From Branchiostoma floridae (lineage: Eukaryota; Chordata; Leptocardii; Amphioxiformes; Branchiostomatidae), in contig NC_049981.1 of the NCBI RefSeq assembly GCF_000003815.2, positions 19,395,155 to 19,459,154 on the forward strand: DNA of 64,000 nt. The letters are read 5' to 3'. Position 1 is the stretch's first letter. Each line of letters opens with the position of its first letter. Of this stretch, positions 1-64,000 are shown one piece after another. The translations under genes and the position numbers were made by a program. A model generated the notes under the pieces. That model was not told the DNA's origin. It was given only the letters and a program-made list of their open reading frames with translations, and did not search any database.

Positions 1-365
1 AAAAAAAATGGAGATGGCATGTTGGATAGCAAATGGGATGAAGTTCAGATTATGATTCTCTTATCTCTTCTCTCTCTTACAAACACACGCGCATACACAC
101 ACACAAACAAGAGCAAACAAGAAGAATGGAAAAAAAAACTTTCAATTTTTACAGGTTTACTTTGTTGTAATTCACAAAATTGCAATTTTACATTTGTCTG
201 CTCTCACAATCTGATTGACTTTATGTAAATACAATGTAATTTGAGCTTAAGTTTTTACATTGTTAAAAGTTAATCCGGAAAATAGCAAACTACATACTAA
301 ATCTTGTTCGCAGAAAAATTACAATTCTCTTAAAATGTATACATCTTTTTAGAATCGGCTGCGAT
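1..365. other. AT-rich non-coding flank
   Basis: No convincing gene is visible. The stretch is AT-rich with a short CA-rich patch near 85-105. It lies downstream of the minus-strand exon pair at 366-657 and may contain the 3' untranslated region of that gene. Confidence 0.4.
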
Positions 366-657
366 CTATATCTGAATGTCCTTTTCTGGCTGGTTGGGAT
401 CAAGTCTGTCTGCTTCTTCCACATTCAGTTTGTCGTGGACCAAGCTCTGCTTCTCTTCTGTAGAGGGGTATGGAGGACAGAAACAGGGGAGTTAGAATTT
501 CAATGCTAAGCAGAAACATCAAACTATAGGCAGATTGGAAACAGTACACATTTCCACAATTACTTACAATCTGCCATCCATCTGTTGCTGCCTGGGACAA
601 GATGTGTGCCTCCTCCAAATACAGCTTCTCATGATCATGGACCAATTGTTTTCTTCT
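366..657 (-). CDS. Two homologous exons of an unrecognised gene (3' end)
   Basis: Two exon-like segments on the minus strand encode related peptides. The upstream one, 657-568, is preceded by CTAG and followed by ATT|GTAAGT. It is exactly 30 codons, phase 0 at both ends, and contains LVHDHEKLYLEEAHIL. The second, from about 452 (a GAG acceptor, phase 0) to the stop at 366-368, contains LVHDKLNVEEADRL. The shared pattern LVHD..L..EEA..L indicates exon duplication. An alternative acceptor for the second exon lies at 458-460 (CAG) but would shift the frame. The charged, leucine-spaced sequence is compatible with helix or coiled coil. I do not recognise the family. Upstream exons would have to lie beyond the Helentron, or this is a relic. 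No start codon is assigned. Confidence 0.4.
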
Positions 658-1246
658 CTAGAGGTCCCATCTGAATGATGCAAACAGGAGAGTGAGATTT
701 GGCATTTCAAGGCAGACATCAAATATTTGACGAAATAATTATACCATTGATTTGGAAAGAATACATTTTCTTGTCAGAAGATAATGTGTTTGTGTTACAC
801 AATCTTCTCTTCAAAAATCCCAATGCTGCACCTGTCTCTACAGCCTACACCTACATGTACATGCAAGTCTAGCAACAAAAGAAAACAGGCCCCACCTGCA
901 GTGTGTCATGAGCACAATCTTCTTTATCTGCTAAAAAAACAGAGACATGTCAATCATTGTTTTACACATTTGTGCACACCTCAAAATGTGAATGCACAAT
1001 GCTTTTGAATGATAAAGGAATATGGCAACAGAGGTATAATAAATACATATTCACAAGTTGTACTTGCAAATGAAAAGGTACAATTGACAGGATCAAAAAG
1101 GATTGACATGAATGAAATTAAAGCCATCATATAGAAGTCAAACGAGTGACATTTGGTATAACATTCTACACAGATTCTAAAAACAAGTCCAAAGGATGAA
1201 TTAATATTAACAAAAATGATTCATAAATCCACATGGCTCCCAATCA
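658..1246. other. Non-coding stretch between exon pair and minisatellite
   Basis: Only short stop-interrupted frames are present. I see no repeat, RNA gene or conserved motif. It may be intron of the minus-strand gene represented by the exons at 366-657. Confidence 0.35.
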
Positions 1247-2010
1247 CTGAGCCTCCACCAGGCTCCCTCTTGCCAAGCAAGAGCCAGAGCGGGAACCTTT
1301 GTCATTCCCCATCCCCCTTGCCACCACTGAATGTGAAGTGTGGCAAGGGCCGGAAGCTGGCGCCAAGTACTTCATTCACAGGCATCCACCAGGCTCCCTC
1401 TTGTCCTTTGGCAAGAGCCGGAGCGGGAACCTTTGTCATTCCCCATCCCCCTTGCNNNNNNNNNNNNNNNNNNNNNNNNNNNNNNNNNNNNNNNNNNNNN
1501 NNNNNNNNNNNNNNNNNNNNNNNNNNNNNNNNNNNNNNNNNNNNNNNNNNNNNNNAATGTGAAGTGTGCAAGGGCCGGAAGCTGGCGCCAAGTACTTCAT
1601 TCACAGGCATCCACCAGGCTCCCTCTTACCAATTTTGGCAAGAGCCAGAGCGGGAACCTTTGTCATTCCCCATCCCCCTTGCCACCACTGAATGTGAAGT
1701 GTGGCAAGGGCCGGAAGCTGGCGCCAAGTACTTCATTCACAGGCATCCACCAGGCTCCCTCTTGTCCTTTGGCAAGAGCCGGAGCGGGAACCTTTGTCAT
1801 TCCCCATCCCCCTTGCCACCACTGAATGTGAAGTGTGGCAAGGGCCGGAAGCTGGCGCCAAGTACTTCATTCACAGGCATCCACCAGGCTCCCTCTTACC
1901 AATTTTGGCAAGAGCCAGAGCGGGAACCTTTGTCATTCCCCATCCCCCTTGCCACCACTGAATATGCTGTGTGGCAAGGGCGGAAGCTGGCGCCAAGTAT
2001 TTCATTCACA
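1247..2010. repeat. Minisatellite, alternating 134/136-bp units
   Basis: A GC-richer tandem array whose landmark GCCACCACTGAATGTGAAG occurs near 1319, 1681 and 1815, with a variant at 1951. Two subtypes alternate: one carries CTTGTCCTTTGGCAAGAGCCGG (here cut to its key part, TCCTTTGG), the other TTACCAATTTTGGCAAG. The observed order is a deleted copy, A, gap, B, A, B. The final unit near 1960-2010 diverges. All three frames stay open across part of the array only because it lacks stops; I do not regard it as coding. A 100-base run of N interrupts it, so the copy number is unknown. Confidence 0.85.
1456..1555. other. Assembly gap (100 N)
   Basis: One hundred consecutive N inside the 134/136-bp minisatellite. 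The round length suggests a placeholder gap of unknown true size, which is usual where tandem repeats break an assembly. Confidence 0.95.
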
Positions 2011-2040
2011 GGTTCTCAGTTATGGAGCACCATAGACTCC

Positions 2041-2580
2041 CATTTCTCATTCACTCAGCTCCACAAGGCCTGAGCTGGTACAATACACACACACTCCATT
2101 CCTTTGACTCTGATTTCTGTTTTATCTCATCATTACACAATGTACATTACACAGCATCATGGTGACTATAGAGATTGTCAACCTTCAACTCAGCTCAACA
2201 AGGCCTGAGCTAGTACAATACACACACTCCCTTCCTTTGACTCTGATTGCTGTTTTATCTCATCATTACACAACGTACAGTATACAGCATCATGGTGACT
2301 ATAGAGATTGTCAACCTTCAACTCAGCTCAACAAGGCCTGAGCTAGTACAATACACACACTCCCTTCCTTTGACTCTGATTGCTGTTTTATCTCATCATT
2401 ACACAACGTACAGTATACAGCATCATGGTGACTATAGAATGTCAACCTTCAACTCAGCTCGACAAGGCCTGACCTGGTACAATACACACACTTCCTTTCT
2501 TTGACTCTGATTGCTATTTTATCTCATCATTACACAACGTACAGTATACAGCATCATGGTAGCTATAGAATGTCTGTATT
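2041..2580. repeat. Tandem array (~133 bp x4) derived from Helentron ORF 3' end
   Basis: The landmark AAGGCCTGA recurs at 2065, 2200, 2333 and 2464, giving periods of 135, 133 and 131 bp. Each unit contains TCATCATTACACAACGTACA followed by AGCATCATGGT. On the minus strand this reads as the last codons of the EEP domain (YSxHDAV.CTLCNDEI). The copy nearest the Helentron, about 2510-2580, is the actual coding end of the EEP frame. The array therefore grew from the terminal coding segment plus adjacent 3' sequence. Confidence 0.8.
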
Positions 2581-2972
2581 ACACCATGATTAACAACAGC
2601 TGACAGTTGTGAAATGTACACATGGTCAATGAGAGTACATCTTTCAGTTGTAGGAGACTCTATCAACTGTTTGAAGCCATTTTGCATCAAGAAAGAAAGG
2701 ATCATTTTGTTTTCACTTGACATCAAATTTTCATTAAAGTCACCAAGAATCACTGTGTTACTTCTTTCCACTGCAGACAAGTGCCCCAAGAGTTTCTCCA
2801 AACTGGCTATGAATGAGTCTTTGCGAACATTTGGGGGTCTATAAATGGCTACAATTAGATGTTTCACAGGCATGCAGTCAGCAGAAACTTGCATAACCAC
2901 ACATTCTAGACTGATATCATTTGGGATGGGAATTTCAGAACACTTGTATATGTCACGTACATAATACATATA
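2514..2972 (-). pseudogene. C-terminal half of the Helentron EEP endonuclease, out of frame
   Basis: Continues the EEP domain in the next frame. Visible motifs are LIVAIYRPPN, VILGDFNENL (the GDFN signature), CTLIDHVYI, and YSYHDAVYCTL at the position where EEP nucleases have Ser-Asp-His. That last motif has Tyr in place of the catalytic Asp; the tandem copies beside it encode His there. The join with the upstream frame lies at about 2957-2970, where two 7-base near-repeats (GTACATA/ATACATA on the plus strand) abut. A 7-base duplication is the simplest cause of the frame break. The domain is thus doubly damaged in this copy unless the break is an assembly error. Confidence 0.8.
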
Positions 2973-5900
2973 CTGCCACGCCTCCATGACTGGAATTCCT
3001 TGTCGCATTAGAAGCTTCCTCGCAAGCATGCCCACTTGATCTGTCTTTACGAAACATCTTAAAACTCTCCAACTGAAACTGGGAGGACTGCAAATTTTCT
3101 GACAGCCATGTCTCAGTCAGGCATATGATATCAGCTTCAACCAAACAAGTTGACTTCAGACTTTCAAAGTTCTTTTTAATAAGTCCTTCAGTATTGTGAT
3201 GGACAATGTTCAACACTTCACCGACAGATCTGTCACCAACATTTGTAAATGGGTTGGATACATATTCGAAATGCTTCATCTTATTCACTGCCTCCTGCAC
3301 TTCCTCATCACAGTAGATGGACTCCTGCTTATAGTTTGTAATGTGAAGACCGCCTATGGAACATACCCTACTCAAGGCCACATACGCCATACCTGAAGCA
3401 AAAATATTTTTCATGGAGACAACTACTTCAGGAACTGTCATGCCCTGTACTTTGTGTACTGTGCAGGCCCAGGCTAGCTTGATAGGAATTTGGTAGCGTT
3501 TGACTTTACTTAATTTCTTCAAGTTGTCCTCAATCTGACGAATCGGAACTGAATTCTCCGGTAGACTACTGGGAACTGCACTTTTTTCTCTTTCAAGCAC
3601 ACCTGCCTTTGGATTATCAAACTTCACAAAGACAGTTGCACCATCACTTGCATCTTGCTGGCCACCTGTTACACCTGTAACTGTTCCAAATGCACCGTTA
3701 ACTAGACCATCCTCAACATTGACATTTCTACAAAGCATGACACGAGCACCAATCCCAACTTTGACCACATCAGGGAGGTCGTCTTTATCTCCTTGTGCAT
3801 GAGGTCGTCTTGTCATTGAACCTGTGGTGGGATCTTTGACAAAATCTGAGGCTTCAAAACATGTAACATCTGAACACCTGAGATTCAACATCTTGTCATT
3901 ATAATCTACAACAGCTTTATTGGTGGAAAAGATGTGAAGTGCATCCTTAGGATAATCACTTGATGCAAAGTCTGTAGATAACACCCTTGATGATAGAGTT
4001 TTGTCATCTTCATCAGAAAGTTTGTCTTTTTTTCTCTTTACCCTCATTCTATTCAAAAGGTTTGCAAAGGCAGCATCATCCTTCTGTCTCATGATTTCCT
4101 CAAGTTCAACAACTTCAAAGATTGGATTCCACAAGTCAATGAAATCTTTTCCCCTGTAGAGACTTTGTCCCCTGACTGGAGGGATCTGATACATGTCACC
4201 TACTGCCAAGATGCTCACATTTCCAAAGTTTGCACTTGACCTTGACTGTGTCAGCTGACCCAATCTACCATGAATAGAAGACATGAGCTTCATGTCGACC
4301 ATTGATACTTCATCTACAATCACAATTTTGAGGCTTTCATACTGAGCACGCAAAGTGTTAAGGGTACTTTCAGACAAGGGCTGATACGTCTTCGTAACAC
4401 ACATCAGATGAAAGGCATGGTGGACAGTGCTCCCACCAATATTGAATGCAGCAGTTCCTGTGGGTGCCGTAAGAAGGACAGAGACCTTGTCAGGGTTTTC
4501 TTGTGCCTTTCCTAGTAACCTGGTAGCTTCATAATATATGCATTTTATGAGATGGCTCTTTCCAGTCCCCGCACCACCCGTCACAAAAATATGAAAGGGA
4601 TCTGGTCGCTTTCCCTGTGCAGTTTCCATACACCACTTCCTTACAAAATAGAAGACCCCCTGTTGCATTGGGTTGAGTGACTGCATCATGGGGACCGCAG
4701 TTTTATACTGGATCTTCGTCTGGCAGGCTTCTAGGGTAAAGCTTCTTTCTTTTGATTTGTTAGTCGTCGCTAGGTCAGGAATGTCATCCTCAGTGCCCTC
4801 AATAACCTCATCCACTTCATTTTCTCCCCTCCTATCTAGACAATCAAGTCTTTCTTGTTCCACTTCGGGGAAGATCTGGGCCCAAACATCTTCTAGATTA
4901 CCATCTTCTGCGTCTTTACGAGCCTGCTCAAGTTCCTCAACATTTTGCTCAAATTTACGCCTATTTCCATTCACAATGACATTTACTTTATCCTCCCTGT
5001 CTGATATGGGAGCAAAGCCATTCGAGTAGAATTCTTCATACTTTGCATATTGTGGTGGTTTCAACTGTGCATCAAGGTAGTGTGGCAAGTACAACTTGAG
5101 CAATGTCAAGTAGAATCGCTCTGGCTCTTTCTTTTTATTGAATTTGGCAAAGCGGATGACAGCTGGATCAGATCTTGTACGTTTTTGTACAGCCCCATAA
5201 TTATCCCTCAACACATGCTTTGCTTCCCCTCTGGAAGACTGCTGAGCATTTTCTTGCTGGCCTGAACAAGAAACGACGCGATATTCGGAGACAAACTCTG
5301 CTGCACACATTGAACGGAAAGGTTCTTCTTGTGGCCTCGCCTTGTACCGATCCATAATGCTCGGCATCCAGATATTTTCTTCATCACCGTTTCCCTCACT
5401 TGCAAGCTTCTGAATGTCGGCCAAAGGTTTTGACAAGCGATTAGCTTGTTCATCTGTTGGAATGAATGTGACTTGTCTTGAGCACTCCTTCAGGTTCAGG
5501 CTACAGACCCGATAGACAGCCTCCTGGGCACTCACTTCCCTGTGGTGAAGGTAGGCATTGCCAACTTTTCTCATTTCTGTCAGTACATCCTCGTTGCCTT
5601 CCCTTGCCTCTTTCTGAGCCTGTTTGAGCAGCTTTCCCATTTCTCTTTCTGCTTTGCTGATATATGATACTATGTACTTGACACAACTGTACGCATCGAG
5701 AACATATTGGATGTCCATGTTCGCGTTCCAAGCTCGGAGCAGATGTGGATTGAAATTGTTCACCCACATGTCCTTTGGCTCGCGTCTGAGGAATACTTGC
5801 TTCCTGTTTGCAATCAAGTTCAAAGCGTCACAGACCTGTGCAGTGGTGAGATTGGCCTCCTTGAGAACGTCCTCAGTGGAGCACTTCTCTGGCTCTGTTT

Positions 5901-8900
5901 TCTTGTCCAACACATCCCAGAATTTTTTCAGGTCAGATTCGGCTTGCTTCTTCCTTCCAGCAATGGATGCTGATTCTTCATCGGTCAGGTCCTGTAGGGA
6001 GACAGGGCTGCACAGAAATGTCTGATTCACTGGAGGCTTAGGGAATCCAAACCTACAGATCTTGCCACCTTTCTTGCATGACGATGTATGACCCTTTCGG
6101 TGCATTTGAACCTGGCTAACTATGTCAAATAACTCCTTATCTGTTTCTGAGTTTGGCAGCTGACAGCACACATATCTGTCCACAAAAGAGCAGATCTCTT
6201 CTTCAGAATTTACACCCAATTTTGGTGCATCTTTCACCCAAAACAAACAATGGATATGGGGTGAGCCCCTTTGCTGGAATTCAGTCCTCGTGAACGTGTC
6301 TATGACCTCACCGATTGGCTGCGATGGAGATTTAATGAGGTGTTTGAAAAACAGCTTGACTCTGCGATCAAACATGCGAGCGGCTGTGACAGGATTACTC
6401 TTCAAAATGTCACAACGCTCTTCCCACGACAAGTCGCTTACTGGTACTGTGCCATGATCTTGTCGAATCGCCTCTAACACTTCTGGCCAGCGCAAATCTG
6501 CAGCAGAAAACGTAGCAAACCACGTGGGAATTCCCAGCTGTCTTATCATTGCATACAATTCATTTAGCGCCTTGTCCCAGAACTGCGGAGTACCCCTGAC
6601 TGGCTGAAGGAAGCGATAGCCTTCATCTGACTTAAGTATAGCCTGTAAGTCCTCTTTGTTTGACAACATACCAGCAGATATTTTATGGCCGCCACTTGTC
6701 GTCGGCGAACCTTTGCGCATAGATATGGAAATATTCGACTGTATGAAGCGCAACTCTGTTACGTATTGTGCAAAGAATATGTAGTTAGTGTCGCTTGCAA
6801 ACCGCGTATCTGCACCCATAAGGCGTGCCTTGAAGTACTTGCTGGGCGTAATACGTACATCACGATCAACATTAAAAGAAAACTTTCCAGTAGGGAATTG
6901 AACAGGGAAGGACATTGCCTCTCCCCCAACCTCCTGGAACACAGAAATTGGTTTGCTCCCCTCTCCTGGAGCCACACACATGACGCGTTCATCGTGGTGG
7001 TCAAGAAAATCCTGTCCTATATCTACTGGCTGGAGGCAAGTGTCATGTGGCAGTCCCCGCAAGCGGCTGTCTAGTTCCTCTTCCTCGCTCAGAGCTTCTT
7101 CTTCCATGGTTTCTTCCTCGCTCAGAGTTGCTTCTTCCACAGTTTCTTCCTTGCTCAGAGCTGCTTCTTCCATGGTATCTTCCTCGCTCAGAGCTGCTTC
7201 TTCCACAGTTTCTTCCTTGCTCAGAGCTGCTTCTTCCACAGTTTCTTCCTCACTCAGAGCTGCTTCTTCCATGGTTTCTTCCTCGCTCAGAGCTGCTTCT
7301 TCCACAGTTTCTTCCTTGCTCAGAGCTGCTTCTTCCATGGTTTCTTCCTTGCTCAGAGCTGCTTCTTCCACAGTTTCTTCCTCACTAAGAGCTGCTACTT
7401 CCATGGCTTCTTCCTCATTTACCTGTCGAATAACGTTGTCTGTTTCATCATCTTCCATATCATTCCTAGTTGGCCCTTCCATATGATCCCCCTCTTCAGT
7501 GACAGACTTGCGGTGCTCAGGAGCAGTATGAACTTCTAAGGCGCCATTCCCTCCTTGTTCAGCATCAGATGGTTCAACAAGGCCTCCTTCTTCATTCCAA
7601 GAAGTAGCCCAGTCTGCATCAATAGACGTACCGCTGTAATGTTCATTATTTTCAACAAGATACTTCAAAGCAACATCAACCTTCAATGGACTAATTTGTC
7701 TATACATGTGATGCCCACTGTACTGTAGCTTCCTCTTAAGTTTCACCTTGATTAACTGAGCTTCTGAAGGCATTCTGGGAAGGATTGCATGTGTTTCACT
7801 CACATCTGCTGGGACACACACTACTGGGCCAACAACACCTTTCTGACCCCCTTTCGGGAGAGCTGCAACTTTCATGAATGGTATTCTCTTGGCTATCAGT
7901 TGGGACTCCAGAGTATTGAGACTTTTCAGCTCAGGGGGTATTTCTGGGAGCTTCATCTTATTACTCTGAGCCTCGTATGGAATTGTCTTTTTATCTATCA
8001 TGTGCCTATGACAACAGTGACATATCCACTCTTTACCCCTAGATGACTTAGCTATGGGACACGCATGTGGGCTGCAGTCCACGTTGCATTGATGTACATA
8101 CGTACCTGTAAGACAGTGCTTAACAGCCCGAACATACCTTGATTTTTTACCATCACGATGACAGATTACGACTTGATTGCGAAACAAAAGCCTGTGACAT
8201 ACAGTGCAAACATATTCTGGTCCCTCTTTGCATTCCATCTGGAACTGTTCAATGTCCTTATTGACATCCGTTAAATTCTGCTTCTTCTCTCTGTTAATCT
8301 GCACATTTCTTTTTTTCAGATCTCTTCGATCTGGATCCGTATGATATTTATCTTTCTCATGGTCTCGCTTCTGCTGGGCATGGTTGTCATCAGTGTGATA
8401 GCGCTCCAGGGCTCGCTCCTGCTCCCTTTCGCGCTTCTGCTGGGCATAGTCATCATCCGTGTGATAGCGCTCCTGCTCCCTTTCGCGCTTCTGCTGGGCA
8501 TAGTCATCATCAGTGTGATAGCGCTCCAGCGCTCGCTCCTGCGCTCTATCTCGCTTCTCCTGGGCGTGCTGTTTATCTATGCTATATCGAGTCTTCTTTC
8601 CATCCCGTTGGGCCTGGGCATATTTCGGATCCTCCTGGTATCGTTTCCTTTCTCGGTCTCGCCTGGCCCTTTTTCGGTCGTCGTCATCATTATTGGCATT
8701 AAGCACAGTCTTTCTCTTGATGCAGGCAACTTGTGAGGCTTCTGTAGTTTCCTCTCTGTGGCGCCGTGACATACTCCTTGTCTGTCTTTTGTTGAAAACT
8801 GTTGCTGTGACAACATCAAAATGGTTACCATTCGTATGTTGCATGTATATAGCATTTCTACCATCTAACATGCTTGTATTACTCTCACACCATGGGTACT

Positions 8901-9585
8901 TCATCCATTCCCACTTAAAGTTAAAGCCATGCTTACCGTACACAAAGATGCGTCTTCCCAGTAGTGAAGACATCGCATTTATTTCTACCTGTGTGGCCCA
9001 TGCTCGAGGATCTGCTGGATGACGATTCTGCATGCTTCGACCATCACGAGACAGGTACTGGTCCATGGTTTTTTCAGGGTGCTCGAATGCCAACCAAGGC
9101 CTGTAAACATCTTCAGACAATGTTGACATATATTCAACTGTACGCTGTCTTAATACATCATGATAGTCTTGGGTGCCACAAATAAGGTAACTAATAGCTC
9201 TATAGAAACAATTACCATCCCCAATAATTCTGATGGGATTGATTGGTGCCTCCAAAGGGACATTCCTTTCCTGAATATTGAGATATCGTTCAACAGAAAG
9301 GTTCAGCTGGTCTGCCAGTTCCAATTGATCATTTCCTGTGAAGGGATTGAACATGAACTCTTCCTTCCACTCCCCTGTTTCCACTACCTCTGGGCTATCA
9401 GCTGGTTCCCGCTCCCTTACCTCTACATCCTGGTCATCTGCTGGCTCCCGCACTCTTACCTGTACTTCCGGGTCATCTGTTGGCTCCTGCACTGTTACCT
9501 CCAATTTCTGCTCATCAGCTGGTTTCTTTGTTTCCTGCTTTGCCTTCCAGGCATTCAACTTCGTCAATTTCTTACGCCGAGGCAT
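2953..9585 (-). CDS. Helentron RepHel polyprotein with OTU and partial EEP domain
   Basis: An unusually long intact frame. I prefer the start at 9585 (MPRRKKLTKLN, 2210 residues) over an in-frame Met 13 codons upstream because of its basic, Helitron-like N-terminus. Positions below count from the upstream Met. The OTU domain has GDGNCFYRAISYLICG near 134 and NGNHFDVV near 264, so the catalytic Asp/Cys/His are present. A Cys/His-rich segment and a DUF6570-like LPEIPPELKSLNTLESQLI follow near 480-610. The Helitron-like N/HUH motif HIHCLFW is near 1122, and the two-tyrosine-type DAYSCVKYIVSYISK is near 1308. The PIF1-like helicase has Walker A GGAGTGKS near 1682, Walker B IVIVDEVSMVD near 1768, and late motifs AWACTVHKVQG and AYVALSRV. 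An EEP domain starts near 2133 (DIICLTETWL, with the metal-binding Glu) and is cut by a frameshift after GGVAVYV. It acts in rolling-circle transposition. Confidence 0.9.
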   Translation of the reverse strand: MPRRKKLTKLNAWKAKQETKKPADEQKLEVTVQEPTDDPEVQVRVREPADDQDVEVREREPADSPEVVETGEWKEEFMFNPFTGNDQLELADQLNLSVERYLNIQERNVPLEAPINPIRIIGDGNCFYRAISYLICGTQDYHDVLRQRTVEYMSTLSEDVYRPWLAFEHPEKTMDQYLSRDGRSMQNRHPADPRAWATQVEINAMSSLLGRRIFVYGKHGFNFKWEWMKYPWCESNTSMLDGRNAIYMQHTNGNHFDVVTATVFNKRQTRSMSRRHREETTEASQVACIKRKTVLNANNDDDDRKRARRDRERKRYQEDPKYAQAQRDGKKTRYSIDKQHAQEKRDRAQERALERYHTDDDYAQQKREREQERYHTDDDYAQQKREREQERALERYHTDDNHAQQKRDHEKDKYHTDPDRRDLKKRNVQINREKKQNLTDVNKDIEQFQMECKEGPEYVCTVCHRLLFRNQVVICHRDGKKSRYVRAVKHCLTGTYVHQCNVDCSPHACPIAKSSRGKEWICHCCHRHMIDKKTIPYEAQSNKMKLPEIPPELKSLNTLESQLIAKRIPFMKVAALPKGGQKGVVGPVVCVPADVSETHAILPRMPSEAQLIKVKLKRKLQYSGHHMYRQISPLKVDVALKYLVENNEHYSGTSIDADWATSWNEEGGLVEPSDAEQGGNGALEVHTAPEHRKSVTEEGDHMEGPTRNDMEDDETDNVIRQVNEEEAMEVAALSEEETVEEAALSKEETMEEAALSKEETVEEAALSEEETMEEAALSEEETVEEAALSKEETVEEAALSEEDTMEEAALSKEETVEEATLSEEETMEEEALSEEEELDSRLRGLPHDTCLQPVDIGQDFLDHHDERVMCVAPGEGSKPISVFQEVGGEAMSFPVQFPTGKFSFNVDRDVRITPSKYFKARLMGADTRFASDTNYIFFAQYVTELRFIQSNISISMRKGSPTTSGGHKISAGMLSNKEDLQAILKSDEGYRFLQPVRGTPQFWDKALNELYAMIRQLGIPTWFATFSAADLRWPEVLEAIRQDHGTVPVSDLSWEERCDILKSNPVTAARMFDRRVKLFFKHLIKSPSQPIGEVIDTFTRTEFQQRGSPHIHCLFWVKDAPKLGVNSEEEICSFVDRYVCCQLPNSETDKELFDIVSQVQMHRKGHTSSCKKGGKICRFGFPKPPVNQTFLCSPVSLQDLTDEESASIAGRKKQAESDLKKFWDVLDKKTEPEKCSTEDVLKEANLTTAQVCDALNLIANRKQVFLRREPKDMWVNNFNPHLLRAWNANMDIQYVLDAYSCVKYIVSYISKAEREMGKLLKQAQKEAREGNEDVLTEMRKVGNAYLHHREVSAQEAVYRVCSLNLKECSRQVTFIPTDEQANRLSKPLADIQKLASEGNGDEENIWMPSIMDRYKARPQEEPFRSMCAAEFVSEYRVVSCSGQQENAQQSSRGEAKHVLRDNYGAVQKRTRSDPAVIRFAKFNKKKEPERFYLTLLKLYLPHYLDAQLKPPQYAKYEEFYSNGFAPISDREDKVNVIVNGNRRKFEQNVEELEQARKDAEDGNLEDVWAQIFPEVEQERLDCLDRRGENEVDEVIEGTEDDIPDLATTNKSKERSFTLEACQTKIQYKTAVPMMQSLNPMQQGVFYFVRKWCMETAQGKRPDPFHIFVTGGAGTGKSHLIKCIYYEATRLLGKAQENPDKVSVLLTAPTGTAAFNIGGSTVHHAFHLMCVTKTYQPLSESTLNTLRAQYESLKIVIVDEVSMVDMKLMSSIHGRLGQLTQSRSSANFGNVSILAVGDMYQIPPVRGQSLYRGKDFIDLWNPIFEVVELEEIMRQKDDAAFANLLNRMRVKRKKDKLSDEDDKTLSSRVLSTDFASSDYPKDALHIFSTNKAVVDYNDKMLNLRCSDVTCFEASDFVKDPTTGSMTRRPHAQGDKDDLPDVVKVGIGARVMLCRNVNVEDGLVNGAFGTVTGVTGGQQDASDGATVFVKFDNPKAGVLEREKSAVPSSLPENSVPIRQIEDNLKKLSKVKRYQIPIKLAWACTVHKVQGMTVPEVVVSMKNIFASGMAYVALSRVCSIGGLHITNYKQESIYCDEEVQEAVNKMKHFEYVSNPFTNVGDRSVGEVLNIVHHNTEGLIKKNFESLKSTCLVEADIICLTETWLSENLQSSQFQLESFKMFRKDRSSGHACEEASNATRNSSHGGVAVYVLCT
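7080..7415 (-). repeat. In-frame 33-bp coding minisatellite (acidic 11-mer)
   Basis: About ten 33-bp units within the Helentron polyprotein encode repeats of the type EEAALSEEETV / EEAALSKEETM, giving an acidic, probably disordered linker between the DUF6570-like and Rep regions. The 33-bp period preserves the frame, and unit-to-unit differences are mostly Glu/Lys and Val/Met switches. Copy number probably varies between element copies. Confidence 0.85.
8310..8620 (-). repeat. In-frame charged repeats (YHTDDDYAQQKRERE type)
   Basis: Imperfect coding repeats in the Helentron polyprotein encode YHTDDDYAQQKREREQER and longer variants with an inserted ALER. The result is a strongly charged helical segment between the OTU domain and the Cys/His-rich region. 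Related charged repeats occur in other Helitron N-terminal regions. Spacing is a multiple of three throughout. Confidence 0.8.
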
Positions 9586-9700
9586 TCTTCCTGAAAGATC
9601 ACAAGTGCTAGAATGTAGCAGCATTCTTTGAGACTATAGCATATCTAAAAATATTGTGTCAACAAATTTTATACATGTATAATATAACATAAGATAATAA

Positions 9701-10333
9701 GTAGACATTGGTCGACAATTATGAAACACTCAACTTCAAGAAATAAAGAAAATAGCTGCAGATCATATGCTGAAAACATATCTGTAGATAACACCTTTTT
9801 ATCTGCAAGTTGCAAAATACCATAAAATGGGGTGTCCTCCATAACAATTGCATTATTTGTAACAACAATCGTCCCAGTCATCCCAGTAATATTTCGTCAC
9901 GAGTATTTACTAACACACATTGCATAGTCTTATAATCCACTGAAAAGTTGTGTCAACTTAAGAGTTTACAGAGAATCATACACTTAAACACACTGTGTAC
10001 TCGGTCCACTTAAAGATTGCCAAGAATCGCACATATTTCACACACTGCCTGATTCACTGTCGATTCCAAATGACCACCCTTAGATAGCTTAGAGCCAAAT
10101 GCTTTGGTTGCATTAAGAAGAATAGCTAGGTGGTGAAAGCTGTTTCAAAAGCCCTGTTTTTGGCAAATAGTGCAATGAAATCAAACATGTTGACACCACT
10201 TATCATTCTAGGGGTCATGTAAAATTTCCTTAGGATAAATAAGAATAAATAGGCAACATAAATTATAAATTATTATGAATGAATGCCAGTATTTTACTTC
10301 GTCCATTATTATTATTGCCACCCCCCCCCCCCC

Positions 10334-10379
<46 letters not shown>

Positions 10380-10770
10380 TGACCACAATGAAAATAGAAT
10401 AAAACAAGACAAATGATGGATAGAAAGTTCATCTTACCTGACAAGATTTTGAGGAACTAATCTATCTGTTGGTTGATGTGCTTTTCTTTATTGGAGTACA
10501 GTGTAAATTTTTCACAAAGACTAACATAATTTATTTACGCCAGGTCACATAAAATGTCGTCCGATTGTTGCCAGCAAAACGTAACACTTTGGAGACGTTA
10601 CCACCAAAATAAATTAACTCGCCAGGTAATCATCACTTCACAGAAATTTACGAAAATTCAAGGTCACTGGGGTGACGTTTCGAAGTATTTTCCGTCGTTT
10701 TTGATGGAAAACGAAGAGTTTTTTTGTTTTTTTTTTGGAACACATAACGACACCACGTTTGCCTGCGGTT
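9701..10770. other. Non-coding sequence with poly-C/(AC)n microsatellite
   Basis: No gene is visible. A poly-C run at about 10319-10334 is followed by an uninterrupted (AC)n tract to about 10373. The segment is upstream of the Helentron reading frame and may contain the element's 5' end and promoter, but no terminal signature could be fixed. It ends at the large assembly gap. Confidence 0.5.
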
Positions 10771-11399
10771 NNNNNNNNNNNNNNNNNNNNNNNNNNNNNN
10801 NNNNNNNNNNNNNNNNNNNNNNNNNNNNNNNNNNNNNNNNNNNNNNNNNNNNNNNNNNNNNNNNNNNNNNNNNNNNNNNNNNNNNNNNNNNNNNNNNNNN
10901 NNNNNNNNNNNNNNNNNNNNNNNNNNNNNNNNNNNNNNNNNNNNNNNNNNNNNNNNNNNNNNNNNNNNNNNNNNNNNNNNNNNNNNNNNNNNNNNNNNNN
11001 NNNNNNNNNNNNNNNNNNNNNNNNNNNNNNNNNNNNNNNNNNNNNNNNNNNNNNNNNNNNNNNNNNNNNNNNNNNNNNNNNNNNNNNNNNNNNNNNNNNN
11101 NNNNNNNNNNNNNNNNNNNNNNNNNNNNNNNNNNNNNNNNNNNNNNNNNNNNNNNNNNNNNNNNNNNNNNNNNNNNNNNNNNNNNNNNNNNNNNNNNNNN
11201 NNNNNNNNNNNNNNNNNNNNNNNNNNNNNNNNNNNNNNNNNNNNNNNNNNNNNNNNNNNNNNNNNNNNNNNNNNNNNNNNNNNNNNNNNNNNNNNNNNNN
11301 NNNNNNNNNNNNNNNNNNNNNNNNNNNNNNNNNNNNNNNNNNNNNNNNNNNNNNNNNNNNNNNNNNNNNNNNNNNNNNNNNNNNNNNNNNNNNNNNNNN
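10771..11399. other. Assembly gap (629 N)
   Basis: A run of 629 N. Its non-round length suggests a size estimated from mate pairs rather than a fixed placeholder. The long open frames that appear across it are artefacts. Confidence 0.95.
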
Positions 11400-11519
11400 C
11401 GGCTAATTGATTTACACACAGGTGGCCAGAGTTTCTACGAGGGACGCGTAAGAGCGTTGGAATTAAGCAGAAAATCCCCCGATAATTCAATTTGAAATGT
11501 TTTTTAGGCAAAAATGATA

Positions 11520-11855
11520 ACGGGATCCCGTAAGTAAATATCCCATGCACTATCATACCAAGTTTCGGGTACTTTGGACTTAAAACCAGGGCACAGGAGG
11601 CAAAAACATACAGTTTTGGTCAGAAAATCGCAAAAGAAGTTAAATAAAATCATTTTAAAGACATTTATTTAAAAAAAGGAAAAAACGTCCGGGGGTATTG
11701 ACCCTCTCTACCATTGTGCCAAGTTTCAGGTCATTCGGTCCAGAAACGACGGAGAAAACGTGTTTTGAAGAATTGACAGGAGAAAGAAGAAAGAAGAAAC
11801 ATTACGAATATAATATATTTCACCATACCTATGGTATGGCTGAAATATAAAAATG
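11520..11855. repeat. Dispersed repeat ending in a palindrome
   Basis: The sequence has two degenerate copies of a phrase of the type CCAAGTTTC.GGT, near 11560 and 11720. It ends in an A/G-rich AGAAGAAACATTACGAATA followed by a palindrome at about 11814-11850. The arms are ATATTTCA-CCATACC and GGTATGG-C-TGAAATAT, with one bulged base. A terminal hairpin next to repetitive sequence suggests the end of a mobile element. I cannot assign the class. Confidence 0.4.
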
Positions 11856-11888
11856 CTCCATGTCACATGTGTATGCACTGTTCAGGAA

Positions 11889-12075
11889 TACGAGCGATCG
11901 CTGTTGTTGTTTACATCCGGGGTATTCGACGGCTGGTGCCTACCAGAGCATCAGTAGATTGGATCAAGATTTGATATCTAAACTAGCAGATGAAATCACT
12001 GGTTTATATCTTTTGCCAAACACCTGCTTTTTGCCTACCACTGCGCCCCCGTGACATCATTGTGATCGCTCGTAT
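11889..12075. mobile_element. Small inverted-repeat element (~187 bp)
   Basis: ATACGAGCGATC at 11889 is matched by its inverted copy GATCGCTCGTAT ending at about 12075, with weaker similarity extending inward. The size and structure fit a MITE. I did not find a clear target-site duplication, so the call is tentative. Confidence 0.35.
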
Positions 12076-12713
12076 GGCTGTGTTTACTTGTGTAGGTGTT
12101 CAGTACCAAGGACAGGTATGCTCACTTATGGGTGTATGGTTTGTACAATGTAAGGTATGTTACTATGTGTAGTAAGCAGCATCGAAGCATGGGTACTTTG
12201 GATAACAAAATATACTAACTTGATATCAATACCACCTATGTAGTTTAATTAGTATAGTACCATGTATCTTTGCACGCAGATGGATAAAGAGTTGGAGCAA
12301 CAAGATATGATGATGATGCCAACAGTCATTGTAATTAAGTCAATTTATTACCGTCAACAAGAAGGCTATGGTATTGGTAATGACTGTATATATGTGAATG
12401 AACAGCATAACTCCAAAAGGCCCGGATATATTGTACTGATACTTGGTATGTGAGTAGGGCTTGGTGAGGCCTTGAAATGATTATATTTTGTGCCCTCTGG
12501 TGGCTTGTTACAGCACTGCAGCAGAATTTCCAATTTTGATATCCAGAATTCTAGACGTGCTATGATCATGATTTTTAGTAAGAGAGACAAAGGGTAACTT
12601 TCTCGATACAACATGGCTTTCTTCCCAGCGCACCACACATATACATGCATGTTTTTCTCGCATTTTGTAAGTTGATTTTGCAATCTGCAGTATTTGTTAA
12701 GTGTTGAATACAC
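12076..12713. other. Intergenic, no gene seen
   Basis: Only short frames and AT-rich sequence. It lies downstream of the minus-strand saposin-like gene and may carry part of its 3' untranslated region. Confidence 0.35.
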
Positions 12714-12995
12714 AGTTACTTGTATGTACTACTAGGTGTGATATTAAGTTGATTGACTAGTTACTGATACATTTTCTAGATATATGTTGATTAAATACAC
12801 AGTTATTCATGTATACTTCTAGGTATGATATGTTGATTGAGTACATAGTAACACACGTTACTTGTTTATACTTCTGGTATGATATATATTGGTTAAATAC
12901 ATAGCTACATTTTGCACTTATATATGCTTCTAGGTATGATAAATGTTGGTTAAATAAATAGTTTCTTATACTTACTTCTAGGTATGATATATGCT
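12714..12995. repeat. Degenerate AT-rich tandem repeat, ~65-75 bp
   Basis: About four to five degenerate units share TACTTCTAGGTATGATAT, then TTGATT or TTGGTTAAATACATAG. Units differ in length and sequence, so this is an old minisatellite. It has no coding potential. Confidence 0.6.
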
Positions 12996-13371
12996 GGTAA
13001 CCTTAAAGTAATATCACCAGATGCTACATATGCACCTTGTGGCATACAGTTGATATTTTACTGCTTTTCCTCAAGATAACTATATATATGGTTCCCTAAG
13101 ATAGTTTCCTATAGTTTCCTAAAAGGTAAATAGCTGACTTTGCATGAACTTAACAGTATAACGTTATTTGTTTAAGCATTGAGATATTATACGTATTCTA
13201 CATTTACTTATGCATGCATGCGCTAACACATTTAGAATCACGTTTGGACATCATTGTGGCCACAGGCGTGAGCAACATTAAAGATGTTCTCTTACACATT
13301 CCTGCCAGCTTGTTCTGCATAAAGCATGGCCAAGTTGAGGATTTACTGGCCAGATGCGTCATGAGCGCCAT

Positions 13372-16300
13372 CTATTGGCCAGGTATGATGGCATTGCAGA
13401 TGCCTGCTGGGGTCACTTCAATTTGCAGATCTGTGATAAGGTTCAGCACGAACTCGTTGACCAGCTCCGCACACTGTGGGTGTGGGAAAAGACACATAAC
13501 AACAAGACCATAGAATGTCCAGGACAAAAGAAACCAAAATTGGAAATTCTGCTGCAGCACCAAAGAGGCCGCCTGGAGGCTCGAACGAGATCTAATTGAC
13601 TCAAAATGTAGTTTTTGGCTGGCTAACTCCTCTGGTGAGTTATCTGTCAATTTGCAGAATTTTTACTATTTTCCAGCGCCATGTGGAGCCTGGTAGAGGC
13701 TACAAAACTGTGATTGTACATAGATTCTGGTTGTGAATAAAGAATGTTGTTATAAGGTGATTTTCCAGACTAATGAAATCATTCATGGGTGTGATTAAGG
13801 AAACTTACCTGGGATTGGAAGTTAGGCAGCGGAATGAGATTGCAGAGGCCAGTGCTGGCATTGGCGATCACAGTCTATGGTAAAGAAAAAAAAGTTTTGA
13901 TGTAACGTTAACATTAGAGATTCAACTCTTGCAATTTTTAACTATTCTTGTTTATGGTTGTTTTTGTTGTAAACAAGATTATAAAAAGGCTGAGAGATTG
14001 ATGTAAATGACTGTTTTTGTTACAAAAATGGGCAATTAAATATTGCTTCTGTCTTGTGGAGTGAAGGAGACTTAAATGTAGGAATACCCTTTATTATTAT
14101 TCTTTCGTTCAGAAACTTTTGGAGTGCCTAGTGGCACATTGGGCAGCACGTTTACTTGCTGTTTTGTAGCAGGGTATACTTTTACATGGAGTGGTTGCTT
14201 TTTCAAGCCCTTCCCCTTTAACAACGGACCACCATTGTCAACTTGGAACCAGGAGGACAATGTGACGCTGTTTACAATTGCCCCTCTACCCGTACGTAAA
14301 ATTCTATCTTACCTCATGATCCACCAGCAGAAACTCGACCAAGGACAGGACAGTACGGCATATGACACCTTTCTGTTTGCGTGAAAAAATAAAAAGACAT
14401 AGAGAGGAAATCGTATTTCTAATGTCAGATAGTGTCAGTGCCTAGTGTCATATAGGGCAGCAAGTTTCCTTACTGCTTCAGTAGCAGGGTAGATTATTGA
14501 TACAGGGAAGGGTTACTAGCCCTTTACCTTCAACATGCTCACAGCACCTCCTCGAACACAAGATCCCCTTTTTACGTCCTTCTGAAAGATGGGTACAGCC
14601 CAAAGCGAGATGCCCTAGCCAGGAATGTAACCTGGGTCTCTCAATTATCAACTAAATGGAACAAGGAGCCCACCTGTGAGATTGCTATCAGTTGAGCTAC
14701 ATGGACATCCCTTGGGGGAAAATTAAGTGGGACCAAAAAAAACTCAAGAGAAGTTCAAGATATTAAACAGTGTCAACATACAAATGAACCCAGCTTGACC
14801 TCCTTGGTGACTCCATTGCCTGAAATCAAATACAATTGCATGGAGTCATTTCGTGGTTTTATTTTGTGCGTTTGTATCTAGAAAATGTGGTTGCTTAGCT
14901 ATGTGGTTGTACAACAGTGCAAAAGACTGATAAGAAATTATAACAGGACTGTGGAAAGCTCAGCTGAATGAAATGTTAACAAAGATCAATCTGTGGATAC
15001 ATATTTTAATGAAGCTAATGTAGAATTGTGCATGCTTATATCACTGTTTTAATGATTGTGAGCAAGTGCATTTTAAAGTGCATATGGTGCAACAGTTTAA
15101 ACACATGTCAGTTTGTAAGCTAGATGTGCAATATTGTTAGTTCCTGTCAATGATTTTTAACCTTAAAGTTTGTAAATCAAAGATGTAATTCAGTGTTTCA
15201 CTGTGATATTCCAATAAGTGAATTGAATCTTGAATTTAACATACAGGCCAAAGCTTACTAAGCTCCTAAAGTAGATGATGTTTATATACATTTTTACAGG
15301 TTGATTTGTACCTGTATAGTTGCGGGGGTGATACAGCGCCTTGGGTTGCAGTTTGCTGTAAATGAAGTCATTCATGTCGGACACTGATGCCTTCACCTCG
15401 TGATCACACTGCAGGGTGGGAAAATTACATTCCGTAAAAGGCCAACACACGGAATAAACATAAATGTTCTATAGAAAAACAATGATCACTTAAACAACAG
15501 CAAACCAAAATTTAAGCTAGTCTATACCAGACTCCATACGTCATTGTAAAAGTAGTAGCAATTTGACAGTTAGACAGTGGTACTAAATATTATGTACATC
15601 CAGGCTATGTCCATGGTACTGAATTTCATTATTTGTTTAGTACGTCCATGCAAGGAGCTTTTGTGGTACTGACTATCATATTTTTTTATATCCTGGCTAT
15701 GTCCATGGTACTGAAACATGTGTTTTGTGTTGTTAACATTGTCTTTTAGGTGTGGGAGGGCAATGAGTAAGGGTGTTTACACACCTGTTTTGCACCTTTC
15801 ACATTGTGATGAATTCAAATAAAAGAATGAAATAAACATTGTAACTAACAAAGGCATGTATATCCTCTGACACATCCTTGTTCTTAGAGTAGACGCCGTG
15901 GCAGGCTTCCTTCAGAGTAGAGAAGATGAAGTCTTGCACCGAGTCCTTCATGAGGTACGTACGCACCGCCTCCACAGCAGCGAAGCACTGTGGACAAATG
16001 GTTGGGGTTAGATTATGAAGCGATGGTAAGACTGTACTGATTTGATCCAGATACATGTTGTAGCTTCCATGATAAACACAAGTTAGGAAGGAGCATAGCA
16101 GGAAGATCATTCTAACAAGCAAAAGTTGCTGATATAGAGTACATATGTTATTAATAAGAGTTTGGAAAGATGCCTATGGTATATGATAGGGCTGGGTATC
16201 GGTACAGCGTACCGGTACAAAACCGGTTTTTCTTATTGGACCGGTCCAGAAAAACCGGACCTGAAAAAATTAGGTGGACCGGATGTTGGACCGATTAGAA

Positions 16301-17993
16301 AATTAACAGATTATTTTATCGGGCATTCACACGTTTTGGCGCTTGCAGGTGGAAGAAAATAACAAGAGTGAAGTAGAGTAGAGTTTATAGTAATTTCTAC
16401 CAAGTTTTACAGCCAATCGTACAGGTGCAGTTAGCGTTGTAGGATTTTAAAACGCCAGTGTAAGTCTAATACTCCACCAAACAGATTTCTTTATAGTGAA
16501 ATGGACCATTGGTATGAGTCATACTGAATCAGGTCCAGGTTCAGGTCCGGACCTGGACCTGATCCTTTGGACCTGAACCGGACCTGGACCTGAATTTTCT
16601 GTACCGGTACCCACCCCTAGTATATGACTATGCCTTATGCTGCTTGCTATACTGGAAAATACAATCAGCAAACATCATAGTTACAGGCAAAATGATTATT
16701 ACTTGCACCACTGTGATCAGGATACCTTACCTCTTCCCCTTTGGATCCACTAGACGAACAAAAGCCATTCACTGAAAAAAAAAGAATGTTGATATTAAGA
16801 AAACTACCTCGTCAGGTTTGGTGATCATGTGCTCATCATTTGCCCAAAAGTGTGAGTAAGACACCCGATTACTGCTTTGTAAAGCTATCTAACATTGCGG
16901 TAGCCATTATTGTGTGGTTCCCATTATCGTTGACCCCCTTTTTTTCTGATCTATGTTATGCAAGAGCCACATTTCCAAACCAGGGCCCGTATGGGCTGTT
17001 TGTGGGAACGAAAAATAAAAGTGTGTATTAAGAGACATATGGAATGTTTGTCCATCACTAATTCTTTTTAAAAGTTTTGCATGTTTTGGTATCTTTTATA
17101 CTTTTTGTACCTGCAAACTGCCCAGTTTACAAATGTGGCCCAAGCATTATTCAGGCGGAGAGCAAGGAAGAATCAACTGGTTCCCCTAGCACAAGTCTTT
17201 GTCATACCCGGTAGTACAAATTAAACATACAGTATTAAATAGGCAGAGAAAAAGTTACAGACCATGCATTGACACATTAGTTCTGTCCACAGGCTAGTTT
17301 TAAAGAAAGATGGCATTTTGAATGAATCGGACAATGATAAGAACTGCTATGTTAGAGTGCACAAGTTTGCTTGGTGCTGTTATCCAAACACACGGACTGT
17401 GATTGTTGTCCCTCCCACACAAGGATGTCACAGGCTGACATCTTCCTCTTGAGTTGCTTGGAGTGTCAGATTTAACTCGTCAGTTTTTCCCACGTTCCCA
17501 ATCTTTTCTGCTAATATTACTCTAAGGCACAACTTATGCAACACAATTTTACTGTGGAAAAGTACAAAATGTGGACTCATGCTCTGACATACAGACAGAT
17601 TTTACGACAAAAAATGTTCTAATCAACTGTACTTTTGTACTTTCTAATACTTTTGTACTTTGTATTAGACTAATTTGTCATTGAATGAGCAATAACACTT
17701 GAATTACCACATGCCAGAGCTACAAGTTAACTGTTTTCCATTTTATTGAGAAAGACTTGCAAACAACATATGAACATATGCATGAAGAAAGTTAATCGTC
17801 ATGCCAATAAGTCTGAGGTTCCTTATGTAATACCACCCGATACCTGATTCAACAGAAATAGTGCAGGTATATTTCCATCGATTATAAGAAATTGATAACT
17901 GACGAATTTAGATCAAAGTTGTTTTCCAACTCACCAGAGTTTCCAGCAAGCACCACAATCAAGAAGCAGAAGACTGGACCTGAAAATGCCATG
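13372..17993 (-). CDS. Small secreted saposin-like (SapB) protein, six exons
   Basis: Hand-assembled exons with consistent phases are 17993-17935, 16749-16731, 15987-15850, 15408-15298, 13874-13809 and 13473-13372, giving 164 residues. Exon 1 encodes a signal peptide (MAFSGPVFCFLIVVLAG). Exon 2 is a 19-nt microexon using the CTAG acceptor; an acceptor 22 nt upstream would bring in a stop. Exon 3 (CFAAVEAVRTYLMKDSVQDF..., then ACHGV) is a first-half SapB segment. Exon 4 (CDHEVKASVSDMNDFIYSKL) and exon 6 (CAELVNEFVLNLITDL..., then TPAGICNAI) each resemble the second half. Exon 5 ends GLCNLIPLPNFQSQ. Exons 3-6 meet at phase 0, so skipping exons 4-5 would give a textbook SapB domain. The exon 4 donor (CCT|GTAAAA) is weak. 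SapB proteins are disulphide-bonded helical bundles that bind or perturb lipids (saposins, NK-lysin/amoebapore-like). The gene lies just downstream of, and co-oriented with, an aspartic protease gene. Family confident; exact role unknown. Confidence 0.75.
14122..14230 (-). mobile_element. Partial tRNA-derived SINE
   Basis: Begins GAGTGCCTAGTGGCACA and continues through GTAGCAGGGTATAC to AGCCCTT, matching the left part of the fuller copies at 14437, 60151 and 63151. The tRNA-like end is missing. It lies between exons 4 and 5 of the saposin-like gene. Confidence 0.6.
14437..14711 (-). mobile_element. tRNA-derived SINE, near full length
   Basis: Read on the minus strand, the element begins with GGGATGTCCATGTAGCTCAA, whose TGTAGCTCAACTGATAGCA part is a tRNA A-box-like start. 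A B-box-like region of the form GGTTACATTCCTGG follows. The opposite end is AGTGCCTAGTGTCATATAGG. The same layout recurs at 60151-60387 and 63151-63431. It is intronic in the saposin-like gene. Confidence 0.7.
16187..16619. mobile_element. hAT-like MITE with 8-bp target duplication
   Basis: Termini are TAGGGCTGGGTATCGGTAC and GTACCGGTACCCACCCCTA, near-perfect inverted repeats. They are flanked by GTATATGA at 16179-16186 and again at 16620-16627, an 8-bp target-site duplication as in hAT elements. The 433-bp body has palindromic runs of CCGGACCTGGACCTGA type. It is inserted in intron 2 of the saposin-like gene. Confidence 0.85.
16772..17934 (-). other. Intron 1 of the saposin-like gene
   Basis: Starts with GTGAGT after exon 1 and ends at one of two acceptors, TTTTTTTTCAG or, 22 nt further on, TTCGTCTAG. 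The latter keeps the frame. I found no other gene or clear repeat in it. Confidence 0.5.
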
Positions 17994-18860
17994 TTGAACG
18001 GTGAAGAGCTTTCAGTGTTGCACAAACGCAGCTTACTGGACAGAAGGAACAGGTGGAAATGATTACGTCTTCGTCACAAGACTGGAACCTGCCAAGTGGA
18101 CTCGCAGTGATCATTGGATGGGGGCTGGCCACGTGACCCTCGGTGTATATGACCTTTTTTGGAAAAAGAATGACGACTTTTCAAGTGGGGGGCACATTAT
18201 GTAAAAGTTAATGGGTAATAAATACTGCTACAAATGCAAATTCATACTCAACTGTCCTTTTTGAGCAGCCAAAGGTGTTCCAATAAGAAAATGTCCAGCC
18301 TTGAATGCTTGGGTTTTTGCTTCTACACATTATGTTGTGTAGCAACAACTGAATAAAACATCATTACTTATGAAACAAGAAAGAAAAAAACTATTTTCCT
18401 TCAGAAAGGGTGAGTTGGAGCTGTGGGAGATACTGTAAAAGGGGAAATGTTTACAGTGATTCTATTTATTCAGTAGGGAAATATGGAGTGTTTGTGGTGG
18501 TTTTAAGTTCTAAGTTCTTCCAGGAAGGGTTTTGAAAGGGAAATCTTTGCTGCAGTTTCATGTTTGTGGGGAAGAGGTCACCATGAAAAAACACAAACTA
18601 TAAGTTAAACATTACACTTTGCATTTTTAAGTTAAAGTTAAGTTAAACATATACTAAAAGTGAACAATTTTACAGTAATTAAAATTGTCAAAATTTTTTT
18701 TGGTCTCTTTATCTCATGTGCACTGTTTGGATGTTAAATTTTCTTTCAAGATATACCAGTCATCGTGCATTTTTGTCCCTTCAATATATTGCAATTCGCA
18801 TTCAATGTGTATGTGTCCAGTGTGACTTCAAGCCTTGTCCATTTTGTTCCCTGACAGACC

Positions 18861-19021
18861 TACTCTCCAAGCAGAGGTTAGGCTCTGTTTTTTGCCATTT
18901 ATTGTTAGGCCTGGGCCTAAGCCGCGAGACATAAAGAAAATGGTACAAAATAGAAAGCCTGATAAAAACGCCTAAAAAAAAGCAAAAAACAGTCAGAGTC
19001 TAACCTCTGCTTGGAGAGTAG
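18861..19021. mobile_element. 161-bp MITE with ~8-bp target duplication
   Basis: Inverted ends TACTCTCCAAGCAGAGGTTA and TAACCTCTGCTTGGAGAGTA are flanked by GACAGACC at 18853-18860 and 19022-19029. The 8-bp duplication suggests a hAT-type non-autonomous element. It lies between the saposin-like and protease genes, just beyond the protease 3' end. Confidence 0.8.
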
Positions 19022-19139
19022 GACAGACCATTGTGTAACACAGTCTTGCAGCATAAATAACTGATTCAACCTTACTGTTAATCCCACAGTTCTGAACTGT
19101 ATCAACAGGCACCAGGCAGCACTAGTACTTCTCCAATCA

Positions 19140-19150
19140 AGTGTTTATTT
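19140..19150 (-). terminator. Possible polyadenylation signal of the aspartic protease gene
   Basis: TTTATT on the plus strand reads AATAAA on the minus strand, about 280 bases after the protease stop codon at 19427. Position and orientation fit. There is no transcript evidence. Confidence 0.4.
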
Positions 19151-19426
19151 GTCAAACATCATCAGGAGCACATGGTAACACACTGCAGATTTTGGAATCC
19201 ATATATGTAAGATACTTGACTATATGTATCTGAAATGTTCAAGTAAACTTAGGAGTAAGCTGTGTGCTTGCTCAATCTTCAGTCCAAATCTGTTACGTCA
19301 TCATTATTTACTACAGTTTCATAACCTCACTGGTCGTGTGTCATGACGTAAGGCCTCTGAGGTGACCAAACGACTAGGAACAGATTCTAACAAAACATAC
19401 AGTGCCCTGGGTACGTGGTTGGTGAA

Positions 19427-23653
<4,227 letters not shown>

Positions 23654-24412
23654 GGTTCTTTTCACCTGTCAGAAATGATAGAATACAAGGTTTGCAAAAT
23701 TGCTTGTCAGACGATAACTCGAATGGCTGCTGGGCTAAATCGAGATTAAACACAGTTACAGTTGATTAGGAGGATTACAGTTATTAAAGCAGTTGGGTAG
23801 ATTTTGGAAACGTTCAGACTTTTCTGGTTGCATCAAAGAACTTTCCTCGGCGCAAGGACCTTGGTCGGTGCCACCTGTTGTTCAGCAGGTTTTAACCCAA
23901 AGCTATCAACAGATATGCAATTTTTACGTTAGTGAAGATGTTTTAGAGAGGCCGATAGTTGAGACAAAATCAAGACAAAGTTTATGCTTACGAGTAAATT
24001 TGCTCATGCTGTTTTAATTACGCTACAGGAGCTATTAAACGTTGTCTTGCTCGGGTGGTAGGGCCGGGGCCCAAGTGCCGAAAGTTCGACACGTATGCCT
24101 CATTTTTCCATGTGTGTGGTTGAACGTTGATCTAACGTTAATGAATATATAAGTAAAACACCCTGGTTGATTTAATAAGGTTCTTTGATTTACCATCATA
24201 CACATAGTAATTGGCACCAGGTTAATATTTTCTAAAATGTTGTCATTTCAATGAGAACCTTTGAAGTGGGTAAAATTTGGGGCTTATACTCAACAAAAAT
24301 ACCTAATTTTTTATAAAGGAATAGCAACAGAAACGTTTCATTTCAACACGAGTCGTCCTGTGAGCAGAGTTAATTCTCCGTCACACCGAGGAAATGGCCC
24401 GTAAAAACATAC

Positions 24413-24500
24413 CTGTATCGATACCAGGAGTGACTCCCACTACAACTGTCGGCTTACAGCTTCAGACTCCGGTTTCAACGTCTGGAGACTTCGTTTGATA
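24413..24500 (-). promoter_or_regulatory. Probable non-coding first exon and promoter of the protease gene
   Basis: On the minus strand a strong donor ATACAG|GTATGT ends an exon at 24413. The coding exon 1 start at 23653 is preceded by TTTCTGACAG|GTGAAAAGAACC, an acceptor 16 nt before the ATG. This implies an intron in the 5' untranslated region and a promoter at or above 24.5 kb. The upstream exon limit is not defined. Confidence 0.45.
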
Positions 24501-24540
24501 CGGAGGAGAGTTGAAATCGTCTGGTGCTGCGGTCTCATCA

Positions 24541-25869
24541 ACGTATCGACGCGTATGTGTCAGGCATGGGAAACACGTGATAGGCAGCTGGGAAATGCCG
24601 TAAGCTGATCTTGTTAGGACTATCCCATTTAATATTTAAAGGCCGCTTGTGTATTGATTGTGTCGTGATATCAAATATGAAGTGCAAACGCGCCTGGAAG
24701 CGCTCACGTCTTCAGACAGCTATAAGGACTAATAATATTGCGCTGGTGCTAATATTACAATATCAAGAGAAAAATCGAAATAAAAAAAAGTATTTTCGCC
24801 AAAATTGTTGCCCTGAAATGTCTAGAGAGAACGTCCTATAGATGGCTCTTTGTAGTTACATCCGTTGAAGATATATTTTTAAGTCCGTTGGATTATGTGC
24901 ACACGTGCACACATGTGATGGCAACTCGTGAGTCAATGAGTCATCGGTTGATCGTTGTGACATTGGTAACGTTAAGTGACGGCAAAACAAAGAGTAAGAC
25001 AGTGTCTTTATTTGGTACGCATGTACTGCAGCAGAACTTTTCTCGAGTTTTGTAAAACAACAGCTTTTCTGGAACTGCACGGACCTTTTTCTTTTAAACT
25101 TTAGAAGAGGCTACATTGTGTAACTCAAGACGGAGTTGATGAATGTTGACTTTACCTACTAGATTTTTATTTTAGAACCACGTCAATGCCGAAGGACATG
25201 TACATAGGAATTTGCTTTATATTTTACAAATCACAAAGATTGTACAAAGTACCACATTGCCAATTGGTAATTTCTACATCTCCTAGTTGATTATGAAACC
25301 ATGCCATAACTACTTGACAGAGCTCTTATGCTCCTGCTGTTGATTTAACATGTAGTTGCTCTCATCTGCTGATGAACATACATTAGTTTATACATTTGAA
25401 TAACCAGCATACTTATTTTATGTACTATGGCACTATGTTAATCTTCTGTCATGATCACTTTCAATGATATGTCAATTGTTCTCATGTACTTCAGATAGCT
25501 TTATTTAACACAAATTCAAAAAGGGTTGTTCACATATCCGCTAGATTACAGTGCATGATTGAACACATCTAATGGCAAACTGTGCAACAATCAGAAATAT
25601 AGACGAGACGAAGGCTCTCATTGTCTGGGGACATACGTTATTGCTTTTTGATGTTAAATCTGCCAGCTTAAGCTAACAAAAATACATGAATTGCATGTCA
25701 CATGAAGCTTAGATTTTTTTTTAATGGATGGGGTGAATTTTTTTCTGTCCTAACAAATAAATTTCCATTTTGGGACAGAGGGACAGGTTCTGGAGACATG
25801 CCTGGCTGTAACACAAACCATCTGCCTTTGTCCGAAGCTACAGAATCAGTTACAGAAGATTCTTTTGCA
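24541..25869. other. Intergenic between the protease and FBXO7 genes
   Basis: No gene is seen. The right half should include the FBXO7 3' untranslated region on the minus strand; a TTTATT (AATAAA on the minus strand) occurs near 25500. The left part is upstream of the protease promoter. Confidence 0.45.
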
Positions 25870-28800
25870 CTAGAAGAATTTTGGCATGAAGCCGAACGAT
25901 GGTGATGGTCCCATCCTCCCCCTGCCGTCTCTCATGCCTCGACCTGGGATCACTTGGTGTTCTGGTAGCGGACCAATGGGATCAAACCGCGGTCCCAGGG
26001 GAGAGGGTCTGATCGGCTGGGACGGGCCAAACCCCCTCCCCATCCCAGGGGGAAAGAAAGCCCCAGGCATCCCGGGGGGATATCTGTCATAATCTCCTCC
26101 GATGAAGCCAGGGGGATATGTTGGGGGGAAGGAGTGGGGAGGGGTGGGAATGGCCCAGGGGGGCGGTGGTGGGTGGAAGGAACGCTGGTGGCGCATCCAC
26201 TCTCGGGCCTTCTTACGGTCTTGGTAGTGCTTCTTGTACAGCTGCAATGGAACAATCCATGCATTTAATAAGTCTTTTCTGTTTGTAAGTGCTATGAACT
26301 ACTATGATATCAGTATGTATAGTTGATAATATAAAAAGTCATGAAACAAAGAATGAAAAATTTAAACTGCATGTAGTCTTCTAGTTCATTACTTACCTCT
26401 TTCCAATCCAGGGTTGATGTTTTGTTTTTGATATCTAAAAAATACAGTTGGACAAAATTTAGAATTGTTTCATGCCAATCTATTAATATATTTGTTACAA
26501 TTCCATTGTTTCTTAATTCATTGATGAGAAAAGAATGGAAGGTCAAAATGCCAATTTAGCCAGGTAGAAAACCTAAAAATAATCCAAGAAATCCATTTTT
26601 TTAGAACTCAGTCCTACTGATGCAAATATCTGGAAACTGAAGCACCATTCTCACCTCCAAAGTCCCTGAGGTATCTGAATCTCCAGAGACTCTGGTCATT
26701 GGCAACACTGTGTAAGTCCTTACATACAGCAGACAGTCTGACCAGGCTTAACACATCCAGGTGCTGTAACACCATCAACTGGGGACAGATCAGATGGAGC
26801 AGGTTTAGTTTTTATATGGTCTAAAATTAAGCAAAGCCTATAATGGTTAAAAGAAAAGGATTTTAAGGCATACTCCAGACAAGTATCCTGTGTCCTGGTT
26901 CTGCTAATGATATATTTCTGAATCCCCAAACATTAAGGTATCGGCAACTTCTCATTGAAGTTGAACTAGGCAGCAGTTGCAATATACAGGACCAATATTC
27001 TGATACCTCTCTAAGTACCCTCCAGTCCAGATAAATTACAGTCAGGTGTAACATATTACATGTACATGTATATTGTGAACAACCATTGGACAAACTGATG
27101 CTGAGTAATTTAGTTAAAAAGTTAACATATACATTTGTATATGTATCTATTTATTGTTGTCAATCTACCATTTAAATGGCTGAACAAGTCACAGTGGGAG
27201 CATTTCCCAATTGCTCTTGCCATGGATACTATGGACACTTTCAAACTCCAACTCACCTGAATTTCTGCGGACAAGGCCAGAAGACCATGCAGTGCAGGGA
27301 GCCCCAGTACTATAAAAAAAGTCAAATTTGTTTAAATCTCATTCTGGGCCAAACAACCTAACTGTTATGACACAATCACACCTACATATAAAAGATACTA
27401 GCTTAGCAGCTGATGTTGCTCTTAGAATACTACGTAAGATAAGAAAATACTTACCCTGTCTCATGTCAGCCAGTAAGGGTTGAGCCACCGAATCCTTAAA
27501 CACTTTAGACAACTGGGGAAGGTTCTTGTAGACTCTATCAGGGTCTGAAGAGCAATTTGGAATCAATTAGTAGTAAAAAAAACAGGGCTGTCTCCAGTTT
27601 TTCAGTCCCACTCATTGCTTAGAAGTCCATGTTGTGGATTTTCATTTTATATAATCTGTCATTTTAAGCTCACTACTTTTTCATTAGTTTTGTGTCATGA
27701 AGTTCAGATTTTTTTGACGGACATGGTGAAAGTTTTGTCCATCCTTACAGGCACATTTCCATGCCAGGATGAAGGGACGGGACTTGGAGACAGCCCTGGA
27801 AAAACATATTAAATGTTTATATACAATAATCAATCATCTTAAGCTAAAAATGTAACTGAGCATGGCAATTGGCCACTACAATCAACTTCAATCACAGAGT
27901 TAGTTTCAAAGATGATGATGATGATTAAAATGTAGTTCTTCTGACCTTGTACATTGTGAAATGTGAAACTGTCAGTCTTCAGCTGGACCTGGTGGTGCAT
28001 GCTGGGATTACTCCCAGTAACCACACCTGTACATCAACATATCAAACACAAGTTATTAGCATTTTGCAGCTATGTTTAGCTGTTAAGCTTAATCAACATC
28101 AAAAGTCCCTATATCTATGTTGATTTGATCATATGGATGCCTACGTCTGCTACGTACCATGAACCATCAAGAGGGACCCCATAGGAACCATAGTGAGACC
28201 GCATGATGACCCCTCACAGGCCATGTGTCTGTAGGTCATCTTGTACATTCCTGGTGACTTCCACCCATTAGGAAGGGTAAAACCATTGATGCTCTCTTGG
28301 TCTTCTGGGGAAGATGGCTCCTGAGCATGAGAAAAATGGATGCATATAGATCAGTACTAGTACATACAAAACAAATGCCTGACCTCAACAATTCTAACAA
28401 AAATGTCAAAGAAATAGATATAATAATGTTCCAAGACATGAAAAATAAAGGGAAAGGTAAAAGAAGTCTGATAGCCATTTTGGCACCGTAAGGACAGTTG
28501 GTTGTTAAAAAACAGTGCCCTTTCCTATCCTTTCACTGTTTTCCAACTGAAATCAGGTGCCCATGTTTACACCAGGGTGGGGTGAAGAAAAGTGCATTTC
28601 CCAAGAACACAATGTCTAGCAAGGAATCTAACCCATAACATTTTTGTGTGTGTCTGTTAGCCTTGCCACTTGGTACTACAAAGGGGTCTGGTACCAGAAA
28701 GTTATTTTGAATCCAGAATCATTTTCTTGACAAACAACAGAAATATTTTTAATACCATCTTTCACTCTCACCTTTGCTGAAAATCCACTTTCCATCATAA

Positions 28801-29924
28801 GCACATGTAGCACCATACACAGCGCATCATGTCTGCTCTTCACATCATTGGCACGGTAGACTTGTTGTAGCACCAATGGCACAGAGTCCACCGTTGCTTC
28901 CCGACACAGCATTGGTTCTGAGGGGATCCCTCCCACCCCTGCACCCTCCATTGATAGGCTCACAGCTTCCTCTTCCTCAACATCCATCAGAACTTCTTTA
29001 TCTTGCCCATCTCCATCATTGACTGCTGATTCTTCTGTGTCTACCACCACAGTTTCTTTCTCATCCTTGTTAACAGGGTTTTTTGATAAAGCTTTGTCTG
29101 GGTCTGCCTTTGTTGTGTCAGATTTGCTTGTGGCTAGTTTGGTATCATTGCCACAGCTTGCAGCATGTTCTGTTTGCTTAGTGTTATCTGTTTCTTTTCT
29201 CAGTCCACAAGCTTGTTCTGAGGAGGAATGATCCTGGCCTTGTGGCTGAGCTCTGTGATTGGTGGAAGGCTGGGGGTGTTCTGGTGAGGAAGGATGCTGC
29301 CCTTGTTGCTGAGTGTTGTGATTGGTTGAAGGCTGGTCAACAGATGCTAGTAGGATGTGGATGAGGTCTCCGGAGACAATACCGAGATCAGAAAGGGGTT
29401 TGTCATCACCAAGCAGTGCATCTCGACCATTCAGGCTTATCTCAAATGGCATGTCATCTCTGAAAATAAACAAAGCCTGAATCAATCAGTTTCAGTCCAG
29501 ACCTTTTCTACTTTAAATATATCATAACTATATGAAAGAGAGAGCTACTCAAAGAAAAACTACTGATAATCTAGTCTCCTTCACAGAATCCCAGCAGTGC
29601 TGGCTTTTATTTTATGAGCAGAGTGCAGGTCCACAACTTTCAACATTAGCTAAGGTTCTCTTATGCAGGGAGACGGAGTATCTGTGTAGAATCTCCCGCT
29701 CCCTGCATTAGAGAACCTTAGCCAATGTTGATAATCACAAACCAGCACTCCCTGCCTCCCCCCCCCCCCCCAAAAAAAAGCTAGCACTACTAGACAACTT
29801 ACCCGAGTCCATACTGCTCCCCCAGGACAGGAGCCAGCAGGGTTCTGAGCGTGCCCAGGGTGTGGCAGTCCTGTCCCACATCCACCCGGGTCTTCTGTCC
29901 ACTGATCTTCACTCGTAGCTTCAT
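25870..29924 (-). CDS. FBXO7: F-box only protein 7
   Basis: Nine coding exons join in phase to 576 residues: 29924-29803, 29459-28772, 28320-28158, 28026-27946, 27544-27455, 27309-27257, 26778-26655, 26434-26397 and 26241-25870. Residues 1-80 are a ubiquitin-like domain (MKLRVKISGQKTRVDV ... IVSGDLIHILL). A long acidic Ser/Glu-rich linker follows. The FP (PI31-like) dimerisation domain starts near SEPMLCREATVDSV and runs through EGSSCGLTMVPMGSL. The F-box is in exons 6-7 (LMVLQHLDVLSLVRLSAVC, then LWRFRYLRDFG). The C-terminus is proline- and arginine-rich with the FBXO7 signature PRFDPIGPLP and IPGRG. It is a substrate receptor of SCF (SKP1-CUL1) ubiquitin ligase that also binds the proteasome regulator PI31. 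Human FBXO7 is 522 residues; the extra length is in the linker. Splice sites are canonical. Start chosen because it opens the UBL and follows an acceptor closely. Confidence 0.95.
29641..29730. repeat. Short inverted repeat in FBXO7 intron 1
   Basis: Arms of about 32 bases (CAACATTAGCTAAGGTTCTC and its inverse GAGAACCTTAGCCAATGTTG, each extended by TTATGCAGGGAG or ATTAGAG variants) enclose about 26 bases. About 30 of 32 positions pair. It could be a miniature transposon or a hairpin-forming relic. It lies about 180 bases after exon 2's acceptor side. A poly-C run follows at about 29758-29770. Confidence 0.7.
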
Positions 29925-30616
29925 TCTCACTCCTGTGCTGTATGTGTACATCATTATCATGATAGATTGTTATAAGAACTTTATGTCATATCGGATTGCA
30001 ATAACTTTGGCCTATGAACTGTCATATAATTAGAGTGTTAATTCGGTAGATCATAGGGAGGTGTGGCTTGCATAAATTACCTTGAAAGTTGAGCACTGGT
30101 TGGTGACAAGTCATGGATTTGTGTGAGCAAAATTCCATAGGGGAGTAGTCATGCGAGTCAAGACCCTGCATCCCAGGTATGCGAAGTTAGTCTCTCTGTT
30201 AGTTGTTTAGATTGTTAGGTAAATCTATCGATAAAGTAAACATCGTGATAGAGTAAGGAATAAGGGAACAAACACGACAGTGGTCGAAGTGGCTTGGCAC
30301 TATGTCGTCCAAACTGCGCACAGTGATAGACGCCAAGAGCCAAGCACCTAAACATTGCAACATCATAAATGTGATGTGCTAATGTGAGAAGAACAAAACG
30401 AGAAGACGAGACCGGGGAGGCGTGGTACCTCTAGAGTTGAGATGTTTTTCTTGTTCTTATTATTATGAAACAACAACGTCATGATTGAGCGACGGCAACC
30501 GCCCCCCTCCCCAACGCAGCAGGCTGGCTAAAATGCTCCATGAACGATGTAACAATTATTCTAACAGGTTAGAAACGAACAATATAACACTAGCGATCAC
30601 TTTGAATTCTTCTTAC

Positions 30617-30720
30617 CTCAAAGAATCGTCATATGCGGGAACTACGCAGACGTTTATTTTCTGATAGTCATTTCGGGTGTTGGCAGTCCGCCATCTTTGT
30701 GTCACGGGGTCAATGGCGCG
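30617..30720 (-). promoter_or_regulatory. FBXO7 non-coding first exon with YY1-type element
   Basis: A donor CTTTGAG|GTAAGA ends a probable untranslated exon at 30617 on the minus strand. The FBXO7 start codon at 29924 is preceded by ACACATACAG, a fitting acceptor. Within the exon AAAGATGGCGGAC (minus strand, around 30687-30699) matches the YY1 site typical of TATA-less housekeeping promoters near the transcription start. The transcription start itself is not defined. Confidence 0.5.
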
Positions 30721-32394
30721 GTCCACTTTTTCACAGGGGCGTCTGATGCATTGAAAGATGGATTGTAAATGCAACGTAACCATCATCTGTAGTGAACAAA
30801 GATATATATCTGTGATTGGTCTGAAAATGACATTTACTGCTAGCATGATGGAAAGTGTAAGGTCGGTGGTAGTCTGACAAACTAATAATGACGTCATAAA
30901 TAGACGTAAACGCTTTCAACTTTGACCTTAGCGTCATTACCTGGTCACTACCATTACCAACATCATCATCACCATCTAGTAGTTCTACATCTGCAGTCGT
31001 GCAACTGACATCAGAAAATCTTTGTTTTCTTCTATTTGTTCAACTGTGCCTTGAATTTAGCAAGCTCCCTAAGCTACCTGGACATTTTGTGCCTGAGCTG
31101 AGGTCTGTCTCAGCCGTACTACTAAGTAGATTTGTCACGATAGTGTCGTCCTTTGCGGGCCTGGTAACGTCATCTACTGGAGCCCCATACTACAATCTCC
31201 AAGGTTTACACCATGTGAAACTCATTGATAGAATCAATGAACGTTCCGAAAAGTCACTGTTTATGCCAATGCACATTCTGTCAGAGTTCTGCCGCACAAG
31301 AAAACAAGCCCAGGGCTCTTAAAATCACCCTCAATGAAAACTTGCTTTATTTCAGAAGATTTCCTGCTATGGTGTTACGGAGGTCTGGGCCTTCTGTTAC
31401 TACTAAATTTCTAGGTAGTACTCAGTAGTAGTAGCTTGATGAACTCTCAGAACTTATTTGTCGTTCAGCACCAAGGACAGGTACCGGCATGCAACGTTAA
31501 ATCGGGTATCTCGCTGAACCGCACCAAATTGCGAACAGTCGCAAATTGGCGCCAATGTGCCGCCTTAAATCGCGCTTTTTCGAAAATTAAAAAAAAATCT
31601 CAATTACCAAGATGGCACAAATAGCTTTGTGATTCCCGGTGATGTCCAATCAAGTTATCTTGTATTGAAGCTGAGAATGTGACATTCCATGCATGTCCAT
31701 GGCTCATCGTAGTTTCATATGCAAATGCGACATATGTCATGTCAGTGTGACCGCAAGGGAAAATTCGTACAAATTCGCAAATTTTCCAGCGCAAGTTGGC
31801 GTAGTCCAGTGATTCCCCTATTAGAGTGTTAAATCATAGAAATATTTTTCATGCATTCGTCCCTGCAGTACCAAAGTCACGACTAGTGCTATATATGTTT
31901 GTAAAATCGGGCCAATATCATCATAATCAACTTAAGGCGATGCAACAGTTTGACAAGCGTGCAGTGCACACATTCGTCTTCGGCTGCTCCCACGGAAGCA
32001 CTGGAGTAAAACGCCATCCTGCGGCTCATGAATGAAAATCTCGTCTTACGGAGGATCCAAACTTAACATCCTACGTTCAGCAGCATCATAGGGCTCATGG
32101 CCATTACAATGCGCTAATGACGACAGGACTGTGAATACATGTAACGTTACATGTAATAAGTTTCTTTCTCCACTTCAAACCACGCATTCAGACTTGATTG
32201 CCTCGCATTCTTGCTGATTGGTGAATCCACCCACGTGATTGGTCAGTCTAATAAATGCGCGAAGATAATGATGTTCCTAGAATCTTGCACAGAAAATTCC
32301 CGGAAGGGTTGAAAACAACTGCTATTCGATAAAACACCCAGTTGAGCGTGAATTGTTGGCGTTAGCATTAATTACAAAGTTTGAAGAATGATAT
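30721..32394. other. Intergenic, no gene seen
   Basis: Only short frames. A CG-containing patch at 31500-31600 (repeated GCAAATTGGCGCC-like words) resembles a phrase at 38480-38560 and is probably a dispersed repeat. I found no exon series. Confidence 0.35.
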
Positions 32395-32520
32395 GAGGGC
32401 ATGGTAGTGCCATATCCCTTTTCAGGATTGTTATCCACCATGTCTAGGGCATGATAATGGTAGGCGAAGCCAATTCCTCTCCCTCTACCCAAGGAGGTTT
32501 TCAACCTCCTTGCTCTACGG
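32395..32520 (-). mobile_element. 3' fragment of a tRNA-derived SINE
   Basis: Contains ACCATGTCTAGGGCATGATA, the inverse of a phrase found in the 3' halves of the SINEs at 51536 (TAGACACGATGGGCAAC) and 52313. The tRNA-like head is absent. Confidence 0.45.
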
Positions 32521-33225
32521 CATATTACCTCACTAGCCGAAGTCAGGTAGCCATTTTACATCTGGTGCCTTTTCCAAGGACGCGACGTGAAGACATCCAA
32601 CGTTTCAGAGTAGTATATATCACCATTTTGGCGAGTTATCTCATGTGAAGCCAAGCATCAGAAGACCAGTTCTCTTTCTGTAAGGCTGGACTAACAATAC
32701 TGAAAAGTACGCCGTTTATTGATCATGTGCACTAATTACGTTGAAAAGAGCACCACTGTCTCTACGTGTCAGGCATGGGTGTATAAGGTAACAGTCAAGT
32801 TCATGCCCTGCATGCAATCAAACCCACTTCAAAAGACTTGAAAGGGATCTGCGGACGACGTTTGAATTATGTATGACGATCATTAATTTGGAACACCGGG
32901 GGGAAGATAACTTAGTTGTTACACTTCCTCCCATGTAAACTTGTTATGAAACCATAAACCTGGTTACGTTGTGGAAGTTGTTTTATCTCTGTAGTTACCA
33001 TTGGTGTCACACCTGATGTTCTAAAATGTTATACGAAAACAGCAAAAGCAAAATAGATTTTGGTAGCTGGGATGGTTTTGATGTATTCCTGAAAAGCCTA
33101 CTACTCATACATCGTCAGACTGAACATCTGTCTACGTCTGACACGTAAGGACCTTTGCCCATGGACTAGGAAAATCATTGTTTTGTTTCCAATTACGGGT
33201 CTAAAAAAGTAGTGTCGCGATGAAA
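32521..33225. other. Intergenic, no feature recognised
   Basis: No gene, tandem array or clear inverted repeat is visible. Confidence 0.3.
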
Positions 33226-33280
33226 TGACCATTGGCCATGTGCTACGGATGGAGGACAACGGGATGCCAAAGTTACCCTA
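33226..33280 (+). pseudogene. Non-LTR retrotransposon relic (3' end of RT ORF)
   Basis: The plus strand encodes GHVLRMEDNGMPK, a phrase typical of the region after the reverse transcriptase in many non-LTR retrotransposons, where W.GH..RM.D.R.P is common. Nothing else of the element is recognisable nearby, so this is a short decayed fragment. Confidence 0.4.
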
Positions 33281-34489
33281 TAAAACACAGAGTATACAAC
33301 AGATTCTTCATTTTCGTTCTTTCACATCTTTTTCTTTGACTTACGCTATACACTTTGCAACTTACGGCATATATTTACTCGTACGATTTATAGCATGGTT
33401 GAAAACATTTTTGATACGGACGAGACTTGATGCGCGCGCGGATGCCATTCGGGAATTGTATCAAAATGGCCTCACCACCGCAATTTTGGGATAATCCGCC
33501 GCAAACCGCAAGAACGTCAAAAAATGATTAACGCGGGCCAACGTCAACGGAAGACAGCGCGGTTCGACAGAGGAAGTGTCACAAGCTGTTCCCTGTGAGC
33601 CGACGAAGATGTATGGTGACAGATGGTGTGTAAGGCTCTGCCGCAAAACGAAAGCGTATTGTCAAGATTCAAGAAACTTATGACAGAGGTCATTGACCTT
33701 CTCGGCAAGTACAGAGAGCCAGATTGAACGCCCGTTTCTATGAAACTGTATACGCGCACGCCTTTGTGTTTTACCGCCTCGGTGTAGATCACAAGCTATA
33801 GATTATAAGTTTCTCAGTTATTATTAGTTTTAGATTAAAGTCGAAACATCACCCGCCAGCATTGTGACCTTTGTCTCACATACTTTGAGGTCTTTTCTTT
33901 ATTACTTCTGACTTTCTTATAGTCCACAAGACGGCATGTGACCTTTTGAGGCGGTATTTGTGCCTTTGTAGACATCAACAGCCTTATTTCATTCTAGATT
34001 CTCTACCTCGGACCTGCAGCGTCACGTTGTTTTAAGACTGCCATCTCTATGGATTTCGTTTAAAGTTAAAACGACCATAAAGTTTTGAGCATCAGCTCGT
34101 GTAAAACAATTAAGATGTGCGTCATAGTGCCCATCTACAGACGCGTTTCTCTTGTTTAAGGTCATCTTGTCGTTTTGAAGGGGCTTTACTTTCCTCTCAA
34201 GTGTGGCACTTAAGCCTCGACTTCCACAGCGGCAAGTTTGCATGGTCTATCAACTGCGGACTGGAATACTCCCAAGAATTCCTATCTTAGGCAACAGCAA
34301 GTAACTCTTTCGTATGACATCAGAACAGCATAAAAAAATAAAATCGAGTCAAACAATTGCAACGGATACTATGCAAGGAATAGAGTTGTACATTATCTAC
34401 GTAACTAAAGCACCTGGCTACGTGGTAACAGTAATTGCCTGCATGTAATGCGCAGGTTTAGTTTTCAGTAGCGTGGAATGTGTGGAAGC
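33281..34489. other. Intergenic, no feature recognised
   Basis: A GC-rich patch at 33430-33550 has a short open frame without recognisable similarity. No other structure is seen. Confidence 0.3.
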
Positions 34490-35090
34490 TGGGGCTTTTC
34501 GGCGCTGTATCTCCAGAACGGATCATGCGATCGCAATGATTTTTGGTACATGGATGGGGGGCTGTTGCTTGACGGCCAGGTGTGATTTTGGGTCTCCTGG
34601 CATTTGAACTTGACACTAAAGGGTGCATTTTTTGTGTTTTTTTGGAGTTTTCAGCGCTGTATCTCCTGGACGAATGGCACTAAGGCCACGATTTTTGGTG
34701 TATGGGTGGGGGGTTGTTGCCTGCTGCTTAGGATAGATTTTGGGTCTTTTCGTGTTTGAACTTGACACGGCAGGTCGAATTATGTGTCCGGGAGGGGTTT
34801 TTCCAGCGTTGTATCTTCTGAACGGATGGTGCGGGCGCAATGATATTTAGCACATGTGTTGGTGGTTGAATAATTCTCAATTTTGATTTTGTCGCTCTTG
34901 TTGCCTGTTTGAACTTGACACTGCAGGTTACATTTTGTGCAGGCACGGCGCGTGCGCTGTATCTCCAGAACGCAATGTGCCATTGTGTTGCTATTTGGTA
35001 CATGGGTTGGAGGTGGTGCCCTGATGGTCAGGTATGAATTTGTATCTCCTTCTGTTTGAACTTGACACTGTAGGCTGATGCTGTTTTTTG
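34490..35090. repeat. Degenerate ~150-bp tandem array, four units
   Basis: The landmark GCTGTATCTCC (variants GTTGTATCTTC) recurs at 34504, 34656, 34808 and 34956, giving periods of 152, 152 and 148 bp. Each unit runs through a GAACGGATGGTGC-like phrase, a TTTGGTACATGGG-like phrase, then a TTTGAACTTGACACT-like phrase. Related single phrases occur near 57100 and 63840 and, inverted, near 35890-35960. This is therefore a dispersed family with a local tandem expansion. Confidence 0.7.
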
Positions 35091-35608
35091 GTTGGGGCAG
35101 GTCCACTAACATCTGCTTGGTTGTGAACACAGATGACGGGTTTGTGTGGCTGTTTGAGTGACAGGTCTAATTTTAGATATCCTGTGGAACAGCTAATGCT
35201 GAGGAACAGATGATAGGTCTGCTTGGTTGTGATCACAGTTGATGGGTTTGGGCTGCGATCAGGTGATGTTGTTGTTATTCCCTGTGTATCTGGTTAGAAG
35301 GCTGTCACTTTCAGTGTACAGGTTACGTATCACACCGGTGGCTTCTGTTCTAAGAGTGCTTGTATGTTTGACAAGTTGACAAGTTTTGACAAGTTTTGAC
35401 AAGTTTTATTGCAACATGTACGACATAGCAGCTGATAGCTGAATTGCGTCGACATTCACATAATACAAACAGCTGTAGTAAAAAAAAACGGGCACACTAT
35501 TAAAAACTTTACATAATGTCCTACAAGCAATTCTTAACTAGAATTTTCAGTCCTATACAAATCTGTGTCTATACTTGTGATGCGAGGTTATGAGCGTATT
35601 TGGTCATC
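35091..35608. repeat. Decayed continuation of the array plus a short GACAAGTTTT repeat
   Basis: Scattered similarity to the 150-bp units continues to about 35270. At about 35370-35412 GACAAGTT(TT) is repeated four times. Confidence 0.45.
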
Positions 35609-35680
35609 ATGGGGAAACGCAAGAAGATACGAGTTTCTAAGGTGGAGGAGAAGGAGATAGAGCGTCAGCGTAAGAGAGTG
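35609..35680 (+). CDS. Possible 5' exon or ORF start, basic peptide (MGKRKKIRV...)
   Basis: TCATCATGGGG gives a fair start context. Twenty-four codons encode MGKRKKIRVSKVEEKEIERQ plus RKRV, then GTATGT, a donor-like sequence. Read-through would end three codons later. The strongly basic, charged N-terminus resembles openings of transposon polyproteins such as Helitrons, and it sits directly after a tandem array of a dispersed repeat. No downstream exon was found. It may be the truncated 5' end of a mobile-element gene. Confidence 0.25.
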
Positions 35681-35864
35681 GTATGTGTATGATTTTTTTT
35701 TAGATTATGCATGCCCTTGTACTTGTTGTCTATTGTACTCATAGTCATATGTGATGCTGTATGATTGTGCTTGTTTGTACCTTGTTTTGATGTATACGTT
35801 TATCATAGGAGTTGGTATTTATATAGGGTAAATGGTTGGGATGTACCAAAGTCACACACTAAGG

Positions 35865-36060
35865 GGCCGCAAATCGACCTTGACCTTCGTCCTCCCAACA
35901 CCTATCCACATACCAAATATCATTACCATCAATCCAGCGACTCTACAGTTATGCTGACCACAAATATCCAAAAACACCCACACAACCACACACACACAGA
36001 CAGACCAAAAACTAAGTGCAGGGGACATGTACAAACCATGAGACATTAAAACAAGGTAAG
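35865..36060. repeat. Dispersed repeat fragment, inverted relative to the 150-bp array
   Basis: Contains CACATACCAAATATCATTACCATCAATCC, in key part ACCAAATATCATTACCATC, followed by a CCACACA-rich tail. Inverted, it matches the GGTAATGAT-TTTGGTA phrase of the 34490-35090 units. Confidence 0.4.
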
Positions 36061-36650
36061 TGTATGATTGCTAGACAATCATACATGTAAATTTAATCAT
36101 CATTGACATTTGCCAACTACTACAACAACCAGAACGCTACCAATTGCTAGCCATTAAAACAAAGTTACACAGCCGACAAAGCCACAAATACACAATAGCT
36201 CAACAAACACCCATTACATTTCATGTAGGTCTGAGGTCTACGAACTCTTGTTTTGCACAGTCTCGAGGTAGATTTTAAGCTGTACAATATTGATAGGAGA
36301 CACAACGAGGAGCTGTATGTCTAATGCATGTATTGTTATGTTAAACGTTATATCCTCAAGTAGTTTTATGACTTTTTGAAAAGAAAATACCTGACAGCTT
36401 GTGGTATCTTTGATTGCGCCGCATTGCGCATTAGATTTAGAATCTGCAGGGAACGTCATCCACAACATTTACATACTGCGGCCACATATGGCAGCCCAAG
36501 CCGCTTACCCGGCTGCCATTATTCCCATGATAGTACGTTCAGGTGGCACGGCTTTTAGAAAGGTTATCAACAGACAATAGGGAGGGCCAGCATACGCCAA
36601 GGATAGCGCCCAGACGTATCGAGTCATTTTCATGAAAATAAGGAAAGCGA
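36061..36650. other. Intergenic, no feature recognised
   Basis: Short frames only. No repeat or gene is established. Confidence 0.3.
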
Positions 36651-37735
36651 CAGACAGCAGATCAGTGGACTGCTCTTCTGTTGCGTCTTCTTTCAAAAGA
36701 GTTGTCTATTCAGTAGAAGTTTTCGATCTTTTTAGTCATACTTGAAATGCAAAGGAATGCATAGAAAGTTTTGCTCAGCTACTTAAGAGTATGCGATGTA
36801 GTCTCGGTCTGCTCAAATGCTATATTAACAGCTATGACGTAGAATTCTATCATAGAGACCTATCATGTTCTAATATCACAAAATAGCACTATAGAATATT
36901 GTCATGAAATATCATGGAGTACTATCATAGAATGTTGTCATGGAATACCCCCATACAATATAATTGTGGCAACGGCATTGCAGTTCCTGTATATTTGAGC
37001 ATATCTGGTGGCCCACAAGAAGAATGCGCTTCGTCCTACGAGCACACAGTCTAAAAATGGAAAAAAAAGCCTCGTAACAAATTCAGATAAAAAACACAAG
37101 AGAGTTGAACAAAATAGAATATTTCCGAGTTTCTGTGCCAAATCTTCCATTACACAGCTACTATCTGTCAATGCGCCTCAATGCCAGACAGCAGATCAAT
37201 GGACTGCTCTTCTGTTGTGTCTTCTTTAAAAAAAAGTTGTCTGTTTAATAGAAGTTTTTGATCTTTTTAGTCGCTTAAGCTTAAAATGCAAAGGAATGCA
37301 CAGAAACTTTTGCTCAGCTACTGAAGAGAATACGATGTAGTCTCGGTCTGCTCAAATGCTATATTAACAGCTATGACGTAGAATTCTATCATAGAGACCT
37401 ATCATGTTCTAAGATCACAAAATAGCATCATAGAATATTTTCATAGAATATCATTGAGTACTATCATAGAATGTTGTCATGGAATATCACCACAGAATAC
37501 AACTGTGGCAACGGTATTGCAATTCCTGTATATTTGAGTATATCTAGATCTAGTGGCCCACAAGAAGAATGCGCTTCTTCCTACGAGCACGCAGTCTAAA
37601 AATGGGAAAGTACCCTCGTAACAAATTCAGATAAAAAACACAAGAGAGTTGAACAAAATAGAATATTTCCGCGTTTCTGTGCCAAATCTTCCATTACACA
37701 GCTACTATCTGTCAAGGTGCCTCAAAGCCAGGCTG
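36651..37735. repeat. Tandem duplication, two ~539-bp copies
   Basis: Copy 1 (about 36651-37189) and copy 2 (about 37190-37735) share long stretches, for example TCTCGGTCTGCTCAAATGCT at 36802 and 37341, a spacing of 539 bases. Both begin CAGACAGCAGATCA.TGGACTG and end in CTTCCATTACACAGCTACTATCTGTCAA. Differences include small indels and substitutions. Each copy contains a short run of degenerate CATAGAATATT.TCAT repeats. No coding function is seen. Confidence 0.85.
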
Positions 37736-40700
37736 GATCAAAAGTCTGTACGGGAACACTGCCGAATGTTTCCAGCGGGAAGCACTTTCCATCGGCAGAC
37801 CGACCTCCGGAGCCGCCATCCGTCCATTACTAATGGATCGTCGAGGGTTCACAGGATAGTGGAACGCACAAGACGGCATTAGTCTTGTCATTCTGCAGCA
37901 AATCCTCCGTCTGTGATGTAGACTTTCTCGTCAGGATTGTTTGCAGCAAAAGCGTGAACATTTTACGAACTCATCTACATACGCTATTTTCTACACATTG
38001 GAATTTAGCAGGCATCGTAAAAAGAAGAGTGACACTTTGTATTTGCTACGTCTTCTTCAAATGAGGTCTATGACCTGGACCAAATCTAGACGGTTTTCAA
38101 TTTGGTTACTTGTAAAGTACCAGACACCTTGTTGTGTCCGATTTCATGAATGTAATAAGTTGCAAAACAGAGCTGGACGGGCTGGTCACAATGTAGATGG
38201 ATGTATCATGAGTATGAATAAACAAAACAGTGGTTTGTTGCGCTATAGGTCATTTTAAAAATGATGCGTCCTTTACCAATTTTCACGGGAATCAGGAGTC
38301 AGCATACGCAGTACTGGGAGTTTTATAACACTTTCAGTAGTGCTAATGGACTGTGTTCAGTCTGCAAATGGGAAGGTACAATACACGGCGTTCAATCATC
38401 TACGTGACAGCTGCACGTCTGTAAGGGCACCAGATTTAGCTAGCACCTCGTGTTGGCAATGGTAACGTTGTTCGCATGGAAAAGGGCACGAATATGCGTC
38501 AAATATTGCTGGACATTCGCAAAGCGGCGCAAATTCGTGCAATCTATTATGTTGCGCCGAGTATCATAAGTGAACATCCTTTTGCCAAGATCTGTTCATT
38601 AAACTAGAGCGTAAGTTCTATCGTTAATTTACCGCTGTAGCTCTTCAAGTGGGATAAACGTAAAATGTTACAAGGGACAAAGTGATATACTATGTCTAGT
38701 CTGCTATGTCTACACTCCGGCAACAATTCCTCCTCCGCTGATGATAAAATTTTCCTTTTATTTCCACGTTGACATTGAGAAATCGCCAAAATAACAGAAA
38801 AAATCTGCTACATTTCATCCCACAATGTTATGGACCCAACTTGTAGACTTTGTTGTGTAGGGTGTTGTTTAAACAAGAGTAAAACAATGAAAACATGAAT
38901 TGGGAAACAAGTAAAGGAGCACATCCGGCATTATATTCCCATAGAACATAGTTTGCAGAACGAATCTTGCCATCACAAAATCATTAGAACAACGGCCAAA
39001 TGTCTTCTTAATTTCTACCCGCTATTTAAAGATGTCATCCCGATATTTCCATGTATTTTTAGGGTTTAATCCCAATAGTAAAGCTACTATATCACAGTTA
39101 CCAATACAAAGCACACATGGATGATATAAACACTGACACTAATTGTTCTCAGGTCACCCGTCAAAAAAAATGTGAAAAATTAATAAAAGATATCACCAAA
39201 ATCGAGTTCAAATGTCCAAGACACGATTTTATACAGATAACAAGCAAATATCTTGCAGTGTTTTACCTTAAAGGTGTGAAATGGACTCCGAGGCGAAGAT
39301 GGCATACTTATGTCTGCCACCACCTGCAGCCTCGTTCTGGTGCCATGACCCCGGATGACCCCGGAAATCCAACATGGCCGCCACAACTGGAATTAACTCT
39401 AATGCTCCGAATTCAAAATAAAAGCACCATAACTCGAGTAATACTTGTCCCATTTATAACGTCAAACTGAAAGTCACAAGCATGCCAGTCTCTTTTCTGT
39501 CGGTACTTTCATAGTGCAATTGACCGGCAGACAACAAGCGATCATTCTATGATACTGGACTAATCATGTACATAGTATGCTACTAGACGATTTTTTTTGG
39601 GGGGGGGGGGGGATCTCCTGGACCAGACCAAAACTGTTTCTTTACAATTATTCTGACAATCAGGTTCCAACCATGAATCATTCCATTGAGGCTGATGTTG
39701 AAAGAAAGTACTGGATACTGGAGTTACAGGACCCCGAAGGCAACACATACATTACATCCGAGAAACTAAGCGCCATTAAGCACAGCTCGTAATGAAAAAT
39801 TCAAGGCCAATATATATACAGCTTATCGTTAAGCTTAACGTCTTATTAATGTACAAAACACTCGTTATGGTCGAATCTTACATGGCCTGGAGGGAGTCAT
39901 CTGTCTTAAGAAGTTCCCCGCGTCATTGTTAACATTGCCTGAAGTATATCACACGTATGTCTTCATGCTCCCTAAAATGCAAACCAAAAACGTTTTTGTT
40001 ATGGTACCACATTTAAGTGCAAGAACAAAGTAGATCTTCATGAAGACATTGGAGTAATTTCCATTACTGTCCCTCTGGAACAAAGTTACAAATGTACTGA
40101 GTATGAAGTTTCTGTCATTTAGCACACACAAGTGCCATCATGCTCTGTAAAATACGGACAGAAAACGAATTTGTTTTGATACTTAAGTATCACTTAGGTC
40201 TGCGAACAAAGTAGTTCTGCATGACAAGGGAGAAGTTCCAACTGGAACAAGCATGGTGTTTAAAAAAACACTGGCGACGGTTGTTTATGAATGTCATTAG
40301 TCTTTTGTAATTAAATGTGGGGGAAGCATCATGGGTTGTATACCACATTACATTTCTCCGAGCTGTTACAGAAGTATGTAAAATGGGTGTGTGATTTTGT
40401 CTTTTCTGTTCAGCACAGAAGTAATATTGATGTGCAATGATGTGATTATTTCTATACGCAATGAGAGGTACACTCAAGGTAGATGGTAGTCTATTTTATT
40501 CAGCAGGAAATGAGGCCTTGAACTGAGGCTTGGTTAGTAGAAATTGTGTACTTCCCTGATCATGAGTTCAGAAGAAAATCTAGTTGACGTTGTATAGGAA
40601 CTTTTTGGTTCTTGTTGAGGGTAGGATGTACATGTAATGGCTAAATCCTTTGATTTTATAATCAGAGCATACATCCATCAAGTGAAGTTTACATGTATAT

Positions 40701-40874
40701 TTCTGGGGGAACGACCGCCAATGATAGCATAGCAATTATCATGTTCACCATTGATATCACGGCAATAAATGGTTGTCATCAATGATAACACTGCAATTAG
40801 TGCTCTTCACCATTGATAGCATGGGAATTAGCGGTTCCTTACACATTAAAACAAATCAGAACAGGGCGGGGATC
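37736..40874. other. Gene-poor intergenic region
   Basis: No gene could be established. A possible plus-strand exon end at 39662-39792 (acceptor GACAATCAG, then a frame containing VERKYWILELQDPEGNTYI and a stop) has no recognised similarity and no partner exon. A poly-G run lies at about 39599-39612. Confidence 0.35.
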
Positions 40875-40879
40875 TAATG

Positions 40880-41864
40880 CAGGGGCGCATAAGTATTCAT
40901 AAGATCCTTACGAGAAACAAACGATCCTTACGGAATTCATACGTTTCACTACTAAGAAACATACTATCCTTATGGAACTCATACGATCCTTACGGAAATC
41001 ATACGATCATTACGGAATTCATACGATCCTTACTAATTCAACATGGTGGCCCCGGAACTTGCATTTCTTCTGACGACATAGGGATTATCCCACCCTGCTA
41101 AGCCCTAAAACCTCCACCTGCACGAGTGCTAACTTATTGGGTGACATATCGGTGTATTTTATACCTTTCGGCTAGCTGGGGAAAGGATATTAATCTGCAA
41201 CAGAGCACGGCTCGGTGTGGTGGCGACAGATTAGTAAGGATCGTATTAATTCCGTAAAGCTAAGGGCACAACCCGCCGTACGTGTTATTTGTTCGTACGT
41301 TTTTTGAGGCCCCGTCCCCCACGTATTTCTGAAAACGTGAGGAAGGAATGGCAAGAGCAGGGAGGGTGCACGTCTCAACATACGTCACTCGCACGTGCCG
41401 TGAGCGGTTGCGTGCATCGTTCGTACGTTGCGCAAGTGTTGAGTTGTACGTACGATGTCTGTGCGATTGCCACGTTATCATATGCAGGCCGTACTTACAC
41501 GTGCTGTGTACGTACGGTGTCCTTACTCACTCGCATTGGCTGTACAGGGCACGCGCGTCACCCTTACTGGCTTGTACGGGAGTCAATCCGCAGCCCGAAT
41601 AGCAGAGAAAGTTTTGCATGCACATAAAGTGCTAAGGCGTGTATGCGTGCTCCCAAATCCGTTGGATTCCGTACGATTTGGTACGGAGGTGGTACTTACC
41701 ACTTACGTTACGGATCCCAAAAGATTGCCCACGTTTTTGCACGTAGACAGCACGCATTTGCACGTATGGCGGGTTGTGCCCTTAATTAGCTTAAGGATCG
41801 AATTTTTCTTAGTAGTGGATCGTATGTTTTTCGTAAGGATCGTATGAATACTTAGGTACCCCTG
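40880..41864. mobile_element. 985-bp TIR element with 5-bp target duplication (TAATG)
   Basis: The left end CAGGGGCGCATAAGTATTCA and the inverted right end (read inward CAGGGGTACCTAAGTATTCA) pair over about 50 bases. They are flanked by TAATG at 40875-40879 and 41865-41869. Subterminal direct repeats of ATACGATCCTTACGGAA type fill 40900-41035. There is no transposase, so it is non-autonomous. CAGGG termini with a 5-bp duplication suggest a hAT5-like group, but this is tentative. A second element is nested inside at 41263-41782. Confidence 0.85.
41263..41782. mobile_element. Nested 520-bp TIR element rich in CGTACG words
   Basis: Ends AGGGCACAACCCGCCGTACG and (inverted) AGGGCACAACCCGCCATACG are flanked by TA on both sides, consistent with a TA target duplication. 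The interior is GC-rich and full of CACGTA, TACGTAC and CGTACG words. It carries several long but dissimilar chance frames, which I do not call genes. It inserted into the 985-bp element, so it is the younger of the two. Confidence 0.75.
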
Positions 41865-41869
41865 TAATG

Positions 41870-42482
41870 GCGGCATCCAAACTATAATGAAACAAGCTAT
41901 TTGCCACAAAGAAATCAATCAAGACCATAGCATGCCAATGTCAAGAGATCCAAACAAGGGAGTTGAGATAATAAACACCGGTCCTGAGATTGAGCTGTTC
42001 CTGAGAACGTGCCGGATCATAAACGACATAGTGGCAAGTGGCGAAGTGTGTCAGTGACATATAGGAAAATTAACGAGCATGGAGGCTGCCGTTTATCAGC
42101 GGTAAACCTGGGATGTTTCACCGTTTTCATTATACGTTGTACACTATTTGTAGCACTGTTGTGTAGGTGCCGTTTCTTACTAATGACTGCACCCAAGGCC
42201 AATGACTTAGAATTGTTAAGTAGAGTAGTTTTTAACATGTTTCTGTTTGCTTCCTGATAGGTGCTTCCATATTTTTTCACAGTGTGATATTTTTTGTAGG
42301 AAAATGAAAGAACTACAAGCTTAGACAACCCTTATTCTACACATGCATCTATCTCTTTACCAGAAAAAACAACTAGATTCTTGCAGTCGACTACACGCTC
42401 AATTTCAGACCTGTCAAATGCAATTTGTTGCCGCGGAGATGAAGGGCTCAGATGCATGTAGTTTGTTTTGAACGGTTTTGAA
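41870..42482. other. Intergenic, no feature recognised
   Basis: Short unremarkable frames only. Confidence 0.3.
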
Positions 42483-42645
42483 TTAAGGCCGATGGCCTGA
42501 CATGCCTCCTATACTTATACTGTTTAGCAGAATTTGTGCGAAGTGGATAGAGTTTTCAAGAAGGGTTATGTCGTCTGCAAAGTCAATGTCAGCAAGGACT
42601 TCGACAGGGTAGTGACGGCTATGACGACTGCGTACGGTAAAGCCT
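42483..42645 (-). pseudogene. Reverse transcriptase fragment (FADD box)
   Basis: The minus strand encodes EVLADIDFADDITLLENSI, then AQILLNSI. FADD followed by I-LL is the catalytic palm motif (F/YxDD) of non-LTR reverse transcriptases. The frame is short and no flanking RT motifs survive, so this is a relic. Confidence 0.65.
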
Positions 42646-43189
42646 TCAGTGTCTGAGATAGAACACCTGAATAAAAACAGTTGAAGAACGTCAGAGCCAA
42701 TGCTAAACACATTAGTCGTTCCATCTGGAGTTAGACAGCTGCAGATTTATGACAGCCCCGCCCCCAGGACGCAGAGACTATCCCACAACAGGAGGCGGAG
42801 ACCCTCCAACGGGGAGGAACAAGAGACAAAAAAAAGATTAATTACAAGAGGCGGGCCTCCACGTGATGTATCGGCGGTCGACCAATCGAGCACATTCTCA
42901 GGATATCAGCTGACCATTCTGGAGATCTCATCATTTTGACCATCATTGAAGACACTGGAGTGGGGATGAGTGGACGTGTTGGAAAATGCCCCTGTGTTAT
43001 CCACTGTATTTTTTCTTATTCAGAAGTACAGTAGGTAGCAGAAAGGCAAAGAGGCAGGCGTGCGGAGGTCCGATGGAGAAAATATATAAAAGGTAAGTGA
43101 TCATGTGTTTTCTGTGACCGTCCGAAGTATTTTATTATATGGATATTTCTAAACAGCTCAACTAGCCTGGGCGCATTGTAGTTAGTTTC
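42646..43189. other. Non-coding, possible small plus-strand exon near 43092
   Basis: At 43074-43092 the plus strand reads ATG followed by EKIYKR-type codons and AG|GTAAGT, a strong donor. The upstream sequence is GC-richer than its surroundings. No downstream exon in a matching phase was found, so no gene is called. Confidence 0.2.
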
Positions 43190-44620
43190 CCGCAACTCTT
43201 ATACGAAATGTCTTTCTGTCAAATCAAACTCACTGGGATAGAAAAAAAAACCTTTGTTCTCTGTAGCTATCGGGTCAAAAAATGTCTTTGTGTCATGTCA
43301 AATTCAAGAGGATAGAAAAACCTTTGTTCTCTGTAGCTATCGGGTCAGCAAATTTCTTTGTGTCAAGTCAAAATTAAGAGGATAGAAAAACCTTTGTTCT
43401 CTGTAGCTATCGGGACGGTAAATGTCTTTGTGTCATGTCAAACTCAAGAGGATAGAAAAAACCTTTGTTCTCTGTAGCTATCGGATCAGCAAATTTCTTT
43501 GTGTCAATTAAGTCAAACTTAATAGGATAGAAAAAACCTTTGTTCTCTGTAGCTATCGGTACGGGAAATGTCTTTGTGTCATGTCAAACTCAAGAGGATA
43601 GAAAAAACCTTTGTTCTCTGTAGCTATCGGTACGGGAAATGTCTTTGTGTCATGTCAAACTCAAGAGGATAGAAAAAACCTTTGTTCTCTGTAGCTATCG
43701 GTACGGGAAATGTCTTTGTGTCATGTCAAACTCAAGAGGATAGAAAAAACCTTTGTTCTCTGTAGCTATCGGGTCAGCAAATTTCTTTGTGTCAAGTCAA
43801 AATTAAGAGGATAGAAAAACCTTTGTTCTCTGTAGCTATCGGGGCGGGAAATGTCTTTGTGTCAAGTCAAACTTAAGAGGATGGGAAAAACCTTTGTTCT
43901 CCGTACCTATCGGGTCAGCAAATTTCTTTGTCTCCAGTCAAACTTAATAGGATAGAAAAAACCTTTGTTCTCTGTAGCTATCGGTGCAGCGAATTTCTGT
44001 GTCAAGTCAAACTTAAGAGAATAGAAAAAAATCTTTGTTCTCTGTAGCTATCGGTGCAGCGAATTTCTTTGTGTCAAGTCAAACTTAAGAGGATAGAAAA
44101 AAAACCTTTGTTCTCTGTAGTTATCGGTGCAGCGAATTTCTTTGTGTCCAGTCAAACTCAAGAGGATAGAAAAAAACCTTTGTTCTCTGTAGCTATCGGG
44201 TCAGCAAATTTCTTTGTGTCAAGTCAAACTCAAGAGGATGGAGAAAACCTTTGTTCTTTGTAGCTATCTGTACGGGAAATTTCTGTGTCAAGTCAAACTC
44301 AAGAGGATAGAAAAAACATTTGTTCTCTGTAGCTATCGGGACGGGAAATGTCTTTGTGTCATGTCAAACTCAAGAGGATGGGAAAAACCTTTGTTCTCTG
44401 TAGCTATCGGCTCAGCAAATTTCTTTGTGTCAAGTCAAACTCAAGAGGATAGAAAAAAACCTTTGTTCTCTGTAGCTATCGGATCAGCAAATTTCTTTGT
44501 GTCAAGTCTAACTCAAGAGGATAGAAAAAACGTTTTCTGTAGCTATAGGGACGGGAAATGTCTTCCTTTCAAGAGGAAGGGGGAAAGAAAGATCCTTTGT
44601 TCTCTGTTAGCCCACGCACG
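43190..44620. repeat. ~71-bp minisatellite, about 19-20 units
   Basis: Units of 70-75 bp share CCTTTGTTCTCTGTAGCTAT, then CGG, then AAAT.TCTTTGTGTCA, then GTCAAACTCAAGAGGATAG. Two subtypes are interspersed: one with GGTCAGCAAATTTC and AAGTCAAA, the other with GGTACGGGAAATGTC and ATGTCAAA. Open frames arise where the spacing is a multiple of three, and these are not taken as genes. Confidence 0.9.
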
Positions 44621-45140
44621 ATCATCTGTCTTCAAAATACCACAGAGAATCCTCCCCTACTGTTCTACAAACGCAGCCTGAAAAAAATCAAACAGCTGCA
44701 GGCACGTCTTTTTACTGAAGTCACACAATATTAATTCCAATCATGCCCTGACAACAAATGAATGCAAATGCATAAAACTACTGTAAAACCAAAGTTTGGA
44801 GTGATTCAACATCTGTCTTTTTTTCTCACAAGGAGTTACAGCATAAGAATGATGATAGAAGGATGACTCAACCAGACCCAACGGCTCAAGTGGGAGACCA
44901 GTCACCAATATTGGGGGTATTGAAAACCAGACCAAACCTATAATTGGATGCGGGGGTTCTCGTTAATTAATTAGCTTGGGTATCATGTGAAAGAAGACAT
45001 TTGACAGCTAAACCATCTTAAAGAACCCACAGGGATTCATATATTTTGACATATTATCAGCGTTTTCATGGGAGTATGAGATCGGGTTTCCCAACATGTG
45101 TTAAGCTATAACTAACCTGTTCTACATTGTTTCTTACAGC
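44621..45140. other. Non-coding stretch upstream of a possible terminal exon
   Basis: No gene or repeat is recognised. It ends in a pyrimidine-rich tract and TTACAG at 45134-45140, the possible acceptor of the next feature. Confidence 0.3.
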
Positions 45141-45321
45141 TCTACATGACAGTATCGACAACAGTCACAAGAAAGACCTGAACTTGGACGGTAGTCAGAT
45201 GACCAGCAACAACAGCTTTAAAATACAACCTACTAGTCTATCACCTCAGCAAAACGGGAACCAATGTATATGTAGTCTTGACAATCAGTCTATAGTTCCA
45301 GGACTGGTTCTGTGGTACTAA
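45141..45321 (+). CDS. Possible terminal exon, hydrophilic C-terminus
   Basis: After ATTGTTTCTTACAG the plus strand is open for about 59 codons to a stop at 45319-45321. The peptide is Ser/Asn/Gln-rich (LHDSIDNSHKKDLNLDG, then IQPTSLSPQQNGNQCIC). AATAAA signals lie at about 45495 and 45527, so a 3' untranslated region is plausible. No upstream exon was joined and no family is recognised. Confidence 0.3.
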
Positions 45322-46890
45322 TAGCCATGCATACAACTTGTTACAAGATTGACAGAAATACAAAACAGAGAGTTTATCCTTGAATGTATTACCAAGATTC
45401 ACTGTTACAGACAAACATCCAAAGTTATAAAGCAAAAAGAAATGTCCTGTTCTGCAAGCTTTATATAGTGGATATATTTGTGTCTTCAGATGTAATAAAA
45501 GTATGTTTGATGTGTACGTTGATGAAATAAAGGTATAGATAATTGTGTGGATTGTTTGTCTTGCAAATGAGTAGTTTCTTAATTTCAATGTGTACAGTCA
45601 TGGCCTTTTCTGCTTTGTACAAACATCTTGAAAATAACCATTGTTTCAAATTAGATCTAGTAAATTCAAAATATGATTGTGTTCACAGGTGGAAAAAAAC
45701 GAATTTGAAACATTAAATCTTTAATATAACGTTCCTATTTCTCTCAAATAACACCAAAAGAGGGATAGAGAGTTGTAATGTTAACACATAACTCTCATTT
45801 GCCAGAAACAAAAAAAGGTACTTAAAACATTGATTATGACAATGTTGTTTTTTTGTCCTGAAAGAAGCAAATCACCCGAAACGGTACATGTGACTTTAGC
45901 TACCAAGAAACAAAGGTCGTTTCTGTTCCGATAAAAGACCAAACAGGCAAAGGCTACCTCAAAATAAATTCCCTAGGGAATGCATTCGTGCAATTTTTGG
46001 AATATTTTCAAAGCAATCGTAATACTGTAGAATGCCTCCGCCCCTGAGGCGTCGCCAAAAAAGTCCATAAAATTCCTTTTGGACCCTTGTTGAAAATTAC
46101 AGTACAACACGTAATTTTGTCTCATTTCAATGCAAAGACGCCTCCTGTAGGCATAATTCATATGAATTCATTACCTTTCCAAATTGCATATTTTGAAAAC
46201 ATCTTTCTTGGGGAAAGCATTGTAGCATTTCTTCATATCAGTCTGCTGCCTTTGCTAATTTTACGACATACAATGACATTGCTTGGTATGGTTCACGGAG
46301 TGTAGAAATTCAACAAGACACGACCAATAGTTTCAATACCCAACTCAACACAACACAACGCGGAACAATATCACATAACGCAGTAGCCACAAAACTTTAT
46401 TTCATCACCACCACATGAGATGCAGCAAAATGTACTAGAAACCAACATTAACAAAACTTCCAAATTTGTACCTTGGAAATTTTCAAATCCAAGTTGAATT
46501 AATTCATCAATGCACCCAAACATCTTAGTTTGAAGCTTTGTTTATTGAGTATTCATTTGTTGAATATTTGTAAGAAAAGCTCACATATACCATGTAGATA
46601 ACACCATGTAAATATGTCGTTTTAACTTATGAGCGCAGTAAAAGAAATGACAAAAAAATGTACAAATGGAACATAGCTAAGAAAACAGTAATGACTCGTG
46701 CACCGAACACATACGTACAGTTTTTTCTTTGACTTAACCGACAATTCGGTCTTTAACTCATATCAAAACTTCGTCACGAACCCAATATAACCCTGTTTAG
46801 CTAATTGACAAATATCACCTTGTCTTGACTTGTCTTATTTTTTGGTTCCCCATTGGACTTATTAGAAAATGCTGTCACCTTATTTACATA
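45322..46890. other. Intergenic, no gene seen
   Basis: AT-rich, with short frames only. The left part may be the 3' untranslated region of the exon at 45141-45321. Confidence 0.35.
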
Positions 46891-46903
46891 TCACAGCATA
46901 GTT

Positions 46904-46909
46904 TTTATT
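46904..46909 (-). terminator. Polyadenylation signal of the cysteine-rich peptide gene
   Basis: TTTATT on the plus strand reads AATAAA on the minus strand, about 127 bases after the stop codon at 47036. Orientation and distance fit a short 3' untranslated region. Confidence 0.55.
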
Positions 46910-47035
46910 TTTTTAAACCTAGTGAACTGCAGATCTTGTGCAGTCCATGACGAAAGGTAGTAGGTGCTACCTGAAACGTCTAACCGTGTCCAGTCGCATA
47001 CGTGACTGTTACATTGTGTACCTGTGTAGGACGCA

Positions 47036-49216
47036 TTATCCCACATAAAAGGAACACCTGCGATTGCAGCAGTAGTGACCCACCACACGGCAGCGACGAT
47101 ACCAGTACCAACCACCACAGCGTCTCCGTGGGCAATATGACACACAAGGACAGCTAGCTCGCCGCCGCCGCCGTCCCCAGAGGCTACGTGCCTTACGGAC
47201 GCGCACTCCACCCTCGGGGGCCACGCCTGTAATATAGTATGTGCTCATGAAATCATAGAACGTAACCTGTTTGTTACAGAAAACAGTGGAAATGAATACC
47301 AGTAGTATTGCAGGAGGGTGGAAGAAGATCAAATTATGTCAATCAGTCAAGGCATTGAAGACTACTACCCCTGTCCAAAATCTATGGATAGAAGCTGTAC
47401 GTACGAGGGGTGATCATAAAGTTCTCGGCCTCACCAAGAAATAACAAACACAACTCAGATTTTCAGGCACAACTTCATAGTATGAAGTCTTTTATCAATA
47501 TCCTCCAAATTTCAAATCATTGGAGTCATTACTTTCCAGGCATTCGTTTTCCTAAATTAGAAGGTAAGTGGCGAGAAAAAAGTGGTGTGAATTGTGATCA
47601 GACATGTGTGGGTCTAGTTCCCCATGCCATAAATTAACAAAAGACAATGTCAAAATGTTTGATAATGATTCTCTTCCTATTTCAAGCAAAAAGAATTGGG
47701 TTTCTAACTTCCAGCAGCGCAAATTGACCCACACACTCAGGTCAGGTCAATTGTCCACGTTTTTTTCCTTCTCACTCACCTAACGTTACTGGGTGTCGCC
47801 TGCAAAGTAATGATCACACTAATTTGAATTTTGGTACATATTTATATAAGACTTTATACTTGACATCTATGCTTCGAAATCTGAGCTGTGCTTATTATTT
47901 CTCGGTAAAATCGAGGACTTATTGATAACCCCACGTACATATATAAAGTCTTATATAGATGTGTACCAAAATTCAAATTATTGTGATCATTATGTTGCAG
48001 GCGACACCCAGTAACGTTAGGTAAGGGATAACGAAAAAGAAGGTGGACAATTGACCTGCAACCTGAGGTGTGAGGTCAAATTGTCTGATCACACTTCACC
48101 ATTCTTTTCTCCCCACTTACCTTCTAATTTAGAAAAAAAACGAATGCCTGGAAAGTAATGACTCCAATGATTTGTAATTTGGAGGATATTGATAAAAGAC
48201 TTCATACTATGAGGTTGTGCCTGAAAATCTGAGTTGTGCTTGTTATTTCTTGGTGAGGCTGAGAACTTTATGATCACCCCTCGTAAGTCGATCAGCTAAG
48301 GCTCTGGTTACACATAGCCGGCTCTGGTTGGCAGCTGGTCGACTGCTAATCTCCAAGCAGATCTTGCGGTGGCATAACGCATAAGATACTAGGTTTGGGA
48401 AAGAGTTAAGCCGGCAGAGGAGTTTCATTCGCAACCGCGGGGCTTAACACAGGACGTATAAATCTTACCTTTATTTAGTGAATAGAACTACGTACAGTCG
48501 TATCAGAAATGTCCACGAAGTACACGAACATTTTTTTATTCATGATAATATATGGTCTAAGCGTCTCATCTTTTTAGTTAGACTAAGGACTAGGTGATAG
48601 ATGCTTACGCGCACTGCCCATGTCCGCCTCATCGGCACTAGCCCCAGTGTCTGTCAGTGTGGACGTGGTCCGAAGGGATTTCTGAAATAAACAGAAAGGA
48701 CTAAAAATTGAGAAAATCTTGATCTCTTTAAAGAACAAGTCATAAAACTTGAGGAGTGCTTTGTTTCCCCAGTAGATAATAATTGAAGGAAGTAAAAAGT
48801 TACATACAGACCCACTACACCATGGCGCAACTGAAAATATACCCTTCTTGGTGAAATGATGTCAAAGAATGTCGAGACGTTAGGAATTCCTCCAATGATT
48901 GGACATGTAAAAGGTCATTCTCATCCCATACTACAGACTGTTGCATTAGGTAGATAAGCCTTATGGAACTGTAGTTATGTACCAGTAGATGTCATACCGA
49001 GTAGAATCATTGTGCAACAAAATTATTATCATGACTAACCCCTCTGGATTAAGTACTCCTTTGAGGGGAAAAGTACATTCCAGACAACGATTATAAAGTG
49101 AAACGTACGTCATGAGGCTGTTGCGCCTTAGCCGGTAGGAGCGCAATCAGCACAGCCACCACACCCATAATCATCATCAGTGTTGTCATGGAGACGCGAA
49201 ATCCAGTCCACTGCAT
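47036..49216 (-). CDS. Secreted Cys/Arg-rich peptide precursor, candidate antimicrobial peptide
   Basis: Three exons join in phase: 49216-49109 (phase 0, GAC|GTACGT), 48681-48609 (TTATTTCAG acceptor, CGC|GTAAGC phase 1) and 47226-47036 (ATATTACAG acceptor, stop TAA). The product is 123 residues. Exon 1 is a signal peptide: hydrophobic core TTLMMIMGVVAVLIALLP, likely cleavage after AKA. Exon 2 is a Ser/Thr-rich acidic pro-region (TDTGASADEAD). Exon 3 has RVRK and then GRRRRR, a furin-type site, followed by a 40-residue tail with 8 Cys spaced C-x1-C-x3-C-x4-C-x8-C-x6-CC-x3-C, 8 Arg, 2 Trp, 5 Tyr and no Lys, Asp or Glu. This architecture is that of a cationic disulphide-stabilised host-defence peptide. 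The C-x3-C-x4-C-GGW part recalls mussel mytilins, but I cannot place it in a known family. A non-defence secreted peptide is the alternative. A mariner-like MITE fills much of intron 2. Confidence 0.7.
47404..48283. mobile_element. 880-bp mariner-type MITE with ~190-bp inverted ends
   Basis: The ends CGAGGGGTGATCATAAAGTT and their inverse are flanked by TA (47402-47403 and 48284-48285). The arms pair over about 190 bases with few mismatches. A second, inner pair of inverted arms (about 47700-47870 and 47945-48075, both containing the CAGTAACGTTAGG-type phrase) has its own related end sequence (TTATTGATAACCCC). This indicates a composite or nested structure. No transposase is present. TA duplication and terminal sequence fit Tc1/mariner. 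It lies in intron 2 of the Cys/Arg-rich peptide gene. Confidence 0.85.
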
Positions 49217-51535
49217 TGTAGCAACCTTGGCAGATAGAGACCATTGTCATTCCTTTTGCCTTTGAATTACCCCCAAAATGCAAGATAATTCTATATTGAT
49301 ATATGGTGGGAATTTTAAAATTACGAAGCTATATAGTTGCGTAAAGGTGAACATTATATGAGACATAAGTCAAACAAACCCTGTGATCCAATTCATAAGG
49401 TAATGCTACTAAAGTCCTCTTTGCTAAAATAACACTTCCAATTTTTGAACAACTTCTGAAGATGAAGATGAGTAGAGATGAGCAGACAATTTATGCAAAT
49501 GAAGGTAAAGTTTGCGACTGAAAAATCTTTTTTTTCTCGGCCATAACCGGGCTGCACAACGGTGGGTGAAAGTTTAAAATGTCAATACGCAACTAAGTTC
49601 AATAAACCCACAAGTGTGGACGCAGCCTAAGCTTTCTGTCAAGATAAATAGTATAAGTCACATTACAACCCCAACCCCCCTCCCTTCCCACAACCACACC
49701 ATACCACCACCTTGATTGGAAGAATTTACTACGCAGGTAAAGGTCTTTTTATAAAGTTACACTTACAGACTTACACGTACTGCACAGCTAAACGTGCACA
49801 TGCCGAGGAAATACGGCAAAGCAGACAGCAGCGCTAGCTCAGTAATGTGCTACCTACTGCAGAAACGTATGTTCAATATATAACAGGTGACGCCTGCCTA
49901 TTTCTTGGCGTAAGGTTTTGCTGTTCTTGTTGATTACTCCACGGCCTCACCTGGTTCCGACCACCAGATTCCGCCATGTCTCTTGTTGAACAGCAGAACT
50001 AGCGGATAAAGTCCCACAATTCTCGAAGGCCGTCCCTGCCCACTTAGTGTATAAGAACCTAAACACCGTACTTGCAGTATTTCTCACTGTTCTAACTTCC
50101 TTGTCGTCACAGCGAAAAGGTAGGTGTCAATGCATCTAATTGACCGGAATGTCAAGATGTATTCAAGCATACAGGTATGTTCCCGCCTTACCTTGAGGCC
50201 TACACTTTGACCTCGTACCTTTGATCTACGGTGCATCACCTCTTCACAACTGTACTAGTCTTTCTTGTTGTTGTAGCTGCTGTTCACTTTTGTCACTTTC
50301 CATCAGGAGTAGCAATCGGCTTCACAAAGTCTCTAATCACACCCCAAATTACAAGTGTGCTTATTATTAAGTCTAGGTCTGGTACACAAACTTTCTCCAG
50401 ACTTACTGATTGCGTCATTTCTCGTAAAAATGCATCACGTGATTCATTACCACAGTATTTGCATAAATCATATCTCATCATGTTAATCACCAACTAAAGT
50501 ACCTATCTGCGAAGGACAATGGAAATCCTTTAACCTCCGCTTGAGTTACCCTCAACCAGATTTTCCAATAAAAAGCCCACTGCAGTTTCAAACAAGCCGA
50601 CTAAGGACCAAAACTTACACCACTTACTCCATGCTCCAAGCGCTATCCACCATACAAAAATCACGACCAAAACACTACCAGAAAATTTGAACATCCTCTG
50701 CAGCACCGAAGGAAGGTGCCAGGAAGCTCATTATCGAACTTAACCGTCGTCTCCCCGAACCCTACTGTACCGATCTATCAAATATAATGAGGATCCATTG
50801 ACAGATTCTCTCGTTCATGATGAACACATGCAGTCACAGCCATAACATAACCGACAAAACCTTTTTGGCAAAGTTAAGTTTCAACGCAATATCCTCTTGC
50901 CTTTGTCACCTATGCTTTAATGATCTATAGGAGTCTAGAAAGTGTTTTCTGTTTCATGACTCGTTTCTGTAAGACAAAGAGTTAGATTAAAGAGCCTTCC
51001 TCTGACACACCCCAAGGTGATATTTGGAGCGTTTATAAATTAAAAAAAAAACACAGGGAAGATATGAGAAGGTTGTTCATTAGAGCTTACACTGTTAGGG
51101 TGATTTACAACTGAGCCGGTCTTGCGCCACAGGGCGGGTCAAAACGCTGCCTCTGACCACATCCATCACGTGTGTTTTACGCGGAAAAGGCCACGTAATA
51201 CAGCAGGCACTGTGGAAAGTCTCCGGAGAGATTACCGTAGGCGTTGACTCGTTTTCTTTTATGTGCAAACCTCAATAGAATACAGAAAGAAGACGGGGTG
51301 TGGTCACCTTGCTCCTGGGTAGAACGTCGTCAATGTTCAACACCAGTGGCATTGCTAAAGGGGTAAACGCAACATGGTATACTACAATATATTCAAGTGA
51401 TGTTAGTCGACAGTCAGATAAGACATTCTACTGTTACTGAAGAACACATTTTGACTGACGCCACTGCTTAGGGGCATGCGTACTTCCTCGTAACCAAATG
51501 ATATGAAGGATTAAGTAGTTTTGTATAACAGTTGC
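49217..51535. other. Upstream region of the Cys/Arg-rich peptide gene, then intergenic
   Basis: The minus strand has TTTATAAAAAG around 49745-49755, a possible TATA box about 530 bases above the start codon. An untranslated exon would be needed to use it, and AG acceptor-like sequence does occur just before the ATG. The remainder (to 51.5 kb) shows no recognisable gene. Confidence 0.3.
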
Positions 51536-51790
51536 TGGCGTCGATTTGCCGAATGGCTAGCGTACGAGATATCAAGAGGTCAAGGGTTCGATTCCTGGCA
51601 TTTCTGGCTGGATGTTGTGTCAATGGCAAAGGTACTTTCCTTACATGAATTTCCTTGCTCCATCCAGGGGTAAAACGGGCACCTTCTCAGAATTGGGAGG
51701 TTATAATAAGCGATTGAAGATGGGCTCTGCCTTCCCATACCGTGCCTTAGACACGATGGGCAACAACCTTTACCTTTTCACTTAATAAAT
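51536..51790 (+). mobile_element. tRNA-derived SINE
   Basis: GTCGATTTGCCGAATGGCTA is an A-box-like start, and AAGGGTTCGATTCCTGGC contains a good B box (GGTTCGATTCC). The body ends with GTGCCTTAGACACGATGGGC and a short CTTTACCTTTT tail. It lacks an acceptor-stem partner, so it is a SINE and not a tRNA gene. Confidence 0.75.
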
Positions 51791-52312
51791 ACCATTGGAC
51801 ATAAGAAATAAGCATGCAAGTTAATAGAATTTTCATCAAGCAGTGACTGCTAACACACGTACCTTCAGATTTTCGATGGCTATCAGTTCAAGTTTTCGAT
51901 CTGTTTTTAAAGACATTGATACAACGATGATACCACGGAAAACCACAGAACTTTTAGGAAGGGTTCATTTAAAGTTCGCCTGTACAAATTTTACTTATAT
52001 TTATATATTTATCAGAACAAAGCGAAATGAGTTTAAACGACATTGTCAGAGGTCGAATGTGTGGACTATTAGATAGATCGTTTGATGTCAGGCAGTTGGC
52101 ATATGATGTATCACTGCACCACTGCAGACAATATTATCTACAGCTTTTTTGCGCATTTCCCATATATTTCAGTGATGCTTTTATCTGCAGGGCCCCATCA
52201 ACTACGAGGAACCTCCCACAGTTGGCATATAGCAAAATCTGACTAGTACGAAGTCAGCATCCATTCACATTCTGCCCGACAGTACATGTACGCCAATGCC
52301 CCCATGTAAGGT
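51791..52312. other. Intergenic, no feature recognised
   Basis: Short frames only. Confidence 0.3.
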
Positions 52313-52605
52313 AATGGTAAAAGTATTTCCATAGCATTTTTGAGGCCGGTTTGTTATTCACTGTGTCTAGGGCACGGCAGTACAGTGGAAGATGGACCCC
52401 ATCTCTTTACCTCCGCTAGCTTTTACCTCCCCAATCACACACCCATTTATACACCTGGGCGGGGTGCACGTGAGGAGAGTCGTGTAAAGTGGCTTTCCTA
52501 AGGGCGCAATATCAGTGGCATGCCAAGGGACTTGAACCCATGACTTTTGGTTTTTGGCCAAACGCCCTAACCGTTAAGCCAACCGTTAAGGCTTGACTTG
52601 ATTAA
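52313..52605 (-). mobile_element. tRNA-derived SINE, minus orientation
   Basis: On the minus strand the head contains GGTTAGGGCGTTTGGCCAAA and the B-box-like TGGGTTCAAGTCCC. The 3' part contains TGCCCTAGACACAGTGAATA, shared with the copy at 51536. A direct AACCGTTAAG duplication sits at the tRNA-like end. Confidence 0.7.
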
Positions 52606-53079
52606 CCATATAAATATCCAGCACTAGTACTTTTTGCTCTTTTTACAACAATGTCTATTTTTGTTCATTGCAATATATATGTCCCCCTTCTGTCTAGCAT
52701 GTTTCTGTAACTACTTGCAATTAGCCTTCTTGCACGAACTTGTAAACTTTCTTTATATAACCTAATGGTGTTCTTCGGCTCTGCTGATGAACAGAATATC
52801 CTCATACTCTTACATTCATGTTTTTCAGCATATTGGATTCGCCGCACCGTGATGTTCCCAGTCAGCACATTCAGCAGACGAGCATCTATTGTTCGAACGT
52901 TTGTGCTGGGTTCCAGACGGGTTTTAAGCAATCGTAACCAACACCTGTTCTCTCAAGGATCAGACAAATCTGTGGTATTTATTCAACGCCGTCCACGACA
53001 GTGATGGATGTCCCTGTAGCACAACTGGTAGCAGGCTCACCATTGAGCACCTGGTTAGAATTAGTTGGTGGGAACTGTG
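52606..53079. other. Intergenic, unidentified open frames
   Basis: Overlapping frames on both strands at 52665-53004 have no recognised similarity. I do not call a gene. Confidence 0.3.
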
Positions 53080-53263
53080 ACCTTATAGTGCCTAGTGGAG
53101 CATAGGTCAGCAAGTTTCCTCACTGTTTCAGTAGCAGAGTATTATGTGTTCGACGTGCTTCAAGCATATTAAAGAGGAAAGTTTTGTAAGTATAAAAATA
53201 ATACTCTGCTACTGAAACAGTGAGGAAACTTGCTGACCTATGCTCCACTAGGCACTATAAGGT
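53080..53263. repeat. Perfect 66-bp inverted repeat with 52-bp loop
   Basis: The arm 53080-53145 (starting ACCTTATAGTGCCTAGTGGA) and the arm 53198-53263 (ending TCCACTAGGCACTATAAGGT) pair without a mismatch. The arms are the tail segment (GTGCCTAGTG ... TTTCAGTAGCAG) of the SINE family seen at 14437, 60151 and 63151. Confidence 0.95.
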
Positions 53264-53479
53264 GAACAACAACAACAACAACAACACTGAGTGATAGTCA
53301 GCAGCTTGTATTGACCAAACTCCTACCAAATAACAGTAAACAATTTGCGATGTTCATATGATCTACCGGAAGAAATCATCATCATGGTACTTGAGGGTTG
53401 GGCGACTCGGGGCTATCAATCAAGTGTCATGTGTCACCATGAGTCTGGTTGTTTACCTTGTAGTGTCGCGAGACTCCAT

Positions 53480-53585
53480 CAACCCCAGCCGAAATGCCCT
53501 TCCAATGATTTGAACAGGGGCCTCCCAGTTACCGGGAACTTAGAAGTAGGATCTCAACTGTGAGGCTGCTGCCAGTTGACTACAT
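53480..53585 (-). mobile_element. Separated tRNA-like head of a SINE
   Basis: Contains AACCCCAGCCGAAATGCCCT, CTCAACTGTGAGGCTGCT and CAGTTGACTACAT, matching the tRNA-like end of the SINE copies at 14437 and 63151. Together with the hairpin at 53080-53263 it may be the other part of one rearranged SINE. Confidence 0.6.
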
Positions 53586-54489
53586 ACGAGTACTTCATGA
53601 TGAGTCGAGGTTCGTATAATCTGTCTCTATACATCTTTCTTATCCCAAACTGTTGATGGCCACAGACTGTGCTCAGGTAGGCTTAAGGCAATTTCATTGA
53701 ATCCAGAATATTTCATCCCTATCAGAGTAGTAGAATGATCTATGTGAAAGTAAGGATCAGTGCCTTAGCGGAACGCGTGATAAGGCCATCAAGACATCAT
53801 ATTTCAACTATACAGGTGAGTATTATGCAGTTTGCCAACATAAAGGGGGCCTACTAAGGTTTGGTTGATCTGTTTATTTCACTTTCTTTGTATCAGACAT
53901 GAAGACAAGATGTTGGCAAACGACTCTATAAAGTTCTCATCACACAGATGTTTAATAGTCACAAAAGTACATGTTCATTGATAGCGGTCCACCAAAAGAC
54001 TCGGCATGTTTTTGAAGTAACCGGTAACAAAATATTTCTAACTTGGCATACGAAGCCTCGTGCGATCCATGGACTTAAACTGTTCATATCTGTTAGGAGG
54101 GTTCGTAAGTTCCAAGGAAAAAAAAACATCATTGCTTTTTTACAACGCTTTGCCGTAGTAAAAAGGCCATAGTTGCTCCAAATGGAGCTTTGCAAAGTAT
54201 ACATGAGCAAAGAGGGGTTTTAAAGACAAAACATCCAGAATATCAATTACCGTATTTGAAAAGTATCATATATGGTGTAGTGTGATGTCAAATGTTCCAT
54301 CTGTTCAGTTTTGCATAAAATCTTATGGCACATATTATCATATATGGTTCAACATTTTTTGTTAAGACAGTAAATGGCCTTGTTTCTACCTTAAGTCACA
54401 ATTTCCTAATAAATACACCAGTGCCAGGGTGATCCTCACAAGAGATGAGGTTCTGAGCTTCACCACAACTAAAATTTCAGGAAATAACT
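53586..54489. other. Intergenic, no feature recognised
   Basis: Short frames only; no motif is recognised. Confidence 0.3.
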
Positions 54490-54945
54490 ATAAAATATAA
54501 CTATTAAGTATAAAGCCTTTTATGAATGTCATCCAAAATTCAAATTATTATGATGATTACTTTGCAAGTGACATCCAGTAACGTTAGGTGAGGGAGAATT
54601 ACAAAAAAACTGGACAACTGAGCTGTGATCTGAGTCTGCGCAGCAACGTGTTTTTGCTGTACTGAAAGTCAGATACCGACTTGTTTCTTGTTGAAATACG
54701 AAGGGATCAAACATTTTCCAATTTTCTCCAAGATTTTATGGCACACAGCTCTGATCACAATTCAACTTTGTTTTTCTCGCAACTTAACGTTACCTACTAA
54801 TTTGGACGGACGTTAACCGGAAAGTAATGGCCACAATGAATTGCAATTTGCTGGATATTGATTAAAGACTTCATACTATACAATTATGCCTCGAAATTTG
54901 AATTCTGTGCCTTATTTCTCGGTGAGGCTTAGAACTTATTGATCA
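54490..54945. mobile_element. Decayed relative of the mariner-type MITE
   Basis: The left part contains CCAAAATTCAAATTATTATG and CATCCAGTAACGTTAGGTGA, matching the inner arms of the element at 47404-48283. The right part ends in TTTCTCGGTGAGGCTTAGAA, then CTTATTGATCATCC, matching its terminus. The left terminus is missing or too diverged. Confidence 0.65.
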
Positions 54946-55344
54946 TCCAACCCTGACCAGGTTACCCCTTCAACTCTTACCTTTCATGCTGTAGAATAGA
55001 ATGTTCAAAGACGTATTTCCCAAATCGTCTTCTCTTCATCTCCAAAAGAACCTATTTAGGAGACATTCTGTTAGCTATGATTGCCAGACACTCGCTATTA
55101 CTGAAGATGTAATGTTTACGAAGATGCGAGGTCTTACACGGAGCAGACACTTGGCGCCGACGTGCTCTTCTCATTGCATCGTATTGGAGAATTAAGACTC
55201 TCTTCGGAAGACGAGGCGAATAGGATGTAAAAACCAAATTTCAAATGTCCATTTTATTGCTGGTCGATTACTGTCTGCACGGACGGAAAAACCGTCAGTG
55301 CATTCCACGGTATACCAGCTGTCGTTAGGTCTTTGTATCGTTTG
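54946..55344. other. Intergenic, no feature recognised
   Basis: Short frames only, ahead of the GT microsatellite. Confidence 0.3.
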
Positions 55345-55427
55345 TGTGAGTGCGTGTGTGCATGCGTGTGTGCGCGCGTGTATGTGCGTGTGTGTGTTTG
55401 CGTGTGTGTGTGTGTGTGTGTGTGTGA

Positions 55428-55458
<31 letters not shown>

Positions 55459-55550
55459 TGTGTGTGTGTGTATGTGTGTGTGGGGGGGGGGTGCGCGCGT
55501 GTGTGTGTGTGTGTGTGTGCGTGTTTGTGTGTGTGCGTGTGTTCGTTTTG
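55345..55550. repeat. Long (GT)n-rich microsatellite
   Basis: About 200 bases of interrupted GT/GTGC with a G run at about 55482-55491. The resulting Cys-Val or Thr-His open frames on the two strands are artefacts of the repeat. Such tracts can form Z-DNA and vary in length. Confidence 0.9.
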
Positions 55551-57079
55551 TGGATGGACAGCATAATCCGAGAAGGTCTGTTAGCAAGAAGTTTGTTGTG
55601 AACTTCATCACTAAGATGTTGGATCGAAAATTTCAAGTTCTTTGCCAGCGGCCGGATCAAAAAAGATAACGTTAGGAACGACAGGATTTCATAGGGTCGG
55701 TAGGGTTGGGGCGCGGCGTATCTGTCGTACGTTTTAGCACCATAAGAATTTTCAAGCAGGCTGCGGCAGACCCAAGCACCGACAATTATCTAAGACCGTC
55801 TTCTATGTAGCAACTTTGTAATAACTTTGCCGGAGACATGCATGGCTGTCCAAAAAATTCCCTAAATTAGCAATCGTAAGATGACCGCACGACGTATGTG
55901 ACCGCTCCCTGACCGGTAACAGAACATTTTCGCCATGTCCGTATCAAGTGTCCTTGCCTTTCAAGAATGAAAGTCGTCTATTATTTTGTCGCATATTAGG
56001 CGCTGTCACGGCGTAGAGAATACATTGGTCACAAGTCCGTTTCACTTTATTTTAAGGAGGTGATAAAAAACGCAATGTCGCTTCCAATTCTAAAGGGTTA
56101 GGACTCAACGGCAGTTATGAAGAATTGCGTAACCTAGTGTCACATTCAGTGAAGGTCAAATGGCAAAACTGAGTCCCTGATGATACGTTACAAATTGCTT
56201 CACTGTGAAGAAAGGGCATTACGTCTTATAATAACCAACAGAACTAAGAATGTTACGGATAGAATTTGACATTTTCTTTCCGTGTCTCTAATGGATTGCA
56301 GATTCGAAGTTTCAAGGAAAGAAAGAGTGCGGTAGGTCCTTACTAAAGTGCACGTTGGGTCGAAGCCCATTTTGGTGGAAGTTACTGCTGTTTAACATCG
56401 TCGTATTAGTACACGTCCCAAGGAATGAACATTGTAACTTTAACACCACTCTTAGTCTATTATTGCACCTTCGTCTTACTTTGTAGTCACTGATTCGTTT
56501 TGTCTACGTTTTGCGCTGATTCTCGATTTTACCATGGGCTCCTGTTCTCTTTAATGATGCCGGGAGAGTTGTACCGCGCGGACCCCCCCCCCCCCCTGCA
56601 CCTCCTAAAATTAATAAACACCAGCGCTGCAAAAAGTCTGCAAAGGAGGCTATGCCTCGAGCAAGTTACAACAGCCCCATTACCCAGATCGGTACCCACT
56701 GGCTGTTAACTTCCGCAAGGTGATCTACTACTCGTACAATGACTAAGCTACACAGTATGATATGTCTGCCTTGGCATCACGGTGGCTGTACAGGAAATTT
56801 ACTTCACGGCCCAAACTCTAGAATGATTACAACCTAACATTACATCATGTCCTTAAGCTTTTTACGAAAGCCTTTCACAAAGAAATACAAGATGACCTTA
56901 GGTTATCTAGGTTATTTCAGGTGCGTTTAGTTTATGAGAGTCTGTAAAAGTTTTTTTTTAGGATCCCGTCCTTTGAGATCCACAAGTTTAGAAACATTAA
57001 TCTTTATCAAACATAAGTTTTGTTATCGTTTCTTGTTTGTTTTATCCGTGAGGATGTATGGGGGTATTGTTTTGGGTCC
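55551..57079. other. Intergenic with a fragment related to 60.6 kb
   Basis: The phrase GCAAGAAGTTTGTTGTGAAC at about 55584, followed by TTCATCA and GGGTCGGTAGGG further on, resembles AAGAAGATTGTTGTGAATTT, then GGGTCGGCAGG, at about 60560-60630. The two are probably copies of one dispersed repeat. A poly-C run is at about 56584-56596. No gene is seen. Confidence 0.35.
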
Positions 57080-57185
57080 GTATGATGTATGGAGAAAAAG
57101 AGTATATCTCAAAAACCGCTGGACGGATTGCAATGGTCCTCATGTGCATGTTTGATACAAAAAGGACATTATCCCCCCTTAGTAA
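57080..57185. repeat. Dispersed repeat (family of the 34.5-35.1 kb array)
   Basis: Contains TATATCTCAAAAACCGCTGG, then ACGGATTGCAATGGTCCTCA, then a GTTTGATAC-like phrase. This is the same order as in the units at 34490-35090 and the copy near 63830. Confidence 0.5.
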
Positions 57186-58372
57186 TAAATGATTGGAATC
57201 TCATAATTGCAGCATACGTAAGTTAGTTAAGCGTGAACGTAAAACACACGGATTATGCAAATGTGGAAGACATTTTAATAAAGTTTATTATTTCATGGAA
57301 GTGTGCACGAGGTCTCCAAACTCAATTCTGCCCCTGGTTGCGAAGAGAGAGAGAGATTGGCCCACCCAATCACAGTAACACCTAGGAGATCCCCAGAATG
57401 TGCTGATGACTGAATATCGTATTTGGCACTTAACTTTGAGGGCAAGAGGGAAAGAAGAGGCTCTCTTGGACATTGTGCAAACTTTGAAGTTTATGATATC
57501 CTTTTTCTTTTTGTGGGATAAAATTGGAATGTCAGGGAATTGGCAACAAGATAGCCCCCCTTTGCTGAAAAGTATTACAGAATCTGCCACCCAATCGAGT
57601 GTACGCTATCAAACGGAAGCGGTGTTGCCTGAACAATAGAAGTTGAAGAATCAGTCCTACAACTGAAAAGACATAAAGTCAGCATTTTAGAGTACAAGGT
57701 CTAACTCTACATACGTAGTATTGATTAGAGCTTTGGACTGGGGAAATTGGCTAATCTGTCTTAATGATAGTATGAGTCAAGGCAATATACTGTCCAATTA
57801 AAAAGTCTTCGAAACTTTAGAATCACAGGACCAAAATAAAGTAAGTTGAATCACTTTTTTCATTGTTGTAAATGCGATAATGACATACAAGCAGGAGTTG
57901 TGCAAAGTTGGGCATTGTGTTTGCATGGCTAGGCGTTGGTGGCACGATATCGGAATTACTTAGTGCCAGATGTTCTGTTCTGGTTCAGTCCTCACGTAAA
58001 CGCGACTAGTACTATAATAATGAGCTATAAATACGTTTATATTCTTTTTTTTCTACTTCTGCCCCGAGGAATTTGACCGGTCACTGAGAAGTCAGCTAGT
58101 GACTGTATATATCCTTCTTGTGAATACAGAATACAGTGATTTTAAAACCTGATAAACTTGGACTACAAATACTTTATCCACATTAACTTTCAAAGTCCGG
58201 GGTATCAAATGCAAAACGCATCGACGATTTCCCCCCGCGAGACACACCATGTCTAGTGTCTCGAGAATACAGTATGCATCTACTTAATTATTGTTTAAGG
58301 CACAATTTCCACCATAAAGCACATCATTCAGTGTCGGCGTAGCGCGTCCTGAAGGTTGAAACTGAAGCCACT
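57186..58372. other. Intergenic, no feature recognised
   Basis: Short frames. A small hairpin CGAGACAC/GTGTCTCG lies at about 58239-58264. Confidence 0.3.
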
Positions 58373-58630
58373 TTGATGAACTCACAGGCAGCGGCCTTTA
58401 TTCACGCTGCTATGGATAATACTCAAAGACTTCCTCGTACCGCCATCAGCTTTCTGTTTCTACAAAGGTGCCGCGCATGTGATGCCGACTGTTACAATCA
58501 TCTCCTAGACTACTTGAGTAGCAATGTTAGTTCCAGGATGGAGAGAGTGCCAGCGGCCTATCTTCAGGCGCAACGCCAAAAATACATGAAAACATTTGGC
58601 GCCCGGAAAGCTGCGGGGCATGAAGCGTAG
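58373..58630 (+). CDS. Small unidentified open frame, 85 codons
   Basis: Open from an ATG (MMNSQAAAFIHAAMDNTQRL) to a stop at 58628-58630. It is compositionally protein-like, with a Cys-containing centre (RCRACDADCYNHLLDYL) and a basic end. There is no signal peptide, no recognised domain and no clear splice signals. It could be an exon, a small gene or chance. Confidence 0.25.
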   Translation: MMNSQAAAFIHAAMDNTQRLPRTAISFLFLQRCRACDADCYNHLLDYLSSNVSSRMERVPAAYLQAQRQKYMKTFGARKAAGHEA

Positions 58631-60150
58631 GTGGTATTTTCACGACGTGCCTTAAGGGCATTACTTCATGATCAGAGGGCACGGATGAGCGCGATAAGCG
58701 GCTATAGCTTTATACACACCTCTAGTCAAATAACATTAAGCCCTCCACAGGGACAACAGAGAGAGACAGGAATAATTTGAAAGAAACTTTACCGGCGCTG
58801 TCTGTACAGTAAAAACCCCTGCAGCTACTACGGTAACTCGACAGGTAAAATGTATTCCTATAACAAACTGTCCATCTCATATCTAGTTTTTTTAATTTCT
58901 TGTATTATTCATTCTTGAGAATAGCTAGATAAATCTGTCTGTGGATTTACCTGCATCCCTGTGGAACCGTGGCCGAACCAGTCTTCCCATCATGCACGTC
59001 TCCGGTTGCACCATTTTCCATAGCATACTACCACTCTGCAATATTTAAATAACTGCGAACACACACCAGCACAAACACACAGCTTAAAAATAATATCCTC
59101 CGTTTTAACGGAAGTAATGATAACCAAATCGTCATATGACGTGCTGTTTTTTTTTTAAATTTTACTTTAAAAAACAGCGCATCATATAGATTTTTTTTTA
59201 AATTTTATCTATTTATGATCTAAGAATTTCCCGGCAACACGTGTGAGACATGTGTAAATCCATTCTTCGCTGACTTTCCTTACTGAAGACTCACTTAGCT
59301 TTTAGTATCTATTATTGGCAACTTCATGTTTTACATATGTTCATGCATTTACCGGCAAATGTTGGAATGGTACACTGGTTTTAGGCAGCGTGGAGGATTT
59401 GCGAATGTCGGCAATTATAGGGACAAGATACAATACAAAGATAATCACTGAATGAAAACTACACAAAACTATCTGAGTTCTACTAAAGTTTACTGTTTTA
59501 AGGTTTATGCTCCATCTAGGAATTATGCCATTCCAGTCAGTATGTCATGGGAAGAAATCTTATGATTTGCTGTAAAAGCTCTGCTCTAATTGTAATGAAC
59601 AACTTAACACCCAGCCGAGGATGCTGAAAACTTAAGCATTTCGATGTAGTTGAATATTCAATATGCGAAAACCACAGTGGCAAGTTTTATCAACACGTGT
59701 GAAACTTTTCCAATGTCTCATGGTTGCTTACTGACTCTTGACAGCTGACGAATCACTGGGAACTTGACAAATGTCATCTCCTTTATTTCATTACGGACTA
59801 GACTTGTTTATTCCGGTTTGAGTTGATACGATAAGTTCAGTCTCGGAGCCTCTGTCACCTTCTGAAAAATTGGCTGCCGAGTAAATTATCTTTTTAGACT
59901 GATATATGGACGTCGCCTATAACGTTATTAATTTATCTCAGTATGCTTTTTATTAGACTTCACCAATATCCTGTCTAACTAATATCCTACTGTCTACACT
60001 GTACAAGTCTCTTGTGTGCATCTCAGCAAGGTATGTTTTTGTACCATTTTGTCTCACTGTTTAACTCCAACTAACGTTCGCTAGGTTACTTCATCATAAC
60101 TATCAAATAACTGCATAGAAGCAACTTTCGTTCGTTCATTATGCATTTGT
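58631..60150. other. Intergenic, short imperfect inverted repeat only
   Basis: At about 59132-59193 ATATGACGTGCTGTTTTTT and AAAAAACAGCGCATCATAT form an imperfect 19-base inverted repeat. No gene is seen. Confidence 0.35.
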
Positions 60151-60387
60151 AGTGCCTATTGGTACACAGGGTAGCAAGTTTCCTAGCAGGGTACGTTTAT
60201 TTCTATAGGGAGGGGTTGCTAGCCCTCCCCTTGAACGTGCTCGAGTCACCTCCGATCCTCAAACACGGCACACCCATTTTACGCCCCTTCCGAAAGATGG
60301 ATACAGCCCCAACCGGGATGCCCTACCCTACGAACCGGTACCAGGAGCTCAACTGAGAAGATACTACCAGTTGAGCTACAGGACATT
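60151..60387 (-). mobile_element. tRNA-derived SINE
   Basis: Left end AGTGCCTATTGGTACACAGG. The tRNA-like end on the minus strand contains TGTAGCTCAACTGGTAGTAT, an A-box-like start. It belongs to the same family as 14437-14711. Confidence 0.7.
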
Positions 60388-61062
60388 TTAATGTTTGGCA
60401 TTTGTACACGGGAGCTGACACTCAATAACAATTCAAGTATGTCAATGGAAAGTAAAGAACTTTTTGATGCCATCCCTTAATTATTGGCGAGGAAGTTGGT
60501 AGGACCATTGTGTAGCTTACATCAACTGTCCAAATCTCGCAATTTGTTAAGTATGTGAGATACAAGAAGATTGTTGTGAATTTCATAATTTTCATGGTCA
60601 TTGCCAAAAAAGCTAGGGTCGGCAGGTTTTGCGAGAGTCGGTCGGGTAACCGGAAGGCCTTACCTGGGTCAATGGGGTATTTTAGATCCGTCAATACTGT
60701 CTGCACACTTTCATAAGTCTCATTACGTATACACAGGAGAGTCTACATGATCTATTAATGAAATCACTGATAGGATTGGTCAACCAGCATGCCGCAAATG
60801 TCATCCATAGCTTTGTAAAATGACTAACGCAAGCACAAAGATAAGTCCAAAGGCTTCGTTGCGGTACCCATGAATTCAATTTATTCCTAATCGACCATAA
60901 GAGTCTACATGCAGTTTAATATTGGTTTGGAAGTGTCCATGAATACTCTTCCCGTGACTGTTATCTGATGGCTTCTGTAACCCCGATTTATACAGTCATG
61001 TAGTCGGCCACGGAACTTTGTTTTCAGTCTCTGTCTGTGCGTTGATATGATAACAATACTCC
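60388..61062. other. Intergenic with dispersed-repeat fragment
   Basis: Holds the 60.56-60.65 kb phrase related to 55.58 kb. No gene is seen. Confidence 0.3.
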
Positions 61063-61355
61063 GATTCCACTTGAGCGGGGACCTCGCTGCGACTGCGCTG
61101 CGACTAGCCTGGGTACCATCCTATTTCTACCGGGGCTCCTTACACGGGTGGTACTCAGGCTACGCTGCGACTGTGTGATTCAACGAATTTCATAGATAGA
61201 TACGAATCTTTCATCATTTGTATGTTTTATTTTTTTGCCTTTTCAGTCATACTTGTACTTTTTTGGTAATTTTCTTGATTATTTTTTTTTAAATCAAGGA
61301 TTGCACAGATCCAAGTCGAAGCCAAGTCGAAGCGCAGTCGCAGTCTAGTGGAATT
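61063..61355. mobile_element. Imperfect inverted-repeat element (~290 bp)
   Basis: The left arm ATTCCACTTGAG, then GCGACTGCGCTGCGACT, is matched by an inverted right arm, which inverted reads ATTCCACTAGAC then GCGACTGCGCTTCGACT. Structure and size fit a MITE. A smaller element interrupts the left arm at 61105-61162. Confidence 0.6.
61105..61162. mobile_element. 58-bp micro-element with 9-bp direct flanks
   Basis: Inverted ends TAGCCTGGGTACCATCC and (inward) TAGCCTGAGTACCACCC enclose 24 bases. CGCTGCGAC lies directly on both sides (61096-61104 and 61163-61171), consistent with a 9-bp target duplication. Confidence 0.65.
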
Positions 61356-62345
61356 GAGGGCAAGACCCCACCAGCTGGAACTGTACGGCCAAACAAAGAT
61401 CCTCTACAGAGACAGGGCGTGGTTCCATCTTGTATTGGCTAGCAATGGCGGCCAGGATTTATGAAATAACCCTTAAAGTTTACTCTATGGCTCAGTCTCT
61501 CCTAGTGTCTCTCTCTCTCCAGGCAGATCTATCGGTGGCATACGGAGTTTAGGTGGCTCAGAACACTCCTTGGTCAGCTAAATTGTCTAAAAATATGTCT
61601 GGAGATTATCGCGTTTACTACAATTGGCAAAGCAAACATCCGAAATGCTGCGTGACTATGCCTGTGGCTATATACAGTTAAACTATGTATTTCTCTGTCT
61701 TGCACATTATTCAACTCGTATCCGCTTCGTTCATGGATGTTTTTACATTTACGGTACCTTGTGTGCCCATATAAAGCTTTTATTAAATAGCGACGTCCAG
61801 GACTATATATATTTACATATATGACGCAAAGGGTGTTGTGTGGGTTTGGTCTTTGATTCTTATCAGCATGACTTGTGAGAAACCGGAGATGATTTGGAGA
61901 TGGCGCAGCGAAGACCAACTGCTGTGTGGTAGATTGGATAACCGAAGTCGTGCGGCTGTACTCTGATGTCAACAGACAGGACAATTGAACATCATACACT
62001 CCAACACGGCTGCGTTATAACGAACTCACGCATGGTTCCTCTCACCCGAGGATGGTTCCTCTCCCAGCAGCAAGCCAATCATTCGGGGGCGAAACTGTAT
62101 GATTAGATTCAAGATGTCCTGCCGTTTTGACTGTTTGAACTGCGTCAATGTTGCTAGAAAGAATTAGATTCAACAGTTTACGTTTTTCATTCACAGGATT
62201 CAAAAAGTCTCTGATGGGGCTTGAAGTATACGCTGTTGAATGTGAGATAAATCAGTATGGTGTGATAGTTGCAGTTTCTATAACATCCGTATTGTATATC
62301 TCTCTCCATTAACGTCAAAAACCAGACTCTCCACAAAAGTGTGGT
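61356..62345. other. Intergenic, no gene seen
   Basis: Short frames only. Confidence 0.3.
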
Positions 62346-62560
62346 GACACTGTAGCCTTGTGGTTAGGGTTGTTCGCTTAGAATCCAAAGGTTCTGGGTT
62401 CGCATCACTAGCAGGCTTGCCCTTGGGAAAGGCACTTAACACCCATTCCCTCACTGGACTCAGGTGAAAATGAGTATCTACAGTTCAGGACGTCCTTTTG
62501 GATGGGACTAAAAGCTGGAGGCCCCGTGTTTGAGGAGAGTCACACCTCTACCACATTATA
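62346..62560 (+). mobile_element. tRNA-derived SINE (different head)
   Basis: TGTAGCCTTGTGGTTAGGGT acts as an A-box-like start and TTCTGGGTTCGCATCACTAG as a B-box region (GGTTCGCATC). The body contains AAAGGCACTTAACACCCATT and GGGACTAAAAGCTGGAGGCC, phrases common in animal SINE bodies. It is not a tRNA gene because no acceptor stem closes. Confidence 0.7.
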
Positions 62561-63150
62561 GACGCCGCCATACTTATCGAAATTTGTACAAAACATACAT
62601 ACTGCAAGGCCTCTGTAAATCTAATTATCATTCATGTAGTCACCTACTCTACTGTACTCTGGTGTGTATTCCTTACATGCTAACAGCCAGTGAACCGATC
62701 ACCAACACTACAAATTGTTTATATGTGATAACGGGCCCACCTAATGACGAAGGACTGACTGTCGACGAGGGTTATACATCCAGGTAATAAATACGCAAGT
62801 AAGTCCCGACCATTTCAATGTTGGCTAGGTTACGTTTTTTTCCATATCGTAAGACAACAGTGTCCAAAGCAAATGGCCTTGCTCGACTAACTGACAGAGC
62901 GACTGCATGGAATGCAGGTTTCTTTATTTCCGCGGAAAATTAGTGACGATAGCTCATTATTAATGGTGCTAAATACCGAGGCGCATTATGATTGATTTGA
63001 TTTAATAAACACCCCCCCCCCCGTCGTTGTTTTCGACTAATGCATCAGACCTCCCAAGTCTTTAGCCTGGGGGTTCCTATCCGTTTCACTGACAAACACT
63101 TTTCACCCTGCCTATCACCTCCAACTTCTCTAACATATTGGGATATGTTA
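62561..63150. other. Intergenic, poly-C run
   Basis: A C run at about 63011-63022. No gene is seen. Confidence 0.3.
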
Positions 63151-63431
63151 TGTGCCTTGTTATGGAGTGACACATATATAGGGTAGCAAGTTTCTTATTG
63201 TTTCAGTTGCAGGGTTTATCTTTGCACGGAGGGGTTGACAGCCCTTTTTCTTTTACGTACTCTAGCCGCCTCCTCGAACACGTGATCCCCCTTTTACGAC
63301 CTTCTGAAAGATGGATGCAGCCCCAACCGAGATGCCCTACCCAGGATTGAATCGGGGTTTCCCATGACCATGGCCATTTACCAGGAGCTCAACTGTGAGG
63401 TTGCTACCGGTTGCGCTACAGGAACATCCCA
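63151..63431 (-). mobile_element. tRNA-derived SINE, near full length
   Basis: Left end TGTGCCTTGTTATGGAGTGA, then GTTTCAGTTGCAGGGTTTAT and CTTCTGAAAGATGGATGCAG. The minus-strand head is GGGATGTTCCTGTAGCGCAA with a B-box-like GATTCAATCCTGG. It is of the same family as 14437 and 60151. Confidence 0.75.
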
Positions 63432-64000
63432 GTGACGATGCTTGGAACATCATATTTTTCAGCTACAAAATGTTAATTACATTTACTACGTATACTGGAA
63501 CTTTCTGTTGATGAGTCTATCTAGAGTGAGCTGTCGAGTGCGTGGAGGAAATGTTGAGAAGCCATAAACTGCAGCATACAGCGCCAATTTCACTCTTTCC
63601 TAGACATTAGGCCCCTGGTGACCTCTAGAAACCTACCAATGACCTTGAAACTGCGTCCTTGATACGCCAAATGCAATACCTCTGAAACAGCATATTCGGA
63701 CGTGGGTGATAATGTCAGGGACAGGGAGTGCGTTCACCTGGTAACACGTGGTCATTACCCCCATGAAAAATGGAGATATAGATTTTACTCTGTATGCGTG
63801 CGAGCGAGTGTGCGTGTGTGTCAGGCTGAATATCTTAAGAACCTCTGGCTGGATTGCGATGATATCTAAATACGCGGCAGCTGGTGTCAGATGGTCATTT
63901 GTACCTTTGCCCTGGACATGCCGTGGTCTTGTTCCTTCTTTGAATGATGTTCACAAGAGTTTACCCAGATCACGTTTCCCTTCGTTCCAACACCTTTATA
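63432..64000. other. Intergenic with dispersed-repeat fragment
   Basis: At about 63785-63900 GAATATCTTAAGAACCTCTG, then CTGGATTGCGATGATATCTA, belongs to the dispersed family of the 34.5 kb array. No gene is seen. Confidence 0.4.

Follow-up and report, generated by a model that had tools for sequence, protein, structure and literature searches.

A Branchiostoma gene probably encoding a secreted prepropeptide with a cationic eight-cysteine tail, a candidate host-defence peptide

Does a short gene on the minus strand of a 64,000-nucleotide stretch of Branchiostoma floridae DNA (the window) encode a new host-defence peptide? The initial annotation had proposed such a gene, and the exons that it named, 49216-49109 (108 nt), 48681-48609 (73 nt) and 47226-47036 (191 nt), are present where it placed them; both introns are of the GT...AG type, their phases (0 and 1) agree, and the three joined exons encode a 123-residue precursor. 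We searched the joined peptide, as had been suggested there, against approximately 5.8 billion proteins. Two proteins among 10 candidates gave E values up to 1, and both are Branchiostoma orthologues with full-length annotations. The better match is the uncharacterized protein LOC144863322 of a B. floridae x B. japonicum hybrid (here P0001; 97% identity, E 4.3e-75), and the other is an uncharacterized protein of B. lanceolatum (P0002; 65%, E 2.9e-45). They cover 100% and 99% of the model, respectively, which bears out the view that a chance assembly of these exons is unlikely; judged by this comparison, the locus is a real gene. It can be called new with respect to function, but the gene itself is already annotated as LOC144863322. 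A profile search adds only one more protein, Hypp6930 of B. lanceolatum (P0003), at E up to 10 among 3929 candidates, and the tail region of P0001, used as query, retrieves P0001 and P0002 only (2 candidates in all). Relatives outside Branchiostoma were found in none of these three protein searches (single-sequence, profile and tail region), all of which need shared 5-residue words, so that remote relatives could be missed. Within the window tblastn found no second copy of the gene (best other match E 0.14).

The beginning of the coding region probably requires a change to the 123-residue model: the joining of its three exons stands, but its start at Met 49216 probably does not. The annotated starts of both orthologues lie upstream of this residue (the N-termini are MSDTGGRNKVATMQWTG in P0001 and MGSKALKKQWTG in P0002), and P0002 has Lys at its position, so Met 49216 is probably not a conserved start. 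Upstream of 49216 the window's frame runs into a stop at 49249 and contains no further ATG before it, so that translation could begin earlier only from an additional exon. One candidate, at 49951-49977, which the initial annotation lacks, joins in phase to the AG acceptor just before 49225 to give 135 residues, and an in-frame stop at 50001 lies upstream of its ATG at 49977. Its nine residues (MAESGGRNQ) agree with the N-terminal MSDTGGRNK of P0001 at 5/9 positions, which is chance level and contrasts with the identity to P0001 of the first 78 residues of the 123-residue model; this mismatch may reflect alternative first exons or a gene-model artefact. Five places in the window reach 5/9 with the P0001 N-terminus, and only the one at 49977 begins with Met. 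Because the match is at chance level and four other places equal it, we grade this fourth, 5' coding exon as probable only, and the 5' boundary of exon 2 (49225) hinges on its being right. Exon 2 holds the signal peptide as well as Met 49216, and residues 2-32 of the 123-residue model are identical at 31/31 positions with P0001 and at 24/31 with P0002. A TATA-like site at 49753, inside the intron between candidate exon 1 and exon 2, leaves room, speculatively, for a shorter transcript that begins at Met 49216. The features of what is probably a Branchiostoma gene of four coding exons, with a secreted prepropeptide as its product, are collected in Table 1.

Table 1. Features of the gene and its last intron, in window coordinates
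Feature	Position	Strand	Remarks
Probable coding exon 1, MAESGGRNQ	49951..49977	-	Start Met 49977; in-phase GT donor at 49950
Coding exon 2 (VATMQWTG...QQPHD)	49109..49225	-	AG acceptor before 49225; GT donor at 49108
Hydrophobic signal segment MTTLMMIMGVVAVLIALLPAKA, A-x-A type cleavage site	49124..49189	-	By eye
Coding exon 3, pro-region, locally acidic	48609..48681	-	Canonical splice sites; tblastn 25/25 with P0001
Foldback (inverted-repeat, MITE-like) element in last intron, not part of the protein	47399..48288		152-nt arms, 97% complementary
Coding exon 4: end of pro-region, basic sites, Cys-rich tail, stop	47036..47226	-	Phase-1 intron ahead
First basic site RVRKAR (RVRKKR in P0002)	47186..47203	-	Ahead of the pentabasic run; missing from the initial annotation
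Pentabasic site RRRRR (SRRRR in P0001, RRRRR in P0002)	47159..47173	-	
Predicted mature peptide	47039..47158	-	40 residues, 8 Cys, 8 Arg, no acidic residue
AATAAA polyadenylation-signal-like hexamer	46904..46909	-	126 nt past the stop

The foldback element of the last intron has a diverged relative downstream, at 54506-54951 (71-79% identical). Elsewhere in the window, an uninterrupted minus-strand frame of 2226 codons (2953-9633) carries OTU, DUF6570, Helitron_like_N and PIF1 helicase domains; together with an adjoining endonuclease-like frame (by eye) just beyond it, at 2514-3116, it forms an intact-looking Helitron-type transposon. Two further minus-strand segments, 25870-26298 and 28676-29485, contain proline-rich and ubiquitin-like stretches reminiscent of both ends of an FBXO7-type gene; neither has a Pfam match at E 0.001. 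At 43206-44535 a 71-bp unit is repeated in tandem about 18.7 times (88% matches), and a tRNA-like match on the minus strand at 52525-52581 (34.4 bits, model positions 8-63 of 71) is possibly a tRNA-derived repeat.

The predicted protein has the layout of a signal peptide (by eye), a pro-region, a basic cleavage site and a cationic Cys-rich C-terminus. The predicted signal stretch is helical in the structural model of P0001 (residues 22-37; pLDDT about 80 there, with a mean of 50.6 overall). The pro-region had been described as acidic, and this holds for its first 37 residues (net charge -3) but not for the whole 47 residues, whose net charge is +1 in all three proteins (window, P0001 and P0002) and thus not clearly charge-neutralising. 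On the joined exons we confirmed the pentabasic site and, behind it, the 40-residue tail with the cysteine spacing and composition that had been reported: its Cys intervals are 1,3,4,8,6,0,3, it is the protein's C-terminus and runs to the stop codon, and its net charge is +8 in the window, +9 in P0001 and +5 in P0002, with no Asp or Glu. The additional basic site, RVRKAR, is possibly an alternative processing site, and its use would give a 50-residue peptide. A secreted precursor from which the cationic Cys-rich tail would be processed is well supported by these features of the sequence.

Comparison between species points to the tail as the part that matters. Between the window and B. lanceolatum P0002, identity is 24/31 over the signal part, 14/36 with 6 gap columns over the pro-region and 34/39 with 2 gap columns over the tail. 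All 8 Cys and the motif CGGWYWYRRC are invariant in 3/3 sequences (window, P0001 and P0002, the tail-less P0003 being left out); the C5-C6 loop varies in sequence and length (6 or 5). Since the Cys tail is conserved and the pro-region has diverged, the tail, with its variable loop, is probably the gene's selected product. Retention of the open frame and of all 8 Cys between species while the pro-region diverged also makes it barely credible that the locus is decayed or mis-annotated, as might be proposed from the chance-level match of the 5' exon to P0001 and from P0003, a B. lanceolatum gene model without the tail. P0003 matches P0002 in 86/93 aligned columns as far as LWGG or LWSG; beyond this point it has an unrelated tail that lacks the Cys region and has no counterpart in the window. 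It counts against the Cys tail being the product, and it may represent a further gene model, an allele, the protein of a second locus or that of an alternative transcript; in the last case some product would lack the Cys tail.

We consider it probable, with moderate confidence, that the gene encodes a host-defence peptide released by furin-type processing and belonging to a new family, found to date in Branchiostoma alone. The signal peptide would be cut after AKA, a furin-type protease would cut at the run of five Arg or at RVRKAR and so remove the pro-region, and the eight cysteines would oxidise to four disulfides; the resulting cationic Arg/Trp/Tyr-rich peptide would then bind and permeabilise microbial membranes or envelope components. 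Each of these steps, from secretion and cleavage to oxidation and microbe binding, is proposed by analogy with the layout common to such precursors, for example that of BjAMP1 (below). Thus the precursor anatomy and the conservation of the tail support one part of the initial proposal, a processed cationic Cys-rich tail, and the antimicrobial role that it also proposed is still an inference. High conservation of the tail would fit a peptide hormone or other ligand as well, and the predicted structures are of low confidence (pLDDT 62.9 for the tail and 50.6 for P0001).

The main functional rival sees in the tail a signalling ligand or peptide hormone released by processing. Besides a tail better conserved than the pro-region, two basic cleavage sites precede it, as such a ligand might have. 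We nevertheless judge this unlikely, since no relatives were found outside Branchiostoma, the tail is strongly cationic with no acidic residue, and the differences between the two closest sequences cluster in the tail. The window and P0001 differ at 4 of 123 shared residues, every one of them within the last 45 (P 0.016 under an even spread, a post hoc figure), and three of the four fall between C5 and C8; change concentrated in the peptide itself in this way is also known from defence peptides. A toxin-like or barrier/gamete-coat secreted peptide (a predator deterrent, or a mucus or egg-envelope protein) is more improbable still. The secreted Cys-rich layout is common to toxins, and the top PDB match to the tail is a venom polypeptide (6px7), at a non-significant E of 0.93; however, the typical spacing of knottins (inhibitor cystine knots) fits no subset of the 8 Cys.

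How does the proposed host-defence peptide relate to known ones? Comparisons with Pfam, NCBIfam and PDB and by predicted fold gave no significant match and no antimicrobial peptide family, so the statement that the spacing belongs to no nameable family holds at the sensitivity reached in these and the protein searches. The motifs CGGWYWYRRC and SCPCVSYCP and the names LOC144863322 and Hypp6930 occur in no PMC paper, a scope outside which most subscription papers lie. A resemblance of part of the tail to mussel mytilins had been suggested, and it does not hold up. In the portion of the mytilin literature consulted (PMC7168163), these Mytilidae peptides share with the tail 8 Cys, small size as secreted peptides (34 and 39 residues in two examples) and a mostly cationic character, but their array is C-X3-C-X3-C-X4-C-X11-C-X-C-X-C-X2-C and an anionic C-terminal extension follows the mature peptide. 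The spacing here is different, the mature part is C-terminal and the tail ends at the stop, and we rejected a mytilin identity. As far as the consulted sections of its description go (PMC4683396), BjAMP1 (gene Bjamp1), a tested antimicrobial peptide of Branchiostoma japonicum, is similar in its amphioxus origin and comparable precursor anatomy, with a signal peptide, anionic region, basic cleavage site and cationic C-terminus. It differs in having a 97-residue precursor and a 21-residue peptide that contains 2 Cys and is predicted to be helical (PMC4683396). By eye, the printed 21-residue peptide has no motif in common with the window peptide.

A bolder reading, which we think has an outside chance of being right, makes the tail a trans-defensin (beta-defensin-like) domain that stands alone and carries a fourth disulfide, with its origin in the amphioxus big-defensin lineage or in an ancestor shared with it. 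Cys 1,3,4,5,6,7, which read C-x5-C-x4-C-x8-C-x6-CC (x5 before CC in B. lanceolatum), would then correspond to the six defensin cysteines, and Cys 2 and Cys 8 would form an extra pair (Cys2-Cys8). Eight known defensins (five beta-defensins from vertebrates plus three big defensins) served as a comparison panel, in which the intervals span 4-6, 3-4, 9-13, 4-6 and 0. The array 5,4,8,6,0 thus fits only with tolerance and with two extra Cys, because x8 lies outside the panel range of 9-13. Ranges of 4-7, 3-5, 8-10 and 5-7, set after the array had been seen, accommodate it and are likewise reached by 0.7% of random 8-Cys 40-mers and 44/2520 gap permutations; looser ranges (panel plus or minus one) raise these chance rates to 3.3% and 165/2520. 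An alpha-defensin-like register, C-x1-C-x3-C-x13-C-x6-CC, fits about as well (0.6% of random 8-Cys 40-mers), so the beta-defensin match is ambiguous and post hoc. The alpha-defensin motif itself, C-x1-C-x3-4-C-x9-C-x6-10-CC, agrees in C-x1-C-x3-C and C-x6-CC and fails at the middle interval, which is 13. In the CS-alpha-beta motif of cis-defensins a C-x3-C is followed downstream by C-x1-C, and here the sole C-x1-C lies upstream.

Gene structure, and perhaps the predicted fold, agree in part with the defensin reading. A phase-1 intron precedes the Cys exon, after the first codon base and 24 residues ahead of the first Cys, but about a third of all introns are phase 1, so this is weak evidence. 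Trans-defensins are characterised by the Cys pairing 1-5, 2-4, 3-6 and a three-stranded sheet; the low-confidence model of the tail (pLDDT 62.9) has three short strands and no helix. Big and beta-defensin genes have in common a phase-1 intron on the 5' side of their Cys-rich region, according to the part of the source consulted (PMC7203481). Big defensins resemble the present gene in this intron, in a C-x5/6-CC ending and in the near-beta-defensin array of the six-Cys subset; they differ from it in that the window peptide has 8 Cys rather than 6, an x8 interval, no hydrophobic N-terminal domain (by eye) and no profile similarity. Three small HMMs (whole panel, vertebrate and big-defensin) scored 9.3, 8.3 and 9.8 bits with the window tail and 10.7, 6.8 and 11.2 bits with that of B. 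lanceolatum. Of 500 shuffled versions of the window tail, 69 to 436 reached the score, depending on the comparison (nine in all), so there is no residue-level defensin signal, and no PDB defensin was matched by sequence or by fold. Given this and the alternative register, we keep descent from defensins as a bold case only. If this were true, cephalochordates would have an eight-Cys trans-defensin, its defensin module linked through a phase-1 intron to a leader and pro-region of its own. Such a peptide would occur alongside canonical big defensins in one genus and would show a beta-defensin-like architecture in a non-vertebrate chordate. Membership of the defensin superfamily apart, the peptide may by analogy work as a defensin-type peptide does.

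Few antimicrobial peptides have been described from amphioxus; the portion of a review available to us names big defensin, BjAMP1 and the ribosomal protein RPS23. If the favoured reading as a processed host-defence peptide is right, a conserved cationic 8-Cys peptide whose array lies outside all the families tested would add a new scaffold to them.
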